A DNA stretch of 64,000 nucleotides, taken from NCBI RefSeq assembly GCF_000473265.1, contig NZ_KI421511.1:4253560-4317559 (forward strand). Direction: 5' to 3'. This document shows positions 1 to 64,000 of this stretch, piece after piece (positions within the stretch are counted from its first letter, which is position 1; each line of letters begins with the position of its first letter). A model generated the notes under the pieces. The model was given only the letters and a program-made list of their open reading frames with translations. It did not search any database and was not told the DNA's origin. The DNA is from Amycolatopsis thermoflava N1165 (GTDB taxonomy: Bacteria; Actinomycetota; Actinomycetes; Mycobacteriales; Pseudonocardiaceae). The position numbers and the translations under genes are program-made.

Positions 1-515
1 AGGTGCCACCCACGCGGGCGAACGACGATCGTCGCGGGGTTGTCGCAGATCGTGTAGCGCTTGCCCGATTCGGTGGTGAAGTCGATGTCGCGCCGGATGG
101 CGTCGAACAGGTTCAGCTGCCCGCCGACGATGTTCGACCAGGTCGGCGAGGTCGCGTCCTCGAAGTCGGCCAGCCACACCTTCGCGCCGGAGTTCAGCGC
201 GTTCACGGTCATCTTGCGGTCGGTCGGGCCGGTGATCTCCACGCGCCGGTCCTCGAGGCCGGGCGCCGCGGGCGCCACCTGCCAGGAGTCGTCGTTGCGG
301 ATCCAGCGGGTCTCCGGCCGGAAGTCGAGCACCTCCTCACCGCTGGCGAGCTTCTCCCGCCGCAGCCGCCGCTCGTCGAGCAGCTCGCGCCGCCGACCGG
401 CGAACTCGTTGTCCAGCCGCGCGATGAAGGCCAGCGCCGCCGGGGTGAGGATCTCGTCGTACCGCTCGCCGGCCGGGCCGGCGACCTCGATCTGCGAGGT
501 GAACCTGTGGGACAT
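1..515 (-). CDS. aceB: Malate synthase A, N-terminal part (cut by window edge)
   Basis: Condenses glyoxylate with acetyl-CoA to malate, the second step of the glyoxylate shunt, in the cytosol. Only the first 171 codons are inside the window; the gene runs off the left edge. The visible protein starts [20 protein letters not shown] and contains [12 protein letters not shown] and the following [12 protein letters not shown], typical of malate synthase A/G N-terminal barrels. ATG at 515 is chosen because AGGAAGG lies 7 bases upstream. It follows aceA on the same strand after a 66-base gap that contains a 17-bp hairpin. Function is clear from family resemblance and from its neighbour, although the catalytic C-terminal half cannot be seen. 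Confidence 0.93.
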
Positions 516-536
516 GGCAAGCCTTCCTGGAGGGGC

Positions 537-574
537 CGCGAGCGGCCAGGGCGAGCGCGCCCTGGCCGCTCGCG
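537..574 (-). terminator. Strong hairpin between aceA and aceB
   Basis: A perfect 17-bp inverted repeat (537-553 with 558-574) and a 4-base loop fill most of the aceA-aceB gap. No T-run follows on the minus strand, so it may be a partial terminator or an RNA-processing/stabilising element that sets a higher aceA than aceB level, rather than a simple end of transcription. Confidence 0.75.
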
Positions 575-581
575 ACTTCTT

Positions 582-1868
<1,287 letters not shown>

Positions 1869-1881
1869 GGGAGTTCTCCAC

Positions 1882-2019
1882 CTTTGCGAACTTTGCGATG
1901 ACTCGCTTGCTTGGAACGACCATGACATGCGCTGCGCAAACACCGCCAGCGCTCCAATTTGCCAATTTCTGCAAATTTTGGCGTAGCATGTTGTGAAGGT
2001 TGCGAAACGAGGTTTCGCA
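1882..2019. promoter_or_regulatory. Cluster of RamB-like operator boxes between aceA and ramB
   Basis: Three repeat structures are visible. First, a tandem CTTTGCGA at 1882-1889 and 1891-1898, just before the aceA start. Second, an inverted repeat AATTTGC/GCAAATT (1956-1962 and 1971-1977). Third, a perfect inverted repeat TGCGAAAC-GAG-GTTTCGCA (2001-2019). A further TGCAAAGTTCGC follows at about 2024. RamB of corynebacteria binds AAAGTTTGCAAA-like sequences, which these resemble. The region is markedly AT-richer than its surroundings, as expected of a divergent promoter. Confidence 0.72.
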
Positions 2020-2095
2020 GCCGCTGCAAAGTTCGCCGACTGAATCGGTCACGTGATCGGTGCGGTCGGGAAAAGATCCTCGGGAAGGGCCTGTC

Positions 2096-3520
2096 GTGGA
2101 GAAGACTTTCGCCGGCGCGAAGCTGCGCCACCTACGCGAGAGCCGGTCGATGAGCCAGGCGGACCTGGCCAGGTTGCTGGAGATCAGCCCCAGCTACCTG
2201 AACCAGATCGAGCACAACTCGCGTCCCTTGACCGTTCCAGTGCTGCTGCGCATCACCGAGGCGTTCGGGGTCGACACCGAGTTCTTCGCCAACAACGACA
2301 CCAGCCGCCTGGTCGCCGACGTGCGCGAAGCGCTGCTCGACGAGGCGCTCGGTGTCGAGGCCACGACCAGCGAGCTCAACGAGCTGGCCACCAACCTGCC
2401 GACGATCGCGCAGGCACTGGTGCGGCTGCACCGCAGCTACCGGGCGGCGGTGGAGAGCACGGCCGCGCTGGTCACCGAGAACGGCATGGGCCCGCACGGC
2501 AGCGCCGCCGCGCCCCTGCCCCACGAGGAGGTCCGCGACTTCTTCTACGAGCGCGAGAACTACGTCGCCGAGCTGGACGAACGCGCCGAGCGGATGGCCG
2601 AGGACATCGGCCTGCGCCGCGGCGGCGTTCACAAGACTTTGCAGGACCGGCTCGCCGACCACTACGGCGTGCAGGTGACCAGCGAGGGCATCGACGAGGC
2701 CGCGGGCGAGCAGCACCGCTACTCCCCCGACTCGAGGATCCTGCGGCTCGCGCCGAGCCTGCGGGTGGGCCAGCGGGCGTTCCGGATGGCTTCGCAGATC
2801 GCGTTGCTGGAGTACGACGACCTGATCACCGAGCTGGCGGATTCGTGGGCGTTCTCCGGCCCGGCGGCCCGGTCACTGGCGCGGGTCGGCCTTGCCAACT
2901 ACTTCGCAGGCGCGCTGATCCTGCCCTACGGCGCGTTCCTGTCCATGGCGGAGACCTTCCGCTACGACATCGAGCGGTTGTGCGACCACTTCGGCGTCGG
3001 GTTCGAGACGGTGTGCCACCGGCTGTCCACCCTGCAGCGGCCCAAGCGGCGCGGCGTGCCGTTCTCGTTCGTGCGGGTGGACCGCGCGGGCAACATGTCG
3101 AAGCGGCAGTCCGCGGCGGGCTTCCATTTCTCCCGCGTCGGCGGGTCGTGCCCGCTGTGGAACGTCTACGAGGCGTTCAGCTCGCCGGGCAAGATCCTCA
3201 CCCAGATCGCGACGCTGCCGGACGGCAAGAGCTACTTCTGGATCGCGCGGACGGTCTCGCGCAACATCGGGGGCTACGGCAGCCCAGGCAAGATGTTCAG
3301 CGTCGGCCTCGGCTGCGAACTCCGGCACGCCGGGCGGCTCGTCTACTCGACCGGTCTGGACCTGGACGCCAAGGCGGCCGCCACGCCGATCGGCATGGGC
3401 TGCAAGGTGTGCGAACGACCGGCCTGCCCGCAGCGCGCGTTCCCGACGATCGGCAAGCAGCTCACGGTCGACGAGAACACCAGCACCTTCGTCCCGTACC
3501 CGGCGGTGCCCAAGGGATAG
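2096..3520 (+). CDS. ramB: RamB-type short-chain acyl-responsive regulator (XRE family)
   Basis: DNA-binding regulator of acetate and glyoxylate metabolism. Residues about 7-60 form an XRE helix-turn-helix (LARLLEISPSYLNQIEH). The middle is the IrrE/ImmA-like region, and the C-terminus is the DUF2083 domain with the cysteine motif CKVCERPACPQRAFP seen in RamB/ScfR proteins. Its 474 residues match RamB length. GTG at 2096 is chosen over an in-frame start at 2060 because GGGAAGGG sits 6 bases upstream and the resulting N-terminus MEKTFAGAKLRHLRE aligns with the family. It is divergent from aceA, its expected target. Whether it activates or represses here cannot be read from sequence. Confidence 0.92.
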   Translation: MEKTFAGAKLRHLRESRSMSQADLARLLEISPSYLNQIEHNSRPLTVPVLLRITEAFGVDTEFFANNDTSRLVADVREALLDEALGVEATTSELNELATNLPTIAQALVRLHRSYRAAVESTAALVTENGMGPHGSAAAPLPHEEVRDFFYERENYVAELDERAERMAEDIGLRRGGVHKTLQDRLADHYGVQVTSEGIDEAAGEQHRYSPDSRILRLAPSLRVGQRAFRMASQIALLEYDDLITELADSWAFSGPAARSLARVGLANYFAGALILPYGAFLSMAETFRYDIERLCDHFGVGFETVCHRLSTLQRPKRRGVPFSFVRVDRAGNMSKRQSAAGFHFSRVGGSCPLWNVYEAFSSPGKILTQIATLPDGKSYFWIARTVSRNIGGYGSPGKMFSVGLGCELRHAGRLVYSTGLDLDAKAAATPIGMGCKVCERPACPQRAFPTIGKQLTVDENTSTFVPYPAVPKG

Positions 3521-3529
3521 CGTGGGCGC

Positions 3530-4066
3530 ATGACGACGCTCTTCCGGATCCTGGCCGTCAGCGGGAGCACGCGGGCGGGCTCGACCAACTCGGCGATGCT
3601 CGCCACCGCGCAGGCGATCGCGCCGGAGGGCGCGGTCGTCGAGGTCTACGACGGGCTCCGGTCGTTGCCGCACTTCGATCCGGACGACGACCGGGACCCG
3701 CTCCCGGACGCCGTCGCCGACCTACGGGGACAGCTCAAGGAAGCGGACGCGGTGCTGTTCTGCACGCCGGAGTACGCCGGCGCGCTGCCCGGGTCGTTCA
3801 AGAACCTGCTCGACTGGGCGGTCGGTTCGGACGCGATGGGCGGCAAGCCGGTGGCGTGGATCAACGTGTCGTCGTCGATCACCGGCGCCGTCGGGGCGCA
3901 CGAGTCGCTGCGGACCGTGCTGGGCTACCTGGGCACGCGGATCGTCGAGGAGGCCTGCGTGCACATCCCGGTGCCGCGCGAGGCGATCGGCGCGGACGGT
4001 CTGATCGGCGACGAAGCCATCCGCGATCGGGTGCGTGCGGCGCTGACCGCGCTGGCAACGCGCTAA
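3530..4066 (+). CDS. NADPH-dependent FMN reductase family protein
   Basis: Flavodoxin-fold oxidoreductase of 178 residues that likely binds FMN and reduces flavin or quinones with NAD(P)H. The phosphate-binding loop VSGSTRAGSTNSAML is at residues 8-22, and the family motif TPEYAGALPGSFKNLLDW is at about residue 80. The gene starts 9 bases after ramB. Its stop overlaps the stop of the convergent acyltransferase by 4 bases. The substrate is unknown. Confidence 0.88.
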   Translation: MTTLFRILAVSGSTRAGSTNSAMLATAQAIAPEGAVVEVYDGLRSLPHFDPDDDRDPLPDAVADLRGQLKEADAVLFCTPEYAGALPGSFKNLLDWAVGSDAMGGKPVAWINVSSSITGAVGAHESLRTVLGYLGTRIVEEACVHIPVPREAIGADGLIGDEAIRDRVRAALTALATR

Positions 4067-4821
4067 ACCCTGTCTTCCAGGGTCTTCTGCAGCGCCTTGT
4101 TCGCCTTGCGGGCCATGTCGGCGATGGCCTCGCGGCGTTCGGCGTCGGCTTCGTAGTCGGCGCGGCGGTCGCGCACCACGCGCGCCGGGGAGCCCACCGC
4201 GATGCCGTAGTCCGGGATGTCGCCGCGCACCACGGCGTGCGCGCCGAGGACGCAACCGCGGCCGACGCGGGTGCCGCGCAGCACCGAGACCTTCGTGCCG
4301 ATCCAGGTGTCCGGCCCGATGCGCACCGGGGTCTTCACGATCCCCTGGTCCTTGATCGGCAGGTTGATGTCGGTGGTGACGTGGTCGAAGTCACAGATGT
4401 AGACCCAGTCGGCCACCAGGGTCGCCGCGCCGAGCTCGATGTCGAGGTAGCAGTTGACGACGTTCTGGCGCCCGAAGACCGCCTTGTCGCCGATGCGCAG
4501 CGAACCCTCGTGGCAGCGGATCGCGTTGCCGTCGCCGATGTGGACCCAGCGCCCGATCTCCAGGCGGCCGTAACCGGGGCGGCAGTGGATCTCCACGTCC
4601 TTGCCGAGGAAGACCATGCCGCGCAGGATGATGTGCGGGTTCGCCAGCCGGAACTTGAGCAGGCGCCAGTACCGCACCAGGTACCAGGGGGTGTAGGCGC
4701 GGTTGCGCAGGACCCAGCGCAGCGAGTCGGCGGTCAGGAACTTCGCCTGACGAGGGTCGCGCCGGGCGCGGCGCCAGGCCTGCACCCGGGACAGCACCGG
4801 CGATCCCCACATCGATGTCAT
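4063..4821 (-). CDS. Left-handed beta-helix (hexapeptide) acyltransferase
   Basis: A 252-residue protein with the repeated [LIV]-G-x4 hexapeptide pattern from about residue 75 to 210, ending in YGIAVGSPARVVRDR, the usual end of maltose/galactoside or WcaF-type O-acetyltransferases. The histidine in CDFDHVTTDI is a plausible catalytic base. It probably acetylates a sugar or glycoconjugate. The N-terminal 70 residues (LSRVQAWRRARR, PWYLVRYWRLLKFRLANPH) are basic and amphipathic and could touch the membrane. Its start lies only 11 bases from that of the divergent nucleoside hydrolase. Confidence 0.85.
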   Translation of the reverse strand: MTSMWGSPVLSRVQAWRRARRDPRQAKFLTADSLRWVLRNRAYTPWYLVRYWRLLKFRLANPHIILRGMVFLGKDVEIHCRPGYGRLEIGRWVHIGDGNAIRCHEGSLRIGDKAVFGRQNVVNCYLDIELGAATLVADWVYICDFDHVTTDINLPIKDQGIVKTPVRIGPDTWIGTKVSVLRGTRVGRGCVLGAHAVVRGDIPDYGIAVGSPARVVRDRRADYEADAERREAIADMARKANKALQKTLEDRV

Positions 4822-4832
4822 AAGTTGACAGT

Positions 4833-5795
4833 ATGCCGACTCCGTTGATCATCGATACCGACCCGGGCGTGGACGACGCGTTCGCGATCGCGCTGGCCGC
4901 GCTGAGCGAGGACGTCGAACTGCTGGGGGTCACCACGGTTTTCGGCAACGTCCCGCTCGAAGCGACCACCCTCAACGCGCGCCGGGTGCTGGCGCTGTGC
5001 GGGCGCGCGGACGTGCCGGTCGCGGCCGGCGCCGCGCGGCCGCTGGTGCACGCCCAGCTGCAGCGGGCCAGCCACGTGCACGGCTCGGACGGGCTGTCCG
5101 GGCGGTCGGCCGCGCTGCCCGAGCCGGCCCGGGTGCTGGAGCCGGGCGGCGCGGTGAGCCTGCTGGTTTCGCTGCTGGAGGCGGCCGCGGAGCCGGTCAC
5201 GATCGCGCCGATCGGCCCGCTCACGAACATCGCGCTGCTGCTCGCGGCGCACCCCGAGGTGCGGGAGAAGATCGCGCGCATCGTCGTCATGGGCGGCGGG
5301 CTGGCCGGCGGCAACACCACCGGCGCGGCGGAGTTCAACATCTGGAGCGACCCGGAGGCGGCGCGGCGGGTGCTGGTCGAGGAGCCGGTGCCGTGCGTGC
5401 TCGTGCCGATGGACCTGACCTACCGGTGCGCGGTGGACAGCACGTGGCTCGGCAAGCTGGCCGCGTCCGGGCCCATCGGCACCGCGCTGGAAGCGTTGAC
5501 GCCGGACTACCTGGCGCACTACCGCAAGGCGCTCGGGTGGGACGGGATCGTGCTGCACGACGCGGTCGCGGTGGCGGAGGCGATCCGGCCGGGGATTCTG
5601 AAGACGGAGAGCTATCCGATCGAGGTGGAGTGCTCACTGGGCCCCGCCCGCGGCGCGACGCTGGTCGACCGGCGGCGGCAGGCGCTGCGCGCGGACGCGG
5701 AAGGCGACGTCGCGCCGGGGCGCGTCGAGGTGGCCGTGGACACCGACCTGGAAGGCCTGCGGGGCTTCATCCTGGAGCGGCTGACACAGGCCTGA
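4833..5795 (+). CDS. Inosine-uridine preferring nucleoside hydrolase family
   Basis: Hydrolyses the N-glycosidic bond of nucleosides for base and ribose salvage. The 320-residue protein opens with the calcium-binding signature DTDPGVDDAFAI at residues 8-19, and has GPLTNIALLL and the EFNIWSDPEAA motif that completes the active site. The start is fixed by the signature so close to the N-terminus. No clear ribosome binding site fits in the 11-base gap to the divergent gene, so a leaderless transcript is possible. Exact base preference cannot be told. Confidence 0.92.
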   Translation: MPTPLIIDTDPGVDDAFAIALAALSEDVELLGVTTVFGNVPLEATTLNARRVLALCGRADVPVAAGAARPLVHAQLQRASHVHGSDGLSGRSAALPEPARVLEPGGAVSLLVSLLEAAAEPVTIAPIGPLTNIALLLAAHPEVREKIARIVVMGGGLAGGNTTGAAEFNIWSDPEAARRVLVEEPVPCVLVPMDLTYRCAVDSTWLGKLAASGPIGTALEALTPDYLAHYRKALGWDGIVLHDAVAVAEAIRPGILKTESYPIEVECSLGPARGATLVDRRRQALRADAEGDVAPGRVEVAVDTDLEGLRGFILERLTQA

Positions 5796-5814
5796 CAGCC
5801 CCGGGGACCGGTCG

Positions 5815-6219
5815 TCAGCGGGCGAGCCTCGCCCTGGCCTCTTCGGTGAGCGGCGCGAAGAAGTTGACCAGGTTGCCGTCGGGGTCGCGGAACAGCAGCG
5901 AGCGGTTGCCCCACGGCATGGTCGTCGGCTTCTGCACGATCTCGGGGACGACCGCCAGCGACGTCAGCCGTTCGTACGCCCGGTCCACGTCCTCGACGAG
6001 GAACTCGAGGATCGCGGTCCGGTTCGACGCGGGCACGGCCGCCCCGGGGCTGAACAGCGACATCGTCTCGGCGCCGCCGATCGCGAGCGTGCACGAGGAA
6101 CCGGCGAACTCGGCGAACTGATCGGCGAGCCATCGCGCCCGCAGGCCGGTCACCTGCTCGTAGAACTCGGCAAGGCGTGCGACGTCGCTGGTGATGACAC
6201 GGACGGAGACGAGCTGCAC
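5815..6219 (-). CDS. VOC (glyoxalase/bleomycin resistance) family protein
   Basis: A 134-residue single-domain vicinal-oxygen-chelate protein, with the fold seen in VRVITSDVARLAEFYEQVTG and, near the C-terminus, FRDPDGNLVNFFAPL. GTG at 6219 is chosen: AAAGGA lies 8 bases upstream, and the protein starts exactly at the first beta strand. It faces a WYL-domain regulator 90 bases away, a common pairing in which the regulator controls its neighbour. Substrate or ligand unknown; it could be a resistance or binding protein rather than an enzyme. Confidence 0.87.
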   Translation of the reverse strand: MQLVSVRVITSDVARLAEFYEQVTGLRARWLADQFAEFAGSSCTLAIGGAETMSLFSPGAAVPASNRTAILEFLVEDVDRAYERLTSLAVVPEIVQKPTTMPWGNRSLLFRDPDGNLVNFFAPLTEEARARLAR

Positions 6220-6309
6220 GGCGGGTCCTTTCTGCACTTCTGGGAGGGACACCGGCCACGCTAGGGGCGATAGTGGACAGGATCCGCCCGGTATTGCGAG
6301 GATCTTCGG

Positions 6310-7287
6310 GTGACCCGGCCGATCGCCCGTGTGCTGGCCCTGCTGGAGATCCTCCAGAGCGGCGGGACCCGGACCGTCGCCGAGCTCGCCGGTCGGCTCG
6401 ACGTCGACGAGCGCACCGTGCGCCGATACGTCGATCACCTCCGCGACCTCGACGTCCCGGTCCGCACGGTGCGCGGACGGCACGGCGGGTACCGGCTGTC
6501 GCCCGGCTACCGGATGCCCCCGCTCATGCTCACCGACGAGGAAGCGCTCGCCGTTCTGCTCGGTCTGGTCGCGGGGCGGCGAGCCGGCCTGATCACCACG
6601 TCGGTCGCGGCCGCGGAGAGCGCGGCCGCGAAGATCCGCCGGGTGCTGCCCGGAGCCGTCGGGCGGCGGCTCGACGCGCTGCTGGAGATCGCCGGTTTCA
6701 CCGCGCCGCCGCGACCGGCGCTGACGGCGGAGGCCGGGGTGCTGCTCACCGTGGCGGAGGCGGCGCGGGATCGCCGGCCGGTCGAAATCGCTTACACCGC
6801 GGGCCACGGCGGCGCCAGCGAACGCGTCGTCCACCCGTACGGGGTGGTGGCGCACTCCGGGCGGTGGTACCTGAGCGGCTTCGACTCGGCCAGCGGGCAG
6901 GTGCGCACGTTCCGGATCGACCGGATCGGAACCGTCGAAATGGGCGCGGGAACGTTCGACGTGCCGGCGGGTTTCGATCCTGCGGAACGGGTGCTCAGCG
7001 CCCTCGCCGAGACGCCGTACGAGCACGAGGTGTCCGTGCGGATCCGGTCGACGCCCGAACGGATCCGCTCCGTCTTCCCGCCGTCCGTCGCGTCGCTGGA
7101 GACGATCCCCGACGGTGATCCCTGGGTGCGCGCACGGATCCGGGCGCAGCGACTCGACTGGATACCGCCCCTGCTCGCGGCGCTCGACCAGCCGTTCGTC
7201 GTCGAGCAGCCCGGCGCCCTTCGCGATCTCGTCAGAGCACTGGCGGATCGGCTGGCCCGCCACGCCGAAGCGGGACCGGACGACTGA
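6310..7287 (+). CDS. YafY-type regulator with WYL domain
   Basis: A 325-residue transcription factor. An HTH_11 winged helix occupies residues 1-60 (RTVAELAGRLDVDERTVRRY). A central linker is followed by a WYL domain around residues 160-210 (GVVAHSGRWYLSGFD, then QVRTFRIDRIG) and a WCX-like C-terminus. WYL domains sense ligands, often nucleotides or nucleic acid. Divergent from the VOC gene, which is its likely target. GTG at 6310 gives the normal family N-terminus MTRPIARVLALLEIL. Confidence 0.9.
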   Translation: MTRPIARVLALLEILQSGGTRTVAELAGRLDVDERTVRRYVDHLRDLDVPVRTVRGRHGGYRLSPGYRMPPLMLTDEEALAVLLGLVAGRRAGLITTSVAAAESAAAKIRRVLPGAVGRRLDALLEIAGFTAPPRPALTAEAGVLLTVAEAARDRRPVEIAYTAGHGGASERVVHPYGVVAHSGRWYLSGFDSASGQVRTFRIDRIGTVEMGAGTFDVPAGFDPAERVLSALAETPYEHEVSVRIRSTPERIRSVFPPSVASLETIPDGDPWVRARIRAQRLDWIPPLLAALDQPFVVEQPGALRDLVRALADRLARHAEAGPDD

Positions 7288-7301
7288 TCACCACAAGCCG
7301 G

Positions 7302-8795
7302 TCAGGGGTGCGCGGGGTGCGGGATGCGCACGGCGGCCAGGCGCTTGTTCCGGGCGGAAGCGCTTTCCCCCACCTTGGACACGCTCGTGCAGCGCGGATA
7401 CGTCAGGCCCGGTTCCGGGTCGAGGATCTTCTCGCAGGTGACGGAGTGCTCGTCCGCGCCGAGGAAGAACCGCAGGCTCGTGCCCGGCCGCACCAGGACG
7501 TGGGACAGCCGCACGTCGTGTTCGTCGCGGTCCTCGCCGAGGCCGAAGAACGGGTCGGCGTAGCGGACGCCGTCGGCCTCGAAGTGGTGCTCCGCGCCGT
7601 CCGCGTCGAGCGCCTCGGCGAGCACGCCGAGCGTCACGCTGGCCGGGATCACCAACCGCCACCACTGCGGCGGCTTGCGGCCGGTCACGGTGACCTTCAG
7701 CTGGTACACGGCCAGCTTCACGGTTTCCGCGAACGCCCGCAGCTCGCGCCGCAGCGCCGTCGCCTCGGTCTCGAGCGCGTCGAGCCCGCCGCGGTCGCGC
7801 ACGTAGTGGTAGGCCTCCTCGACGCCGCTGCGTTCCCGCGCCGACAACGCGTATTCGGTGACCAGCCGCCGTCGCTCCGATTCGGACAGACCCGGCCCGT
7901 CGTCCCACATCTCCAGCATCGCGGCGGCGTGCGGGCGCACGTTGCGGTACCCCAGGGCGACATGCCAGGCCGGCAGCACCTCGTCGCCGAAGCCGGCGAC
8001 CACCTCGATCGCCGCGACGCGTTCGACCGGTGATGCGAACTCCGCGGCGTGCAGGAGTTGCGCGGCGCCGTCGACCGGGCGCCTGCCCTCGAACCAGCGC
8101 AGCGCCTGCCGCCAGGCCTCGTCGGCGGGCAGCGGCGCGAGACGGCCCAGCAGCTGGGCGGCGCGCAGCCCGGGCGTGACCGGGCGCGGTTCCCGAGCAG
8201 CCCACTCGTCGAGCGCCCACTGGCCCAGCGGCGTCACCTTCCGGTCGGCGTCGAGAGCGCCGAACTCGGTCAGCACGTCCAGCGCCGCGTCGAGGGGGAA
8301 CAGGTCCGTGCCGCCGAAGCTCGACGCGACCGCGTCCCCGTCCTCGCTGCCCTTGAGCAGCCGGTGCACCGAGAACACCAGGTCGTCGAGCAGCGGGCCG
8401 TTGGCCAGCGCGGTCAGCACCGCGCGGCACATCGCGAACGCACCGCGACGGCGCGGGTCGGCCGACTCCGCGCGCAGGACCGCGTCCAGGCCCTTGAGCC
8501 ACAGCTGCGCCGGATCGTCGTGCGGCGGGCGGGCGACCGCCTCCGCGACGCCGACCTCGATCAGCCCCGCGCCTTCCGCGGCCACCCACGGCCGGTGGAT
8601 CGTGACGACGTCCGCGGCCGAGCGGACCTTCTCGCCGACCTCGACGCCGAGCACCCCGGCGACCGAGGGGACGTCGGCGGGACGCAGAACTCCTTTGGGG
8701 GTAACGGGTCTCCCGTCGCCGACCCAGCTCGCCAGCGCCCTCGTCCGGGACAGCGCTGGGCACTGACTCGCCAGTGTGGAGATTCCGGTACTCAC
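7302..8795 (-). CDS. pRiA4b ORF-3-like domain protein
   Basis: A 497-residue protein of unknown function. The C-terminal 130 residues (YQLKVTVTGRKPPQWWRLVI, then LRFFLGADEHSVTCEKI) match the plasmid pRiA4b ORF-3-like domain found in stand-alone and mobile-element-linked proteins. The N-terminal 350 residues are helical and repeat-like, without a motif I recognise. GTG at 8795 is the start. It converges with the WYL regulator (14-base gap) and diverges from the MBL hydrolase. No transposase or plasmid gene is nearby, so the domain name should not be taken as evidence of mobility. Confidence 0.75.
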   Translation of the reverse strand: MSTGISTLASQCPALSRTRALASWVGDGRPVTPKGVLRPADVPSVAGVLGVEVGEKVRSAADVVTIHRPWVAAEGAGLIEVGVAEAVARPPHDDPAQLWLKGLDAVLRAESADPRRRGAFAMCRAVLTALANGPLLDDLVFSVHRLLKGSEDGDAVASSFGGTDLFPLDAALDVLTEFGALDADRKVTPLGQWALDEWAAREPRPVTPGLRAAQLLGRLAPLPADEAWRQALRWFEGRRPVDGAAQLLHAAEFASPVERVAAIEVVAGFGDEVLPAWHVALGYRNVRPHAAAMLEMWDDGPGLSESERRRLVTEYALSARERSGVEEAYHYVRDRGGLDALETEATALRRELRAFAETVKLAVYQLKVTVTGRKPPQWWRLVIPASVTLGVLAEALDADGAEHHFEADGVRYADPFFGLGEDRDEHDVRLSHVLVRPGTSLRFFLGADEHSVTCEKILDPEPGLTYPRCTSVSKVGESASARNKRLAAVRIPHPAHP

Positions 8796-8898
8796 CCGCA
8801 GGACTTTAGCGAGGGCGCCCCGTTACCCGGACGGGTGTTTCCGTCCACAGTAGAGATGTCGATTTGTCGATCATGTGCCGCGGGCTAAGCTCGGCCCG

Positions 8899-9651
8899 GT
8901 GAGCGATCTCAGCCTGACGGTCCTCGGCTCCGCCACGCCGTACGCCGAGCCGGGCAACCCGTGCTCGGGCTACCTGGTCTCCAGCGGTGAGACGCACGTG
9001 TGGCTCGACGCGGGCCCCGGCACGCTCGCCGAGCTGCGCCGCCACACCGGCCTGGACCGGCTCGCCGCCATCTGGATCTCGCACCTGCACGCCGACCACT
9101 GCGCCGACCTGCTCACCGCGTACTACGGCGCCCTCTTCGCGGACGTCGAGCTGCCCGCGCCGATCCCGCTGTTCGGCCCGCCCGGGATCGCCGACCGGCT
9201 GGCCGGTTTCCTGACCAACGGGCCGTCGCGCAGCCCGGTCGAGCGGGCCTTCGCCGTGCAGGAGCTGTCCGACGGGCACCGGGCGGAGATCGGCCCGATG
9301 ACGTTCACCGCCGCGGCCGTCGAGCACGGCATGCCCGCGTTCGGTGTGCGCATCGAGGCGGGCGCGGCTTCGCTGGCTTACTCCGGCGACAGCGCGCCCT
9401 GCCCGGCGGTGACCAGCCTGGCCAAGAACTGCGACGCGTTGCTATGCGAGGCGGACGGCCCGGCGCCGTCGGAGGCGCACCACACCCCGGAGGACGCGGG
9501 CGAGGCCGCGGCCGGCGCGGGAGTGCGGAGGCTGATCGTCACGCATGTCGGGCCATTCCTCACGCCGGGCGATGCCGTCACCCGCGCTGCGGCACGCTTC
9601 GAAGGGCCGGTCGCGTACGCGGCTCCCGGCGCCGTCTTCCACCTGCCCTGA
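8899..9651 (+). CDS. MBL-fold metallohydrolase
   Basis: A 250-residue metallo-beta-lactamase-fold enzyme with the zinc motif HLHADHCADL at about residue 63, GDS near residue 160 and a distal THVG histidine near residue 215. The N-terminal pattern LGSATPYAEPGNPCSGYLV and the zinc region resemble the second MBL protein at 23372-24139, so the window holds two members of the Rv1339-like branch (phosphodiesterase/RNase Z-like). It likely cleaves phosphodiesters. GTG at 8899 is chosen because the protein then begins at the first beta strand; an earlier in-frame GTG at 8875 has no better ribosome binding site. Confidence 0.82.
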   Translation: MSDLSLTVLGSATPYAEPGNPCSGYLVSSGETHVWLDAGPGTLAELRRHTGLDRLAAIWISHLHADHCADLLTAYYGALFADVELPAPIPLFGPPGIADRLAGFLTNGPSRSPVERAFAVQELSDGHRAEIGPMTFTAAAVEHGMPAFGVRIEAGAASLAYSGDSAPCPAVTSLAKNCDALLCEADGPAPSEAHHTPEDAGEAAAGAGVRRLIVTHVGPFLTPGDAVTRAAARFEGPVAYAAPGAVFHLP

Positions 9652-9690
9652 TCGGCCCGGGCGAACACTCCCGTTTCTCCCGTTCGGGAA

Positions 9691-9727
9691 ATTAGCGAGC
9701 GTTGCTAATAGCTCTCAGTCAGAGCTA
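9691..9727. promoter_or_regulatory. Two overlapping inverted repeats at the marR start
   Basis: ATTAGC-N7-GCTAAT (9691-9709) and TAGCTCT-CAGTC-AGAGCTA (9709-9727) abut each other and end 2 bases before the GTG start of the MarR gene. Both are perfect. This placement is typical of an autoregulatory MarR operator and would also control the ABC exporter genes behind it. Confidence 0.7.
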
Positions 9728-9729
9728 CC

Positions 9730-10179
9730 GTGGACGACGTGCGAGAACTGGCCGAGAAGCTGATGACCACCACGGCCGCGCTGCGGCGGGTCGTCCGCAG
9801 GCGCGTGCGGGACACGCTGCCGCACGCGCCCCTGCGCCCGGCGCAGGCCGAGCTGCTCCGCGTGGTCGACGAACACCCCGGGATCGGCGTCGCCGCTGCT
9901 GCTCGCGCCCTGCACCTGGCCGGGAACTCGGTGAGCACGCTCGTCAACCAGCTCGTCGACGCCGGGCTGCTGGACCGCCACGTCGACCCGGACGACCGGC
10001 GGGCCGCGCGACTCGAACTCACCGGCGCGGCGCGGGCCCGGCTGGACAACTGGCGCCGCACCCGCACCGCCTTCGTGGCCGAGGCGATCGCGACCCTGCC
10101 TGCCGGGGACCGCGACGCGATCCAAGCCGCTCTGCCCGCTCTCGGCCGGCTGGTCGCCGCGATCCAGGAGGAGAGATGA
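9730..10179 (+). CDS. MarR family transcriptional regulator
   Basis: A 149-residue winged-helix regulator. The DNA-binding core is AAAARALHLAGNSVSTLVNQ, followed by the wing LLDRHVDPDDRRAARLEL, the MarR hallmark. It is the first gene of a three-gene operon: its TGA overlaps the ATG of the ABC ATPase. It likely represses the operon through the inverted repeats at its own start and is released by a drug or phenolic ligand. Confidence 0.9.
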   Translation: MDDVRELAEKLMTTTAALRRVVRRRVRDTLPHAPLRPAQAELLRVVDEHPGIGVAAAARALHLAGNSVSTLVNQLVDAGLLDRHVDPDDRRAARLELTGAARARLDNWRRTRTAFVAEAIATLPAGDRDAIQAALPALGRLVAAIQEER

Positions 10180-10982
10180 CCACACCCGCGGTGCGCTGCG
10201 CCGGGCTCCGGCACGCCTTCGGCGACACGGTCGCCGTCGACGGCGTCGACCTGGAGATCCCGGCGGGCCAGGTCTTCGGACTGCTCGGCCCCAACGGTGC
10301 GGGCAAGACCACCACCATCCGCATGATCACCACGCTGCTGCCCGCGAAAGCCGGCGCGATCGAGGTGTTCGGACTCGACGCAGCACGCCGCAAGATGCGC
10401 GTGCGGCGGCTCATCGGCTATGTGCCGCAACAACTTTCCGCCGACGGCGCGCTCAGCGGACGGGAGAACGTCGCGTTGTTCGCCCGCCTCTTCGACGTCC
10501 CGCGCCGCGAGCGGGCCGAGCAGGTCGACAACGCCCTGGGCGCCGTCGGCCTGCTCAGCGACGCCGACCGCCCGGCCTCGACCTACTCCGGCGGCATGAT
10601 CCGCCGCCTCGAACTCGCGCAGGCGCTGGTCAGCGCGCCCCGGCTGCTGATACTCGACGAGCCGACCATCGGGCTCGACCCGGTGGCCCGCTCCAGCGTC
10701 TGGGAACGCATCCAACAGGTCCGCGCCGACACCGGCATGACAGTGCTCGTGACCACGCACTACATGGACGAGGCCGAGCAGCACTGCGAACGGGTCGCGC
10801 TCATGCACCGCGGCCGGATCCGGGCCATGGGCAGCCCCGCGGAACTGCGGGCCGAACTCGGTCCACAGTCCACTTTGGACGACGTCTTCCGCGCGGTCAC
10901 CGGGGACGCCTTCGACGACGCAGACAAGGGAGGGATCCGGGATGTCCGTGCCGCTCGCCGCACCGCCCGCCGCCTCGGCTGA
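10176..10982 (+). CDS. ABC transporter ATP-binding protein (DrrA type)
   Basis: ATPase subunit of an ABC-2 exporter, 268 residues. Walker A GPNGAGKTT at about residue 38, Q-loop VPQQ, signature YSGGMIRRLELAQAL, Walker B LLILDEPTIGLDP and switch histidine TTHYMDEAEQH are all intact. ATG at 10176 overlaps the marR stop (ATGA). The C-terminal tail overlaps the permease gene by 41 bases in another frame. DrrA-like ATPases power export of drugs, antibiotics or lipids; the cargo cannot be told here. Confidence 0.93.
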   Translation: MTTPAVRCAGLRHAFGDTVAVDGVDLEIPAGQVFGLLGPNGAGKTTTIRMITTLLPAKAGAIEVFGLDAARRKMRVRRLIGYVPQQLSADGALSGRENVALFARLFDVPRRERAEQVDNALGAVGLLSDADRPASTYSGGMIRRLELAQALVSAPRLLILDEPTIGLDPVARSSVWERIQQVRADTGMTVLVTTHYMDEAEQHCERVALMHRGRIRAMGSPAELRAELGPQSTLDDVFRAVTGDAFDDADKGGIRDVRAARRTARRLG

Positions 10983-11754
10983 CCCCGGCGCGGTCCGCCG
11001 CCTGCTGTCCAGGGTGGGCACGATGTGCCTGGTCGAACTGCAGAAGCTGCGCCGCGACCGCGCGGAACTCCTCACCCGCGCGATCCAGCCCGCACTGTGG
11101 CTGCTGATCTTCGGCGAGACCTTCACCCGCCTGCGCGCGATCCCCACCGGGAGCACGCCCTACCTGGACTTCCTCGCGCCGGGGATCCTCGCGCAGTCCG
11201 CGTTGTTCATCGCGATCTTCTACGGCATCCAGATCATCTGGGAACGGGACGCCGGTGTGCTGGGCAAGCTGCTCGTCACGCCGACCCCGCGCGCGGCGCT
11301 GGTCACCGGCAAGGCCTTCGCGGCCGGGGTGCGGGCACTCGCGCAGGCCGTGATCGTGCTGGTCCTCGCCGCGCTCCTGGGCGTCGGACTGACCGCGAAC
11401 CCGCTGAAGCTGGCCGGCGCGGCGCTCGCCGTGGTGCTCGGATCGGCGTTCTTCTGTTGTCTGTCGATCGTGATCGCCGGGCTCGTGCTGTCCCGCGAAC
11501 GGCTGATGGGGATCGGGCAGGCGATCACGATGCCGTTGTTCTTCGGGTCGAACGCGCTCTACCCGGTGGATTTGATGCCCGGTTGGCTGCGCGTGCTCAG
11601 CCACGTCAACCCGCTCAGTTACGAAGTGGACGCCCTGCGGGGGCTGCTGATCGGCACCGCGAACCACGTATGGGTGGATTTCGGGGTGCTCGCCGGCTCC
11701 GCCGCCGTCGCCATCGCCGTCGCATCCGCCCTGCTCGGGCGGCTCGTGCGGTGA
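10942..11754 (+). CDS. ABC-2 type permease (DrrB type)
   Basis: Membrane partner of the preceding ATPase, 270 residues with six predicted membrane segments. These include LWLLIFGETF, ILAQSALFIAIFYGIQIIW, AQAVIVLVLAALLGVGL, a CCLSIVIAGLVL stretch and the last helix AVAIAVASALLG. The conserved ABC-2 region between helices five and six is seen in FGSNALYPVDLMPGWLR followed by NPLSYEVDALR. The cargo is probably a hydrophobic small molecule, judged only from the MarR-ABC arrangement. Confidence 0.91.
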   Translation: MSVPLAAPPAASADPGAVRRLLSRVGTMCLVELQKLRRDRAELLTRAIQPALWLLIFGETFTRLRAIPTGSTPYLDFLAPGILAQSALFIAIFYGIQIIWERDAGVLGKLLVTPTPRAALVTGKAFAAGVRALAQAVIVLVLAALLGVGLTANPLKLAGAALAVVLGSAFFCCLSIVIAGLVLSRERLMGIGQAITMPLFFGSNALYPVDLMPGWLRVLSHVNPLSYEVDALRGLLIGTANHVWVDFGVLAGSAAVAIAVASALLGRLVR

Positions 11755-11820
11755 GTTTGCCCGATTCGGCCCCCGGGTAACCCGATGGGCACACATCATC
11801 GAATAGAGGGGACAGGCGAC

Positions 11821-12447
11821 ATGTCTTTCCCGGAAGATGCCCGCGTCCGGAAATCCGGAATGCAACCCGTCCAGGTGCTCGCCGCGCTGATCGGCCTGCT
11901 CTTCCTCGTGCTCGGCATCGCCGGGTTCCTGCGGACCGGCTTCAGCGGCTTCACCAGCAACGAGCACCAGACGATCGTGGGCTTCATGATCAACCCGCTG
12001 CACAATCTCGTGCACACGGTCATCGGCGTGCTCGGCCTGCTGTGCGCGGCGGCCTCGCCGTCTGCGCGGCTGTTCGGCTGGATCCTGTTCATCGGGTACG
12101 GCCTGGCGTCGGTCTGGGGCCTGATGATCACCGGCGTCATCTCGTCGAATCCGGTGTCCGGTCTGGGCAACCCGCTCAACCTGGACGCCGCCGACAACTG
12201 GCTGCACGTGCTGGCCGCCCTGCTGGGCCTGGTCATGGCGATCATGCCGGCGCGCAAGCGGGTGCACGTCGACGACAGCGAGGTGGACACCGCAGCGATG
12301 CGGCTGCCGATCACCGACGAGAACGTGCCGGGCAACGCGGACGTCCCGACCCGGCCGGTGCCGCAGCAGACCGCGGCGGAACCGCGGACCGGCCACCACC
12401 GCCCGTCGCGCTGGCGGATGCACCGGTCGGGCCGCACCGCGCACTGA
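11821..12447 (+). CDS. DUF4383 membrane protein
   Basis: A 208-residue protein with four membrane helices between residues about 20 and 140: VLAALIGLLFLVLGIAGFL, the HNLVHTVIGVLGLLC helix, FGWILFIGYGLASVWGL and the LHVLAALLGLVMAI helix. The GFMINPLHNLVH and DAADNWLHV motifs are typical of DUF4383. A 65-residue charged cytoplasmic tail follows. ATG at 11821 has AGAGGGGA upstream. The function of this actinobacterial family is not known. Confidence 0.85.
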   Translation: MSFPEDARVRKSGMQPVQVLAALIGLLFLVLGIAGFLRTGFSGFTSNEHQTIVGFMINPLHNLVHTVIGVLGLLCAAASPSARLFGWILFIGYGLASVWGLMITGVISSNPVSGLGNPLNLDAADNWLHVLAALLGLVMAIMPARKRVHVDDSEVDTAAMRLPITDENVPGNADVPTRPVPQQTAAEPRTGHHRPSRWRMHRSGRTAH

Positions 12448-12468
12448 CCGTCGGGCAGACTGCCCCGC

Positions 12469-13209
12469 GTGAGCGGAACGGTGCTGGTGCTCGGCGGGCG
12501 CAGTGAGATCGGGCTCGCCGTCGCACGGAAACTCGTGGACGGCGGGCGGAAGTTCGTGCTGGCGGCCCGGCGCAGCGGCGACCTCGACTCCGAGGAAGCG
12601 TCGCTGCGCCGGGCCGGCGCTTCGGAAGTGGTCCGCGTCGAGTTCGACGCGGACGACGTGGCCAGGCACCGCGAGGTGCTCGACGGGATCGTCGCCGAGC
12701 ACGGTCCACTCGAGACGGTCGTGGTGTCGTTCGGGATCCTGGGCGACCAGGAGCGGGCCGAACGAGACGCGGCGCACGCGATGGCCGTGATCCACACGGA
12801 CTACGTCGCGCACGTGAGCATCCTGACCGAGCTGGCGAACCTGCTGCGCGCGCAGGGCAGCGGGCAGCTCGTGGTGTTCTCCTCGGTCGCCGGGGTGCGG
12901 GTGCGGCGAGCGAACTACGTGTACGGCTCGGCGAAGGCCGGGCTGGACGGGTTCGCGAGCGGCCTCGCCGACGCCCTGCACGGCAGCGGGGTGCGCCTGC
13001 TGCTGGTGCGCCCGGGTTTCGTCATCGGCCGCATGACCGAGGGCATGTCGCCCGCCCCGTTCTCCAGCACGCCGGAACAGGTCGCGACGGCGACGGTCCG
13101 GGCGCTGCGGCGGGGACGTGGCGAGGTGTGGGTGCCGCCGGTGCTGCGGCCGGTGTTCTTCCTGATGCGACTGCTGCCGCGCGCGATCTGGCGGCGGATG
13201 CCCCGCTGA
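12469..13209 (+). CDS. DprE2-like short-chain dehydrogenase
   Basis: A 246-residue SDR with the cofactor loop LGGRSEIG (residues 6-13), catalytic serine in VVFSSVAG and the YGSAK active site. The region VRRANYVYGSAKAGLDGF is nearly the one in mycobacterial DprE2, the second half of the decaprenyl-phosphoryl-ribose epimerase that makes arabinose for cell-wall arabinan. The C-terminus (LRPVFFLMRLLPRAIWRRMP) also resembles DprE2. No dprE1 lies next to it, so assignment to that exact step is inference; a paralogue acting on another lipid-linked sugar is possible. Confidence 0.8.
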   Translation: MSGTVLVLGGRSEIGLAVARKLVDGGRKFVLAARRSGDLDSEEASLRRAGASEVVRVEFDADDVARHREVLDGIVAEHGPLETVVVSFGILGDQERAERDAAHAMAVIHTDYVAHVSILTELANLLRAQGSGQLVVFSSVAGVRVRRANYVYGSAKAGLDGFASGLADALHGSGVRLLLVRPGFVIGRMTEGMSPAPFSSTPEQVATATVRALRRGRGEVWVPPVLRPVFFLMRLLPRAIWRRMPR

Positions 13210-13215
13210 ACAGAC

Positions 13216-13246
13216 CGAAGGCCACTCCCGCCGGGAGTGGCCTTCG
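13216..13246. terminator. Bidirectional terminator hairpin
   Basis: Perfect 14-bp stem CGAAGGCCACTCCC/GGGAGTGGCCTTCG with a 3-base loop, 6 bases after the SDR stop and 16 bases before the stop of the convergent envelope gene. It can serve both. Confidence 0.88.
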
Positions 13247-13262
13247 CCGCGTCAGGGAGCGG

Positions 13263-14057
13263 TCAGCCGCCGAGGAGACCGCCGACCAGGCCGCCCACGG
13301 TGTCCAGCAGGCCGCCGTTCTTCTTGGTGGTCGGCTGAGTCGTGCCGGGCGAGCTGCTGGGCTGCTCCGAGGTCGGCTCGGTCGTGGTCTCCGGCGACGT
13401 GGTCGCCTCCGGGGACGTGGTCTGGGCGCTGCCGGAGCCGGTCGTCGTGCTCACGGCGGGCGCCGGGGCCGCCTGCGAGGTGGTCGGCGCCGCGGTCGTG
13501 CCACCGGCCGTCGACTGGCTGGTGCGCGCCTGGCTGCTCGCGCTGCTGGTCCCGTTCTTCGCGGCCGGCGTCTGGGACTGCGACGACGCGCTGCCCGACG
13601 GCGGCAGCTCGGCGCTGGTCGAGGTCGGGGTGCTGCTGGCGAGCAGTTGCTGCTGCGGAGCGGCGATCGTGCTGGTCGGCGTGTGGCCGGTGCTCGTGTC
13701 CGGGCCGCCACCCGCGCCGCCCGGCGCGGCGGCGTCGTGCAGCTGCCCGGTGGTCAGGGTGCTGACCGCGACCCCGGCCAGCGCCGCCACACCGGCGGCG
13801 AGGGCGCCGATGCGGCCCGCCTTGCGCTTGTCCCACCGGCTGCCCGGCTCGCTCTCGCGGCGCAGGATGCTGGCCGCCGGGATGCGCACGGTGGGCGCGT
13901 CGGCCATCTCCGGGGTGATGCCGGAGTCGTCGACGGGCTCCTTCGGCAGCTTGATCGCGGTGAACTCCTGCGTGACGCCTTCCCTGCGCAGCAACTCCGC
14001 GACGCTGATCCGCCGCGTCGTGGCACTCGGTCGAGTGTCTTTGTCGTCGCTCGTCAC
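13263..14057 (-). CDS. Single-pass membrane protein with long Ser/Thr/Pro-rich exterior
   Basis: A 264-residue protein. The N-terminus contains RRISVAELLRREG, a short helix often found at the start of actinobacterial envelope-anchored proteins. A basic stretch WDKRKAGRIG then precedes one membrane helix (ALAAGVAALAGVAVSTL). The rest is low-complexity Ser/Thr/Ala/Gln/Pro, probably glycosylated and wall-spanning, ending in the Gly/Leu-rich LLDTVGGLVGGLLGG. GTG at 14057 is chosen for the GGAGAGG 6 bases upstream. No catalytic domain is seen, so its role is unknown. Confidence 0.75.
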   Translation of the reverse strand: MTSDDKDTRPSATTRRISVAELLRREGVTQEFTAIKLPKEPVDDSGITPEMADAPTVRIPAASILRRESEPGSRWDKRKAGRIGALAAGVAALAGVAVSTLTTGQLHDAAAPGGAGGGPDTSTGHTPTSTIAAPQQQLLASSTPTSTSAELPPSGSASSQSQTPAAKNGTSSASSQARTSQSTAGGTTAAPTTSQAAPAPAVSTTTGSGSAQTTSPEATTSPETTTEPTSEQPSSSPGTTQPTTKKNGGLLDTVGGLVGGLLGG

Positions 14058-14127
14058 GCTGAACCTCTCCAAATCCGCTTACTGCCCGCGACATGATTAC
14101 TGTTGTTATCAGTTCGTTGCTTCAGGT

Positions 14128-14143
14128 CGTGATCGAGGTCACA
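14128..14143. promoter_or_regulatory. CRP/GlxR-like site
   Basis: CGTGA-TCGAGG-TCACA differs from the cAMP-receptor consensus TGTGA-N6-TCACA by one base. It lies in the 180-base AT-richer gap between two divergent envelope-protein genes and could control either. One site with one mismatch is suggestive, not proof. Confidence 0.5.
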
Positions 14144-14237
14144 GCCATTAGGCCAAATGTCGTACACACCGTGACGAGTCGATGGCTGAGGCGACCCGAT
14201 ACTGTGAGCCGCATCGCGCAGTTCCGGAGGTGACAGC

Positions 14238-14420
14238 GTGGCGGGCCGCAACCCCTTGTCGTGGGTGAGCAGCGTGGCGGACTGGTTCGAGCAACGTGGC
14301 GTGTACGTGCCGGGCGAGGACAACCACACGGTCGACCCCTGGCGCGACTTCGGCTGGCTGATCGTCGCCTGGCTGGTCGGTTGCGGGACGTTCATCCTCT
14401 TCCTCGCGATGGCCGTGTGA
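14238..14420 (+). CDS. Small single-helix membrane protein
   Basis: A 60-residue protein. The N-terminal 38 residues are soluble (NPLSWVSSVADWFEQRGVYV) and the C-terminus is one membrane helix (FGWLIVAWLVGCGTFILFLA). GGAGGTGA 5 bases before the GTG is a near-ideal ribosome binding site, which supports expression. I do not recognise a family. The upstream CRP-like site may regulate it. Confidence 0.72.
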   Translation: MAGRNPLSWVSSVADWFEQRGVYVPGEDNHTVDPWRDFGWLIVAWLVGCGTFILFLAMAV

Positions 14421-14620
14421 CCCGGCCGGGGTGAGCGCGATCACGGCTGGTGGCCCGCCGATCACGGATCGGCCACAGCCCGACACCAGGTCCGCGTCAA
14501 CCCCGCGCCGTGACTCGCACCCGCCCGCGACTAGGGACAGAGTGGAGCGCGCCCGGCGGAAATACCTACCCCGAACGGACCAGCCGGCCGGGCAGCCGAA
14601 GATGTGAGGAAGTGGCCCCT

Positions 14621-15148
14621 GTGCGCACCCCGAGGCACGCGATGGCCGCTCTCGTCCTGGTGGCGGTGACCGCTTGCGGTGCGCCGGCGCAGGTCGAGGG
14701 CGGGTCGACGAGCACCGGCGGTGACGTCGCGATCCAGCAGGCGGTCCCCGCGCTGCACACGCTGGACTTCGGTGGCCAGTACCGGTTCGACGACGGGGTC
14801 GCGGTGTCGGTGTCCGCGCCGAAACCGTTCAAGCCCAGCAACAGCGCGTATCCGCGCAGCGACCGGGCGGTGGCGTTCGAGATCATCATCCGCAACGACG
14901 GCGACCAGCCGTACCGGCTGTCCGGGCTGAGCGTGTCGGCGACCGTCGGGGACGTCGCGTCGAAGCAGGTCGTGGACTCCACCCAGGGCTACAGCGGCAT
15001 CGTCGACGCCGGCAAGGACGTGCAGCCCGGGCGCGACGTGCGCGTGAACCTGGCCTTCACCGCGCCACCGGAGCCGGCCGAGATGCGGCTGACGCTGCGC
15101 CCGACGGCGACCAGCCCGGTCATCGCCGTGTACTGCGGTCCGGCCTGA
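14621..15148 (+). CDS. Lipoprotein with Ig-like (DUF4352-type) domain
   Basis: A secreted lipoprotein of about 175 residues. The N-terminal signal MRTPRHAMAALVLVAVTAC ends in the lipobox VTAC. The mature part reads like a DUF4352/telomere-repeat-factor-type beta sandwich (AVSVSAPKPFKPSNSAYP, AVAFEIIIRNDGDQPYRLSG, then GRDVRVNLAFTAPPEP). GTG at 14621 has GAGGA 10 bases upstream; a GTG at 14612 is also possible but too close to it. Probably a surface-exposed binding protein; ligand unknown. Confidence 0.77.
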   Translation: MRTPRHAMAALVLVAVTACGAPAQVEGGSTSTGGDVAIQQAVPALHTLDFGGQYRFDDGVAVSVSAPKPFKPSNSAYPRSDRAVAFEIIIRNDGDQPYRLSGLSVSATVGDVASKQVVDSTQGYSGIVDAGKDVQPGRDVRVNLAFTAPPEPAEMRLTLRPTATSPVIAVYCGPA

Positions 15149-15172
15149 CCGCCGCCCGGATACGCTCGGGGC

Positions 15173-15652
15173 ATGACTGACCCGCAGCGGCTCACCGCCG
15201 GTGACAAGGCCCCCGACTTCACCCTTCCCGACAGCACGGGCAAGCAGGTCTCGCTGTCGGACTTCCGGGGCAGGCACGTCGTCGTCTACTTCTACCCGGC
15301 CGCGGGCACGCCGGGGTGCACCAAGCAGGCCTGCGACTTCCGGGACAACCTCGGTGACCTCGACGGCGCCGGGTACCAGGTGCTCGGCATCTCGCCGGAC
15401 AAGCCGGAGAAGCTCGCGAAGTTCGCCGAAGCGGAGCAGCTGACGTTCCCGCTGCTGTCCGATCCGGACAAGACGGTGCTCACGGAGTGGGGCGCGTTCG
15501 GCGAGAAGAAGAACTACGGGCGCATCGTGCAGGGCGTGATCCGGTCGACGTTCGTGATCGACCCCGAGGGCACGATCGTGAAGGCGATGTACAACGTCCG
15601 GGCGACCGGCCACGTGGCCAAGCTGCTGAAGGACCTCAAGATCTCCGCCTGA
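15173..15652 (+). CDS. bcp: Thioredoxin-dependent thiol peroxidase (peroxiredoxin Q)
   Basis: Reduces hydrogen peroxide and organic peroxides with thioredoxin. The 159-residue protein has the peroxidatic cysteine in [20 protein letters not shown] (about residue 45) and the resolving cysteine five residues later, the atypical 2-Cys arrangement of Bcp. Length and start are standard. It stands alone and ends in a strong terminator. Confidence 0.95.
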
Positions 15653-15658
15653 CCCCGC

Positions 15659-15692
15659 TTCCGGCGTGGGCGCAGTGCCGCCCGCGCCGGAA
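15659..15692. terminator. Bidirectional terminator hairpin
   Basis: 14-bp stem TTCCGGCGTGGGCG/CGCCCGCGCCGGAA with one G-T wobble and a 6-base loop, between the convergent stops of bcp and the GntR gene. Confidence 0.85.
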
Positions 15693-15698
15693 CCGCGC

Positions 15699-16409
15699 TC
15701 ACATCACCCGGCGGTAGGCCTCCACCAGCTGCTCCTCGGCGTCGTCGAGGTACGCGGCCAGCTGGCGCTCCGCCGTGAGGCCGTCGCCGGTGCGCAGCGT
15801 CTCCAGGATCTCCCGGTTGCGCTCCAGGTACGGCTCGTGGAACGGCTGCGGGTCGGCCATCACGTGGAACACCAGCCGCAGCTCGGCGAGCAGCCCGCGG
15901 ACCAGCTCGTCGACCCGTGGGCTGCCGGCGAGCGTGATCAGCGCCTGGTGGAAGTGGATGTTCGCGGTGCCCAGCTCGCGCCAGGCCTGACGCTTCTTCG
16001 CGTCCTCCCCGTCGGCGACCGCGGCCTCGACGGCCTGCAGCTTGTCGCCCGGCGGGCTGGTGATCTCCCGCAGCACGGCGCACTGCACGAGCTTGCGCAC
16101 CTTGTACAGGTCGATGACGTCCTCGACCGACAGGCGCCGCACGAAGACGCCCCGGTTCAGCTCGTGCACCAGCAGCTTCTCGTGGGTGAGCAGCCGGAAC
16201 GCCTCCCGCAGGGTGTTCCGGGAGACGCCGAGCGCCCCGCCGATCGCCTCCTCGGAGAGCCGGCTGCCGGGCTCGAAGAAGCCCTCGGTGATGCGCCCCC
16301 GCAGGATGTCCGCCAGCCGTTCGGCCGTGCTGGTGCGGCCCAGCAACAGGCGGTCGGCTTCGAGCCCGGTGCTGAGGATCGAGCCCATGGACTCGGCGTC
16401 GGTGGTCAC
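15699..16409 (-). CDS. GntR/FadR-family (FCD) regulator of the oxoprolinase unit
   Basis: A 236-residue regulator. The winged helix at residues 20-90 includes LADILRGRITEGFFEPGSRL and GGALGVSRNTLREAFRLL. The all-helical FCD ligand domain follows, with metal-binding residues likely in ANIHFHQALI and the later VFHVMADP. GTG at 16409 is chosen for the GGAGG 7 bases upstream. It diverges from the transporter-pxpABC operon and almost certainly regulates it through the TNGTNNNACNA site in the gap. The ligand may be 5-oxoproline or a related acid; this is inferred from context. Confidence 0.9.
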   Translation of the reverse strand: MTTDAESMGSILSTGLEADRLLLGRTSTAERLADILRGRITEGFFEPGSRLSEEAIGGALGVSRNTLREAFRLLTHEKLLVHELNRGVFVRRLSVEDVIDLYKVRKLVQCAVLREITSPPGDKLQAVEAAVADGEDAKKRQAWRELGTANIHFHQALITLAGSPRVDELVRGLLAELRLVFHVMADPQPFHEPYLERNREILETLRTGDGLTAERQLAAYLDDAEEQLVEAYRRVM

Positions 16410-16489
16410 GCTGGGCCTCCGGTTTTTCAGGGGTCGGACCGTGTAACGGAAACTTAACCAGTCCATCGAAGGACGGTCCAACCTGCGAC

Positions 16490-16527
16490 TTGTTCTACGA
16501 AAAGTCTATCCAGACGCTTCGAAGCGG
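16490..16527. promoter_or_regulatory. FadR-subfamily GntR operator and adjacent palindrome
   Basis: TTGTTCTACGA at 16490-16500 fits the FadR-subfamily consensus TNGTNNNACNA at every fixed position. A perfect 12-bp palindrome CGCTTCGAAGCG follows at 16516-16527. Both lie in the 208-base gap between the GntR gene and the transporter gene. Confidence 0.72.
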
Positions 16528-16617
16528 TGTCGATGTTCCTCGAAAGTATTGACGGATCGTTCAACAATCCCTAACTTCATGACCTACCTCACTCCCCTTC
16601 GATGGATGGACACCGTG

Positions 16618-17943
16618 ATGACCGCTTCGACTGAGCCCACGGACAAGCGCTCACTGCGCCGCGCGTTCGTGGCTAGCCTGTCCGGCACCACTCTGGAGTA
16701 CTACGACTTCGCGGCCTACTCCGTGGCGGCCGCGACGCTGTTCGGCAAGCTGTTCTTCCCCTCGGGTGACAGCCTCGCCGGCACCATGGCGGCCTTCTCG
16801 ACGTACGCCGTCGGTTACCTCGCCCGCCCGCTCGGTGGGTTCATCTTCGGCCGCCTCGGCGACAAGCTGGGCCGCAAGCAGGTCCTGGTGTTCACCCTCC
16901 TGCTGACCGGTATCGCCACCTTCCTCATCGGCGTCCTGCCCACCCACGCCGCGATCGGCGGCTGGGCCGCCGTGCTGCTCGTGGCGCTGCGGTTCGCGCA
17001 GGGTGTCGGTGTCGGTGGTGAATGGGGCGGCGCGGTACTGCTGTCCAGTGAGTTCGGCGATCCCAAGAAGCGCGGTTTCTGGGCCTCGGCAGCCCAGATC
17101 GGCCCGCCCGCGGGCAACCTGCTGGCCAACGGTGTGATCGCGCTGCTGGCCGCGGTGATGACCACCGCCGCGTTCGAGTCCTGGGGCTGGCGCATCGCGT
17201 TCCTGCTGTCCGGTGTCCTGGTGCTGTTCGGTCTGTGGCTGCGGATGAAGCTGGAGGAGACCCCGGTCTTCAAGAAGATCGCGGAGAGCGGCGAGAAGCC
17301 GAAGGCCCCGCTGAAGGAGGTCTTCACCCAGGAGCCGCGTGCCCTGATCGCCGGCATCCTGATCCGCATCTGCCCGGACGTCCTGTACTCGCTGTTCACG
17401 GTCTTCGTCCTCACCTACATGACCAGCGAGCTGGGCATGAGCCGCAGCCAGGGCCTGACCGCGGTCATGATCGGTTCGGCGTTCCAGCTGTTCCTGATGC
17501 CGGCCGCCGGTGCGCTCTCCGACCGCGTCAGCCGTCGCAAGCTCTACGCGATCGGCACCATCGCCGCCGGTGTCTGGCCGTTCCTGTTCTTCCCGCTGGC
17601 CGGCACCAAGTCCTACCTGGCGATCGCGGTCGGCATGGTCGTCGCGCTGGCGATCCACGCTCTGCTCTACGGCCCGCAGGCCGCGATGATCACCGAGCAG
17701 TTCTCCGAGCGCCTGCGTTACACGGGTAGCTCGCTGGCCTACACCCTCGCCGGTGTCGTCGGTGGCGCTGTCGCTCCGCTGATCTTCACCGCCCTGCTCG
17801 ACGCGTACGACTCCTGGTTCGCCGTGGCGCTCTACGTCCTGGTGACCGCGATCGTCACCGGCATCGGTGTCGCCCTGAGCCGCCGGGCGCGCGAGGAGGA
17901 GCCGGTCGTCACCTCGGCCGACACGGTGGAAGTCGCACGATGA
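16618..17943 (+). CDS. MHS-family metabolite:proton symporter
   Basis: A 441-residue major-facilitator transporter of the metabolite:H+ symporter (ShiA/ProP-like) branch. The family opening ASLSGTTLEYYDFAAYS is at about residue 20, followed by the loop motif GRLGDKLGRKQVL and GVGVGGEWGGAVLLSSE; twelve membrane helices are expected. ATG at 16618 follows a GGATGGA element; two upstream ATGs are also in frame. Its stop overlaps the start of pxpA (ATGA), so it most likely imports 5-oxoproline or a close analogue. Confidence 0.9.
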   Translation: MTASTEPTDKRSLRRAFVASLSGTTLEYYDFAAYSVAAATLFGKLFFPSGDSLAGTMAAFSTYAVGYLARPLGGFIFGRLGDKLGRKQVLVFTLLLTGIATFLIGVLPTHAAIGGWAAVLLVALRFAQGVGVGGEWGGAVLLSSEFGDPKKRGFWASAAQIGPPAGNLLANGVIALLAAVMTTAAFESWGWRIAFLLSGVLVLFGLWLRMKLEETPVFKKIAESGEKPKAPLKEVFTQEPRALIAGILIRICPDVLYSLFTVFVLTYMTSELGMSRSQGLTAVMIGSAFQLFLMPAAGALSDRVSRRKLYAIGTIAAGVWPFLFFPLAGTKSYLAIAVGMVVALAIHALLYGPQAAMITEQFSERLRYTGSSLAYTLAGVVGGAVAPLIFTALLDAYDSWFAVALYVLVTAIVTGIGVALSRRAREEEPVVTSADTVEVAR

Positions 17944-18716
17944 GCGCCCCCGCGACCACCGCCACCATCGACCTGAACTGCGACGTGGGCGAAGGGTTCG
18001 GCGCGTGGCGGATCGCCGATGACGAAGCCCTGCTGGACGTCGTGACCGGCGCCAACGTGGCCTGCGGCTTCCACGCCGGTGACCCCTCGACCATGCGGCA
18101 CGTCTGCGAGGCGGCGGTGAAGCGCGGGGTCACCATCGGAGCCCACGTCGGGTACCGGGACCTGGCCGGGTTCGGCCGCCGGTTCCTCGACGTGGACCCC
18201 GTCGAACTGATCGACGAAATCCTCTACCAGCTGGGTGCGCTCGACGCACTGGCCGGCGCGTCGGGCGGCGAGATCGCCTACGTCAAGCCGCACGGCGCGC
18301 TGTACAACGCCATCGCCACGCACGAGAAGCAGGCGGGCGCGGTGGCCGAGGCGGTGTGGCAGTACGACCCGACGCTGCCCGTGCTCGGGCAGCCCGGGTC
18401 CCGGTGGCTGGCGCGTGCCGCCGAGGCCGGGCTGACCACCATCGCCGAGGCCTTCGCCGACCGCGGTTACTCGCCCGACGGGCGGCTCCTCCCCCGGCGC
18501 GAGCCGGGGGCGGTGCTGACCGACGCGGACGAGGTGGCGCGGCGGTGCGTCCGGCTGGTGCGGGACGGCGAGGTGGTGGCCGTGGACGGCACGGTCATCC
18601 CCCTCCAGGCGGGTTCGCTGTGCGTGCACAGCGACACCCCGGGCGCGGTGGAACTGGCCACCGCGGCCCGGGCCGCCCTGGTGTCGGCCGGGGTCGAGGT
18701 GCGGAGCTTCGCATGA
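17940..18716 (+). CDS. pxpA: 5-oxoprolinase subunit A (LamB/YcsF family)
   Basis: Subunit of the ATP-dependent bacterial 5-oxoprolinase PxpABC, which opens 5-oxoproline to glutamate. The 258-residue protein has the family signature DLNCDVGEGFG at residues 11-21, then ANVACGFHAGDP and KPHGALYNA. Start and stop overlap both neighbours by four bases (ATGA), showing tight co-translation with the transporter and pxpB. Confidence 0.95.
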   Translation: MSAPATTATIDLNCDVGEGFGAWRIADDEALLDVVTGANVACGFHAGDPSTMRHVCEAAVKRGVTIGAHVGYRDLAGFGRRFLDVDPVELIDEILYQLGALDALAGASGGEIAYVKPHGALYNAIATHEKQAGAVAEAVWQYDPTLPVLGQPGSRWLARAAEAGLTTIAEAFADRGYSPDGRLLPRREPGAVLTDADEVARRCVRLVRDGEVVAVDGTVIPLQAGSLCVHSDTPGAVELATAARAALVSAGVEVRSFA

Positions 18717-19333
18717 ACATCCGGCGATGCGGGGACCAGGCGCTGCTGGTCGACGTCGGGGACACCGGCGGGATCGACGCGGTGCTCGGCCTGTACTCCG
18801 CGCTGTCCGACCCTCGTCCCGACGGCGTGACGGAACTGGTGCCTGCGGCGCGCACCCTCCTGGTGCGCTTCGACCCGGCCGTGATCGGCACCGGTGAGCT
18901 GGTGGAGCTGCTGACGGGCACCGAACCGGTGCCCGCCCAGGCGATGCGCGGCGAACTGGTGGAAATCCCCGTGTACTACGACGGCGCCGACCTGGCCGAG
19001 GTCGGCAAGCACACCGGACTCGGCGCGGACGGCGTCGTCGAAATGCACACCGCCGCCGAGTACACGGTGGCGTTCGGCGGGTTCGCGCCCGGTTTCGGTT
19101 ACCTGACCGGGCTGCACCCGAAACTGCACCTGCCGCGGCGGGCCACGCCGCGGACGCACGTGCCCGCCGGGGCGGTCGCCATCGCCGGTGAGTTCACCGG
19201 CATCTACCCGCGGTCCTCGCCGGGTGGCTGGCAGCTGGTCGGCCGGACCGAGGTCCCGCTGTGGGACCCGGCCCGCCGTCCGCCGGCCCTGCTGCGGCCC
19301 GGCACCCGCATCCGCTTCCGGGAGGTTCGATGA
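18713..19333 (+). CDS. pxpB: 5-oxoprolinase subunit B (kinase inhibitor-like, KipI family)
   Basis: A 206-residue PxpB protein. The C-terminal cyclophilin-like domain carries the family core YTVAFGGFAPGFGYLTGL and RRATPRTHVPAGAVAIAG. It acts with PxpA and PxpC in ATP-dependent oxoproline hydrolysis. ATG at 18713 overlaps the pxpA stop; its own stop overlaps the pxpC start. Confidence 0.94.
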   Translation: MNIRRCGDQALLVDVGDTGGIDAVLGLYSALSDPRPDGVTELVPAARTLLVRFDPAVIGTGELVELLTGTEPVPAQAMRGELVEIPVYYDGADLAEVGKHTGLGADGVVEMHTAAEYTVAFGGFAPGFGYLTGLHPKLHLPRRATPRTHVPAGAVAIAGEFTGIYPRSSPGGWQLVGRTEVPLWDPARRPPALLRPGTRIRFREVR

Positions 19334-20208
19334 TCGAGGTGGTGCGGCCGGGTCCGCTGACCACGGTGCAGGACCTGGGACGTCCCGGACTGGCCGCCCT
19401 GGGGGTCGGCCGGTCCGGGGCGGCCGACCGGCGGTCGGCCGCGCTGGCCAACCGGCTCGTCGGCAACCTCGACGGCGCCGCGGTGCTGGAAACCACGTTC
19501 GGCGGCCTGGTGCTGCGGTTCCGGCAGGTGGCGCGGGTCGTGGTGACCGGCGCGCCGTGCCCGATCCGGCGGGGCCGCCGCGGTGAGGCGATGAACGCGC
19601 CGTTCACCGTCTGGCCCGGCGAGGAGCTGACGCTGGGTGCGCCGACCTCGGGCCTGCGCACCTACGTCGCCGTGCGTGGCGGGATCGGCGTGGACAAGGT
19701 GCTGGAGTCCCGCTCGACCGACCTGCTGGCCGGGCTCGGCCCCGCCGCGCTGAGCGAGGGCGACGAGCTGCCGATCGGCGACGACGAGTGTGGCCCGCTG
19801 CCCTCGGTCGAGGTCGCGCCGGTGCCCGACCCGGCCGGGTTCGCGCTGACCGTGCGCGTGATGCCCGGCCCGCGGGACGACTGGTTCACCGCGGAGGCGC
19901 TGAAGACCTTCGCGACGGCGACCTACGAGGTGACCTCGGAGAGCAACCGCGTCGGCGTCCGGCTCACCGGCCCCGTCCTGGAGCGGGCCCGCGAGGGCGA
20001 GCTGCTCAGCGAGGGCATGGTGCCGGGCGCGATCCAGGTGCCGCCCTCGGGGCTGCCGCTGGTGTTCCTCGCCGACCACCCGGTGACCGGCGGATATCCG
20101 GTCATCGGTGTGGTGCTGACCGACGACCTGCCGGTGATGGCCCAGGCGCGGCCGGGCCAGACCGTGTCGTTCCGCCTCGTGTCCGCCGATCTCCCGGCGG
20201 CCGCCTGA
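19330..20208 (+). CDS. pxpC: 5-oxoprolinase subunit C (biotin-dependent carboxylase-like)
   Basis: A 292-residue PxpC/KipA-type protein with the N-terminal signature VVRPGPLTTVQDLGRPG and the later SESNRVGVRLTGP and GGYPVIGVVLTDDLP motifs. It completes the PxpABC complex and is the last gene of the operon, followed at once by a terminator. Older annotations call this family allophanate hydrolase subunit 2 or urea amidolyase-like; the presence of pxpA and pxpB settles the role. Confidence 0.94.
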   Translation: MIEVVRPGPLTTVQDLGRPGLAALGVGRSGAADRRSAALANRLVGNLDGAAVLETTFGGLVLRFRQVARVVVTGAPCPIRRGRRGEAMNAPFTVWPGEELTLGAPTSGLRTYVAVRGGIGVDKVLESRSTDLLAGLGPAALSEGDELPIGDDECGPLPSVEVAPVPDPAGFALTVRVMPGPRDDWFTAEALKTFATATYEVTSESNRVGVRLTGPVLERAREGELLSEGMVPGAIQVPPSGLPLVFLADHPVTGGYPVIGVVLTDDLPVMAQARPGQTVSFRLVSADLPAAA

Positions 20209-20211
20209 TCT

Positions 20212-20243
20212 CCCGGGAGCCATCCGGCAGGGTGGCTCCCGGG
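20212..20243. terminator. Terminator after pxpC
   Basis: 14-bp stem CCCGGGAGCCATCC/GGGTGGCTCCCGGG with one wobble pair and a 4-base loop, starting 4 bases after the pxpC stop and ending 9 bases before the convergent rdgB stop. Confidence 0.87.
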
Positions 20244-20251
20244 CTCCAACC

Positions 20252-20860
20252 TCAGCGCCCCGCCAGCTCCCGCAACGCAGGCAACAACGCCCGCAGGGCG
20301 CGGCCGCGGTGGGACGACGCGTCCTTCTCCGCCGGCTCCATCTCCGCCGACGTCCGGGTCTCCCCCTCCGGCACGAAGATCGGGTCGTAGCCGAACCCGT
20401 TGGCGCCCCGCGACTTCCGCGTCAGCCTGCCCCGCCACTCGCCGCGCACCACCGTCTCCTCGCCGCCCGGCAGCACCAGCGCGGCCGCGCACACGAAGGC
20501 CGCGCCACGGCGCTCGTCCGGGGTGTCGGTGAGCTGCGCGAGCACCAGGTCCAGGTTCGCCTGGTCGTCGCCGTGCCGTCCGGCCCAGCGGGCGGACAGC
20601 ACGCCGGGCATCCCGTTCAGCGCGTCCACGGACAGGCCGGAGTCGTCCGCGATGGCGGGCAGGCCGGTGGCCGCGACGGCGTCCCTGGCCTTGGCGACCG
20701 CGTTCTCCTCGAAGGTCGCGCCCGTCTCCGGCGCCTCGGGGAACTCCGGCACGTCGGCGAGACCGACCACCTCCAGCCCCTGGATGCCCTCGGCCGCGAG
20801 AATCCGCCGCAGCTCGCCGAGCTTCTTGGCGTTGCGGGTGGCCAGCAGGACGCGGCTCAC
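20252..20860 (-). CDS. rdgB: XTP/dITP diphosphatase (RdgB/HAM1)
   Basis: House-cleaning nucleotide hydrolase that removes dITP, XTP and ITP. The 202-residue protein starts [20 protein letters not shown] and has the substrate-binding [10 protein letters not shown], catalytic [11 protein letters not shown] and [10 protein letters not shown] motifs. GTG at 20860 overlaps the rph stop (GTGA). The rph-rdgB pair is conserved in mycobacteria (Rv1340-Rv1341). Confidence 0.95.
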
Positions 20861-21633
20861 TTCGAGCCCTTCTTCTTGCCCGTGGCCGGCTCCGGCAGCT
20901 CGTACGGGTACGGCTCGGCCAGCGCCGCCGTCTGCAGCCGGGTCAGCTCCGCGCACCCGGTCTGCGCCAGGTCCAGCATCTTGTCCAAAGTGGAGCGCGT
21001 GAAGGTCGCGCCCTCGCCGGTGCCCTGCACCTCGATCAGCGTCCCGGCGTCGGTGGCGACGACGTTCATGTCGACCTCGGCTCGCGAGTCCTCCTCGTAG
21101 GGCAGGTCCAGGCGCACGCGCCCGTCCACCACACCGACGCTGACCGCGGACACCATCGCGGAAAGCGGTTGCGGATCAGCCAGCCGTCCGGCCGCCGCGA
21201 GCCAGGTGACCGCGTCGGCCAGCGCCACGTAGGCGCCGGTGATCGCGGCCGTGCGGGTGCCGCCGTCGGCCTGGATCACGTCGCAGTCGAGCTGGATCGT
21301 GTTCTCGCCGAGCGCGGCGAGGTCGATGCAGGCCCGCAGGGAGCGGCCGATCAGCCTGCTGATCTCGTGGGTCCGCCCGCCGATCCGGCCCTTGACCGAC
21401 TCGCGGTCGCTGCGGTCGTGCGTGGCCGAGGGCAGCATGGCGTACTCGGCCGTCACCCAGCCGAGGCCCGATCCCGTCCGCCACCGCGGCACACCCTCGC
21501 TGACGCTCGCCGCGCAGAGCACCTTGGTGTTGCCGAACTCGATGAGCACCGAGCCGGCCGGCCACTGCTGGAATCCCCGCGTGATCTTCACGTCGCGGAG
21601 CTGGTCGTCGTTCCTGCCGTCTTTTCGCACCAC
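20857..21633 (-). CDS. rph: Ribonuclease PH
   Basis: Phosphorolytic 3'-5' exonuclease that trims tRNA 3' ends. The 258-residue protein begins [19 protein letters not shown] and has the conserved [16 protein letters not shown] and [20 protein letters not shown] motifs. GTG at 21633 is used; a second GTG is the next codon. Overlaps rdgB. In M. tuberculosis rph follows the Rv1339 gene directly, whereas here two plus-strand genes separate them. Confidence 0.96.
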
Positions 21634-21668
21634 GCGTGCAGCGTAGAACCCCGCTACTGTGCCTGTTC

Positions 21669-22466
21669 ATGCGCGCCGCCTTCGCGACCCTGCTCGCCTG
21701 CCTGCTGTGCCTGACCGCCGCCCCGGCCACCGCGTCCACCACCACCTGCGCCGACACGCTGACCTGCACCACCGAGGACATCAACCGGATGACGATCGCG
21801 CAGCGCCTTCAGTTCGTGCGCGCGCTGTCGGCCGGTCCGGCGGCGGAGGTCGTCCCCGGTCACGCGCCGCGCTGGCGCAACATCGAGGGGGTGCTGGAGT
21901 TCTTCGCCGACCGCGGGCTGGGCGCGCCGGGCAGCTGGGTGTCCTATGTGGATGCCGGGATCCTGGAGGGCATCGAGCGGGGGATCGCGCTGGCCCGCGG
22001 GGACAGCACGGACACCTTCGGCAACCCCGGTGCGACCTTGTGGGCGAGCTACCTCACCCGCCTGCGTGACGGGAGGCTGACGGTCCGTTCCGCCCACGAC
22101 CGCGCGTGGAGCGAGGCCGAGCAGGCCTCCACCGAGTACGGCGTCGCGCTGGCCGAGCGGGTGCACGGCATCGCCGCCACCCCGGTCGAGGAGCGCTTCT
22201 ACCAGTTCTCCGAGTTCTACCGCTGGACGCTGCGCAGCCGCCCGATGCTGCTGGACCTGCTGACCCCGCCGGTCGGCCCGGGCGACCAGCGGCAGCTGAC
22301 GTTCCTCGACTGGTTCACCGACGTCACCAACGACGTGCCCGCCCGCCGCGGCTCGCACCTGGCCTACGACCTCGCCGAGTTCGACGTGCCGGGCGGGACG
22401 CTGAACTTCCTGGCCCTGTTCGCCGCCTACGCCGACGCGCTGGCCGAGGACTACCTCCCGGTGTAA
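21669..22466 (+). CDS. Secreted protein of unknown function
   Basis: A 265-residue protein with a clear signal peptide (MRAAFATLLACLLCLTAAPA, with cleavage near ATAS). The mature part begins with a possible disulfide loop (CADTLTC) and is mostly helical, with acidic and aromatic motifs such as EERFYQFSEFYRWTLRS and LTFLDWFTDVTND. No family is recognised. ATG at 21669 puts the signal peptide at the N-terminus. The next gene follows after 68 bases with its own promoter-like elements. Confidence 0.72.
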   Translation: MRAAFATLLACLLCLTAAPATASTTTCADTLTCTTEDINRMTIAQRLQFVRALSAGPAAEVVPGHAPRWRNIEGVLEFFADRGLGAPGSWVSYVDAGILEGIERGIALARGDSTDTFGNPGATLWASYLTRLRDGRLTVRSAHDRAWSEAEQASTEYGVALAERVHGIAATPVEERFYQFSEFYRWTLRSRPMLLDLLTPPVGPGDQRQLTFLDWFTDVTNDVPARRGSHLAYDLAEFDVPGGTLNFLALFAAYADALAEDYLPV

Positions 22467-22477
22467 TTCAGCGCATG

Positions 22478-22522
22478 TTGACAAACGCGTACCCGCGCGG
22501 AGAATTCATCGTAAGGTGAATT
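22478..22522 (+). promoter_or_regulatory. Promoter with overlapping inverted repeat
   Basis: TTGACA at 22478-22483 and AGAATT at 22501-22506, 17 bases apart, look like -35 and -10 boxes. Overlapping the -10 is the inverted repeat AATTCATC-GTAA-GGTGAATT (22503-22522, 7 of 8 pairs), placed where a repressor would block the promoter. The gene that would encode the repressor is not identified. Confidence 0.6.
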
Positions 22523-22534
22523 AGGGGGTGCGTG

Positions 22535-23683
22535 ATGCGGCGCAGACTCTTCCAGGCCCTCGGGCTCGCGGCCGTCCTGGCGATCGTGGTCCTGACCCTG
22601 CGCGACCGCGTCCCCTCGCCAGGGGAGATCGGCTCCGCGCTCCGCCAGGCGGATGCACGCTGGCTGGCGGTGGCGGCGGCCGCCGAGTTCGTGTCGATGG
22701 GGATGTTCGCGCGCCAGCAACGGCGGCTGCTCACCGCGTTCGGCGTGACCCTGCAGCGCCGCCGGATCCTGGCCCTGTCCTACAGCCGGTCCGCCATCTC
22801 GATCAGCCTCCCCGCGGGTTCGGCGGTGTCCGCCGCCTACGCGTTCCAGCAGTTCCGGGCGGGCGGCGCGGACCGGAAGTCGGCGGCCGCGGTGATGGTG
22901 CTCTCCGGCGTGCTCTCGGCTCTGGGCCTGGCGCTGCTGTACGGGACCGGCGCCCTCGCCGCGATCCACCCGGCGGCCGGCGTGGTCCTCGTCGCGGTGT
23001 CGGTGCTGGTGGTCACCCTGATCCCCCGCCGCTTCGGCCCGGTGGCGCCCCGGCACTGGCTGCTCGCGCTGGCCGCGGCCACCGCGAACTGGCTCGGCGA
23101 TCTCGTGTGCCTGATCGCGGCGGCCCGCGCCTTCGGCATCGGCCTCGGCGTGCTCGAACTGGCCACCCTCTACCTCGCGGTGCAGCTCGTGCGGCAGATC
23201 CCGCTCACGCCGGGCGGGATCGGCGTCATCGAGGTCAGCCTGCTTACCGGGCTGGTCTCGGCGGGCGCGGCGGAACCGGCCGCCGCCGCGGCGGTGCTCA
23301 CCTACCGGCTGCTGTCCTGCTGGCTGATCATCCCGATCGGGCTGGCCTGCTGGGCGGCGCTGCGGCGGGCCTCAGAGGTCGTAGACCGCGCCGCGCTCGA
23401 CGAGCGCCGCGCCGGGGAAGACCGCCCGCGCCTCGGCGAGGATGGCATCCCGGTCGCTCCAGGGCGCGACGTGCGTGATGAGCAGCCGCTCCACACCCGC
23501 GTCCCGCGCCAGCTCGCCCGCCTGCTTGCCGGACAGGTGCACGCCCGGCGGCCGGTCCTCCGCGTCGGTCCAGGACGCCTCGGCCAGCAGGACGTCGACA
23601 TCGCGGACCAGGTCGGCGAGCGCGTCGCAGGGCCCGGTGTCGCCGGTGTAGGCGAGCGTGCGGCCGGCGTGCCGCACCCGTAA
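22535..23683 (+). CDS. Flippase-like membrane protein (LPG synthase TM / UPF0104)
   Basis: An integral membrane protein of the lysylphosphatidylglycerol-synthase membrane-domain family, which includes flippase-like proteins. Seven or so helices span residues 8-280, with the family hallmark VQLVRQIPLTPGGIGVIE near residue 228. ATG at 22535 has AGGGGG 6 bases upstream. After the last helix (IIPIGLACWAALRRAS) the frame has no stop and runs about 100 residues antisense through the 3' end of the convergent MBL gene. The tail is Arg/Gly/Val-rich and looks non-biological, so either the native stop was lost or there is a frameshift near 23375. Confidence 0.75.
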   Translation: MRRRLFQALGLAAVLAIVVLTLRDRVPSPGEIGSALRQADARWLAVAAAAEFVSMGMFARQQRRLLTAFGVTLQRRRILALSYSRSAISISLPAGSAVSAAYAFQQFRAGGADRKSAAAVMVLSGVLSALGLALLYGTGALAAIHPAAGVVLVAVSVLVVTLIPRRFGPVAPRHWLLALAAATANWLGDLVCLIAAARAFGIGLGVLELATLYLAVQLVRQIPLTPGGIGVIEVSLLTGLVSAGAAEPAAAAAVLTYRLLSCWLIIPIGLACWAALRRASEVVDRAALDERRAGEDRPRLGEDGIPVAPGRDVRDEQPLHTRVPRQLARLLAGQVHARRPVLRVGPGRLGQQDVDIADQVGERVAGPGVAGVGERAAGVPHP

Positions 23684-24139
23684 CCCGAACGCCTCGGTCG
23701 GGTGGACCACCGGGATCGCGGTGACTTCGAACGGGCCGATCTTCACCGGCTCGCCGGACAGGGCGTGGAACTCGTAGACGTCGGACAGGTCGGTCTCGGC
23801 CAGCTCCGCCTCGTTCGGGGCGTAGGCCATCGCGAGCCGGACCGGCGCGTTCGCCGGGGCGTGCACCGGGAGACGGCGCGCGGTGGTGTCGTACGGCGGG
23901 GCCGGGTGGTAGCGGCGCAGCACGGTCAGCGCGCTGAAGTCCGCGCAGTGGTCCGGGTGCAGGTGCGACAACACGAGCGCGTCGAGGTCGAACGGGTCAC
24001 GCCGCTGCTGCAGCTCGGCGAACACGCCGTTGCCGAACTCGAGACCGAGCAGGAAACCGTCCGCTTCGAGCAGGTAGCCGGACGCGGGCTGGCCAGGGCC
24101 GGGAACACTGCCCGAACAACCGAGGATCGTCAGTCGCAC
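23372..24139 (-). CDS. MBL-fold cyclic nucleotide phosphodiesterase, Rv1339-like
   Basis: A 255-residue MBL-fold enzyme with the zinc motif HLHPDHCADF near residue 58, TGDTGPCDAL and a C-terminal THVAPWSD histidine. Its position beside murI matches M. tuberculosis Rv1339, reported as an atypical class II cAMP phosphodiesterase that modulates cAMP and drug tolerance. It probably hydrolyses cAMP here; an RNase Z-like activity is the alternative. It lies 19 bases downstream of murI. Its 3' end is overlapped for 312 bases by the convergent flippase-like frame. Confidence 0.87.
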   Translation of the reverse strand: MRLTILGCSGSVPGPGQPASGYLLEADGFLLGLEFGNGVFAELQQRRDPFDLDALVLSHLHPDHCADFSALTVLRRYHPAPPYDTTARRLPVHAPANAPVRLAMAYAPNEAELAETDLSDVYEFHALSGEPVKIGPFEVTAIPVVHPTEAFGLRVRHAGRTLAYTGDTGPCDALADLVRDVDVLLAEASWTDAEDRPPGVHLSGKQAGELARDAGVERLLITHVAPWSDRDAILAEARAVFPGAALVERGAVYDL

Positions 24140-24158
24140 GGGACAACACCCTGCCAGC

Positions 24159-24959
24159 TCAGGCGCTGATCGGCGAGAGCACGCCGGGTGCGAATCCCAT
24201 GAAACGCTGCGCGAGCCGGACGAACGGCTCCGGCGAGCCGGTCGCGATGAACTCGTGCTGGGGCGGCGTGTCCCGTTCGGCCAGCATGTCCTGTTCGGTG
24301 AGCACGCGGACGACGTCCTTCGCGGTCTCCTCGGCGCTGGACACGAGCGTCACGTCCGGCCCCATGACGATCTGCAGAACCCCGGTGAGCAGCGGATAGT
24401 GCGTGCAGCCGAGCACGAGCGTGTCGACCTCGGCGCGCAGCAGCGGTTCGAGGTACCCCTGCGCGAGGCCCAGCACCTGGCGGCCGGACGTGACACCGCG
24501 CTCGACGAAGTCGACGAACCGGGGGCACGCGACGCTGGTGACCGACACGTCGCGCGCCGCGGCGAAGGCGTCCTCGTAGGCGCGGGAGCGGATCGTGCCC
24601 TCGGTGCCGATCACGCCGATGCGACCGGTGTGGGTGGCGGCGACGGCCCGTCGCACGGCGGGCAGCACGACCTCGATCACCGGCACGTCGTAGCGCTCGC
24701 GCGCGTCCCGCAGGCACGCCGCGGACGCCGTGTTGCACGCGATGACCAGGGCCTTCACCCCGTCCGCGACGAGCTTGTCCAGCGCGGTCAGCGCGAGTTC
24801 CCGCGCGCGTGCGATGGGCAGCGGGCCGTACGGGTTGTGCGCGGTGTCCCCGACGTAGCGCAGCTGCTCGGACGGCAGCTGGTTCAGGATCGCGCGGGCG
24901 ACCGTGAGGCCCCCGACTCCGGAATCGAACACACCGATCGGGGCCTCACGACTGCTCAC
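24159..24959 (-). CDS. murI: Glutamate racemase
   Basis: Makes D-glutamate for peptidoglycan. The 266-residue protein has [13 protein letters not shown] at residues 7-19 and the two catalytic cysteines in [11 protein letters not shown] and [14 protein letters not shown] at 24959 overlaps the stop of the rhomboid gene (GTGA), the arrangement also seen in mycobacteria. Confidence 0.97.
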
Positions 24960-25579
24960 GGCTTCGAGGGTACCGCCCGCTTCCGGCCGGCCCGCGCGGC
25001 GAACCAGGCCGCGAGGACCCCGCCGAGCGCGCCGAACAGGTGCGCCTGCCACGAGATGCCGGGCTGGCCGGGCAGCACGCCCCACAGCATCCCGCCCCAT
25101 CCGATCAACAGCACCGCGGCGAGCGCGATCTGCCAGAACGCGCGGTTGAACAGCCCGCGGACCAGCAGGTAGGCCAGCCAGCCGAAGGCCAGCCCGGACG
25201 CGCCGATGGTGATCGTGCCCGGCTCCGAGGTGAGCCACACGCCGAGGCCGCTGACCAGCCAGATCGTGGCCGTCACGAGCGCCCACCGGGCGATCCCGCT
25301 CGCCATCGCGAGAAAGGCGAACACCATCACCGGCAGCGTGTTGGCCAGCAGGTGCGCCCAGCTGCCGTGCAGCAGCGGCGCCCACACCACGCCGTCCAGC
25401 CCGCCGAGCGAGCGCGGCGCGATGCCCTCCGCGTCGAGCCGGTTGTCCAGCACGACGTCGACGCCCTCGACGAGGTACAGCAGGGCGGTGAACGCCAGCA
25501 CCACGAGCGCGGCGGTCATCGGCTTCGCCGGCAGGACGCGCTTCGCCTGGTCGGCCTGGGGTGCGGGCAGCGTGCTCAT
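24956..25579 (-). CDS. Rhomboid family intramembrane serine protease
   Basis: A 207-residue protein with six membrane helices. The rhomboid residues are all present: [13 protein letters not shown] (histidine and asparagine of the oxyanion region), the catalytic serine in [11 protein letters not shown], and the catalytic histidine in [12 protein letters not shown]. It is the counterpart of Rv1337 by position and motif. Likely substrates are membrane proteins; none can be named from sequence. It is coupled to murI. Confidence 0.92.
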
Positions 25580-25710
25580 GACTCCACGGTACGAGCGCCG
25601 CGGGCCTGCGGAATCGGGTGAAAACCCTGAATTGACACCGGTATTACCTGGCAGAAACCGCGCTCCGGTTCGCTGGTCCCAGGTGACCACCACTGCCTGG
25701 AGGAACACGC

Positions 25711-26073
25711 GTGACGAGCATCTACGAACAGATCGGCGGGCAGGACGCGCTGATCGCCGTGGTCGACGACTTCTACGAGCGGGTGCTCGACGACGTCGAA
25801 CTGGCGCCCTTCTTCACGGGCACGAACCTGCCGCGCCTGAAGGGCATGCAGGTCGAGTTCTTCGCCGCCGCGCTCGGCGGGCCCGACGAGTACCGGGGCC
25901 GGTCGATGAAGGACGTGCACCGCGGCCGCGGCATCGCCCAGCACCACTTCGACCTGGTCGCCAAGCACCTCACCGAGTCACTGCTGGCCGCGGGGGTACC
26001 GGAGGAGACCACGAACACGATCATCGGCGCGGTCGCCCCGCTGTCCGCCGACATCGTCTCGCCGAGCGCCTGA
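25711..26073 (+). CDS. glbN: Group I truncated hemoglobin
   Basis: A 120-residue trHbN-type globin. [38 protein letters not shown] and the proximal-histidine region [14 protein letters not shown] follow mycobacterial GlbN closely. It probably scavenges nitric oxide or binds oxygen. GTG at 25711 has TGGAGGAAC just upstream. It sits on the plus strand between cysM and the rhomboid gene, breaking an otherwise minus-strand block that is contiguous in mycobacteria. Confidence 0.94.
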
Positions 26074-26076
26074 ACA

Positions 26077-26119
26077 GCGAAAACGCCCCTCTCCCAGCCG
26101 GGGTGAGGGGCGTTTTCGC
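26077..26119. terminator. Bidirectional terminator hairpin
   Basis: Perfect 15-bp stem GCGAAAACGCCCCTC/GAGGGGCGTTTTCGC with a 13-base loop. The TTTT and AAAA runs within the arms help termination in both directions. Placed between the convergent glbN and cysM stops. Confidence 0.92.
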
Positions 26120-26127
26120 GCGTGGTC

Positions 26128-27081
<954 letters not shown>

Positions 27082-27360
27082 CTAGCGGGCGCCGCCGGCC
27101 ACCGCGGGCAGGATGGTGACCGTGTCGCCGTCCTTGACCTCGGCGTCCAGACCGCCGGCGAAGCGCACGTCCTCGTCGTTGACGTAGACGTTGACGAAGC
27201 GGTGGAGCTTGTCCTCCTTGACCAGGCGGGCCTTGAGACCGCCGTGGCGCGACTCGATGTCGTCGATCACCTCGGCCACGGTCTTGCCGGCCGCCTCGAC
27301 CGACTTCTGACCACCCGTGTGCGTGCGCAGGATGGTGGGGATGGACACGGTCACGGCCAT
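27082..27360 (-). CDS. cysO: Sulfur carrier protein CysO with two-residue C-terminal extension
   Basis: Ubiquitin-like MoaD/ThiS-family protein of 92 residues that carries sulfide as a C-terminal thiocarboxylate to CysM. The beta-grasp sequence ends DTVTILPAVAGGAR. The two residues Ala-Arg after the Gly-Gly are absent from the M. tuberculosis protein as I know it, so maturation by the neighbouring JAMM protease would be needed before activation. It starts 54 bases after mec and ends 3 bases before cysM. Confidence 0.94.
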   Translation of the reverse strand: MAVTVSIPTILRTHTGGQKSVEAAGKTVAEVIDDIESRHGGLKARLVKEDKLHRFVNVYVNDEDVRFAGGLDAEVKDGDTVTILPAVAGGAR

Positions 27361-27414
27361 GGGTAACTACCTCCGCTTGGGTTTCTTCCAGGTCTGACGT
27401 CGGGCTGCCCGGCG

Positions 27415-27831
27415 TTATTCCGTGATCTCCACGGGCTCTTCGGTGACGACCCCGTCGACGATCCGGTACGACCGGAACTCGTGCGTCTCGGGGTCGCGGG
27501 TGGAGACCAGCACGTAGTGCGCGTCGGGCTCGGAGGCGTAGGACACGTCGGTGCGTGACGGGTAGGCCTCGGTCGCGGTGTGCGAGTGGTAGATCACGAC
27601 CGGGACCTCGTCGTTCGCGTCCATCTCGCGGTAGAGCTTGAGCAGGTCACCGGAGTCGAACTCGTAGAACGTCGGCGAGCGCGCCGCGTTCAGCATGGGG
27701 ATGAACCGCTCGGGGCGGTCGGAGCCCTCGGGCCCGGCGATCACGCCGCACGCCTCGTCCGGGTGGTCCCGGCGAGCGTGGGCGACGATCTCGTCGACGA
27801 GTTCACGGCGGATCCGAAGCACGACGGACAT
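27415..27831 (-). CDS. mec: Mec-type JAMM metalloprotease
   Basis: A 138-residue Mov34/JAB1 zinc peptidase. In mycobacteria Mec releases cysteine from the CysO-Cys adduct. The JAMM motif HSHTATEAYPSRTD is complete, with two histidines and the aspartate, plus an upstream glutamate in HPDEACGVIAG. Next to a CysO with residues beyond Gly-Gly, it may also trim that tail. ATG at 27831 lies one base after the stop of the DUF2017-like gene, so it is translationally coupled. Confidence 0.94.
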   Translation of the reverse strand: MSVVLRIRRELVDEIVAHARRDHPDEACGVIAGPEGSDRPERFIPMLNAARSPTFYEFDSGDLLKLYREMDANDEVPVVIYHSHTATEAYPSRTDVSYASEPDAHYVLVSTRDPETHEFRSYRIVDGVVTEEPVEITE

Positions 27832-27832
27832 C

Positions 27833-28330
27833 TTACGTGCCGGACACCGGGGGTTCACAGAGTGAGACTGCGCACGCCTGCGCCAGCGCGGCCTGCGTGT
27901 AGTGCAACCAGAAGAGCCGGACCTCGTTCTCGGTGACCGGCAGCCGGGTCCAGGCGCCGACCGTCCACCGCGGTTTGCGCACGTACAGGGCGGGGGCGTG
28001 GGCGACCATGGTGAACCAGGCCCGCAGCCAGGCGCGGTCCAGGGTGAACACCGTCTGCCCCCGGTAGTTGAGCACCACCGCGCGCACCGCCGCGGTCACG
28101 CTCTCCCGCATCGCCGCGCCGTGCCGCTCGCGGAACGCCTTGCTGTCGCGGATGAGCTGGTAGGCGTCCGGGAACAGGTCCTCGTCCCGCAGCCGCCGCC
28201 TGCCCCGGTAGCCGGTCTCCAGCGCGGTCAGCAGATCACGGCCGATCGCGTACAGGCACTCGGCGACGTTGGGTGACATCTCGACCAGGACGTGCCCGCC
28301 CTCCCCCGGCACGGCGTTCAGGAAGTCCAC
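27833..28330 (-). CDS. Diverged DUF2017-like protein
   Basis: A 165-residue protein without an obvious database name. It keeps the layout of the DUF2017 protein encoded at 29588-30145: an N-terminal helix, then DEDLFPDAYQ (compare RLLPDYHK), a middle helix AAMRESVTAAVRAVVLN, LDRAWLRAWFTMVAHAPAL (compare [18 protein letters not shown]) and a final FWLHYTQAALAQA (compare [15 protein letters not shown]). Like its canonical counterpart it follows a clpS-type gene with almost no gap (one base). The paralogy is my inference from pattern and order; identity is low. Confidence 0.65.
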   Translation of the reverse strand: MDFLNAVPGEGGHVLVEMSPNVAECLYAIGRDLLTALETGYRGRRRLRDEDLFPDAYQLIRDSKAFRERHGAAMRESVTAAVRAVVLNYRGQTVFTLDRAWLRAWFTMVAHAPALYVRKPRWTVGAWTRLPVTENEVRLFWLHYTQAALAQACAVSLCEPPVSGT

Positions 28331-28331
28331 C

Positions 28332-28577
28332 TCAGCGCCCCTGCAGCGTCGCGTGCAGGCCGAGCACCTGGAGGTGGGCGACCAGTTCCTCGGCCTGCTC
28401 CCGCCCGGCGCACCGGGTCAGTTCCGCGCGCCCGTGCTCGATGACGTCTTCCACGAGTTCGAGTCCACGCTCGAACGGCAGGCCGAAGACCTCGTGGATC
28501 GCATAGGCGATCGACGGGGAGGAGTTCATGTGGTCGTGCACCACGACCGCCCAGGCCCGCTCTGCGCTCACGGCCAT
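28332..28577 (-). CDS. Diverged ClpS-like adaptor
   Basis: An 81-residue protein that reads as a ClpS core: ERAWAVVVHDHMNSSPSIAY, EVFGLPFERGLELVEDVIEH, GRAELTR and the final LQVLGLHATLQGR. It aligns along its length with the canonical ClpS at 30142-30441. The Asn-Asp-Pro-Val-Asn-Leu-Met loop of the canonical copy is changed and one residue shorter. The pocket methionine and histidine of LMLDVHH are replaced by LVEDVIE, so binding of N-degrons is unlikely. GGAG lies 8 bases before ATG at 28577. It may be a Clp regulator or a decoy adaptor. Confidence 0.78.
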   Translation of the reverse strand: MAVSAERAWAVVVHDHMNSSPSIAYAIHEVFGLPFERGLELVEDVIEHGRAELTRCAGREQAEELVAHLQVLGLHATLQGR

Positions 28578-28601
28578 CAGATCGCTCCGTGACCAGCCGC
28601 G

Positions 28602-29591
28602 TTACTCGAACGCTTCCGGCCACACGTCCCGGTACGCGGGCACGCCCGCCACGCCCACCGCGCTCACCAGCCCGTGCACGCACGCCCGCGCGAAGACCCG
28701 CGCCGCCGCCGCGCACAGCTCGTCCAGTGCTGCCGCGCGTGTGGTCACGCCGAAGGGGCCTTCGGCCGCCGGCAGGTCCCGCGCGCCCGTGGCCAGCGCG
28801 AACACCGTGTCGCCGTCGAACATCGAGTGCGCCGGGCGCACCGCGCGGGCCAGGCCGTCCTGCGCCGCCACCGCCAGGCGGCGGCACTCGGCCTTCGACA
28901 GGTCCGCGTCGACCGCCACCACGCCGATCGTCGTGTTCAGGTCCGTCTCCCGGCCGGGCACCGACGCCGCCCGGTCCGGCCAGCGCACCCCGAACTCGCC
29001 CGCCACCTCGTGGTCCGCCGCGTACGGGCGGCCGCTGTCGAACGACACCGCCTCGCCGCGCGCGTTGACCACCGCGAGCGCCCCGACCACGAAGTCGCCT
29101 ACGCGCTCGCTCGCCGTGCCGGTCCCGCCCTTCAGCGAGCCGACCGCCGCCCCCGCGCCCGCGCCGACGCAGCCCTGCTCGACCGCGGTGCCCGCCGCCT
29201 CGCAGGCGGCGTACCCGAACGAGGCGTCCGGCCGGTTGCCCCAATCCGACCGCGGCAGGTCGAAGATCACCGCGCCGGGCACGATCGGCACCACCTCGTG
29301 CGGCTCGACGCCGACCTGGAACCCGCGGTCCCGTTCGGCCAGCCACCGCATGACCCCGTCCGCGGCCGCCAGCCCGTAGGCGCTGCCGCCGGACAGGCAG
29401 ATCCCGTCGACGTACCGGACCAGGTTCTCCGGCTCCAGCAGGTTCGTCTCACGCGTGCCGGGCGCGCCGCCGCGCTGGTCGACCGCGCCCGTCGTGCCCG
29501 GCGGCGCGAGCACGACCGTCGTGCCGGTCGCCCAGCCGTCCCCGATCCGGTGGTGGTGCCCGACCAGCACCCCCGGCACGTCCGTGATCAC
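28602..29591 (-). CDS. P1 (S58, DmpA-type) peptidase, Rv1333-like
   Basis: Self-processing N-terminal nucleophile hydrolase of 329 residues. It has the opening [12 protein letters not shown], the substrate-site GICLSGGSAYGLAAADGV, the VGSLKGGTGTASERVG region and the predicted autocleavage/nucleophile site DLN-TTIGVVAVDA around Asn219-Thr220. It probably acts as an aminopeptidase, amidase or esterase on peptides. GTG at 29591 overlaps the DUF2017 stop. In M. tuberculosis the same peptidase sits in the same place, but directly before mec. Confidence 0.9.
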   Translation of the reverse strand: MITDVPGVLVGHHHRIGDGWATGTTVVLAPPGTTGAVDQRGGAPGTRETNLLEPENLVRYVDGICLSGGSAYGLAAADGVMRWLAERDRGFQVGVEPHEVVPIVPGAVIFDLPRSDWGNRPDASFGYAACEAAGTAVEQGCVGAGAGAAVGSLKGGTGTASERVGDFVVGALAVVNARGEAVSFDSGRPYAADHEVAGEFGVRWPDRAASVPGRETDLNTTIGVVAVDADLSKAECRRLAVAAQDGLARAVRPAHSMFDGDTVFALATGARDLPAAEGPFGVTTRAAALDELCAAAARVFARACVHGLVSAVGVAGVPAYRDVWPEAFE

Positions 29592-30145
29592 GCCGTCAGT
29601 GCCTGGACCAGGCTTTCCTGCACCCAGGTCAGCCAGTGGTAGACGCCGAGGTGGGGCGAGCGCGGATCGTCCTCCGGCAGCTCGTCGGGCATGTCCTCGG
29701 TGACGTCGAGCGCGGTGCCCAGCGCCAGCCGGACGTCGTTGAGCGCGGACAGCCACGCGTCGGCCTGCTCGTAGGTCAGCCTCACGTCGCCGCCGTCGCG
29801 CGGCAGGGTCTCCATGACCACCGCGGCCACGCCGACCTTCGCGTCGACCAGCTCGGGCTCGTGCAGCGACCGCAGCGCGCTCGCCGAGTCCAGGACCTCC
29901 TGGCTCGGCGTGTCCGGGTCGATCTTGTGGTAGTCCGGCAGCAGGCGGGACAGCACCGGGTCGTCCGGCGACTGCGACGGGCCGGTGCGGATGCCGGTCA
30001 GCTCGGCCAGCGGGTCCTGCGGCGCCTCCTCGGCGCGCGCCCGCAGCATGTCCTCGAGCTGGCTCACCAGGCCGCGCAGCACCGCGGCCTCCTGCTGCTC
30101 GAACCCGGCGTGCACGCGGCCGCCCTTGCGCTGCCAGCCCCTCAC
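29588..30145 (-). CDS. DUF2017 family protein (ClpS partner gene)
   Basis: A 185-residue, mainly helical protein with the DUF2017 pattern [40 protein letters not shown], an [19 protein letters not shown] helix and the final [15 protein letters not shown]. This is the Rv1332-type gene that almost always follows clpS in Actinobacteria. GTG at 30145 overlaps the clpS stop (GTGA), so a functional link to ClpS or Clp proteolysis is likely. The molecular function is unknown. Confidence 0.88.
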
Positions 30146-30441
30146 GAAGTGTGCTCCATCGTCGCCCACAGTCCCGCGGCGTGCAGTTTCGTCACGTCCG
30201 CCTCGACCTTCTCCTTCGTGCCCGAGGACACCACCGCGCGCCCCTTGTGGTGCACGTCCAGCATCAGCTTGGTGGCATGGTCGCGGCTGTAGCCGAACAG
30301 CTTCTGGAAGACGTACGTCACGTACGACATCAGGTTCACCGGGTCGTTCCAGACGATCGTCTGCCACGGCTGGTCTTCGGCGCCTGCCTCGGTGCCGAGT
30401 GGTTCAACCTGCGTCTGTTCGGATGCGACAGGCGTGGTCAT
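30142..30441 (-). CDS. clpS: Clp protease adaptor ClpS
   Basis: Adaptor that delivers N-degron proteins to the Clp unfoldase. The 99-residue protein has the actinobacterial core [34 protein letters not shown] and [10 protein letters not shown], with the substrate-pocket residues (NDP...LM and the H in DVHH) intact. ATG at 30441 is chosen with GGGG upstream, giving a disordered 30-residue N-terminus. It is the first gene of the minus-strand run down to cysM and divergent from pncB. Confidence 0.95.
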
Positions 30442-30538
30442 GCGCCCCATGGTGTCACGGAACCGGCACTGCGTGGACCGGTGGTGGGTCTGTTCGGGTG
30501 ATTCGGCCGAACGCGCAAGTACCTCATAGTCTGATCCC

Positions 30539-31843
30539 ATGGGTTTCCCCGAGACGCACGGCAGCACGGCCCTGCTGACCGACCACTACGAGCTCACCAT
30601 GCTGGGCAGCGCCCTCGCCGACGGCACCGGCGACCGCCAGTGTGTGTTCGAGGTCTTCGCCCGCCGCCTGCCAGCCGGGCGGCGCTACGGCGTGGTCGCC
30701 GGCACCGGCCGCGTGCTGGAGGCGATCGCCGACTTCCGGTTCACCGACACCGAGATCGACCAGCTCGCCGCCACCGCCGTGGTCGACGACGAGACGCTGT
30801 CCTGGCTGGCGAACTACCGGTTCGGCGGCGACGTCGACGGCTACCCCGAGGGCGAGCTGTACTTCCCGGGCTCGCCGATCCTCACCGTTCGGGGGACCTT
30901 CGCCGAGGCGGTCCTGCTGGAGACCGTCGCGCTGTCCATCCTCAACCACGACAGCGCGATCGCCTCCGCGGCCGCCCGCATGTCCTCGGCCGCGCACGGC
31001 AGGCCGATCATCGAGATGGGCGGCCGCCGCACGCACGAGATGGCCGCGGTCGCCGCCGCGCGCGCCGCCTACATCGGCGGGTTCGCCACCACGTCGAACC
31101 TGGAGGCCGGGCGCCGCTACGGCATCCCGACCCGCGGCACGGTGGCGCACGCGTTCATGCTGCTGCACGACAGCGAAGAGGACGCCTTCCGCGCCCAGGT
31201 CGAGAAGATGGGCACCGACACCACCCTCCTGGTCGACACCTACGACATCACCCGCGGCATCGAGACCGCGGTGCGCGTGGCGGGCCCGGAGCTGGGCGCG
31301 ATCCGCATCGACTCCGGCGACGTGGGCGTGCTGGCCCGCAAGGCGCGCGAGCAGCTCGACTCGCTCGGCGCGAAGGACACCCGGATCGTGGTGTCCGGCG
31401 ACCTCGACGAGCACGCGATCGCCGCCCTGCGCGCCGAGCCGGTCGACGCCTACGGCGTCGGCACGTCGGTGGTCACCGGGTCCGGCGCGCCGACCGCCGG
31501 GATGGTCTACAAGCTGGTCGAGGTCGACGGCCGCCCGGTCGCCAAGCGCAGCGAGAACAAGGCCTCGCGCGGTGGGGAGAAGTCCGCGCTGCGCCGCCAC
31601 AAGCCGACCGGGACGGCGCTGGAGGAGGTCGTGTACGCGGCCGGTCAGCGCCCCGAGGCCGGGGAGAACGACCGCGAGCTGCCGATCCCGCTGGTGCGCG
31701 GCGGCAAGCCGGTCGACGGCCTGCCCACGCTGGAGGACAGCCGCCAGCGGCTGCGCGAGGGCCTGGTCAGCCTGCCGTGGGAGGGCCTCAAGCTCTCCAG
31801 CGGCGAACCCGCGATCCCCACCGTCTTCCCTCAGGAGGCGTGA
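30539..31843 (+). CDS. pncB: Nicotinate phosphoribosyltransferase
   Basis: Salvages nicotinate to nicotinate mononucleotide for NAD synthesis. The 434-residue protein starts with [20 protein letters not shown] and has [41 protein letters not shown] and [10 protein letters not shown]. The length fits the short PncB1 form. Its stop overlaps the pncA start by one base, so nicotinamidase and NaPRTase are co-translated; the third gene is an aldolase. Divergent from clpS across 97 bases. Confidence 0.96.
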
Positions 31844-32412
31844 TGAGCAGGGCACTGATCGTCGTCGACGTGCAGAACGACTTCTGCGAAGGCGGCGCAC
31901 TCGCCGTCACCGGCGGGGCCGAGGTGGCCGCGAAGATCACCGAGCACCTCGCGCGCGGTGGTTATTCGGCGGTCGCCGCGACCCGCGACTACCACATCGA
32001 CCCGGGCGCCCACTTCAGCGAGAACCCGGACTACGTGCGGTCGTGGCCGCGGCACTGCGCGGCCGGGACTCCGGGCGCGTCGTTCCACCCGGCGCTCGAC
32101 GTCGGGCCGATCACCGCGGTGTTCTCGAAGGGCCAGTACAGCGACGGCTACTCGGGGTTCGAGGGCCACACCGACGCCGGCGAGAAGCTCGTCGACTGGT
32201 TGCGCGAGCGGCAGATCACCGACGTCGACCTGGTGGGCATCGCGACGGACCACTGCGTGCGGGCGAGCGCGCTGGACGCGGCGGCGGCCGGGTTCTCGGT
32301 GCGGGTCCTGCTGGACCTCACCGCCGGCGTGGCGCGCGAGACCGTGGACAAGGCGCTGGAACAGCTGCGGGCCGCGGACGTGGATCTCGTGGGCACCCCG
32401 CGGGTCGGCTGA
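31843..32412 (+). CDS. pncA: Nicotinamidase
   Basis: Hydrolyses nicotinamide to nicotinate. The 189-residue isochorismatase-fold protein has the catalytic aspartate in IVVDVQNDFCEGG, ATRDYHIDPGAHF with metal-binding residues, and the nucleophilic cysteine in VGIATDHCVRASAL. AGGAGG precedes ATG at 31843, which overlaps the pncB stop. It supplies the substrate of PncB; in M. tuberculosis the homologue also activates pyrazinamide. Confidence 0.95.
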   Translation: MSRALIVVDVQNDFCEGGALAVTGGAEVAAKITEHLARGGYSAVAATRDYHIDPGAHFSENPDYVRSWPRHCAAGTPGASFHPALDVGPITAVFSKGQYSDGYSGFEGHTDAGEKLVDWLRERQITDVDLVGIATDHCVRASALDAAAAGFSVRVLLDLTAGVARETVDKALEQLRAADVDLVGTPRVG

Positions 32413-33071
32413 TGCGCACCGTCCTGCGCAAGCACAACAACCGCTTCCGGGAGCGGCTGGCGACCGGCCGCATGGTGGCGATCCTGCGCGCGGACGACCC
32501 GTCCTGGTTCGCCGACGCGGGCCAGGTCCTCTACGAGGCGGGGCTCGGTGTGCTGGAGGTCGACCTGGCGACGCCGGGCGCGCTGGACGCGATCGGCGTG
32601 CTGCAGGCCGAACTGGGTCAGGACGCGCTGATCGGCGCCGGCGGGGTGCGCACGGTGGCCGCGGTGGACCGGTGCGCCGCCGCGGGCGTGGACTTCATCG
32701 CGACGACGGTCTTTTCGCCGGACGTGCTGTGGCGGGCGCAGGAGTACGCGCTGCCGATCGTGTGCGGCGCGCTCACGCCCACCGAGGTGGACGCGGCCTG
32801 GCGCTACGGCCCGGCCGCGGTGAAGCTCCACCCGGCGGCCACCGCCGGCGGGGCGCGGTACCTGGAGGAGGTCCAGGCCGCGCTGCCGGAGGTGCCGCTG
32901 GTGCCCGCGGGCGGGGTGGAACTGTCCGATGTGGACGCCTACCTGGCCGCGGGCGCCCTCGCGGTCGGCGTCGGATCCCCCCTGTTCGGCGACGCCCTGG
33001 ACGGCGGCCGCCTCGACGAGCTGGGCAACCGCGCGTCCCGGCTGGCGGCCACCGCGGGCCGCTACGCCTGA
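32412..33071 (+). CDS. KDPG/KHG aldolase family protein
   Basis: A 219-residue class I aldolase of the 2-keto-3-deoxy-6-phosphogluconate / 4-hydroxy-2-oxoglutarate family. The residues RMVAILRADDP, the catalytic glutamate in LEVDLATPGA, the LIGAGGVRT loop and the Schiff-base lysine in AVKLHPAAT are present. Its ATG overlaps the pncA stop by one base, which is an unexpected partner for NAD salvage. No Entner-Doudoroff dehydratase is in the window, so the true substrate may be another 2-keto acid. Confidence 0.87.
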   Translation: MRTVLRKHNNRFRERLATGRMVAILRADDPSWFADAGQVLYEAGLGVLEVDLATPGALDAIGVLQAELGQDALIGAGGVRTVAAVDRCAAAGVDFIATTVFSPDVLWRAQEYALPIVCGALTPTEVDAAWRYGPAAVKLHPAATAGGARYLEEVQAALPEVPLVPAGGVELSDVDAYLAAGALAVGVGSPLFGDALDGGRLDELGNRASRLAATAGRYA

Positions 33072-33075
33072 GCCG

Positions 33076-33726
33076 TCAGAGCCCGAACGGCGAGCAGCTC
33101 GCGGACCCGACGAGGATGTCGCCGGACGCCGGTCCGCCCTGCGGGAACAGCTTGATGTGCATGGCGTTCGTCGTGAGGCTGCCGTCGGCGGGCACCGGCA
33201 CGACGAGCTCGTTCAGCACGACCTCGGCCATCGGCGGCGCGCCCGGCGTCGCGCCCGGGATGGTGATCACGTGGTTCGGCGGGATGTTCTGCGGCACCGT
33301 GATGCCCGTGACGGTGCCCAGTGACATGTAGCCGTTGCTGCCATTGGCCGTGGTGTTGCAGCCCGCGCCGAACGTCCTCGCCTTGATCACCGGCCCGCCG
33401 AACTGCTGCAGCACGCTCGTCTCGAACCGCTGGCCGGTCACCTTCACGCTCGCCGTGCCGTCGGCGTTGCGGGTGCAGGTGGTGCTGCCCAGGCCGTACT
33501 TCGTGCGGGTGCCGACGGTGATCGGGTCGGTGCGGCCCTCCGCGGTCGTGTCCACGACGCACGGCGCGATCGGGTCCGCGTGGGCCGACACGCCGTCGAC
33601 CGTGATGTCGACTGCACCCACCGAACCTGCGCCGGTCGCCTCGGCCTGCGCCTGCGCGGTCGCCGGCACGGCCACCACCGCCCCGAACAGGGTCGCCGCC
33701 GCCACGATCCGCCTGGCCCGCTTCAT
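33076..33726 (-). CDS. Secreted protein, choice-of-anchor P-like
   Basis: A 216-residue protein with a Sec signal peptide (RIVAAATLFGAVVAVPATAQ, cleavage after AQA). The mature beta-rich domain contains four cysteines in spaced pairs (APCVVDTTA, TTCTRNADGT, AGCNTTANG, SASCSPFG) and ends GDILVGSASCSPFGL, as in choice-of-anchor P proteins of actinomycetes. ATG at 33726 follows AAAGGAGC. Probably a surface or extracellular adhesive/structural protein; no known activity. Confidence 0.78.
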   Translation of the reverse strand: MKRARRIVAAATLFGAVVAVPATAQAQAEATGAGSVGAVDITVDGVSAHADPIAPCVVDTTAEGRTDPITVGTRTKYGLGSTTCTRNADGTASVKVTGQRFETSVLQQFGGPVIKARTFGAGCNTTANGSNGYMSLGTVTGITVPQNIPPNHVITIPGATPGAPPMAEVVLNELVVPVPADGSLTTNAMHIKLFPQGGPASGDILVGSASCSPFGL

Positions 33727-33887
33727 GAGCCGCTCCTTTCGCCTGAGAAATGCCTCCTCGACAATCGGCAGGTCGCGGCGGCACCCTGACCCACCCGGCC
33801 GGATGCCACCCGGACGAGTGGATCCCGGACTTGCCGGGAGCGGGGCGGTGGCCCGGTCTTGACGGTGGCCCCCGGTACCGTGTCCTG

Positions 33888-35933
33888 GTGGCCGTCCGTA
33901 CTGCGTTCCCCGGTGTCAACGAGCTCCTCACGACCGCTGTCGAGGCGCTCGGCGGTGCGGAGCGCCCGGGGCAGGTCAAGATGGCCGAGGCGGTCGGCCG
34001 CGCCATCCGCACCGGCGAGCACCTGGCCGTGCAGGCGGGCACCGGCACCGGGAAGTCGCTGGCGTACCTGGTCCCGGCCATCCGGCACGCGGTCGAGAAG
34101 GACACCACGGTGGTCGTGTCGACGGCGACGATCGCGCTGCAGCGCCAGCTCGTCGACCGCGACCTGCCCCGGCTGGCGAAGGCGCTGAAGAAGCCGCTGG
34201 GCCGCATGCCGACGTTCGCGATCCTCAAGGGCCGCCGCAACTACCTGTGCCTGCACCGCCTCGACTCCGGCGCGCCGGAGGAGCCGGAGGACCCGGCCCT
34301 GTTCGACCCGTTCGCGGTGTCACGGCTGGGCAAGGAGGTCACGCGGCTGCGCGAGTGGGCCTCCGACACCGAGACCGGCGACCGCGACGAGCTGGTGCCC
34401 GGCGTGACCGAGCAGGCGTGGCGGCAGGTGTCGGTCACCGCCAAGGAGTGCCTCGGCGTGGCGCGCTGCCCCATCGGCCAGGACTGCTTCGCGGAGCGGG
34501 CGCGCGGTGAAGCGGGCAAGGCGGACGTAGTGGTCACCAACCACGCGCTGCTGGCGATCGACGCGTTGCAGGGCTATCAGGTGCTGCCGGAGCACGACCT
34601 GGTGATCATCGACGAGGCGCACGAGCTGGTCGACCGCGTCACGTCGGTCGCGACGGGCGAGCTGACGTCGTCGGCGGTCGCGGTGGCCGTGCGGCGCTGC
34701 GGGAAGCTGATCGACGCCGACACGGCCGACCGGCTGCAGGAGGCTTCCGAGGGCCTGGCGATGATCCTGGAGGACATGCCGGCCGGGCGGCTGGACACGC
34801 TGCCGAAGGCGCTGGGCGGTGCGGTGGCCGCGGTGCGGGACGGCGCGCACGCGTGCCTGAGCGCGCTGGGCTCGGACCGCAAGGAGGACGTCGAGGAGGC
34901 CACGGCCCGCAAGCTCGCGCGCTCGCAGCTGGAGGAGGTGCACGACACCGCGGTGCGGCTGCTCGACGCGTTCGCCGAGGACACCGCGCACCAGCGGGAT
35001 GTGGTGTGGCTGTCCAACGACAAGTTCTCGTTCAGCAGCAGGCCGCCGATGCTGCACGTGGCGCCGCTGTCGGTGGCCGGGTTGCTGCGGGAGCGGGTGT
35101 TCGCGCAGAAGACGACGGTGCTGACGTCGGCGACGCTGGCGCTGGGCGGCGCGTTCGACACGCTGGCGCGGCAGTGGGGGCTGCCGCCGTCGCAGGCGCG
35201 GGTGGTCGCCGCGGAGGGCACGGCGACGGAGAAGGCCCCGCCGGCGGACGACGACGAGCTGAAGTGGTCCGGTCTGGACGTCGGTTCGCCGTTCGACCAC
35301 CGGCGCAACGGGATCCTCTACGTGGCGAAGCACCTGCCGCCGCCGGGCCGCGACGGTCTCGGCGAGAAGACGCTGGACGAGATCGCGTCGCTGATCGAGG
35401 CCGCTGGTGGCCGGACGCTGGGCCTGTTCTCGTCGATGCGCGCGGCGAAGCAGGCGACCGAGGAGCTGCGGGACAGGGTCGGCTTCCCGATCCTGTGCCA
35501 GGGCGAGGACACCACCTCGCTGCTGGTGACGAAGTTCGCGGAGGACCCGCGGACCTGCCTGTTCGGGACGTTGTCGCTGTGGCAGGGCGTGGACGTGCCG
35601 GGGCCGTCGCTGCAGCTGGTGATCGTCGACCGGATCCCGTTCCCCCGCCCGGACGACCCGGTGCAGTCGGCGCGCCAACGGGCGGTCGAAGCCCGCGGCG
35701 GCAACGGTTTCCTGACGGTGGCGGCCACCCACGCGGCGCTGCTGCTGGCGCAGGGCACCGGACGGCTGCACCGCTCGGTCGGTGACAAGGGTGTGGTGGC
35801 GGTGCTGGACTCCCGCCTGGCAACGGCCCGCTACGGCGGCTTCCTGCGCTCCTCACTCCCCCCGTTCTGGCCGACGTACGACCCCGAGGTGGCAAAAGCG
35901 GCGCTCAAACGCCTGGACGCAGCCACCGGCTGA
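33888..35933 (+). CDS. dinG: DinG-family ATP-dependent DNA helicase
   Basis: An iron-sulfur superfamily-2 helicase of the XPD/DinG class, 681 residues. Walker A AGTGTGKSLAYL is near residue 48 and the DEAH box is in LVIIDEAHELVD. Four cysteines for the 4Fe-4S cluster lie in NYLCLHR, KECLG, ARCPIG and QDCFAE, and the C-terminal motor motif VAATHAALLLAQGTGRLHRS is present. It unwinds replication or repair intermediates. Position next to pncB matches mycobacteria (Rv1329c-Rv1330c). GTG at 33888 is used; no better start is in frame. Confidence 0.94.
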   Translation: MAVRTAFPGVNELLTTAVEALGGAERPGQVKMAEAVGRAIRTGEHLAVQAGTGTGKSLAYLVPAIRHAVEKDTTVVVSTATIALQRQLVDRDLPRLAKALKKPLGRMPTFAILKGRRNYLCLHRLDSGAPEEPEDPALFDPFAVSRLGKEVTRLREWASDTETGDRDELVPGVTEQAWRQVSVTAKECLGVARCPIGQDCFAERARGEAGKADVVVTNHALLAIDALQGYQVLPEHDLVIIDEAHELVDRVTSVATGELTSSAVAVAVRRCGKLIDADTADRLQEASEGLAMILEDMPAGRLDTLPKALGGAVAAVRDGAHACLSALGSDRKEDVEEATARKLARSQLEEVHDTAVRLLDAFAEDTAHQRDVVWLSNDKFSFSSRPPMLHVAPLSVAGLLRERVFAQKTTVLTSATLALGGAFDTLARQWGLPPSQARVVAAEGTATEKAPPADDDELKWSGLDVGSPFDHRRNGILYVAKHLPPPGRDGLGEKTLDEIASLIEAAGGRTLGLFSSMRAAKQATEELRDRVGFPILCQGEDTTSLLVTKFAEDPRTCLFGTLSLWQGVDVPGPSLQLVIVDRIPFPRPDDPVQSARQRAVEARGGNGFLTVAATHAALLLAQGTGRLHRSVGDKGVVAVLDSRLATARYGGFLRSSLPPFWPTYDPEVAKAALKRLDAATG

Positions 35934-36575
35934 CGCCGGCCCTCCCCTGCGCGAGCCCCCACTCGCGCGCCCCACACCGTGCACTCGGTCCCCCACTCGC
36001 GCACACCGGCGCGAGTCCCACGCCCAGCACCGCGAGTCCCACCCTCAGCGCCGCGAGCCCCACACTGAACGGCGCGAATCCCCGCCCACCGCCGCGAGTC
36101 CGACCCTCAGCACCGCGAGTCCCACACTCAGCGGCGCGAGCCCCACGCCCACCGGCGCGAGCCCCACCTCACCGCCGCGAGTCCCACCCTCAGCGCCGCG
36201 AGCCCCACACTGAACGGCGCGAATCCCCGCCCACTGCCGCGAGTCCGACCCTCAGCACCGCGAGTCCCACATTCAGCGGCGCGAGCCACGCCCACCGGCG
36301 CGAGCCCTACCCCCAGCACCGCAAGTCCCACGCCCACCGGCGCGAGTTCTACCTCCAGCACCGCGAGTTCCACCATCAGCCGCGCGAGTTCCACCTTCAG
36401 CCGCGCGAGCCCCCACGCCCACCGCCGCGAGCGCCACCCTCAGCGGCGCGAGTCAGCAGTGCGAGTTCCCCGCCAGTGCCGCGAAGCTCCGCGCTCGGCG
36501 CACCCGAACCATCCCCGGCCCGGGCCGGGCACTCACGCGAGGGCCCGCGTCCCCAGCCGCCAGCCCCCGCCTGTT
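35934..36575. repeat. Array A: degenerate about 21-bp tandem repeats
   Basis: About 25 units of 20-22 bases fill the gap between the convergent dinG and OsmC stops. On the plus strand each contains CGCGAGT/CCCCAC followed by a variable CTCAGCACC-like part. A higher-order duplication is visible: 36031-36142 recurs at 36176-36287 (145-base period) with about two changes. On the minus strand the unit GGGGCTCGCGCCGGTGGGCG resembles the last bases of the OsmC gene, GACGGCTCGCGCCGGTAG. No reading frame in it looks like a real protein. Function unknown. Confidence 0.85.
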
Positions 36576-36995
36576 CTACCGGCGCGAGCCGTCCTCCGGT
36601 CCACCGGCGAACTCCTCCGTCACCGGGATCCCCTTCTTCAGCGTCCGCGACACCGTGCACAACCGCTCGACGGCCCGGTCCACCGCGGCCACCAGCTTCT
36701 CCCGCTCTTCTTCTGCCAGTGTCGACAGGTCGACGTCGAAGAGCACGTGCACGGCGTCCAGTTCGGACGCGCCCTCGCGGCGGTCGGCGGTCACCGCCAC
36801 CCGCAGCGGCGCGTCGGTCCGGCGGGTGATCAGCTCCTCGGCCGTCACCGCAGCGCAGCCGGCCGCCGCGATCTGCAGCAGCTCCGCGGGCGAGAACGAC
36901 CCGGGCGCGCCCTTCCGCCCGATCCGCACCGTCGCGCCACGCTCGTTGCGCCCGACGAACTCGTGCTCGCCCTCGCGGCGGACGTCCAGGCTCAC
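36576..36995 (-). CDS. OsmC-like (Ohr family) protein
   Basis: A 139-residue OsmC/Ohr-fold protein, probably a thiol-dependent peroxide or hydroperoxide reductase. Recognised by GAPGSFSPAELLQIAAAGCAAVTAEELI with the active-site cysteine, and the conserved ERLCTVSRTLKKGIPV with the second one. GTG at 36995 is preferred over GTG at 37001 because GAGGA then has proper spacing. It is the last gene of a minus-strand run (ctaD, serB, PTH2-like). Its 3' end abuts repeat array A and resembles the repeat unit. Confidence 0.88.
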   Translation of the reverse strand: MSLDVRREGEHEFVGRNERGATVRIGRKGAPGSFSPAELLQIAAAGCAAVTAEELITRRTDAPLRVAVTADRREGASELDAVHVLFDVDLSTLAEEEREKLVAAVDRAVERLCTVSRTLKKGIPVTEEFAGGPEDGSRR

Positions 36996-37014
36996 ACGCA
37001 CTCCTCGATCGGGG

Positions 37015-40800
<3,786 letters not shown>

Positions 40801-40910
40801 TCCTGCCTCCAAGATCCTCTTCGGTGTGTCAGCGGCCGCGGCGACGCGACCAGTCCGGATCGTATCCCTCGCCCCCGACACAGGTGCGCACCGGCTGGGA
40901 AGATCACGCC

Positions 40911-41744
40911 ATGGGAGACCGCCACACGACCGCCGCCGTGGCGGCCGCGGTCGAGGTCGGGCAGCGGTTCCGGTTGCCCACCGAGCACCCGGAAGTGCTG
41001 GCCACGCGGTCGAACGTGCTGGTGAGGCTGGGTGCGGTCGTGGCAAGGGTGCCCGGGACGACGCTGGTCGCGCGGCCCGGGGTGCTCCAGTCGCTGGCGC
41101 GCGAAGTGGCACTCTCGTCGTTCCTCGAGATGCGGGACGCACCGGTCGTGCCGCCGTTCGAAAGCCCAGGTCCGCACGTCGCAAACGGTCTTCCGGTCAC
41201 ATTGTGGCGTTTCACACGTCACGACCCGGATCACGTCTTCGCGCCCGGCGAGGTGGCCTGGTCGCTGGCCGAACTGCACGCCGCGCTGCGGGATTTCCGC
41301 GATCCGCTGGACGCGCCCGGGCCGCTGGCGGAGGCCCGGTCTTGGATCGCGCGGTTCGACCTGCCGGTGGAGCTGGCGGACGAGGTCGACGCCCTCGAGG
41401 CGGCGCTGCCGGACGGCCGGGCACAGGCTCTGCACGGCGACGCGCACCCGGGGAACCTGCTGGCCACGGCGAGCGGGCCGCGCTGGGTCGACTTCGAGGA
41501 CACCTGGGCCGGGCCGGTCCTCTGGGACCTGGCATGCCTGGCGCTGACCACGCGGCTGGACGGCCGCGCCGCGGTCGCCGCGTACCCCGGCGCGCCGGAT
41601 CCGGACGAGCTGGCGCCCTGGCTGCGGCTGCGCGACCTGTTCGGGGTGTGCTGGCGGTTCGCGATCGCGCGCCGCTTCCCGGACAGGCTGCCGGAAGCGC
41701 AGGCTGACCTGCGGCGATTCAAAACTGTCGGTGGGTCCCGCTAG
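40911..41744 (+). CDS. Aminoglycoside phosphotransferase (APH) family protein
   Basis: A kinase-fold protein of 277 residues with the catalytic [13 protein letters not shown] (aspartate and asparagine) near residue 185 and the metal-binding [20 protein letters not shown]. The N-terminal lobe has [20 protein letters not shown]. It may phosphorylate a small metabolite or antibiotic; substrate unknown. ATG at 40911 has GGGAAG upstream. The gene after it starts 10 bases later in the same direction. Confidence 0.85.
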
Positions 41745-41754
41745 CTTTCCGGGC

Positions 41755-42468
41755 ATGGAGAAGCCCGGGTACCTCACGGCGTTGCGCAGGGACGGCGGCC
41801 GCTTGGCGGAAGCGGTGCGAGACCTGCGTGCGCCGGTGGCGGCGTGCCCGGGCTGGGACGTGGCCGAGCTGGTCTGGCACACCGGCGAGGTCCACTGGTT
41901 CTGGCGGCAGATCGCGTCCGGAGCGGTTCCCGGGCCGGACGACTACCGGGAACCGCCGCGGCCGGCGGACGACGAGCTGGTGACGTGGTTCGCCGAGGGG
42001 GTCGAGGCGCTGGCGGGCGCCTTGGCTGCGCTCGATCCGGCCGAGCCCAGGTGGACGTGGGCGGAGCGGAAGGACGCGGGGTTCATCCAGCGCCGGATGG
42101 CCCAGGAGACGGCGGTGCACTGCTGGGACGCGCTGTCGGCGGCGGGGCGGGACGAACCGGTCGAGCGGGAGCTCGCGGTGGACGGGATCGACGAGTTCCT
42201 GCGGTTCTTCCTCCCGGACGCCCCGCCGGCCGGCTTCCGGGCGGACGTGCACCTGCACGCGACGGACGGTCCGGGCGAGTGGCTGGTCCGGCCGTCCGCC
42301 GCGGGCTGGTCGGTGACGGGCGAGCACCGCAAGGCCACGACGGCGGTGCGCGGGACGGCGTCGGACCTGTTGCTGCTGTTGTGGCGCCGGAAGGGCCCCG
42401 AAGAGGTCGAGGTACTCGGCGACGCCGGGGCCCTGGAGGAGTTCGTTGATGTTTCTCAACTGAATTAG
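41755..42468 (+). CDS. DinB-like, mycothiol-dependent maleylpyruvate isomerase family protein
   Basis: A 237-residue TIGR03083-type protein. The N-terminal metal-binding four-helix bundle has histidines in CPGWDVAELVWHTGEVHWFW and AQETAVHCWDALSA. The C-terminal SCP2-like part is seen in PSAAGWSVTGEHRKATTAVRG-type sequence with ASDLLLLLWRRK. Members use mycothiol as thiol donor. Substrate unknown. ATG at 41755 is chosen because it brings the start close to the first helix. Confidence 0.83.
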   Translation: MEKPGYLTALRRDGGRLAEAVRDLRAPVAACPGWDVAELVWHTGEVHWFWRQIASGAVPGPDDYREPPRPADDELVTWFAEGVEALAGALAALDPAEPRWTWAERKDAGFIQRRMAQETAVHCWDALSAAGRDEPVERELAVDGIDEFLRFFLPDAPPAGFRADVHLHATDGPGEWLVRPSAAGWSVTGEHRKATTAVRGTASDLLLLLWRRKGPEEVEVLGDAGALEEFVDVSQLN

Positions 42469-43135
42469 CCGGGTGGGTGCTGGTCGCCGGATCAGCGAGC
42501 CGCTCGAGGCGGGCTGGGACGCGCAGGGGGCGTTCCGGCGCCGGGTGGCTTGCGCGCTGCCGCCCGGCGGCACCGTGCGCGCGACGGCCCGCGGTGGGCA
42601 GCGACTCTCCCCCAGCGCGCTGCCCGGCGACGCAGCGCGCATCTCGGCCGAACACCGTCACGCCCAGGGCCATCAGCCCAAGATCGCCTCGGTGACCATG
42701 ACCGGCGCCTCCCGGGCCGCGAGGTGGCCGCCATCGGACACGACTGCCCCGCATCAACCAGCCGACTCTCCCCGCAACCTGCGAACGCAGCGAACACGAC
42801 CGAGCACCTTCACACGAAGGGTCCCAGCCCAGGATCCACACGAAGGGCCACCGGCCCAGGATCGCCTCGGTGACCCTGGGCGGCGCCTCCACCGCCGTCA
42901 GATGACAGCCGTCAGGGCACGACCGCGCAACAGCCAGCGGACTACCCGTCACCGGCAAGGGCAACGCGCTCCACAGCCGACGCCCTCGCTCGAAGGGCCT
43001 CAGCCCAACCCGGCGACCACCACCGGCACCCCCACCCCAGCGCTGTGAGCCCGGCGGCCGACGGACACGACTGCCCAGCAGCCGGCCGACTTCCCCGTGA
43101 TCGGCAAAGGCGACGCGAACCTTCGCCGAGCACCC
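42469..43135. repeat. Array B: three decayed copies of the hydrolase 3' end
   Basis: The gap before the hydrolase stop holds about three diverged copies of the last 80-100 bases of that gene plus sequence past its stop, with a period of roughly 150-190 bases. On the minus strand one copy (around 42835-42935) still reads CHLTAVEAPPRVTEAILGRW followed by PFV, against GHLTPLEAPAMVTEAILGWW in the gene. Another (around 42668-42750) reads GGHLAAREAPVMVTEAILG and stops. A third, more decayed, lies around 42990-43060. No intact gene is present. Confidence 0.82.
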
Positions 43136-43888
43136 TCACACGAAGGGCCACCAGCCTAGGATCGCCTCGGTGACCATGGCCGGCGCTTCCAGCGGCGTGA
43201 GGTGCCCGGCCTGGGGCACGACCACCAGTTCGCCGCTGGGCAGCGTCTCGGCCATCGCCTGGGCGCCGTCGGGTGGGGTGAGTCCGTCGTCCTCGCCCAC
43301 GATCACCAGGGCGGGCACGTCGGTGGCGGCCAGCAGCGCGGTGGAGTCCGGCCGGTTGGCCATCGCGCGGGCTGCCCATGCCACACCCGCCGGGGGCTGG
43401 CTGTCGATGAGGTCGCGCACCGTCTCGACCACGTCCGGGCGGGTCTCGCGGGTCTCGGCGCTGAGCACGTTCGGCAGCATGGCCTCGGCGAGCCAGCCGG
43501 TCACGCCCTCCGACTCCGCGCGCTGCGCCAGGTCCCGCCGGGCCTGGGCCGCCTCCGGCGCGTCCGCGGTCGCCTTCGTGTCGATGAGGACCAGCCCGGC
43601 GACGCGCTCGGGCGCGGCGCGCAGCACGGCCATGGTCACGTAGCCGCCCATGGAGCAGCCGCCGAGCACGACCTGCTCCAGTTCGAGCTTGTCGAGCAGG
43701 GCGACCACGTCCCGGGCGGCGTCGTCGAGGCTGGGCTCGCGGTCGGTCCCGGGCAGCGGCGTCCGCCCGAGGCCCCGCTGGTCGGGCGTGATCAGCCGGT
43801 GCCGGGTGGTCAGACCGCCGCGGACGGGGTTCCACATGCGGGCGTCCACCGGGAAGGCGTGGAGGAGGACCAGGGGAAGATCAGCCAT
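43136..43888 (-). CDS. Alpha/beta hydrolase
   Basis: A 250-residue hydrolase-fold enzyme. It has an oxyanion-hole strand LPLVLLHAFPVDARMWNP, the nucleophile elbow GGCSMGGYVT (serine near residue 83), an acid residue in VIVGEDDGLTPP and the catalytic histidine in AGHLTPLEAP. Most like esterases or 3-oxoadipate enol-lactonase relatives; substrate unknown. ATG at 43888 is 38 bases from the divergent GNAT gene. The 3' end has given rise to the repeat copies downstream. Confidence 0.88.
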   Translation of the reverse strand: MADLPLVLLHAFPVDARMWNPVRGGLTTRHRLITPDQRGLGRTPLPGTDREPSLDDAARDVVALLDKLELEQVVLGGCSMGGYVTMAVLRAAPERVAGLVLIDTKATADAPEAAQARRDLAQRAESEGVTGWLAEAMLPNVLSAETRETRPDVVETVRDLIDSQPPAGVAWAARAMANRPDSTALLAATDVPALVIVGEDDGLTPPDGAQAMAETLPSGELVVVPQAGHLTPLEAPAMVTEAILGWWPFV

Positions 43889-43926
43889 ACCGAGATTGTG
43901 CTGGACCGGCGCGCTACCGTCGCCCT

Positions 43927-44463
43927 GTGAGCGTCGAGTGGCGGGAGATCCGCACTGACCGCCTGTTGCTGCGGCCACTGGGCCCGGAGGACCGGGACGA
44001 CGTCGTCGAGATCCAAACCGACCCGCGGACCAACCGCTACCACCCCGCGCCGCCCGGCGAGGAGGAGACCGAGGTCAAGCTCACGGCCTGGCTCGAGCAC
44101 TGGAAGGCCCACGGGTTCGGCTACCTCGCGGTGGTGCCGCTCGCCACCGGTGGGGTCGCGGGCATCGGCGGGCTGCAGCACCTGGAGTTCGGCGGCGCCC
44201 GGCTGCTGAACCTCTACTACCGCTTCCGGCCCGAGGCGTGGGGTCGCGGCTACGCGACCGAGATGGCGCGGGCGGTGGTCGACTGGGCGGAGCGGGAGCT
44301 GCCGCAGTTTCCGGTGCAGATCAGCGTGAACATCGCCAACGAGCCGTCACTGCGCGTCGCGGAGCGGCTCGGGTTCACCGCCTACACCGAAACCTTCTAC
44401 GACGGCGCCGTCTCCCGCCACTTCCGGAAGCTCCCGAAGCCTGAAGACGCGCGGCGGGCCTAG
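43927..44463 (+). CDS. GNAT acetyltransferase (RimJ/RimL type)
   Basis: A 178-residue N-acetyltransferase. TDRLLLRPLGPEDRDDVVEI is the usual first strand and helix, the acetyl-CoA loop is in RPEAWGRGYATEMARAVVDW, and the ISVNIANEPSLRVAERLGF motif is typical of RimJ/RimL-like enzymes. GTG at 43927. The 3' end overlaps a convergent small gene by 4 bases. Acceptor amine unknown. Confidence 0.89.
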   Translation: MSVEWREIRTDRLLLRPLGPEDRDDVVEIQTDPRTNRYHPAPPGEEETEVKLTAWLEHWKAHGFGYLAVVPLATGGVAGIGGLQHLEFGGARLLNLYYRFRPEAWGRGYATEMARAVVDWAERELPQFPVQISVNIANEPSLRVAERLGFTAYTETFYDGAVSRHFRKLPKPEDARRA

Positions 44464-44759
44464 AAACGCTTGCGCGTCGGGCCGCGGCGGCCGCGCGCGT
44501 CCCAGCAGGCGCGGTGCCAGTGCCTGCGATCGGCCACCGAGCCGAGCTCGTCGGCGGGCCAGGCCACCACGTGCGGCACGCCGGGCTGGATCTCGTGGTC
44601 GCACCCGGGGCAGCGGTACACCTTGGTCGCCTGGCTGCCCGGGACGCTGCGCACCAGCCAGTCACCGTCCGGACCGGACTCGGCGTGCGCCCAACCAGGA
44701 GCCGCCCCGGCGCGGTCGGCGTCGGGGCGGCCACGGTGTGGTCGGTTGCGGCGGGGCAC
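44460..44759 (-). CDS. Small zinc-finger-like protein
   Basis: A 99-residue basic protein of the kind often called ATP/GTP-binding hypothetical in actinomycetes. The core has YRCPGCDHEIQPGVPHVVAWP and HWHRACWDARGRR, giving a CxxC...HxxC set that could bind one zinc ion. Both ends are rich in Arg/Pro. It lies 16 bases downstream of the MFS gene in the same direction and overlaps the GNAT stop. Function unknown. Confidence 0.75.
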   Translation of the reverse strand: MPRRNRPHRGRPDADRAGAAPGWAHAESGPDGDWLVRSVPGSQATKVYRCPGCDHEIQPGVPHVVAWPADELGSVADRRHWHRACWDARGRRGPTRKRF

Positions 44760-44775
44760 CCGGCCACGGTAACGC

Positions 44776-46209
44776 CTACGCGGCGCGGTCCGCGTCGCGG
44801 CGGAAGGTGAGTGCCACCACGAAGGTGAGGCACGCGATCACCACCGAGCCGATGAACGCGGCCGTCATCCCGGTGACCAGCACGTCGTGCGCCGAGCCGG
44901 TCGCGGTGCGCGTGGCCGTGCCGAAGATGGTGACCAGGATGGCGAGGCCGAGGGTCGCGCCGGTCTGCTGCATCGTCTGCAGCACACCGCCCGCGGCGCC
45001 GGCGTCCCGCGCCGGGACGCTGCCCATGATGATCACGTTGAGCGGTGAGAAGGCCAGTCCCATGCCCAGTCCCATGAGGACCATCGGGCCCAGCAGACCG
45101 GTCAGGTAGGCGGTGCCGGTTCCCAGCTGCGTCAACCAGCTCACCCCGGCGATCATCGACAGCGTCCCGGCGATCGCGACCGGCTTGGGCCCGAACCGGG
45201 GCAGCAGCCGCGGGATGGCCCGGCTCAGCGCGAACACCAGCAGCGCCATCGGCAGGAACGCGAACCCGGTGCCGAGCGCGTTCATGCCCCGCACGTCCTG
45301 CAGGTACTGGGTGAGGAAGAAGAACATCGACATGCCCGCCATCGGGCCGAGGAAGAAGTTGGCGTAGGCGGCGGCGCGATTGCGGTCGGCGAACAACCGC
45401 AAGGGCAGCAGCGGTTCGGCGGTGCGGACCTCGACGGCGAGGAACGCGCCGAGCAGCACCAGCCCGGCGATCAGCGAGACCAACGTCAGCGTGTCCGACC
45501 AGCCCGCCTCGGCGGCGCGGATGAAGCCGTAGACGAGGGCCGCCACGCCCACCGTCCCGGTCACCGCGCCGGGCAGGTCGAGCCGTGCCCGCTGCCGCGG
45601 CGGCTCCACCACGAACCGGGCGGCCAGTGCGGCCACCACCAGTCCGAACGGCACGTTGATGAACAGCACCGCCCGCCACGACAGCCACTCGGTGAGCAGC
45701 CCGCCGAGGATGAGGCCGACCGCGAACCCGGCGCTGGACATGCCGGAGAACAGGGCGAGCGCGCGCAGCCGGGCGCGGGCTTCGGTGATGGTCGTGGTGA
45801 GCAGGGCCAGCGTGCTCGGCCCCGCGGCGGCGGCGCCGAGGCCCTGCGCGATCCGCGCCACGATCAGCCACTCGGCCGATCCGGCCAGACCGCCGGCGAG
45901 TGAGGCGACGGTGAACAGCAGCACGCCGCCGACGAACATCCGCTTGCGGCCGAAGAGGTCGCCGGCGCGTCCGCCGAGCAGCAGCAGACCGCCGAATACG
46001 AGGGTGTAGCTCGACATCACCCAGCTCAGCGAGGCCGCGGTGAACCCGAGGTCAGCCTGGATCCGGGGCAGCGCGACGTTCATGACGGTGATGTCGAGGA
46101 CGATCATCAGCTGGCAGGTGAGCAGGGTTGCCAGCACCACGCCGGGGCGTGGCCGCGCCGCGGTCGCGGCGACAGCCGTGCCGGACGCGGGCAGCGTTGT
46201 CTCGGACAA
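44776..46209 (-). CDS. DHA2-type MFS drug exporter
   Basis: A 477-residue exporter with fourteen expected membrane helices. LDITVMNVALPRIQADLGF is the DHA2 motif D region in helix one, GRAGDLFGRKRMFVGG is motif A, and motif C is in SAGFAVGLILGGLLTEW. The best start is TTG at 46209, with GGAGA 5 bases upstream; the in-frame region above it has no better signal. It diverges from a TetR gene with paired boxes in between, so efflux is probably induced by its own substrate. Confidence 0.9.
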   Translation of the reverse strand: MSETTLPASGTAVAATAARPRPGVVLATLLTCQLMIVLDITVMNVALPRIQADLGFTAASLSWVMSSYTLVFGGLLLLGGRAGDLFGRKRMFVGGVLLFTVASLAGGLAGSAEWLIVARIAQGLGAAAAGPSTLALLTTTITEARARLRALALFSGMSSAGFAVGLILGGLLTEWLSWRAVLFINVPFGLVVAALAARFVVEPPRQRARLDLPGAVTGTVGVAALVYGFIRAAEAGWSDTLTLVSLIAGLVLLGAFLAVEVRTAEPLLPLRLFADRNRAAAYANFFLGPMAGMSMFFFLTQYLQDVRGMNALGTGFAFLPMALLVFALSRAIPRLLPRFGPKPVAIAGTLSMIAGVSWLTQLGTGTAYLTGLLGPMVLMGLGMGLAFSPLNVIIMGSVPARDAGAAGGVLQTMQQTGATLGLAILVTIFGTATRTATGSAHDVLVTGMTAAFIGSVVIACLTFVVALTFRRDADRAA

Positions 46210-46273
46210 GAAGTCTCCATCGAAGAGGACGACAGAAGCGGACGGACTCTCCGCTTCAATGGAGCTAGCATAT

Positions 46274-46321
46274 GGAGAACGTCTCCGGTTGCGCAAGGGT
46301 ATCCGGAGAATGTGTCCGGTT
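46274..46321. promoter_or_regulatory. Paired 17-bp TetR operator boxes
   Basis: GGAGAACGTCTCCGGTT at 46274-46290 and GGAGAATGTGTCCGGTT at 46305-46321 differ at two positions and are 31 bases apart (three helical turns). The first contains the perfect inverted repeat GGAGA-ACG-TCTCC. They lie in the gap between the divergent TetR and MFS genes, the expected place for the operator. Confidence 0.75.
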
Positions 46322-46335
46322 TTGGGGTGAGGCGC

Positions 46336-46899
46336 ATGACGGCACCGCGGCCGATGCGGGCTGACGCGCGGCGCAACTACGAACGGATCCTGGTCACGGC
46401 GCGCGAGGCGTTCCGGGAGCACGGACCGGACGCCCCGCTGGACGACATCGCGCGCCGGGCCTGCGTGGGCGCGGGCACCCTCTACCGGCACTTCCCGACC
46501 AGGGAGACGCTCATCGAAGCCGTCTACCGCGACGACATCGAGCGGCTGAGCTCCGCCGCGCACCGGTTGCTGGAGGAGCACGAGCCGGCGGAGGCGCTGG
46601 AGCTGTGGATGCGCGAGCAGGTCGCGTTCGTGCTGCACAAGCGCGGGCTGGCGGCCACGCTGAAGGCGGCGATGGACCGGGATTCCGAGACGTTCGCCGT
46701 GTGCAAGACGCTGATCAACGACGCCGCTGCGGTGCTGCTCAGCCGGGCGCAGGAAAGCGGCGCCATCCGCGACGACGTGCGACCGCGCGACCTGCTCCTG
46801 CTCGGGCACGGGGTGGGCGTGGCGGCGGAAGGCAACGACGAGACGGCCGAGCGGCTGCTCACCGTGCTGCTCGACGGCCTGCGCCGGCCGAAGCCCTGA
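46336..46899 (+). CDS. TetR family regulator of the adjacent exporter
   Basis: A 187-residue repressor. The N-terminal helix-turn-helix RRNYERILVTAREAFREHG, DDIARRACVGAGTLYRHFP is canonical. The C-terminal ligand domain includes LWMREQVAFVLHKRGLAATL and resembles the SbtR-like TetR_C group. ATG at 46336 is preferred because the protein then starts at MTAPRPMRADARRN; upstream GTGs lie inside the operator. It most likely represses the divergent MFS gene and itself. Confidence 0.9.
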   Translation: MTAPRPMRADARRNYERILVTAREAFREHGPDAPLDDIARRACVGAGTLYRHFPTRETLIEAVYRDDIERLSSAAHRLLEEHEPAEALELWMREQVAFVLHKRGLAATLKAAMDRDSETFAVCKTLINDAAAVLLSRAQESGAIRDDVRPRDLLLLGHGVGVAAEGNDETAERLLTVLLDGLRRPKP

Positions 46900-47630
46900 G
46901 CCGGCGGGGATTCCGCATCGAACGGCTCCGCCCCGAAATTCCACGCCCGAGGCACACGGCCGACAGGAGTTCGACGGCGGCGGGCGGCTCCCCGCTTGAC
47001 GGGAATCCAGCCGCCGGGGTACCACGGCAAGGGGAATCCCGGCCGACCGGGCCGTGCGCGCCGTTGAGGCATCGCGCCTCGCTCTCCTGGCGATTGCCCA
47101 CGGCTGAGGCGCCGGTTCCGCCCGGGCTGCTGTCAGTCGTGATCGGGCCAGGTGGGCGGGGCGGAGCCGCTCGCTCGGTGACCGCCGGCGTGGCCCGGCG
47201 CTCGGCGCCCCGCCGGTGGCGACGCCAGCGGCACTAGCCGTTCAGAAGCCCACCGGTGAGTAACCGCCAGCGGCACCCACCGCCCAGCGCCTCAACAGAG
47301 CGCAATCACCAGCGGGGCCAGTCGCTCGGCCCCTGAACGGCGCGCAACCGCGAGCGGGACCAGCCGCCCAGCGCCACAACCGTGGGCGACCGGCCGGCGA
47401 ACCCCCGCCCCCGGCGGCTCAGCGGTGCGCGATCGCCAGCGGGAACCAGTCGCCCACCCCCCTCCACCGTGCAGAATCGCCAGCGGGCCCAGGCGTTCAG
47501 CGCCCCGCCGGTGCGCAACCGCGAGCGGCACCAACCGCCCAGCGCCCCCACCGTGCGCCATCACCAGCGGCACCAGCCGCCCAGCGCTACAACCTGGGCG
47601 ATCGGCCGGCGAACCCCCGCCCCCGGCGGC
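46900..47630. repeat. Array C: about 40-bp repeats derived from the phosphatase 3' end
   Basis: From about 47215 to 47630 roughly nine units of about 40 bases read on the minus strand as CTGGTGCCGCTGGCGATCGC followed by GCACCG. These are copies of the last codons of the phosphatase gene (EQLVPLAIAHR and stop). A longer recent duplication, including the stop codon, is near-identical at 47383-47449 and 47594-47660 (211-base period). The left part, 46900-47215, contains no gene and only faint repeat traces. Confidence 0.83.
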
Positions 47631-48755
47631 TCAGCGGTGCGCGATCGCCAGCGGGACCAGTTGTTCGGCGGGCGTCATGGAGCCGTGTTGGCCGATCAGC
47701 TTCGACTCCAGCGGCTCGGCGGTGCGGCGCAGCATCCCGAAGTCGTCCCGGGCGGCGGCTATCACGTCGCCGAAGCGGGGGCGCACCCGGTCGCTCACGC
47801 GCGGCCCCAGCCAGCCCGCCGCGATCGCCTCGTCCCGGCGCGTCACCCACGCCCGCGGACCGAGCACCGAGCGCCACGTGGCCAGCACGTCCTCCGTAGC
47901 GCCGGGCTCGGTGTACACGTGCCGCACCCGCGGGTCCCCGCCGAACGCCCGCACGCCGGACCGCAACTCCGGCGTCACGTCGATGTCGATCACGTTGGCG
48001 CCCAGCGCGACCATCCCGTGGTCGGCCACCACGGCCAGCACCCGGCCGGGCGGCAGACCGTCCACAAGCAACTCGACGAGCCGGTCGACCTGCCTCAGCT
48101 GCATCACCCACGCCGGCGAACCCGGGCCGTACCGGTGGCCGAGCTCGTCCAGCTGGCCGTGGTAGGCGTAGCAGAAGCCAGGCGACTCGCGCAGGGCGCG
48201 CAGCGTCTCCGCGGCCAGGTCGCCCATCGCGTACACGCCGCGGTACTCCGCGCCGCGCTGCACCGCCCGCGTCAGCGGCGAGTTCGCGAACTTCGCCTCG
48301 GCCACCACCACCGCCTCGACGCCCGCGGCGGCCGCCCGCTCGAACGTCGTGGGCAACGGCTGGACGTCCTCCGGCCGCAGGTCCAGCTCGCCGCCACCGG
48401 GGTGCTCGCGCCAGCGCAGGGCGTTGAGCACACCGCAACCGGGCACCTCGAACGTGTACCCCGCCATGCCGTGCTCCCCCGACGCGACCCCGGTCCCGAT
48501 CGCGGCCAGCCCGGCGACCGTCGTCGACGGGCAGCCGACCGTCAGCGTCGCCTTCGCCAGCTCGGTCAGCACCGGCGCGTCGTCGGCGTGCGCGCGCAGC
48601 AGCTCCGAACCCAGACCGTCGATCAGCAACACACAGACGCCGGCGGCATCGGGCAGGCCGAGCGTGTCGACGCAGCCGGGCACGCCCAGCGTCGCGAGGA
48701 CCGACGGCACCACCTCGGCGAGATGCCCCTGGCCGGACAGCGTTGGCAGCTCCAC
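47631..48755 (-). CDS. Alkaline phosphatase superfamily (type I phosphodiesterase) protein
   Basis: A 374-residue metal-dependent phosphatase/phosphodiesterase fold. The first metal site is in VLLIDGLGSELLRAH, the threonine nucleophile in GCPSTTVAGLAAIGTG, and further metal ligands in YAYHGQLDELGHRYGP and AVVADHGMVALG. It is cytosolic, with no signal peptide. GTG at 48755 gives the normal N-terminus MELPTLSGQGHL. It probably cleaves phosphate esters or nucleotide pyrophosphates. Its 3' end is the apparent source of array C. Confidence 0.87.
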   Translation of the reverse strand: MELPTLSGQGHLAEVVPSVLATLGVPGCVDTLGLPDAAGVCVLLIDGLGSELLRAHADDAPVLTELAKATLTVGCPSTTVAGLAAIGTGVASGEHGMAGYTFEVPGCGVLNALRWREHPGGGELDLRPEDVQPLPTTFERAAAAGVEAVVVAEAKFANSPLTRAVQRGAEYRGVYAMGDLAAETLRALRESPGFCYAYHGQLDELGHRYGPGSPAWVMQLRQVDRLVELLVDGLPPGRVLAVVADHGMVALGANVIDIDVTPELRSGVRAFGGDPRVRHVYTEPGATEDVLATWRSVLGPRAWVTRRDEAIAAGWLGPRVSDRVRPRFGDVIAAARDDFGMLRRTAEPLESKLIGQHGSMTPAEQLVPLAIAHR

Positions 48756-48812
48756 ATGGTCAGCTTGGCAGGAAAGTGGCTCCGTGCGCACGCCTTGCCC
48801 GATAATGACCAC

Positions 48813-49019
48813 ATGCCGACCTACGCCTACCGCTGTCGCGAATGCACCGGCACCTTCGAGGTGAACCGGCCGATGAGCGAGTCGAGCGCGCCCGCGACCT
48901 GCCCCGAGGGCCACACGGACACGGTCAAGCTGCTCACCACCGTCGCGCTGACCGGTTCCGCCGCGGGCGCGCCCGCGGGCGGCGGTTGCTGCGGCGGCGC
49001 CTGCGGCTGCGGTCACTGA
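48813..49019 (+). CDS. FmdB-family zinc ribbon protein
   Basis: A 68-residue protein that starts MPTYAYRCRECTGTFEVNRP, the FmdB/putative regulatory zinc-ribbon opening, with the second metal pair in APATCPEGH. The C-terminus is Gly/Cys-rich (GGGCCGGACGCGH) and could bind a further metal. Divergent from the phosphatase, and overlapping the convergent dehydrogenase stop by 7 bases. Function unknown. Confidence 0.9.
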   Translation: MPTYAYRCRECTGTFEVNRPMSESSAPATCPEGHTDTVKLLTTVALTGSAAGAPAGGGCCGGACGCGH

Positions 49020-50791
49020 GCGGTGTAGTCCGCGAACCCCTTCCCCGTCTTGCGGCCCAGCCGCCCGGCGGTGACGAGGTGCTCCAGCAGTGGCGCGGGC
49101 GCGAAGCCCTCCTCGCGGAACTCGTTGAACAGGGTCCGCTGGATCGCCAGCGACACGTCGAGCCCGACGACGTCCAGCAGCTCGAACGGGCCCATCGGCA
49201 GCCCGCACCCGACCTTCATCGCGGTGTCGATGTCCGCGGCCTGCGCGTAGTGCGCCTCGAGCATCTTCACCGCGTCGTTCAGGTACGGGAAGAGCAGCGC
49301 GTTCACGATGAAGCCGGCCCGGTCGCCGCAGTGCACCGGGTGCTTGCCGATCGCCGCGCAGACCGCGTGCGCGGTGGCCACCACGTCGGGTGCGGTGGCG
49401 ATCGTGCGCACCACCTCGACCAGCTTCATCACCGGCGCCGGGTTGAAGAAGTGCAGCCCGACCACGTCCCCGGGGCGCTCGGTCGCGGCCGCGCACTCGA
49501 TCACTGGCAGCGACGAGGTCGTCGTCGCGAGGATCGCGCCCGGCTTCGCGACCGCGTCCAGTGCGGCGAACACCTCCTGCTTGACCGCGAGGTCCTCGGC
49601 CACCGCCTCGACCACCAGGTCCACATCGGACAGCGCGTCAAAGCCGGCGACCGGCGTGATCCTGGCCAGCGCGGCGGCGCCGTCGGCCTCGGACAGCTTG
49701 CCCTTCGACACCGCCCGGTTCACCGACTTCGCGATCCGCGCCACCGCGGCCTCGGCCTTCTCGGTAGTGCGGGCGCGGAGCACGACGTCGTACCCGCGCT
49801 TGGCGAACACCTCCGCGATCCCGGTCGCCATCGTGCCGGTGCCGATCACGCCGACCGCCCGCACCGCCCGCACCTCACCGGGGTCCACGGGTGCGACGCC
49901 GGGCGCCGAGTCGACGACGACCGGTGAGTCCGGGCCCTCGTAGGTGTAGAACCCGCGACCGGACTTCCGGCCGAGCAGGCCCGCGGTGATCATCTGCTTG
50001 AGCAGCGGCGCGGGCGCGTGCAGGCGGTTGCGCGACTGCCGGTACATCGACTCGAGGATCTCGTAGGCGGTGTCCAGCCCGATCAGGTCGAGCAGCGCGA
50101 GCGGGCCCATCGGGTACCCGCAGCCGAGGCGCATCGCCGCGTCGAGGTCCTCGCGCGTGGCGTAGCGCTGCTCGAACATCCGCACCGCGTGGTTCAGGTA
50201 GCCGAACAGCAGGGCGTTGGCGATGAACCCCGCGCGGTCGCCGATGACGACCGGCGTCTTGCCGAGGCGCTCGGCGAAACCGGTGACGTCGGCGATCACG
50301 TCCGGCTCGGTGACGACGGTCCGGACGATCTCGACCAGCCTGAGCACGGGCGCCGGGTTGAAGAAGTGCATCCCGACGACCTTGCCCGGGCGCGAGGTGT
50401 GCACGCCGATCTCGGTGACCGACAGGGACGACGTGTTCGACGCGAGGACCGCGCCGGGTCCGACGATCTTGTCCAACTGGGCGAACACCTCGGCCTTGAG
50501 GTCGAGGCTCTCCGGGACGGCCTCGATGACCAGGTCGGCTTCGGCGAGGTCGGTCAGCGACGTGGTGTAGGTGATGCGTGCCAGCAGGGCCGCGCGGTCG
50601 TCCTCGTCGAGCTTGCCGCCGGTGAGCGCGCGGGCCGTGGACTGCTCGACGTGCCCGCGGGCGCGCTCCACCGCGGCGGAGTCCACCTCGACGCCGATCA
50701 CCCGGATGCCGCTGCGGGCCAGGACCTCCGCGATCCCGGAGCCCATCGTGCCGAGCCCGACCACGCCTGCCGTTTCGATCGTCCGCGCCAT
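49013..50791 (-). CDS. Fused double 3-hydroxyacyl-CoA dehydrogenase
   Basis: A 592-residue protein made of two complete 3-hydroxybutyryl-CoA dehydrogenase units. Unit one (about 1-300) has the Rossmann loop GVVGLGTMGSGIAEVLARSG, SNTSSLSVTEI, HFFNPAPVLRLVEIV and GDRAGFIANALLFGYLNHA. Unit two (about 310-592) repeats it: GVIGTGTMATGIAEVFAKRG, TTTSSLPVIECA, HFFNPAPVMKLVEVV, GDRAGFIVNALLFPYLNDA. Both units keep the catalytic histidine (MHFFNPAP/LHFFNPAP) and the asparagine of the C-terminal domain. It oxidises 3-hydroxyacyl-CoA in butanoate, fatty-acid or phenylacetate catabolism. ATG at 50791. Confidence 0.92.
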   Translation of the reverse strand: MARTIETAGVVGLGTMGSGIAEVLARSGIRVIGVEVDSAAVERARGHVEQSTARALTGGKLDEDDRAALLARITYTTSLTDLAEADLVIEAVPESLDLKAEVFAQLDKIVGPGAVLASNTSSLSVTEIGVHTSRPGKVVGMHFFNPAPVLRLVEIVRTVVTEPDVIADVTGFAERLGKTPVVIGDRAGFIANALLFGYLNHAVRMFEQRYATREDLDAAMRLGCGYPMGPLALLDLIGLDTAYEILESMYRQSRNRLHAPAPLLKQMITAGLLGRKSGRGFYTYEGPDSPVVVDSAPGVAPVDPGEVRAVRAVGVIGTGTMATGIAEVFAKRGYDVVLRARTTEKAEAAVARIAKSVNRAVSKGKLSEADGAAALARITPVAGFDALSDVDLVVEAVAEDLAVKQEVFAALDAVAKPGAILATTTSSLPVIECAAATERPGDVVGLHFFNPAPVMKLVEVVRTIATAPDVVATAHAVCAAIGKHPVHCGDRAGFIVNALLFPYLNDAVKMLEAHYAQAADIDTAMKVGCGLPMGPFELLDVVGLDVSLAIQRTLFNEFREEGFAPAPLLEHLVTAGRLGRKTGKGFADYTAQ

Positions 50792-51331
50792 AGCGGCCTC
50801 CGGGTTACTCGTCGGTAGCCCTCGATGGTGCGACGCGCGGCGACCGGACGGGAGGTGTATCGAATCAGGTGCACCCGCGCGAGTTCCACCGCCGCTGGGC
50901 TTGGTACCGGGAGACGGAAGACGGGCGGCGAGGTGGACGCGGAGCGCAGTCCGGCCGGATGCGGGTGCCGATCGGGAAGGTGGGACTTGCGGTGGCGAGT
51001 GCAGAACAGGCGACCAGGAGCGTCGGACTCGCGCCGTGGGCGGTGAGACTCGCGGCGGCGAGTGCAGAACTGCGACCAGCAGCGCAGGCTCGCGGGGCAG
51101 GGACGCAGGGCTCGCAACCACCAGACCCGCACCGCCGCCAGCGCACGGCCGGCGACCAGCAGCGCAGGCTCGCGGGGCAGGGACGCAGGGCTCGCGACGC
51201 CAGCGTCGCACCGCCGCCAGCGCACGACCGCGACCGCCAGCGCGCGGCCGCGACCCGGAGCGCCGCGCGGCCGCCAGCGCGGGGCCGCGGGTGCGCGCCG
51301 CCCGGGGAGGCCCGAAACGACCGGCGAACCG
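50792..51331. repeat. Array D: mixed tandem repeats between dhaM and the dehydrogenase
   Basis: 540 bases without a gene. An identical 44-base block occurs at 51072-51115 and 51152-51195 (80-base period), and GGCGAGTGCAGAAC at 50994-51007 and 51057-51070. The GGGACTTGCGG, GGACTCGCGCC and GAGACTCGCGG elements are the same family as array A. Nearer dhaM the sequence becomes runs of GCGCTGGCGG-like units on the minus strand. The promoter of the dehydrogenase must lie at about 50792-50870. Confidence 0.8.
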
Positions 51332-52006
51332 TCAGGCGGGGTCGCCGAAGTTGTCCTCCACCAGGTCCTGCACCACGCGCAGCGCCTCGGCCGCCTGGGG
51401 GCCGCCCGCACACACCTCGATCCGGTCGCCCTTCCGTGCGCCGAGCGCCATCAGCGCCAGCACGCTGTGCGCGTCGGCCTCCTGGTCGCCCAGCCGCACG
51501 CTCACCTCGGCCTCCAGCGCGGCCAGGCTGCGCGCCAGCACCGCGGCGGGGCGGGCGTGCAGGCCCACCTCGTTGGTCAGCGTCAGCTCCACGCACTCCG
51601 TGGCCTGCTCCGCCGGCGCGCCCAGCTCCGGGGGCGCGGCGGCCGCCGCGGCGGCGTCCAGCACCCCGGCCCGGTCGGCTCCGTTCTGGGCCGCCACCGC
51701 CGCCGCGACCGTGCCCTCCACCAGCGGCGCGTCCGCCACCACGACGGCGGTCGGGTCGGCCAGCGATTCGACCGCGAGCTCCGCCGTCATCTGCGCGCTG
51801 CCCAGGTCGTACAGCAGCACGACCCCGGACCCGGAATCGGCGCGCTGCACCGCCGCCACCACCGAGTCGTAGTCCGTGCCGATCCCGCCGTCGGGCAGCC
51901 CGCCCGCGGGCACGATCGTCACGTCGGGCGCCATCTGCGCGGCGACCTCGGCGACCCCTTCGGCGAGCTTCGCGCTGTGCGACACCAGCACCAGGCCGAC
52001 GCTCAT
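51332..52006 (-). CDS. dhaM: Dihydroxyacetone kinase phosphotransfer subunit DhaM (EIIA-HPr)
   Basis: Phosphate donor of the PTS-dependent dihydroxyacetone kinase, 224 residues. An EIIA-mannose-like domain (residues 1-125) has the active histidine His10 in VLVSHSAKLAEG. An HPr domain follows with the phospho-histidine His150 in EVGLHARPAA. The third, EI-like domain found in E. coli DhaM is absent, so a separate PTS enzyme I is needed. Start overlaps the dhaL stop by four bases. Confidence 0.93.
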   Translation of the reverse strand: MSVGLVLVSHSAKLAEGVAEVAAQMAPDVTIVPAGGLPDGGIGTDYDSVVAAVQRADSGSGVVLLYDLGSAQMTAELAVESLADPTAVVVADAPLVEGTVAAAVAAQNGADRAGVLDAAAAAAAPPELGAPAEQATECVELTLTNEVGLHARPAAVLARSLAALEAEVSVRLGDQEADAHSVLALMALGARKGDRIEVCAGGPQAAEALRVVQDLVEDNFGDPA

Positions 52007-52626
52007 CGGGCCGCCTCGGCGAACGCGGCGAGCAGCAGCGCCGTCGAGCGCGCACCCGGGTCGAGGTGTCCAGCGCTGCGCTCGCCGAGGTAGGACGCCC
52101 TGCCCTTCCGCGCGACGAGATCCACAGTGGACTCGGCACCGGTGGCCGCGCCCTCGGCGGCCGCCGACAGGACCGCCGCGACGTCCCCGCCGCCCGCCTT
52201 CTCCGCCGCCGCGACCGCGGGCAGCAGCGCGTCGACCATCGTCTTGTCGCCCTCGACCGCCTTGCCGCGCGCCTGCACGCCTTCCAGTCCCGCCCGCAAC
52301 GCGGCCACGACCTCCGCCGCCCCCAGCTCCGGCTGGTTCGACACCACCGTCGACGCACGCAGGAAAGCCGTGCCGTACAACGGCCCCGCCGCGCCGCCGA
52401 CCTTCGAGATCAGCGTCGTCGCCGCGAGCTTGAGCACCCCGCCCGGCGTCTCCGGCAGGGCGTTGTCCAGCGCGGCCACCACGGCCTGGAACCCGCGGTT
52501 CATGTTCTCGCCGTGGTCACCGTCCCCGATCGCCCGGTCGAGTTCGATCAGCTCGGCGCGGTGCTCGGCGATCACGGCCGCGGCGCCGCGCAACGCGTTC
52601 GCGACGCCCTCCGGCGTGCATCCCAT
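52003..52626 (-). CDS. dhaL: Dihydroxyacetone kinase ADP-binding subunit DhaL
   Basis: A 207-residue helical-barrel subunit that holds ADP as a permanent cofactor and passes phosphate from DhaM to dihydroxyacetone on DhaK. It has the metal-binding motif ELDRAIGDGDHGENMNRGF, KVGGAAGPLYGTAF and VEGDKTMVDALLPA. Four bases lie between the dhaK stop and its ATG. Confidence 0.95.
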   Translation of the reverse strand: MGCTPEGVANALRGAAAVIAEHRAELIELDRAIGDGDHGENMNRGFQAVVAALDNALPETPGGVLKLAATTLISKVGGAAGPLYGTAFLRASTVVSNQPELGAAEVVAALRAGLEGVQARGKAVEGDKTMVDALLPAVAAAEKAGGGDVAAVLSAAAEGAATGAESTVDLVARKGRASYLGERSAGHLDPGARSTALLLAAFAEAAR

Positions 52627-52630
52627 GTCC

Positions 52631-53632
52631 TCAGGCCTTCCAGCGCAGTGCGGCGGTGTTCACCGGCGCGTCCCACAGTTCGGTCAGCTCGTCGTCGAGC
52701 TTCAGCAGGGTCAGGCTGATGCCCTGCATCTCCAGGCTGGTGATGTAGGGGCCCACCAGCCGGCGTTCGACCATGATGCCGCGATCGGCCAGCAGCCGCT
52801 CGGCGATGCCGTGCGCGAGGTACAGCTCGACCAGCGGGGTGGCGCCCATCGAGTTGGTGAACAGCAGCACCCGGTCGCCCTCGGTGAACGGCAGGTCCTC
52901 GACGAGCGCCCCGACCATGCGCGCCACCAGCTCGTCGGCGGGCTCGGCCTTGATCCGCTCGCGGCCCGGCTCGCCGTGGATGCCGATGCCGAACTCGATC
53001 TCGTCGGCGCCGAGGTCGAAACTGGGCTCGCCGACGTGCGGCACGGTCGGCGCGGTGAGCGCGACCCCGATCGACCGGACCTGGCCGATGACCTTGCGCG
53101 CCAGCGCTTCCACCGCGTCCAGCGAGTCGCCCCGCTCGGCCGCGGCGCCGGCGATCTTCTCCAGCAGAACCGTGCCGCCGACGCCCCGGCGCCCAGCGGT
53201 GTAGGTCGAATCGGCGACCGCGACGTCGTCGTCGATCACCACGCTGCGCACGTCCAGGTCCTCCGCCGCGGCCAGCTCGCCCGCGGTCTCGAAGTTCAGC
53301 ACGTCACCGGTGTAGTTCTTGACGATCAGCAGGGCGCCTGCCGCGCCGGTGGTCGCGCTGATGGCGGCCTGCACCGCGTCCGGCGTCGGCGAGGTGAACA
53401 CCGCGCCGGGCACCGCCGCGTCGAGCATGCCGAGGCCGACGAACCCGCCGTGCAGCGGCTCGTGCCCGGACCCGCCGCCGGAAATCACCGCGACCTTGCC
53501 GTCCACCGGCGCGTCGGCACGCACGACCACGTTCGGGTCCTCCTGAACACGCAGGATGTCCGCGTGCGCGGCGGCCAGCCCGCGCAGCGACTCGGTGACC
53601 ACGTCGGCCGGATCGTTGATGATCTTCTTCAT
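52631..53632 (-). CDS. dhaK: Dihydroxyacetone kinase substrate subunit DhaK
   Basis: Binds dihydroxyacetone covalently as a hemiaminal and phosphorylates it with DhaL and DhaM. The 333-residue protein has SGGGSGHEPLHGGFVG at about residue 51 and the substrate-binding histidine at 219 in EFGIGIHGEPG. The order dhaK-dhaL-dhaM in one minus-strand operon is standard. It feeds glycerol or dihydroxyacetone into glycolysis. No dha regulator or glycerol dehydrogenase gene is adjacent. Confidence 0.95.
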   Translation of the reverse strand: MKKIINDPADVVTESLRGLAAAHADILRVQEDPNVVVRADAPVDGKVAVISGGGSGHEPLHGGFVGLGMLDAAVPGAVFTSPTPDAVQAAISATTGAAGALLIVKNYTGDVLNFETAGELAAAEDLDVRSVVIDDDVAVADSTYTAGRRGVGGTVLLEKIAGAAAERGDSLDAVEALARKVIGQVRSIGVALTAPTVPHVGEPSFDLGADEIEFGIGIHGEPGRERIKAEPADELVARMVGALVEDLPFTEGDRVLLFTNSMGATPLVELYLAHGIAERLLADRGIMVERRLVGPYITSLEMQGISLTLLKLDDELTELWDAPVNTAALRWKA

Positions 53633-53667
53633 GCCCGCCTCCTGACTCCGTCGTCGCCCCTTTCCTA

Positions 53668-54660
53668 TCAGGACTTGGGCAGCTTGGGCAGGATCGTGTC
53701 GACGATGCGCCGCGCTTTCCCGCACGAGTCGTCCCCGGCGGCGTCGTCGTGGAAGTTGTCGTACTCGAACTTCACGACCTCGCCCTCGCCGTCTCCGGTC
53801 CGCAAGTGGGTCCACGCGATGGTGCAGCTGTTGCCCGCCGTGGTCCGTTTCTCCTGGTAGCCGGTGATCCCGCCGCCCAGGTCGACCCGCGTGCCGTCGT
53901 CGCCGTCGGACGGCTCGACGGCCTCGGAGATCCGCAGGTAGCCGGTGGCGTTGCCGCCCGACCAGTGGCACTCGTGCAGGCCGCCGGGCCGCTTCTCGGT
54001 GCTGCGGCCGAGGACCTCGGTGGCGACGGTGTCGTCCACCAGCGCGCACGGGTCGAGCGGCACGGCCGAGTTCGCCGCGCGGGTCATCCGGGGCGGCGAG
54101 CCGTGCATCTCGGCGACGACCTCGCGGATGACGGTCAGCCCGGTGCCGCAGGCGTCCCCGCCCTGGTAGGTGACCTGGACGGAGATGCCGATGGCCGGCG
54201 TCTCGGAGGTGACCGCGGTGACCACGCAGCCTTCGTTCTCGGCGGTGTCCGGGTCGTCCAGGTCGCTCTCGACGATCGGCAGGCCTTCGACGGTGCCGAC
54301 CGGGGTCGTGGAGGACAGCAGGAGCGTCTCCCCCATCGTGAGGCTCAGCCGGGCCTCCTTGCCTCCCGCGTCGGTGACCTCGACGGCGCAGCCGTCCAGC
54401 CCGGTCGAGTGGATGCTGTCCTCGACCGGCGTGCCGACGCCGGTAACGGTGTCGCCCTGCAGCACCCCGCACGGGTCGACGGTGCGCAGCGCGTCCATGC
54501 TGACCGCGGCGTCGTCGACCGGACCGGTGGCGGCGCTGGTCTGCGTGACGGTCGTGCGCGGGAAGTTCTGCTTGCCGAGGTCCGGTCCGGCGCACGCGGA
54601 AACGGTCAGTGCGAGCAGGACCACGGGGACGAAACGGCGAGGCCGGGCGACATGGTGCAC
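53668..54660 (-). CDS. Secreted lipoprotein with DUF3558-like domains
   Basis: A lipoprotein of about 330 residues: basic start, hydrophobic FVPVVLLALTVSAC with the lipobox VSAC. Two related domains follow, each opening with a Asp-Pro-Cys (TVDPCGVLQGDTV and PLDPCALVDDTVA) and carrying a conserved later cysteine (DGCAVEV, LHECHW), the style of DUF3558 proteins of mycolata and relatives. GTG at 54660 or 54669 may be the start. It precedes dhaK by 35 bases on the same strand but is unlikely to share its function. Confidence 0.8.
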   Translation of the reverse strand: MHHVARPRRFVPVVLLALTVSACAGPDLGKQNFPRTTVTQTSAATGPVDDAAVSMDALRTVDPCGVLQGDTVTGVGTPVEDSIHSTGLDGCAVEVTDAGGKEARLSLTMGETLLLSSTTPVGTVEGLPIVESDLDDPDTAENEGCVVTAVTSETPAIGISVQVTYQGGDACGTGLTVIREVVAEMHGSPPRMTRAANSAVPLDPCALVDDTVATEVLGRSTEKRPGGLHECHWSGGNATGYLRISEAVEPSDGDDGTRVDLGGGITGYQEKRTTAGNSCTIAWTHLRTGDGEGEVVKFEYDNFHDDAAGDDSCGKARRIVDTILPKLPKS

Positions 54661-54707
54661 GCGGTGCACCGTAGCCGCCCGGCCTCGCCGGGATGTTCCG
54701 AACCTGC

Positions 54708-54980
54708 CTATTCGGCCGGGGTCTCGTCGCTTTCCGACACCGGGACGCGGATCGGCCGCAGCACGGCCCACAGCACGAACAGGGCGGTGAAGATCAGCAT
54801 GCCGATGCCGGACCACAGGTTGATGTTCACGCCCGCCGCCTTCTGCAGCTCGGCGTCGTCGGTGAACGCGATGCCCATGATCGTCAGGACCGCGCCGTAG
54901 ACACCGGTCAGCAGCGCGATGATCAGCCGGATGTCGAACGCGCCTGCCCGGCGCGTGCGCACGGGGGTTTCGCTAGCCAT
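54708..54980 (-). CDS. Small two-helix membrane protein beside a sodium symporter
   Basis: A 90-residue protein with two membrane helices (FDIRLIIALLTGVYGAVLTI and LWSGIGMLIFTALFVLWAVL) and charged ends. AGGAGGT precedes ATG at 54980. It starts 13 bases after the symporter stop on the same strand, so it is probably a small partner or assembly subunit, as known for other SSS transporters (YhdT with PanF). No family is recognised. Confidence 0.8.
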   Translation of the reverse strand: MASETPVRTRRAGAFDIRLIIALLTGVYGAVLTIMGIAFTDDAELQKAAGVNINLWSGIGMLIFTALFVLWAVLRPIRVPVSESDETPAE

Positions 54981-54993
54981 GTCTGCCAACCTC

Positions 54994-56694
54994 CTAGAAG
55001 GCGATGTTCAGCGCGATCGTGAGGACCAGGACAATGCCCGCGAGCAGGCCCGGGTTGCGGTACCAGCCCGCGTCCTCGCCGGTGGTGGAGCGCTTGAGCG
55101 ACTCCCGCGGGGTCAGCGAGTAGACCAGGCCGGTCAGCTCGGAGGCCTCGCGCGGCTTGGTCACCATGGTGACCGCCACGCTGACCGCGATGTCGACCAC
55201 GAACGCCGCCCCGGCGCCGATGAAGCTGGCGCCCTGGCCGGGCAGGTCCCACACGCCGGTCTCGGCGAGCAGGAACACCACGATGGCCGACGCGGTGCCG
55301 GACAGCAGACCGATCCAGGCCGCGGCCGGGGTCATGCGCTTCCAGAACATGCCGAGGATGAACGTGGCGAACAGCGGCGCGTTGAAGAACGAGAACAGCT
55401 GCTGCAGGTAGTCCATCAGGTTCGAGTACTGCGACGCGATGGCCGCCGTGCCGATGGCCAGGATCGTGGCGCCCGCGGTGACCCAGCGGCCCATGTTCAG
55501 GTAGTACGAGTCCGGCTTGTCCTTCTTGATGTAGGCCTGCCAGATGTCGTACGTGAACACCGTGTTGAACGAGCTCAGGTTCGCCGCCATACCGGCCATG
55601 AAGGAGGCCAGCAGACCGGCGATGGCGACCCCGAGGACACCGTTGGGCAGCAGGTCGCGCATCAGCAGCAACAGCGCGTCGTTGAAGGTCGCGCCGCTGG
55701 GCGCGGAGCCGCCGTCGATCAGGGCCTGCTTGTTCTCGCCCTGCAGCTCGGTCACGGTGACCGCGGCGATCATGCCCGGAATGATCACGATGAACGGGAT
55801 CAGCATCTTCGGGAACGCGCCGATGATCGGGGTGCGCTGCGCCGCCGACATGCTCTTCGACGCCATCGCGCGCTGGACCTCGACGAAGTTCGTCGTCCAG
55901 TAACCGAAGGACAGCACGAACCCGAGACCGAACACCAGGCCGAGCACGGACAGGAAGTTGCTGCCGAAACCGGTGAGCTGGTTGCCCGGCCAGGATTCCA
56001 GCTGGGCCGCGCCGCCGGGGCCGCCGGTCACCTTGTCGGCCAGGCCGTCCCAGCCGCCGACCTTGTAGAGGCCGACGATCGTCAGCGGCACCAGCGCGGC
56101 AACGATGACGAAGAACTGCAGCACCTCGTTGTAGATCGCGGCGGACAGGCCGCCGAGCGCGGTGTAGGCGAGCACGATGACGGCGGCGACGACGATCGAC
56201 ACCCAGATCGGCCAGCCCAGCAGCAGGTTCACCACGCTGGCCAGCAGGTACAGGTTCGCGCCCGCGATGAGGATCTGGGCCAGCGCGAAGCTGATGCCGT
56301 TCGTCAGGTGGGCGCCGGTGCCGAAGCGGCGCCGCATGAACTCCGGCACGCTGCGAACCTTCGACCCGTAGTAGAACGGCATCATCACGATGCCCAGGAA
56401 CAGCATCGCCGGGATCGCGCCGATCCAGAAGTAGTGGGCCGTCGGCAGGCCGTACTGCGCGCCGTTGGCCGACATCCCCATCACTTCGATGGCGCCGAGG
56501 TTGGCGGAGATGAAGGCGAGCCCGGTGACCCAGGCGGGCAGGGAACGGCCGGACAGGAAGAAGTCGATGCTGCTCGACACCTGTTTCCGGGCCAGGTAGC
56601 CGATGCCGAGCACCAGCACGAAGTAGAACGCGAGCAACACGTAGTCGATCGCGTGCGCATCAAGTCGCAGGTTCGCTGCGGCTAGGACGGGCAC
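54994..56694 (-). CDS. Sodium:solute symporter (SSS/SGLT family)
   Basis: Integral membrane transporter of 566 residues with about fourteen helices. SSS-family features are FFLSGRSLPAWVTGLAFISA, NLGAIEVMGMSANGAQYG, the FYYGSKVRSVPEFMRRRFG loop and TALGGLSAAIYNEVLQFFV. It resembles SGLT-like sugar or inositol carriers more than proline or acetate ones, but the substrate is not certain. GTG at 56694 is chosen for GGAGG 8 bases upstream; a TTG at 56730 is possible. Paired with the small protein downstream. Confidence 0.9.
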   Translation of the reverse strand: MPVLAAANLRLDAHAIDYVLLAFYFVLVLGIGYLARKQVSSSIDFFLSGRSLPAWVTGLAFISANLGAIEVMGMSANGAQYGLPTAHYFWIGAIPAMLFLGIVMMPFYYGSKVRSVPEFMRRRFGTGAHLTNGISFALAQILIAGANLYLLASVVNLLLGWPIWVSIVVAAVIVLAYTALGGLSAAIYNEVLQFFVIVAALVPLTIVGLYKVGGWDGLADKVTGGPGGAAQLESWPGNQLTGFGSNFLSVLGLVFGLGFVLSFGYWTTNFVEVQRAMASKSMSAAQRTPIIGAFPKMLIPFIVIIPGMIAAVTVTELQGENKQALIDGGSAPSGATFNDALLLLMRDLLPNGVLGVAIAGLLASFMAGMAANLSSFNTVFTYDIWQAYIKKDKPDSYYLNMGRWVTAGATILAIGTAAIASQYSNLMDYLQQLFSFFNAPLFATFILGMFWKRMTPAAAWIGLLSGTASAIVVFLLAETGVWDLPGQGASFIGAGAAFVVDIAVSVAVTMVTKPREASELTGLVYSLTPRESLKRSTTGEDAGWYRNPGLLAGIVLVLTIALNIAF

Positions 56695-57015
56695 CGATGC
56701 CACCTCCGGGAGTCCAACATCTCCGAACAAAAATCACCACGATCGAGTGACGAGCGCACATTACTACGCGGTATCCCAGCCGTGCACGCCAGCGGGCGCG
56801 CCTTGACCGTGTCGAGATCAAACCGGTGACAACCCAACAGCGCGGCGTCACCCGGCGCAACTCGGCGCCCGATCGTGATCGTGATCCACGTCATGGGAGG
56901 TGCGAAACGCCGCGGAAAGCGCCCGTTACCCGGCGGCAATGCGCCTTCGATTGCATTCAGCGGTCGCCGGGTACGGCGGCGTACCACCGTTGACAATTTT
57001 CGAGGGAGGACCCCG
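56695..57015. promoter_or_regulatory. Gene-free divergent region before the symporter and the 21-residue peptide
   Basis: 321 bases without a protein-like frame. It is AT-richer next to the symporter start, with ACATCTCCGAACAAAAATCA-like sequence. It also has tandem GATCGTGATCGTGATC at about 56873-56887, a GTAC-GGCGGC-GTAC inverted repeat at 56971-56984 and TTGACA at 56990-56995. Promoters for both neighbours must be here, but I cannot place them with confidence. Confidence 0.45.
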
Positions 57016-57081
57016 GTGAGCCTGAACGACCTGGTCTACGGCCTGATCAACCTGGTCAGCGCGATCGTCAACAGCCTTTGA
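57016..57081 (+). CDS. 21-residue hydrophobic peptide
   Basis: GTG at 57016 opens a 21-codon frame, MSLNDLVYGLINLVSAIVNS plus a final Leu, ending TGA at 57081. GAGGGAGGA lies 5 bases upstream, one of the strongest ribosome binding sites in the window. A 17-bp hairpin begins 9 bases after the stop. The sequence would form an amphipathic or membrane helix with an i, i+3/i+4 pattern of Leu/Val/Ile. It could be a membrane peptide, signalling peptide or toxin-like peptide; no family recognised. The context (own RBS and terminator) supports a real gene. Confidence 0.6.
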   Translation: MSLNDLVYGLINLVSAIVNSL

Positions 57082-57090
57082 TGTGAACGG

Positions 57091-57129
57091 GGATTCGCCG
57101 CACCACGTCCGGCGTGGTGCGGCGGATCC
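57091..57129. terminator. Terminator between the small peptide gene and nucS
   Basis: 12-bp perfect stem CGCCGCACCACG/CGTGGTGCGGCG (57096-57107 with 57113-57124), extended by five more pairs including one wobble to 17 bp, loop of 5 bases. It lies between convergent stops. Confidence 0.85.
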
Positions 57130-57135
57130 GCGTGT

Positions 57136-57795
57136 TCAGAACAGGCGGAGATCGTCGGATTCGGTGCCGCGGAGGGCGTCGTAGTCCAGGGTCAGGCAGC
57201 GGATGCCGCGGTCCTCGGCCAGGGTGCGCGCCTGCGGCTTGATCAGCTGCGCGGCGAACACGCCCTGCACCGGCGCCAGCAGCGGGTCGCGGTTGAGCAG
57301 CTCCAGGTAGCGGGTCAGCTGCTCGACGCCGTCGATCTCCCCGCGGCGCTTGATCTCCACCGCCACCGAGCCGCCGTCGGCGTCGCGGGCCAGGATGTCG
57401 ACCGGCCCGATCGCCGTCGGGTACTCGCGGCGGACCAGCGTGTACCCCTCGCCGAGCGTGGTGATGTGCTCGGCCAGCAGCTCCTGCAGGTGCGCCTCGA
57501 CGCCGTCCTTCTGCAGGCCCGGCTCGGCGCCCAGGTCGTGGCTGATCTCGTCGATCCGCTCTTCGATGGTGATGACGAGCTTTTCGCCCGCCTTGTTCTG
57601 CACCGTCCAGACGTCGCCGTCCTCGATGAGCCAGCACGGCGGGCTCATCCAGTTCAGCGGCTTGTAGGCGCGGTCGTCGGAGTGCACCGACACCGAGCCG
57701 TCCGCCTTGATGAGCAGCAGCCGGGTGGCCATCGGGAGGTGGGCCGTCAGACGGCCGGCGTAGTCCACTTGGCAACGAGCGATCACGAGACGCAC
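57136..57795 (-). CDS. nucS: Mismatch-specific endonuclease NucS/EndoMS
   Basis: Cuts both strands at mismatches and replaces MutS-MutL repair in actinobacteria. The 219-residue protein has an N-terminal beta domain ([20 protein letters not shown]) and the nuclease core [20 protein letters not shown] with aspartate, glutamate and lysine. The C-terminal DDLRLF matches the sliding-clamp-binding tail of NucS proteins. GTG at 57795. Divergent from a Nudix gene across 37 bases. Confidence 0.95.
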
Positions 57796-57832
57796 CCGGC
57801 GAGGGTAGAAGATGCTTCGGCAGACTGGTCGC

Positions 57833-58369
57833 GTGGATCCCATCGAACGGCTCGGCTCCCGCGAGGTGTACCGGAACAACTGGATGACGGTGCGCGAGGA
57901 CGACATCCGCCGCCCGGACGGCTCGACCGGCATCTACGGCGTCGTCGACAAGCCGGACTACGCGCTGGTCGTCCCGCTCGACGGCGACCGGCTGCACCTG
58001 GTCGAGCAGTACCGGTACCCGCTCGGCCTGCGGCGCTGGGAGTTCCCGCAGGGCACCGCGCCCGGGCTGGCCGAGCTGGACCCGCTGGAGCTGGCGGCGC
58101 GGGAGCTGCGGGAGGAGACCGGGCTGGTGGCCGGTTCGCTGACCGACCTCGGGCTGCTGGACGTCGCGCCGGGCATGTCGAGCCAGCGCGGCCGGGTCTA
58201 CCTGGCGACGGAGCTGGTCGAGGGCCCGCACGAGCGCGAGCACGAGGAACAGGACATGCGCACGGCGTGGTTCAGCCGGGACGAGTTCGAGAAGATGATC
58301 GCACGCGGGGAGATCACGGACGCCCAGTCGATCGCGGCGTACGGGCTCCTGCTGCTGCACGAACGCTGA
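57833..58369 (+). CDS. Nudix hydrolase (ADP-ribose pyrophosphatase-like)
   Basis: A 178-residue hydrolase with the Nudix box [20 protein letters not shown] followed by EETGL, i.e. the full G-x5-E-x7-REUxEExGU pattern slightly expanded, and an N-terminal strand [14 protein letters not shown] as in ADP-ribose pyrophosphatases. It probably hydrolyses a nucleoside diphosphate linked to a sugar. GTG at 57833. Its last 56 bases overlap the 3' end of the convergent MFS gene. Confidence 0.88.
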
Positions 58370-59477
58370 CCATCGCGACGGCGCCGAGGAGCGGGCCGGC
58401 CGACAGCAGGGTGACCGCGTCGCGCCAGCCGGTGAGGTCGGCGAGCAGCGGGAGCAGCTGGATGGTGATCGCGCTGACGACGAACCCGGCGGCGGTCATC
58501 GCGGTGAGCGCGGTGCCGGCGTAACGCGGGTCGGCGACCTCGGACAGGGCGGCGGAGAACTGCGCGGAGTCGGCGATCACGGCGGCGCCCCACACGAGCA
58601 GCAGCGGCGCGAGCAGGGGCGTCCCCCAGGCCGCGACGGAGAGCAGACCGCAGGCGGCGCTGGTGAGCATGGCGCCGGTGGTGACTGCTGCGCGGCCGAA
58701 TCGGTCGGCGAGGACGCCGCCGAGCAGTGCCCCGGCGACGCCCGCGACGCCGATGGTGGCGAAGGTGTCGCCGTCGCCCGCGGCCGCGACGTAGCTGGGC
58801 AGCCAGGCCCACAGCGCGTACAGCTCCCACATGTGGCCGAAGTAGCCGAGGCAGACCAGGCGTTGCGCCCGGTCGCCTGCCATGCGGAGCAGGTAGCGGG
58901 GTTCCCATGGCGGCGACGGGCGCCAGTCCGGCCCTGGCCGGACCAGGGTGAGGGCGATCGGGGCGGCGAGGAGGGCCAGTGTCGCGGCGATGAGCAGGGC
59001 GGTCCGCCAGTGGCCGGTGCCGCCGAGGAGGCTGGGCAGCGCGGAGCCGAGGGTCAGCGCGCCGACGAGCACACCGAGCGCGGTCCCGCGCTGACGCGGA
59101 AACCAGGAGACGACGATCTTCATGCCGACCGGGTAGACGGCCGCGAGGGCGAACCCGGTGACGAACCGGAGCGGGGCGGCCGCCGCGGCCCCGGCCGACG
59201 GGAACGCGAACGTGGCGGCCGCGCCGAGCGCACTGCCCGCGGCGACGAGGACCTGCGGCCGCGTGCGATCGGCGAGGTTGACCGCGGCGGAGACGACGGC
59301 GCCGGTGGCGAACCCGAGCTGCACCGTGATGGTCAGGAGAATCCCCGCCTGCCGCGAGAGGCCCCACTCCGCGCGGAGCGCCGGGACCACGGTGGACGCG
59401 GAGAACCAAAGGCTCATGGCGAGCACCTGCACGAGGGCGACGAGGGCCAACTGCGGTCCGCGCCGCCGGAGGATCAC
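58314..59477 (-). CDS. MFS transporter (CynX/NimT-like)
   Basis: A 387-residue transporter with twelve predicted helices. LVQVLAMSLWFSASTVVPAL starts the first helix, FVTGFALAAVYPVGMKIVVS and FPRQRGTALGVLVGALTLGS are the typical helix four-five loop, and the second half opens LVCLGYFGHMWELYALWAWL. Substrate unknown. GTG at 59477. It overlaps the Nudix gene by 56 bases at the 3' ends. Confidence 0.85.
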   Translation of the reverse strand: MILRRRGPQLALVALVQVLAMSLWFSASTVVPALRAEWGLSRQAGILLTITVQLGFATGAVVSAAVNLADRTRPQVLVAAGSALGAAATFAFPSAGAAAAAPLRFVTGFALAAVYPVGMKIVVSWFPRQRGTALGVLVGALTLGSALPSLLGGTGHWRTALLIAATLALLAAPIALTLVRPGPDWRPSPPWEPRYLLRMAGDRAQRLVCLGYFGHMWELYALWAWLPSYVAAAGDGDTFATIGVAGVAGALLGGVLADRFGRAAVTTGAMLTSAACGLLSVAAWGTPLLAPLLLVWGAAVIADSAQFSAALSEVADPRYAGTALTAMTAAGFVVSAITIQLLPLLADLTGWRDAVTLLSAGPLLGAVAMVSVRAAAGARTPRSTGRP

Positions 59478-59568
59478 GTCGTCGTGCTTATTGGCGGTGG
59501 GTCGGCGCGGTCAATCGCGGGGCGCGGTGCTTCATCCGATCGCGTGGAACCGGTCCCAGGCCGTGGAA

Positions 59569-59595
59569 CGCGGGGTCCCGTCTCGGGACCCCGCG
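59569..59595. terminator. Terminator of the small membrane-protein pair
   Basis: Perfect 12-bp stem CGCGGGGTCCCG/CGGGACCCCGCG with a 3-base loop, 14 bases downstream of the minus-strand stop at 59610. Confidence 0.82.
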
Positions 59596-59609
59596 CCCGG
59601 CCGGCTGGG

Positions 59610-59921
59610 TCAACAGGTTGTGTCGTAGATCGACGTGTAGGAGCAGCTCGAACCGCTGCTACTCGAGTTGCTCGCCAGCACGACCAGCGTGATGAAGATG
59701 GTCGCGGCCACCACTGGGATGATCACCAGCACCCACATCAGGATGCGGCGGATCGAGTGCAGCACCGAGAGTTGCTCCAACGCGATTTGCCTCGCCGCGT
59801 CACTCGGGCTGTCGGCTTCGACGATATGGCCATGGCTGGCCTGGATCGGAGCCGTCTGGATCCAATTCCACGGCCGCATCAGCCCCAAGTCGGTGAGCTT
59901 CCTGGGCGTCGTCTCAGTCAT
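59610..59921 (-). CDS. Single-pass membrane protein with cysteine-bearing exterior end
   Basis: A 103-residue protein: 65 soluble residues, then one membrane helix (RRILMWVLVIIPVVAATIFI, continuing TLVVL) and a short exterior end ASNSSSSGSSCSYTSIYDTT plus a final Cys, giving two cysteines that may form a disulfide or bind lipid. ATG at 59921 overlaps the end of a 40-codon gene before it. Function unknown. Confidence 0.72.
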   Translation of the reverse strand: MTETTPRKLTDLGLMRPWNWIQTAPIQASHGHIVEADSPSDAARQIALEQLSVLHSIRRILMWVLVIIPVVAATIFITLVVLASNSSSSGSSCSYTSIYDTTC

Positions 59922-60036
59922 GCCAGCCGCCCGTGCAGGCGAACACGAGGCCGACGAGTCCGAGGACGAAACCCGCGGTGCCGAGGCCGTTCTTCGGCTG
60001 CACGGGCGTGGGCTGGGCATAGGGCGGATGAGTCAC
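59914..60036 (-). CDS. 40-residue membrane micro-protein
   Basis: GTG at 60036, with AAGGAA 7 bases upstream, opens a 40-codon frame: MTHPPYAQPTPVQPKNGLGT then AGFVLGLVGLVFACTGGWHD. The proline-rich start and the single helix GTAGFVLGLVGLVFACTG are the opening of DUF4190-type membrane proteins, here cut to one helix. Its TGA (59914-59916) overlaps the next gene by 8 bases, so the two are probably co-translated. Too short for routine gene finding; the RBS and overlap are the main support. Confidence 0.65.
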   Translation of the reverse strand: MTHPPYAQPTPVQPKNGLGTAGFVLGLVGLVFACTGGWHD

Positions 60037-60264
60037 GAGCGTTCCTTGAGTGCGTGCGCAGCGGGCCGTCCCGCTTGCGTCGCACCCTGAATCGCCGCGT
60101 GCTGCTGGTTGTAACAGCGTTCAGGCGGACCAACCGGCAGAAGTGGATCTTGACCGGGAGCGTCTCCAGCGGCGCTGAAGTGCGCGAACGAGCGCCGTTC
60201 CGGACGTGACGGAACGTGGTGGTTGAATTTTCAGTTCACTCGAACAGAGCAGTCCGGGCATCCC

Positions 60265-61038
60265 TCACTCGGGCCACTCCGGCTTCCGCTTCTCCAGGAA
60301 GGAAGCCATCCCCTCCCGCGCCGCCGGCGTTTGGGACGCTGCCGCCATCACCTCGACCGCGATGGCGTACGCGTCGGCCTCCGGGCGGTCCAGCTGGGCG
60401 TACAGGGTCTGCTTCCCGAGCGCCTTGCTGGCCCGGCTGCCACGCGTCGCCCTGGCCAGCAGGTCGGCCACCGCCGCGTCCAGGTCCTCGTCCGGCACCA
60501 CTCGGTTCACCAGGCCCCACTCCAGGGCCGTCGCCGCGTCGATGACGTCCCCGGTCAGCGCCAGCTCCATCAGCCGCTTGCGCCCGATCGCCCGCGCGAC
60601 CGGCACCGCCGGTGTGTGGCAGAACCAGCCGCCCTTGCCGCCGGGCAGCGCGAAACCCGCGGAGGCCGCCGCGACCGCCAGGTCGCACGACGCGACCAGC
60701 TGGCACCCCGCCGCGGTCGCCAGTCCGTGCACCCGCGCGATCACCACCTGCGGCACCGACTCCATCGTGCGCATCAGCCGGGTGCACAGGGTCAACAGGC
60801 GCCGCACCCCCGCCAGGTCCCGCGACGCCACGTCACCGAAGTCGTGCCCCGCCGAGAACACCGGGCCCGCGCCGGCCAGCACGACGCCCGTCGCGTCGGT
60901 CGCCGCCGTCTCCTCGAACGCCGCCAGCAGCTCGGCGAGGTGGGCTTCGGACAGGGAGTTGCGGCGGGCGGCCCGGTTCATCGTGATCGTCACCGTCGCG
61001 TCGTCGCGCTTGACCAGGATGTGCTCGTACTCGGCCAT
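60265..61038 (-). CDS. Enoyl-CoA hydratase/isomerase family protein (ECHDC3-like)
   Basis: A 257-residue crotonase-fold protein. Oxyanion-hole segments VFSAGHDFGDV and VHGLATAAGCQLVASCDLAV are present. The third segment FALPGGKGGWFCHTPAVPVA has no glutamate at the usual place, resembling ECHDC3-type members rather than classical hydratases, so hydration activity is doubtful. ATG at 61038. It lies 10 bases after the 207-residue gene upstream on the same strand. The 228 bases downstream (60037-60264) hold only an inverted repeat CGTTCCG-N7-CGGAACG at 60196-60216. Confidence 0.85.
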   Translation of the reverse strand: MAEYEHILVKRDDATVTITMNRAARRNSLSEAHLAELLAAFEETAATDATGVVLAGAGPVFSAGHDFGDVASRDLAGVRRLLTLCTRLMRTMESVPQVVIARVHGLATAAGCQLVASCDLAVAAASAGFALPGGKGGWFCHTPAVPVARAIGRKRLMELALTGDVIDAATALEWGLVNRVVPDEDLDAAVADLLARATRGSRASKALGKQTLYAQLDRPEADAYAIAVEVMAAASQTPAAREGMASFLEKRKPEWPE

Positions 61039-61047
61039 GACCCGACG

Positions 61048-61671
61048 CTACCTCCCGGCGGCCGTGTTGTGGTACCCGAAGACGCGCCGCTCCCGCGCGG
61101 TCACCGTCGACATCACGCGGTCCCGCCACGGCGTGCTGGTCGCGTGCCGGTAGGCAGGCGACTCGAACAGCGACACGTCCGCGATCTCGTGGAAGGCCAG
61201 CAGATCCGGCCCGGCCCCCTCGACCCGCCGGTACCGCCGGATCCGGTGCCAGCCGGGCAGCTCCAGCAACAGCGGCACGTGCTCCTCGCGGTACCAGCGC
61301 TCCAGTTCGTCGGCGTCCCCGGACAACGCCACCGACACCACCACCGGCGCGGGGGCGACGCACGAACCCCAGGACCCGGTCAGCTCGTACACCCGCCGGT
61401 CGAGCGTCGCCAGCCGCGAGACCACCGACTGCTCCCGCGGGCTCCGCCGCCGCACCACCTCGTACTCCGGGCTCGCCAGCGCCGCCAGGTCCAGCTCGTA
61501 CCAGGCCAGCCACGACGGCCGCGCCCCGTCCAGCTCGCGGTACCGGTACCCGCTGCGGATCCCCGGCACGCCGACGCGCGCGGGCGCGTGCTCGTTGTCG
61601 TACCAGTCGTGGAACTCCGCCTCGGCGACCTCGCCCGGCTCGGACAGCACGTACAGCAGTCCCTCCGTCAT
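61048..61671 (-). CDS. Dimeric alpha-beta barrel (EthD-like) protein
   Basis: A 207-residue protein with two ferredoxin-like halves: GLLYVLSEPGEVAEAEFHDW, YDNEHAPARVGVPGI and later ELERWYREEHVPLLLELPGW. The W-Y-x-x-E-H motif repeated in both halves is typical of dimeric alpha-beta barrel proteins such as EthD or DUF4286-like proteins. It sits between the IclR regulator and the crotonase gene and probably works on an aromatic or terpenoid catabolic intermediate. ATG at 61671 follows GGAGGAG. Confidence 0.78.
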   Translation of the reverse strand: MTEGLLYVLSEPGEVAEAEFHDWYDNEHAPARVGVPGIRSGYRYRELDGARPSWLAWYELDLAALASPEYEVVRRRSPREQSVVSRLATLDRRVYELTGSWGSCVAPAPVVVSVALSGDADELERWYREEHVPLLLELPGWHRIRRYRRVEGAGPDLLAFHEIADVSLFESPAYRHATSTPWRDRVMSTVTARERRVFGYHNTAAGR

Positions 61672-61733
61672 CCGCCACTCCTCCCCCGCGCTCGGGTACC
61701 GTTTCGGGCAGGCGACCACGGCGAGGAGCGGCA

Positions 61734-62504
61734 GTGTCGAGAGAGGACCCCGACGTCATCGACTCGGTGGAGAAGGCCTTCCGGCTGCTGCAGGCCTTTT
61801 CCGCGGAACGGCCGGCGATGACGGTGAGCGAGGCGGCCGCGGCCACCGGGTTCACCCGCGCCACCGCGCGCCGCATCCTGCTGACGCTGGAACGCCTCGG
61901 GTTCGCCGAGGTCGACGACCGCCGCTTCCGCCTCACCGCGGGCGTCCTGCGGCTCGGCTACGGCTACCTGGCCGCGCTGCCGTTCTGGGAACACGCCCAG
62001 CCGCACATGCGCGCGCTGGCCGACGAGCTGCGGGAATCCTGCTCGATGGCCACTTTGGACGGATCCGAGATCGTCTACGTGGCCCGGGTTCCGGCGTCGC
62101 GCTCGATGTCCATCACGCTCAACGTCGGCTCGCGCCTGCCCGCCTACCCCACTTCGATGGGCCGCGTGCTGCTCGCCGCGCTGCCGCCCGCCGAGCTGGA
62201 GTCCTATCTGGACACTGTCGAACTGCGGAAGCTCACGCCCAACACCATCACGGACCCCGCCCAGCTGCGTGCGGAACTGGCCCGGGTCGCCGAGCGCGGT
62301 TACGCGGTGGTGGACGGCGAACGCGAGGAGGGCGTCCGCTCGGCCGCCGCGCCCGTGCGTGGCGCCGGCGGGCGGGCGCTGGCCGCGCTGAACGTGTCGG
62401 TCAACGCGGCCCGCGTCTCGCTGGACGAACTTACCGACCGGTTCGTGCCGCGCCTGCTGGACACCGCCGCGGCCATCACCCGCGACATCGAGGGTCTGCA
62501 CTAG
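61734..62504 (+). CDS. IclR family regulator (PcaR/PobR-like)
   Basis: A 256-residue regulator. The N-terminal winged helix DSVEKAFRLLQAFSAERPAM, ATGFTRATARRILLTLERLG is canonical. The ligand-binding GAF-like domain includes SMSITLNVGSRLPAYPTSMG and GYAVVDGEREEGVRSAAAPV, as in the PcaR/PobR group that senses aromatic acids. GTG at 61734 has GAGGAG 6 bases upstream. Divergent from the alpha-beta barrel and crotonase genes; its stop overlaps the convergent lactonase stop by 4 bases. Confidence 0.91.
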   Translation: MSREDPDVIDSVEKAFRLLQAFSAERPAMTVSEAAAATGFTRATARRILLTLERLGFAEVDDRRFRLTAGVLRLGYGYLAALPFWEHAQPHMRALADELRESCSMATLDGSEIVYVARVPASRSMSITLNVGSRLPAYPTSMGRVLLAALPPAELESYLDTVELRKLTPNTITDPAQLRAELARVAERGYAVVDGEREEGVRSAAAPVRGAGGRALAALNVSVNAARVSLDELTDRFVPRLLDTAAAITRDIEGLH

Positions 62505-63367
62505 TCCTCCGCGAAGAAGCAACGCGTCGGGTTCGTGACGAGCAGCGCCTCCGGGTCCGGCGTGATCTCCGCGATCAGGTCGGCCAGGTCGCCGTCATTC
62601 GGCACGAAACCGTGCGTGTTCGGGTGCGGGAAGTCGGTGCCCCACACGACCCGCTCCGGCGCCTCGGCGGCCAGCAACCGCGCCAGCTCCACGGAATCGG
62701 CCATGTCCGGCGGCGCGGTCGCGATCCGGTCGGCGCCGCTCAGCTTCACCCACACCGAACCGGTCTCCAGCAACCGCAACAGCGACCGCACGGCGGCGCT
62801 GTCCAGCCCCTGGCGCAGGTCGACGCGGGCCATGTGGTCGATCACCACCCGCACGCCCAGCGATCGCACCAGGTCCGCATGCTCGGCGATGCCGTCACCC
62901 GCGACGTGCAGGGCGATGTGCCAGCCGTACGGCCGGATCAGGGCGACGATCGCGTCGATCTCCTCCTGCGACGGCGCCGGCCCGAGGTGCGGCGTGAAGT
63001 GCAGCCGGGCGCCGCGCACGCCGGCCCGGTGCAGGCGCTCCACCTCGACCTTCGGCGTGGTCGGCCGGATCAACGCGACCCCGCGGTACCGGCCGCCGCC
63101 GGTTTCCAGCGCGTCGAGCAGCGCCGAGTGGTCGGTGCCGTGGCAGGCGGACTGCACGATGACGGCGCGCTCGAAGCCGAGCAGCCGGTGCAGCGCCTGC
63201 AGGTCCTCCTTCGGCGCCTCCGGCGGGGTGAACGTGCGGTCCGGCGCGTACGGGAACTTCGCGGTGGGCCCGAAGATGTGGCAGTGCGCGTCGCAAGCGT
63301 TTGCGGGCAACGGGATCGCGGGCGCGTGCGGGTTCGGGTCCGGCCCGGGGTTGCGGGGATCGGTCAT
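62501..63367 (-). CDS. Amidohydrolase, 2-pyrone-4,6-dicarboxylate lactonase-like
   Basis: A 288-residue amidohydrolase-2 protein. Metal or substrate residues are in ACDAHCHIFGP, VVIDHMARVD and VVWGTDFPHPN, and the PDC-lactonase feature QSACHGTDHSALLDAL is present. This family hydrolyses cyclic dicarboxylates such as PDC or 4-sulfomuconolactone in aromatic catabolism. ATG at 63367 overlaps the SDR stop by one base. Confidence 0.87.
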   Translation of the reverse strand: MTDPRNPGPDPNPHAPAIPLPANACDAHCHIFGPTAKFPYAPDRTFTPPEAPKEDLQALHRLLGFERAVIVQSACHGTDHSALLDALETGGGRYRGVALIRPTTPKVEVERLHRAGVRGARLHFTPHLGPAPSQEEIDAIVALIRPYGWHIALHVAGDGIAEHADLVRSLGVRVVIDHMARVDLRQGLDSAAVRSLLRLLETGSVWVKLSGADRIATAPPDMADSVELARLLAAEAPERVVWGTDFPHPNTHGFVPNDGDLADLIAEITPDPEALLVTNPTRCFFAED

Positions 63368-64000
63368 CAGTCACACCTCGCGGTCATGCCGCCGTCGACG
63401 ACGATTTCGGTACCGGTGACGAACCGGGCCTCGTCGGAGGCCAGGTACAACGCGGCGTACGCGGTGTCGCGGCCGTCGCCGGCGAAGCCGAGCGGGATGC
63501 GCGCCTGCCGCTGGGCGAGCAGCGCGTCCACGTCCCCGCCCGCCCGCTGCCCGGCCAGGCGCGCCTCGACCATCGGCGTGTGCAGCTGCCCCGGCACCAC
63601 GGTGTTGACGCGGATGCCGTCCGGCGCGTGCTGCACCGCGATCACCTTGGACAGCTGGATCACGCCCGCCTTCGCCGACGCGTAACCGGCCTGAGCCGAG
63701 CCGGTCCAGCGGGTGCCGGACGTGGACGCGGTGTTGACGATCGCGCCGCCGCCCTGCGCCTTCATCACCGGGATGACGTGCTTGCAGGTCAGGAACACGC
63801 TGGTCAGGTTGTAGTCCAGCTGGGCGGCCCAGTCCTGTTCGGACAGTTCGACCGGTCCGCCCTTGCGCGAGCCGCCGACGTTGTTGACCAGGACGTCGAC
63901 GCGGCCGAACTCCGCACGGCACGCCTCGACCATCGCCGCCACGGCCGCGCCGTCGGTCACGTCGCACAGGTGCGTGCGGATCGTGCCGCCCTCGGATTCG
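63367..64000 (-). CDS. SDR family oxidoreductase, 5' part missing at window edge
   Basis: Short-chain dehydrogenase whose N-terminal cofactor loop lies beyond the right edge. The visible part has LCDVTDGAAVAAMV, VDVLVNNVGGSRKGGP, catalytic serine in VNTASTSGTRW, YASAKAGVIQLSK and the C-terminal FVTGTEIVVDGGMTARCD. It is the upstream partner of the lactonase in one operon and likely oxidises or dehydrogenates a cyclic alcohol in the same pathway. Confidence 0.92.
   Translation of the reverse strand, partial: ESEGGTIRTHLCDVTDGAAVAAMVEACRAEFGRVDVLVNNVGGSRKGGPVELSEQDWAAQLDYNLTSVFLTCKHVIPVMKAQGGGAIVNTASTSGTRWTGSAQAGYASAKAGVIQLSKVIAVQHAPDGIRVNTVVPGQLHTPMVEARLAGQRAGGDVDALLAQRQARIPLGFAGDGRDTAYAALYLASDEARFVTGTEIVVDGGMTARCD

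What the first reader, a model, noticed from the sequence alone, without database searches (positions are those of the whole stretch)
27833..30441. A second, degenerate ClpS/DUF2017 gene pair inside the clpS-mec-cysO-cysM operon
Seen: minus-strand order is clpS, DUF2017, S58 peptidase, an 81-residue ClpS-like gene, a 165-residue gene, mec, cysO, cysM, with overlaps or gaps of 1-55 bases. The 81-residue protein keeps the ClpS fold pattern (EVFGLPFERGLELVEDVIEH, LGLHATLQGR). It lacks the NDPVNLM loop and the pocket Met and His of LMLDVHH. The 165-residue protein keeps DUF2017 landmarks (DLFPDAYQ, AWLRAWFTM, FWLHYTQAALAQA). Known: clpS and the DUF2017 gene are almost always paired in Actinobacteria. 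Inference: the module was duplicated and the copy has taken a new role, for example a Clp modulator that no longer binds N-degrons, perhaps tied to cysteine synthesis.
Basis: partly seen in the sequence, partly recalled or inferred. Interest (0 to 1): 0.85.

Follow-up and report, generated by a model that had tools for sequence, protein, structure and literature searches.

The report
Fast-evolving ClpS–AosR paralogue pair
Inside a well-conserved cysteine-making operon, this soil actinomycete carries a second, old and quickly changing copy of a protein-degradation adaptor gene and its neighbour; the two copies nearly always travel together and are sometimes fused into one protein, which suggests that they work as one unit.

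The parts
28332..28577 (-). ClpS-like gene (81 aa; called ClpS2 here), first gene of the paralogous pair
27833..28330 (-). DUF2017/AosR-like gene (165 aa; called D2017b here), second gene of the pair
   Evidence: No hit on its own; family profile A5 homologous to AosR: 12 of 17 members hit Pfam DUF2017, 29 of 29 fetched class-level hits are canonical AosR, hhalign E 7e-5 but probability 63% over 154 columns
27850..28600 (-). Exchanged, fast-evolving cassette: in 150-nt windows identity to A. tucumanensis is 0.62-0.83 here and 0.93-1.00 outside
   Evidence: Sliding identity; topology tests
27820..27870 (-). Conserved element upstream of mec, overlapping the 3' end of the 165-aa gene: GTGAAC (27858-27853), 17 nt, TAAGAT (27835-27830), 7 nt, GTG start (27822-27820); candidate leaderless mec promoter
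   Evidence: TAAGAT in 18 of 19, GTGAAC in 17 of 19 genus genomes, spacing 7 nt in 16 and 6 nt in 2; the generic sigma-70 scan found no site
30142..30441 (-). canonical clpS
   Evidence: Pfam ClpS 85.6 bits; NCBIfam NF000668 151 bits
29588..30145 (-). canonical DUF2017/aosR gene
   Evidence: Pfam DUF2017 189 bits; NCBIfam AosR NF051854 237 bits against cut-off 260
28602..29591 (-). S58 peptidase gene, upstream border of the slot
   Evidence: Pfam Peptidase_S58 222 bits
27415..27831 (-). mec (JAB), downstream border of the slot; likely true start is GTG at 27822
   Evidence: Pfam Prok-JAB 108 bits; GTG present in 19 of 19, an in-frame upstream ATG in 15 of 19
27082..27360 (-). cysO
   Evidence: Pfam ThiS 70 bits
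26128..27078 (-). cysM
   Evidence: Pfam PALP 248 bits

Best explanation
The two genes are an old, lineage-specific paralogous copy of the clpS-aosR pair that works as one unit. Shown: common descent with ClpS and DUF2017/AosR, near-obligate linkage in fixed order, both domains in one reading frame in two genomes, open reading frames, faster evolution than the six neighbours, and discordance with both flanks. Inferred: the two proteins bind each other (or act on one complex). The ClpS-like half docks on a Clp unfoldase and presents ligands through a remodelled pocket that in most members could still read a free amino end. The AosR-like half supplies or regulates the client, by analogy with AosR, named with SigH as activator of mec-cysO-cysM. 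The window's allele type (window, G009, A. deserti) has also lost the amine contacts, so here the ClpS-like part probably serves as a docking or partner-binding module rather than as an N-end reader.
For: ClpS fold. DUF2017 homology. ClpS-like domain directly upstream on the same strand of 62 of 66 DUF2017-like domains, and of 39 of 41 genes in the 37 loci chosen by the DUF2017-like hit alone. One-frame fusions in L178 (G1058) and L192 (G973). Tandem pairs in L191, L193, L195, L202. One side of a 100/100 branch for DUF2017-like rows. 60 unique ClpS-like domains: Asp35 60/60, position 34 N or D 51/60, position 36 D or E 41/60, His66 32/60, Met62 6/60, Met40 7/60; 34 canonical domains all have N34, D35, P36, M62, H66. 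Medians over 28 species pairs: aa identity 0.65 and 0.69 against 0.92-0.99 for the six neighbours. Ratio of median dN to median dS within allele types 0.25-0.50, so still constrained.
Against: No interaction, binding or degradation was tested, and no model of the 165-aa protein could be made. A dN/dS of about 0.6 overall is also what relaxed selection gives. hhalign of the two DUF2017 alignments gives only 63% probability. The faster change of the half with the pocket goes with higher dS there and is not seen family-wide. I told canonical from paralogous ClpS rows by the NLMS motif, so Met40 in all canonical rows is by definition. The N-terminal ends of the ClpS-like genes were anchored on the window's start, so their equal length at that end is by construction. 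An indel error could fake a fusion. ClpS-like support as one group is weak (69/96).
Confidence: 0.6

Rival explanations
1. The pair is a dispensable duplicate drifting under relaxed selection; exchange and loss are neutral side effects of recombination at a permissive slot.
For: Intact slot pair missing from 8 of 19 genus genomes: decayed in G001 and G002, deleted in G007, replaced in G012, absent in G003, G004, G010, G013; frameshifted second copy in G008 (L039) and a copy in two pieces in L170; dN/dS about 0.6 overall, 1.02 in one species pair; other genes can occupy the slot.
Against: Both frames without internal stop in 8 of 8 species at 35% divergence; within-type dN/dS 0.25-0.50; fixed order, tandem copies and two fusions.
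Confidence: 0.25
2. The pair is a conflict module (guard, decoy or adaptor against phage, plasmid or rival effectors); its fast-changing alleles follow a fast-changing target.
For: Two allele types crossing species borders within an operon whose other genes are 92-99% identical; recurrent loss, duplication and relocation; in G012 the same slot holds a GmrSD_N protein and a HipA protein.
Against: No PADLOC hit at E<=0.01 for either window protein or two relatives of the 165-aa one; G012 is one case: of 60 other family slots, picked because no slot pair was known there, one holds the pair and the few genes called in the rest did not look defence-like when read by eye, not searched; no consistent excess of dN over dS.
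Confidence: 0.2
3. A regulator of the mec-cysO-cysM genes.
For: These genes are called SigH/AosR-activated in Mycobacterium tuberculosis (one passage of PMC11439070); many pairs lie directly upstream of mec.
Against: A 17-row clade and a separate copy lie away from mec; in 48 of 60 sampled family loci, picked as above, the slot is 200 nt or shorter; the element upstream of mec is conserved without the pair.
Confidence: 0.12

Closest known systems
ClpS N-degron adaptor (Pfam PF02617, NCBIfam NF000668; M. smegmatis ClpS 9ayn-9b1p)
   Same: Fold; Asp35; Asn38 (46 of 60); the C-terminal Ala-Glu pair (58 of 60 each); the curated model matched by most members is NF000668 (15 of 16).
   Different: Window protein under both curated cut-offs; Met40 and Met62 lost in most members; window allele lacks Asn34 and His66; nearly always paired with a DUF2017-like gene.
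DUF2017 / AosR (Pfam PF09438, NCBIfam NF051854)
   Same: Aligned over 154 columns; placed after a ClpS gene; a (L/F)PD ... R..H pattern in both.
   Different: 165 against 185 aa with gaps around the PD motif; 23% identity to the window's AosR; the window protein has no Pfam or NCBIfam hit.
Plant ClpS1-ClpF binary adaptor (recalled, not looked up)
   Same: A ClpS working with a dedicated partner protein.
   Different: ClpF is not DUF2017 (recalled); no sequence link was looked for.

Membership tests
ClpS adaptor | ClpS alpha/beta fold | tested here: met
ClpS adaptor | Score above curated family cut-offs | tested here: not met
   Window: Pfam 14.1 of 23 bits, NCBIfam 34.5 of 86 bits
ClpS adaptor | Amine-binding residues Asn34, Asp35 or Asp36, His66 (roles recalled) | tested here: not met
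   Window: Asp35 kept, residue 34 deleted or His, 66 Ile; in the family D35 60/60, N or D at 34 in 51/60, H66 32/60
ClpS adaptor | Hydrophobic pocket with Met40 and Met62 (roles recalled) | tested here: not met
   Window Ser40, Val62; family Met40 7/60, Met62 6/60
ClpS adaptor | Binds the N-domain of ClpC/ClpA and delivers N-degron clients | not testable with these tools
   Clp_N domains are present in the genome (10 matches); binding is not computable here
DUF2017 / AosR | Profile homology to DUF2017 | tested here: met
   12 of 17 members hit PF09438, best 2.4e-18; reverse hits 29 of 29 fetched are canonical AosR; hhalign probability 63%; the window member alone has no hit
DUF2017 / AosR | Same protein as AosR (orthologue) | tested here: not met
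   Separate group, 100/100; the genome has canonical aosR at 29588-30145
DUF2017 / AosR | Partner of SigH-RNA polymerase in oxidative stress (recalled) | not testable with these tools
   One passage on SigH/AosR read; the primary paper is not held
Known anti-phage systems (PADLOC) | Match to a PADLOC model | tested here: inconclusive
   No hit at E<=0.01 for either window protein or two relatives; PADLOC holds only described systems

The most novel reading that the evidence does not exclude
Pseudonocardiaceae turned the clpS-aosR pair into a diversifying two-part (sometimes one-chain) conflict module: the ClpS-like half docks on the Clp protease and reads varying ligands or serves as bait, the AosR-like half senses or signals, and alleles differing at the very residues that bind a free amino end are kept and swapped between species because the target (phage, plasmid or rival protein) keeps changing.
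Probability: 0.2. Interest if true: 0.85.

Novelty: new variant of a known kind. Interest (0 to 1): 0.62.

Why it matters
My searches of the held library found no explanation (DUF2017: 0 papers; CysO with ClpS: 0 papers). A paralogous pair that stays together outside the operon, and lies in one reading frame in two genomes, makes a direct ClpS-AosR partnership the leading idea and gives one-chain proteins in which to test it. It also shows ClpS-fold proteins that trade the standard N-degron pocket for other residues, and allele exchange at one spot in an otherwise slowly changing operon.

Tried and rejected
A recent local duplication: contradicted by the trees; the date of the duplication is open (AU test for grouping with Pseudonocardiaceae AosR p=0.147; with Pseudonocardiaceae ClpS p=0.034). 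Descent of the ClpS-like gene from another actinobacterial ClpS type (L208-L219): not in the best tree, but not excluded (AU p=0.343). A general defence hotspot between S58 and mec: 48 of 60 sampled slots are 200 nt or shorter and the rest hold few called genes. Stronger diversification of the half of ClpS-like with the pocket: 29 of 42 columns vary against 14 of 30, but dS is higher there too and the family-wide means are 0.49 and 0.51, so not claimed. Discordance could come from differential loss of tandem copies as well as from exchange; both fit. Plasmids: no tblastn match for the window's ClpS-like protein. Viral contigs: the scan was not accepted with this alignment and was not repeated, so viruses are unsearched. 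The sigma-70 scan found no promoter; the mec element is proposed from conservation and spacing alone.

Full report

Who has it. In 19 genus genomes ClpS2 is in the slot in 11, and G008 and G018 carry a second pair elsewhere. In the family, D2017b is found at E<=1e-5 in 85 of 390 genomes and 19 of 46 genera; I did not inspect every hit. Outside the family: of the 17 phylum loci that the ClpS2 profile found at E<=2e-14 in 396 genomes besides the own one, 16 are canonical ClpS with the NLMS motif and one (L096) is another ClpS type; the four outside-family loci fetched in the order search (L055, L057, L063, L071) are canonical. Weaker hits were not read.

The pair stays together. Of 69 DUF2017-like domains in the loci read (L041, L043, L045 left out as doubles of L076, L077, L075), 3 are canonical aosR (L205-L207). 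Of the other 66, 62 have ClpS2 directly upstream on the same strand; the misses are the decayed remnant of G001 (two pieces), L189 and L198. Three genes (L039, L042, L170) are counted as two pieces each. Part of these loci were chosen by a ClpS2 hit; in the 37 loci chosen by the D2017b hit alone (L168-L204), 39 of 41 genes have ClpS2 upstream. Three loci have two tandem pairs in the mec slot (L193, L195, L202) and one has two elsewhere (L191, the first ClpS2 weak). In L178 (G1058) and L192 (G973) both domains lie in one open reading frame; assembly error was not excluded, but these are two genera. All 17 rows of one D2017b clade (96/96) are copies away from mec; L038 moved separately; the remaining 29 rows lie beside S58 or mec. 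That the pair arose in the slot is an inference, since the place where AosR joins within the slot copies is weakly supported (86/60).

Not a fresh duplicate. D2017b rows form one side of a 100/100 branch (47 against 27 AosR rows; ten near-copies and six fragmentary loci were left out beforehand). ClpS2 rows form one side with weaker support (69/96; 36 chosen of 60 unique, against 32). Whether the duplication happened within the family is open: the AU test does not reject grouping D2017b with Pseudonocardiaceae AosR (p=0.147), and weakly rejects grouping ClpS2 with Pseudonocardiaceae ClpS (p=0.034).

A fast-evolving, exchanged cassette. I compared the eight closest species that carry the slot pair (G000, G009, A. 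tucumanensis G017, A. thermalba G015, A. deserti G006, G016, G008, G018); the three more distant carriers G011, G014 and G005 served as outgroup. Median amino-acid identity over 28 pairs: clpS 0.960, aosR 0.978, S58 0.921, ClpS2 0.650, D2017b 0.694, mec 0.978, cysO 0.967, cysM 0.987. Median dS is 0.47 and 0.36 in the pair against 0.11-0.31 in the others (highest in S58). The ratio of median dN to median dS is about 0.6 against 0.04-0.15; within allele types it is 0.25-0.50. Along the locus the window and A. tucumanensis are 0.93-1.00 identical outside and 0.62-0.83 inside about 27850-28600. Upstream genes and downstream genes agree in grouping window, G009 and tucumanensis (100/100 and 95/92) and thermalba with deserti (80/84 and 88/87); the pair groups window, G009 and deserti (100/99) against the other five. 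The pair data reject the two flank groupings (AU p 1e-46 and 2e-8), and upstream and downstream data reject the pair's grouping (p 2e-41 and 4e-49); such tiny values are extrapolated, the log-likelihood gaps being 85-173. Read on the flank trees, type A (window, G009, deserti) needs at least two changes. Exchange by recombination explains this; differential loss of old tandem copies would too. Other genus members have an empty slot (G003, G004, G010, G013), a clean deletion that leaves the last D2017b codons (G007), decayed remnants (G001, G002) or other cargo (G012).

What the ClpS-like proteins keep. Positions were read through the profile alignment to E. coli ClpS; residue roles are recalled. 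In 60 unique ClpS2 domains Asp35 is 60/60, position 34 is Asn 29 or Asp 22, position 36 Asp 35 or Glu 6, His66 32, Met62 6 (Ala 30, Thr 17), Met40 7 (Phe 16). In 34 unique canonical domains N34, D35, P36, M62, H66 are 34/34; Met40 is so by my NLMS criterion. So most of the family keeps the amine-binding loop and has remodelled the pocket. The window's type A lost residue 34 (or has His there) and has Ile66; type B keeps Asn or Asp at 34 in 5 of 5 and His66 in 3 of 5.

Link to cysteine genes. The naming of mec-cysO-cysM as SigH/AosR-activated in M. tuberculosis (one passage, PMC11439070) makes a regulatory link thinkable. But immediately upstream of mec, overlapping the 3' end of D2017b, 18 of 19 genus genomes carry TAAGAT (the 19th TAGGAT) 6-7 nt before a GTG, and 17 of 19 carry GTGAAC further upstream, with or without the pair, so mec probably has its own leaderless promoter. 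The generic scan found none. In 60 further family loci, picked from 144 S58-bearing genomes because no slot pair was known in them, mec follows S58 on the same strand in 60, the gap is 200 nt or less in 48, and one carries the pair.

Reading. I commit to an old paralogous ClpS-AosR module acting as one complex, with a ClpS-like half of changed ligand binding and a still Clp-linked role (0.6 for the whole; descent and linkage are nearly certain, the biochemistry is inference). Neutral drift and a conflict role are the main rivals; the regulator-of-mec reading is less likely.

Literature. Searches: AosR or mec-cysO-cysM, DUF2017 (0 papers), ClpS-like/actinobacteria/N-degron, Rv1332/Rv1331, ClpS with Amycolatopsis, AosR with SigH, ClpS/actinobacteria/paralog, CysO with ClpS (0 papers). 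From listings and passages only, I saw no description of this pair. Passages read: PMC11439070, PMC7159879 (L12/ClpS domains inserted in conflict-system proteins of Bacteroidetes), PMC12419801, PMC10149685 (M. tuberculosis ClpS interacts with ClpC1). The AosR paper itself is not held; its content is recalled.

Noticed in passing
L244 (genome G012), between S58 and mec, about 3.1 kb: The slot of the pair holds less G+C-rich genes here (55%): a GmrSD_N (DUF262) protein and a HipA protein.
   Followed up: partly
L038 7199-12161 and L039 7696-12648: A second pair in G018 and G008 stands directly before two small proteins, an FtsK/SpoIIIE ATPase (907 aa), a 118-aa protein and a YbaB-like protein; the DUF2017-like gene is in two frames in G008.
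   Followed up: partly
L090 7895-8896 and L172 6299-7291: In genus g7 a ThiF-family gene lies between S58 and the pair, in an operon that also encodes a ubiquitin-like CysO and a JAB protease (Pfam on the L090 copy only).
   Followed up: partly
L086 7281-8934: Pair placed between a 108-aa protein without Pfam hit and a macro-domain protein.
   Followed up: partly
window 29588-30145: The canonical AosR of this genome has no cysteine, so a disulphide switch as recalled for M. tuberculosis AosR cannot operate here.
   Followed up: partly
L208-L219 (phylum genomes): Another actinobacterial ClpS type, typically NDDHNTF with Ala at position 62, resembling the ClpS-like pocket.
   Followed up: partly
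window 27815-27831: mec probably starts at GTG 27822, not at ATG 27831: the GTG is present in 19 of 19 genus genomes, an in-frame ATG just upstream in 15.
   Followed up: yes
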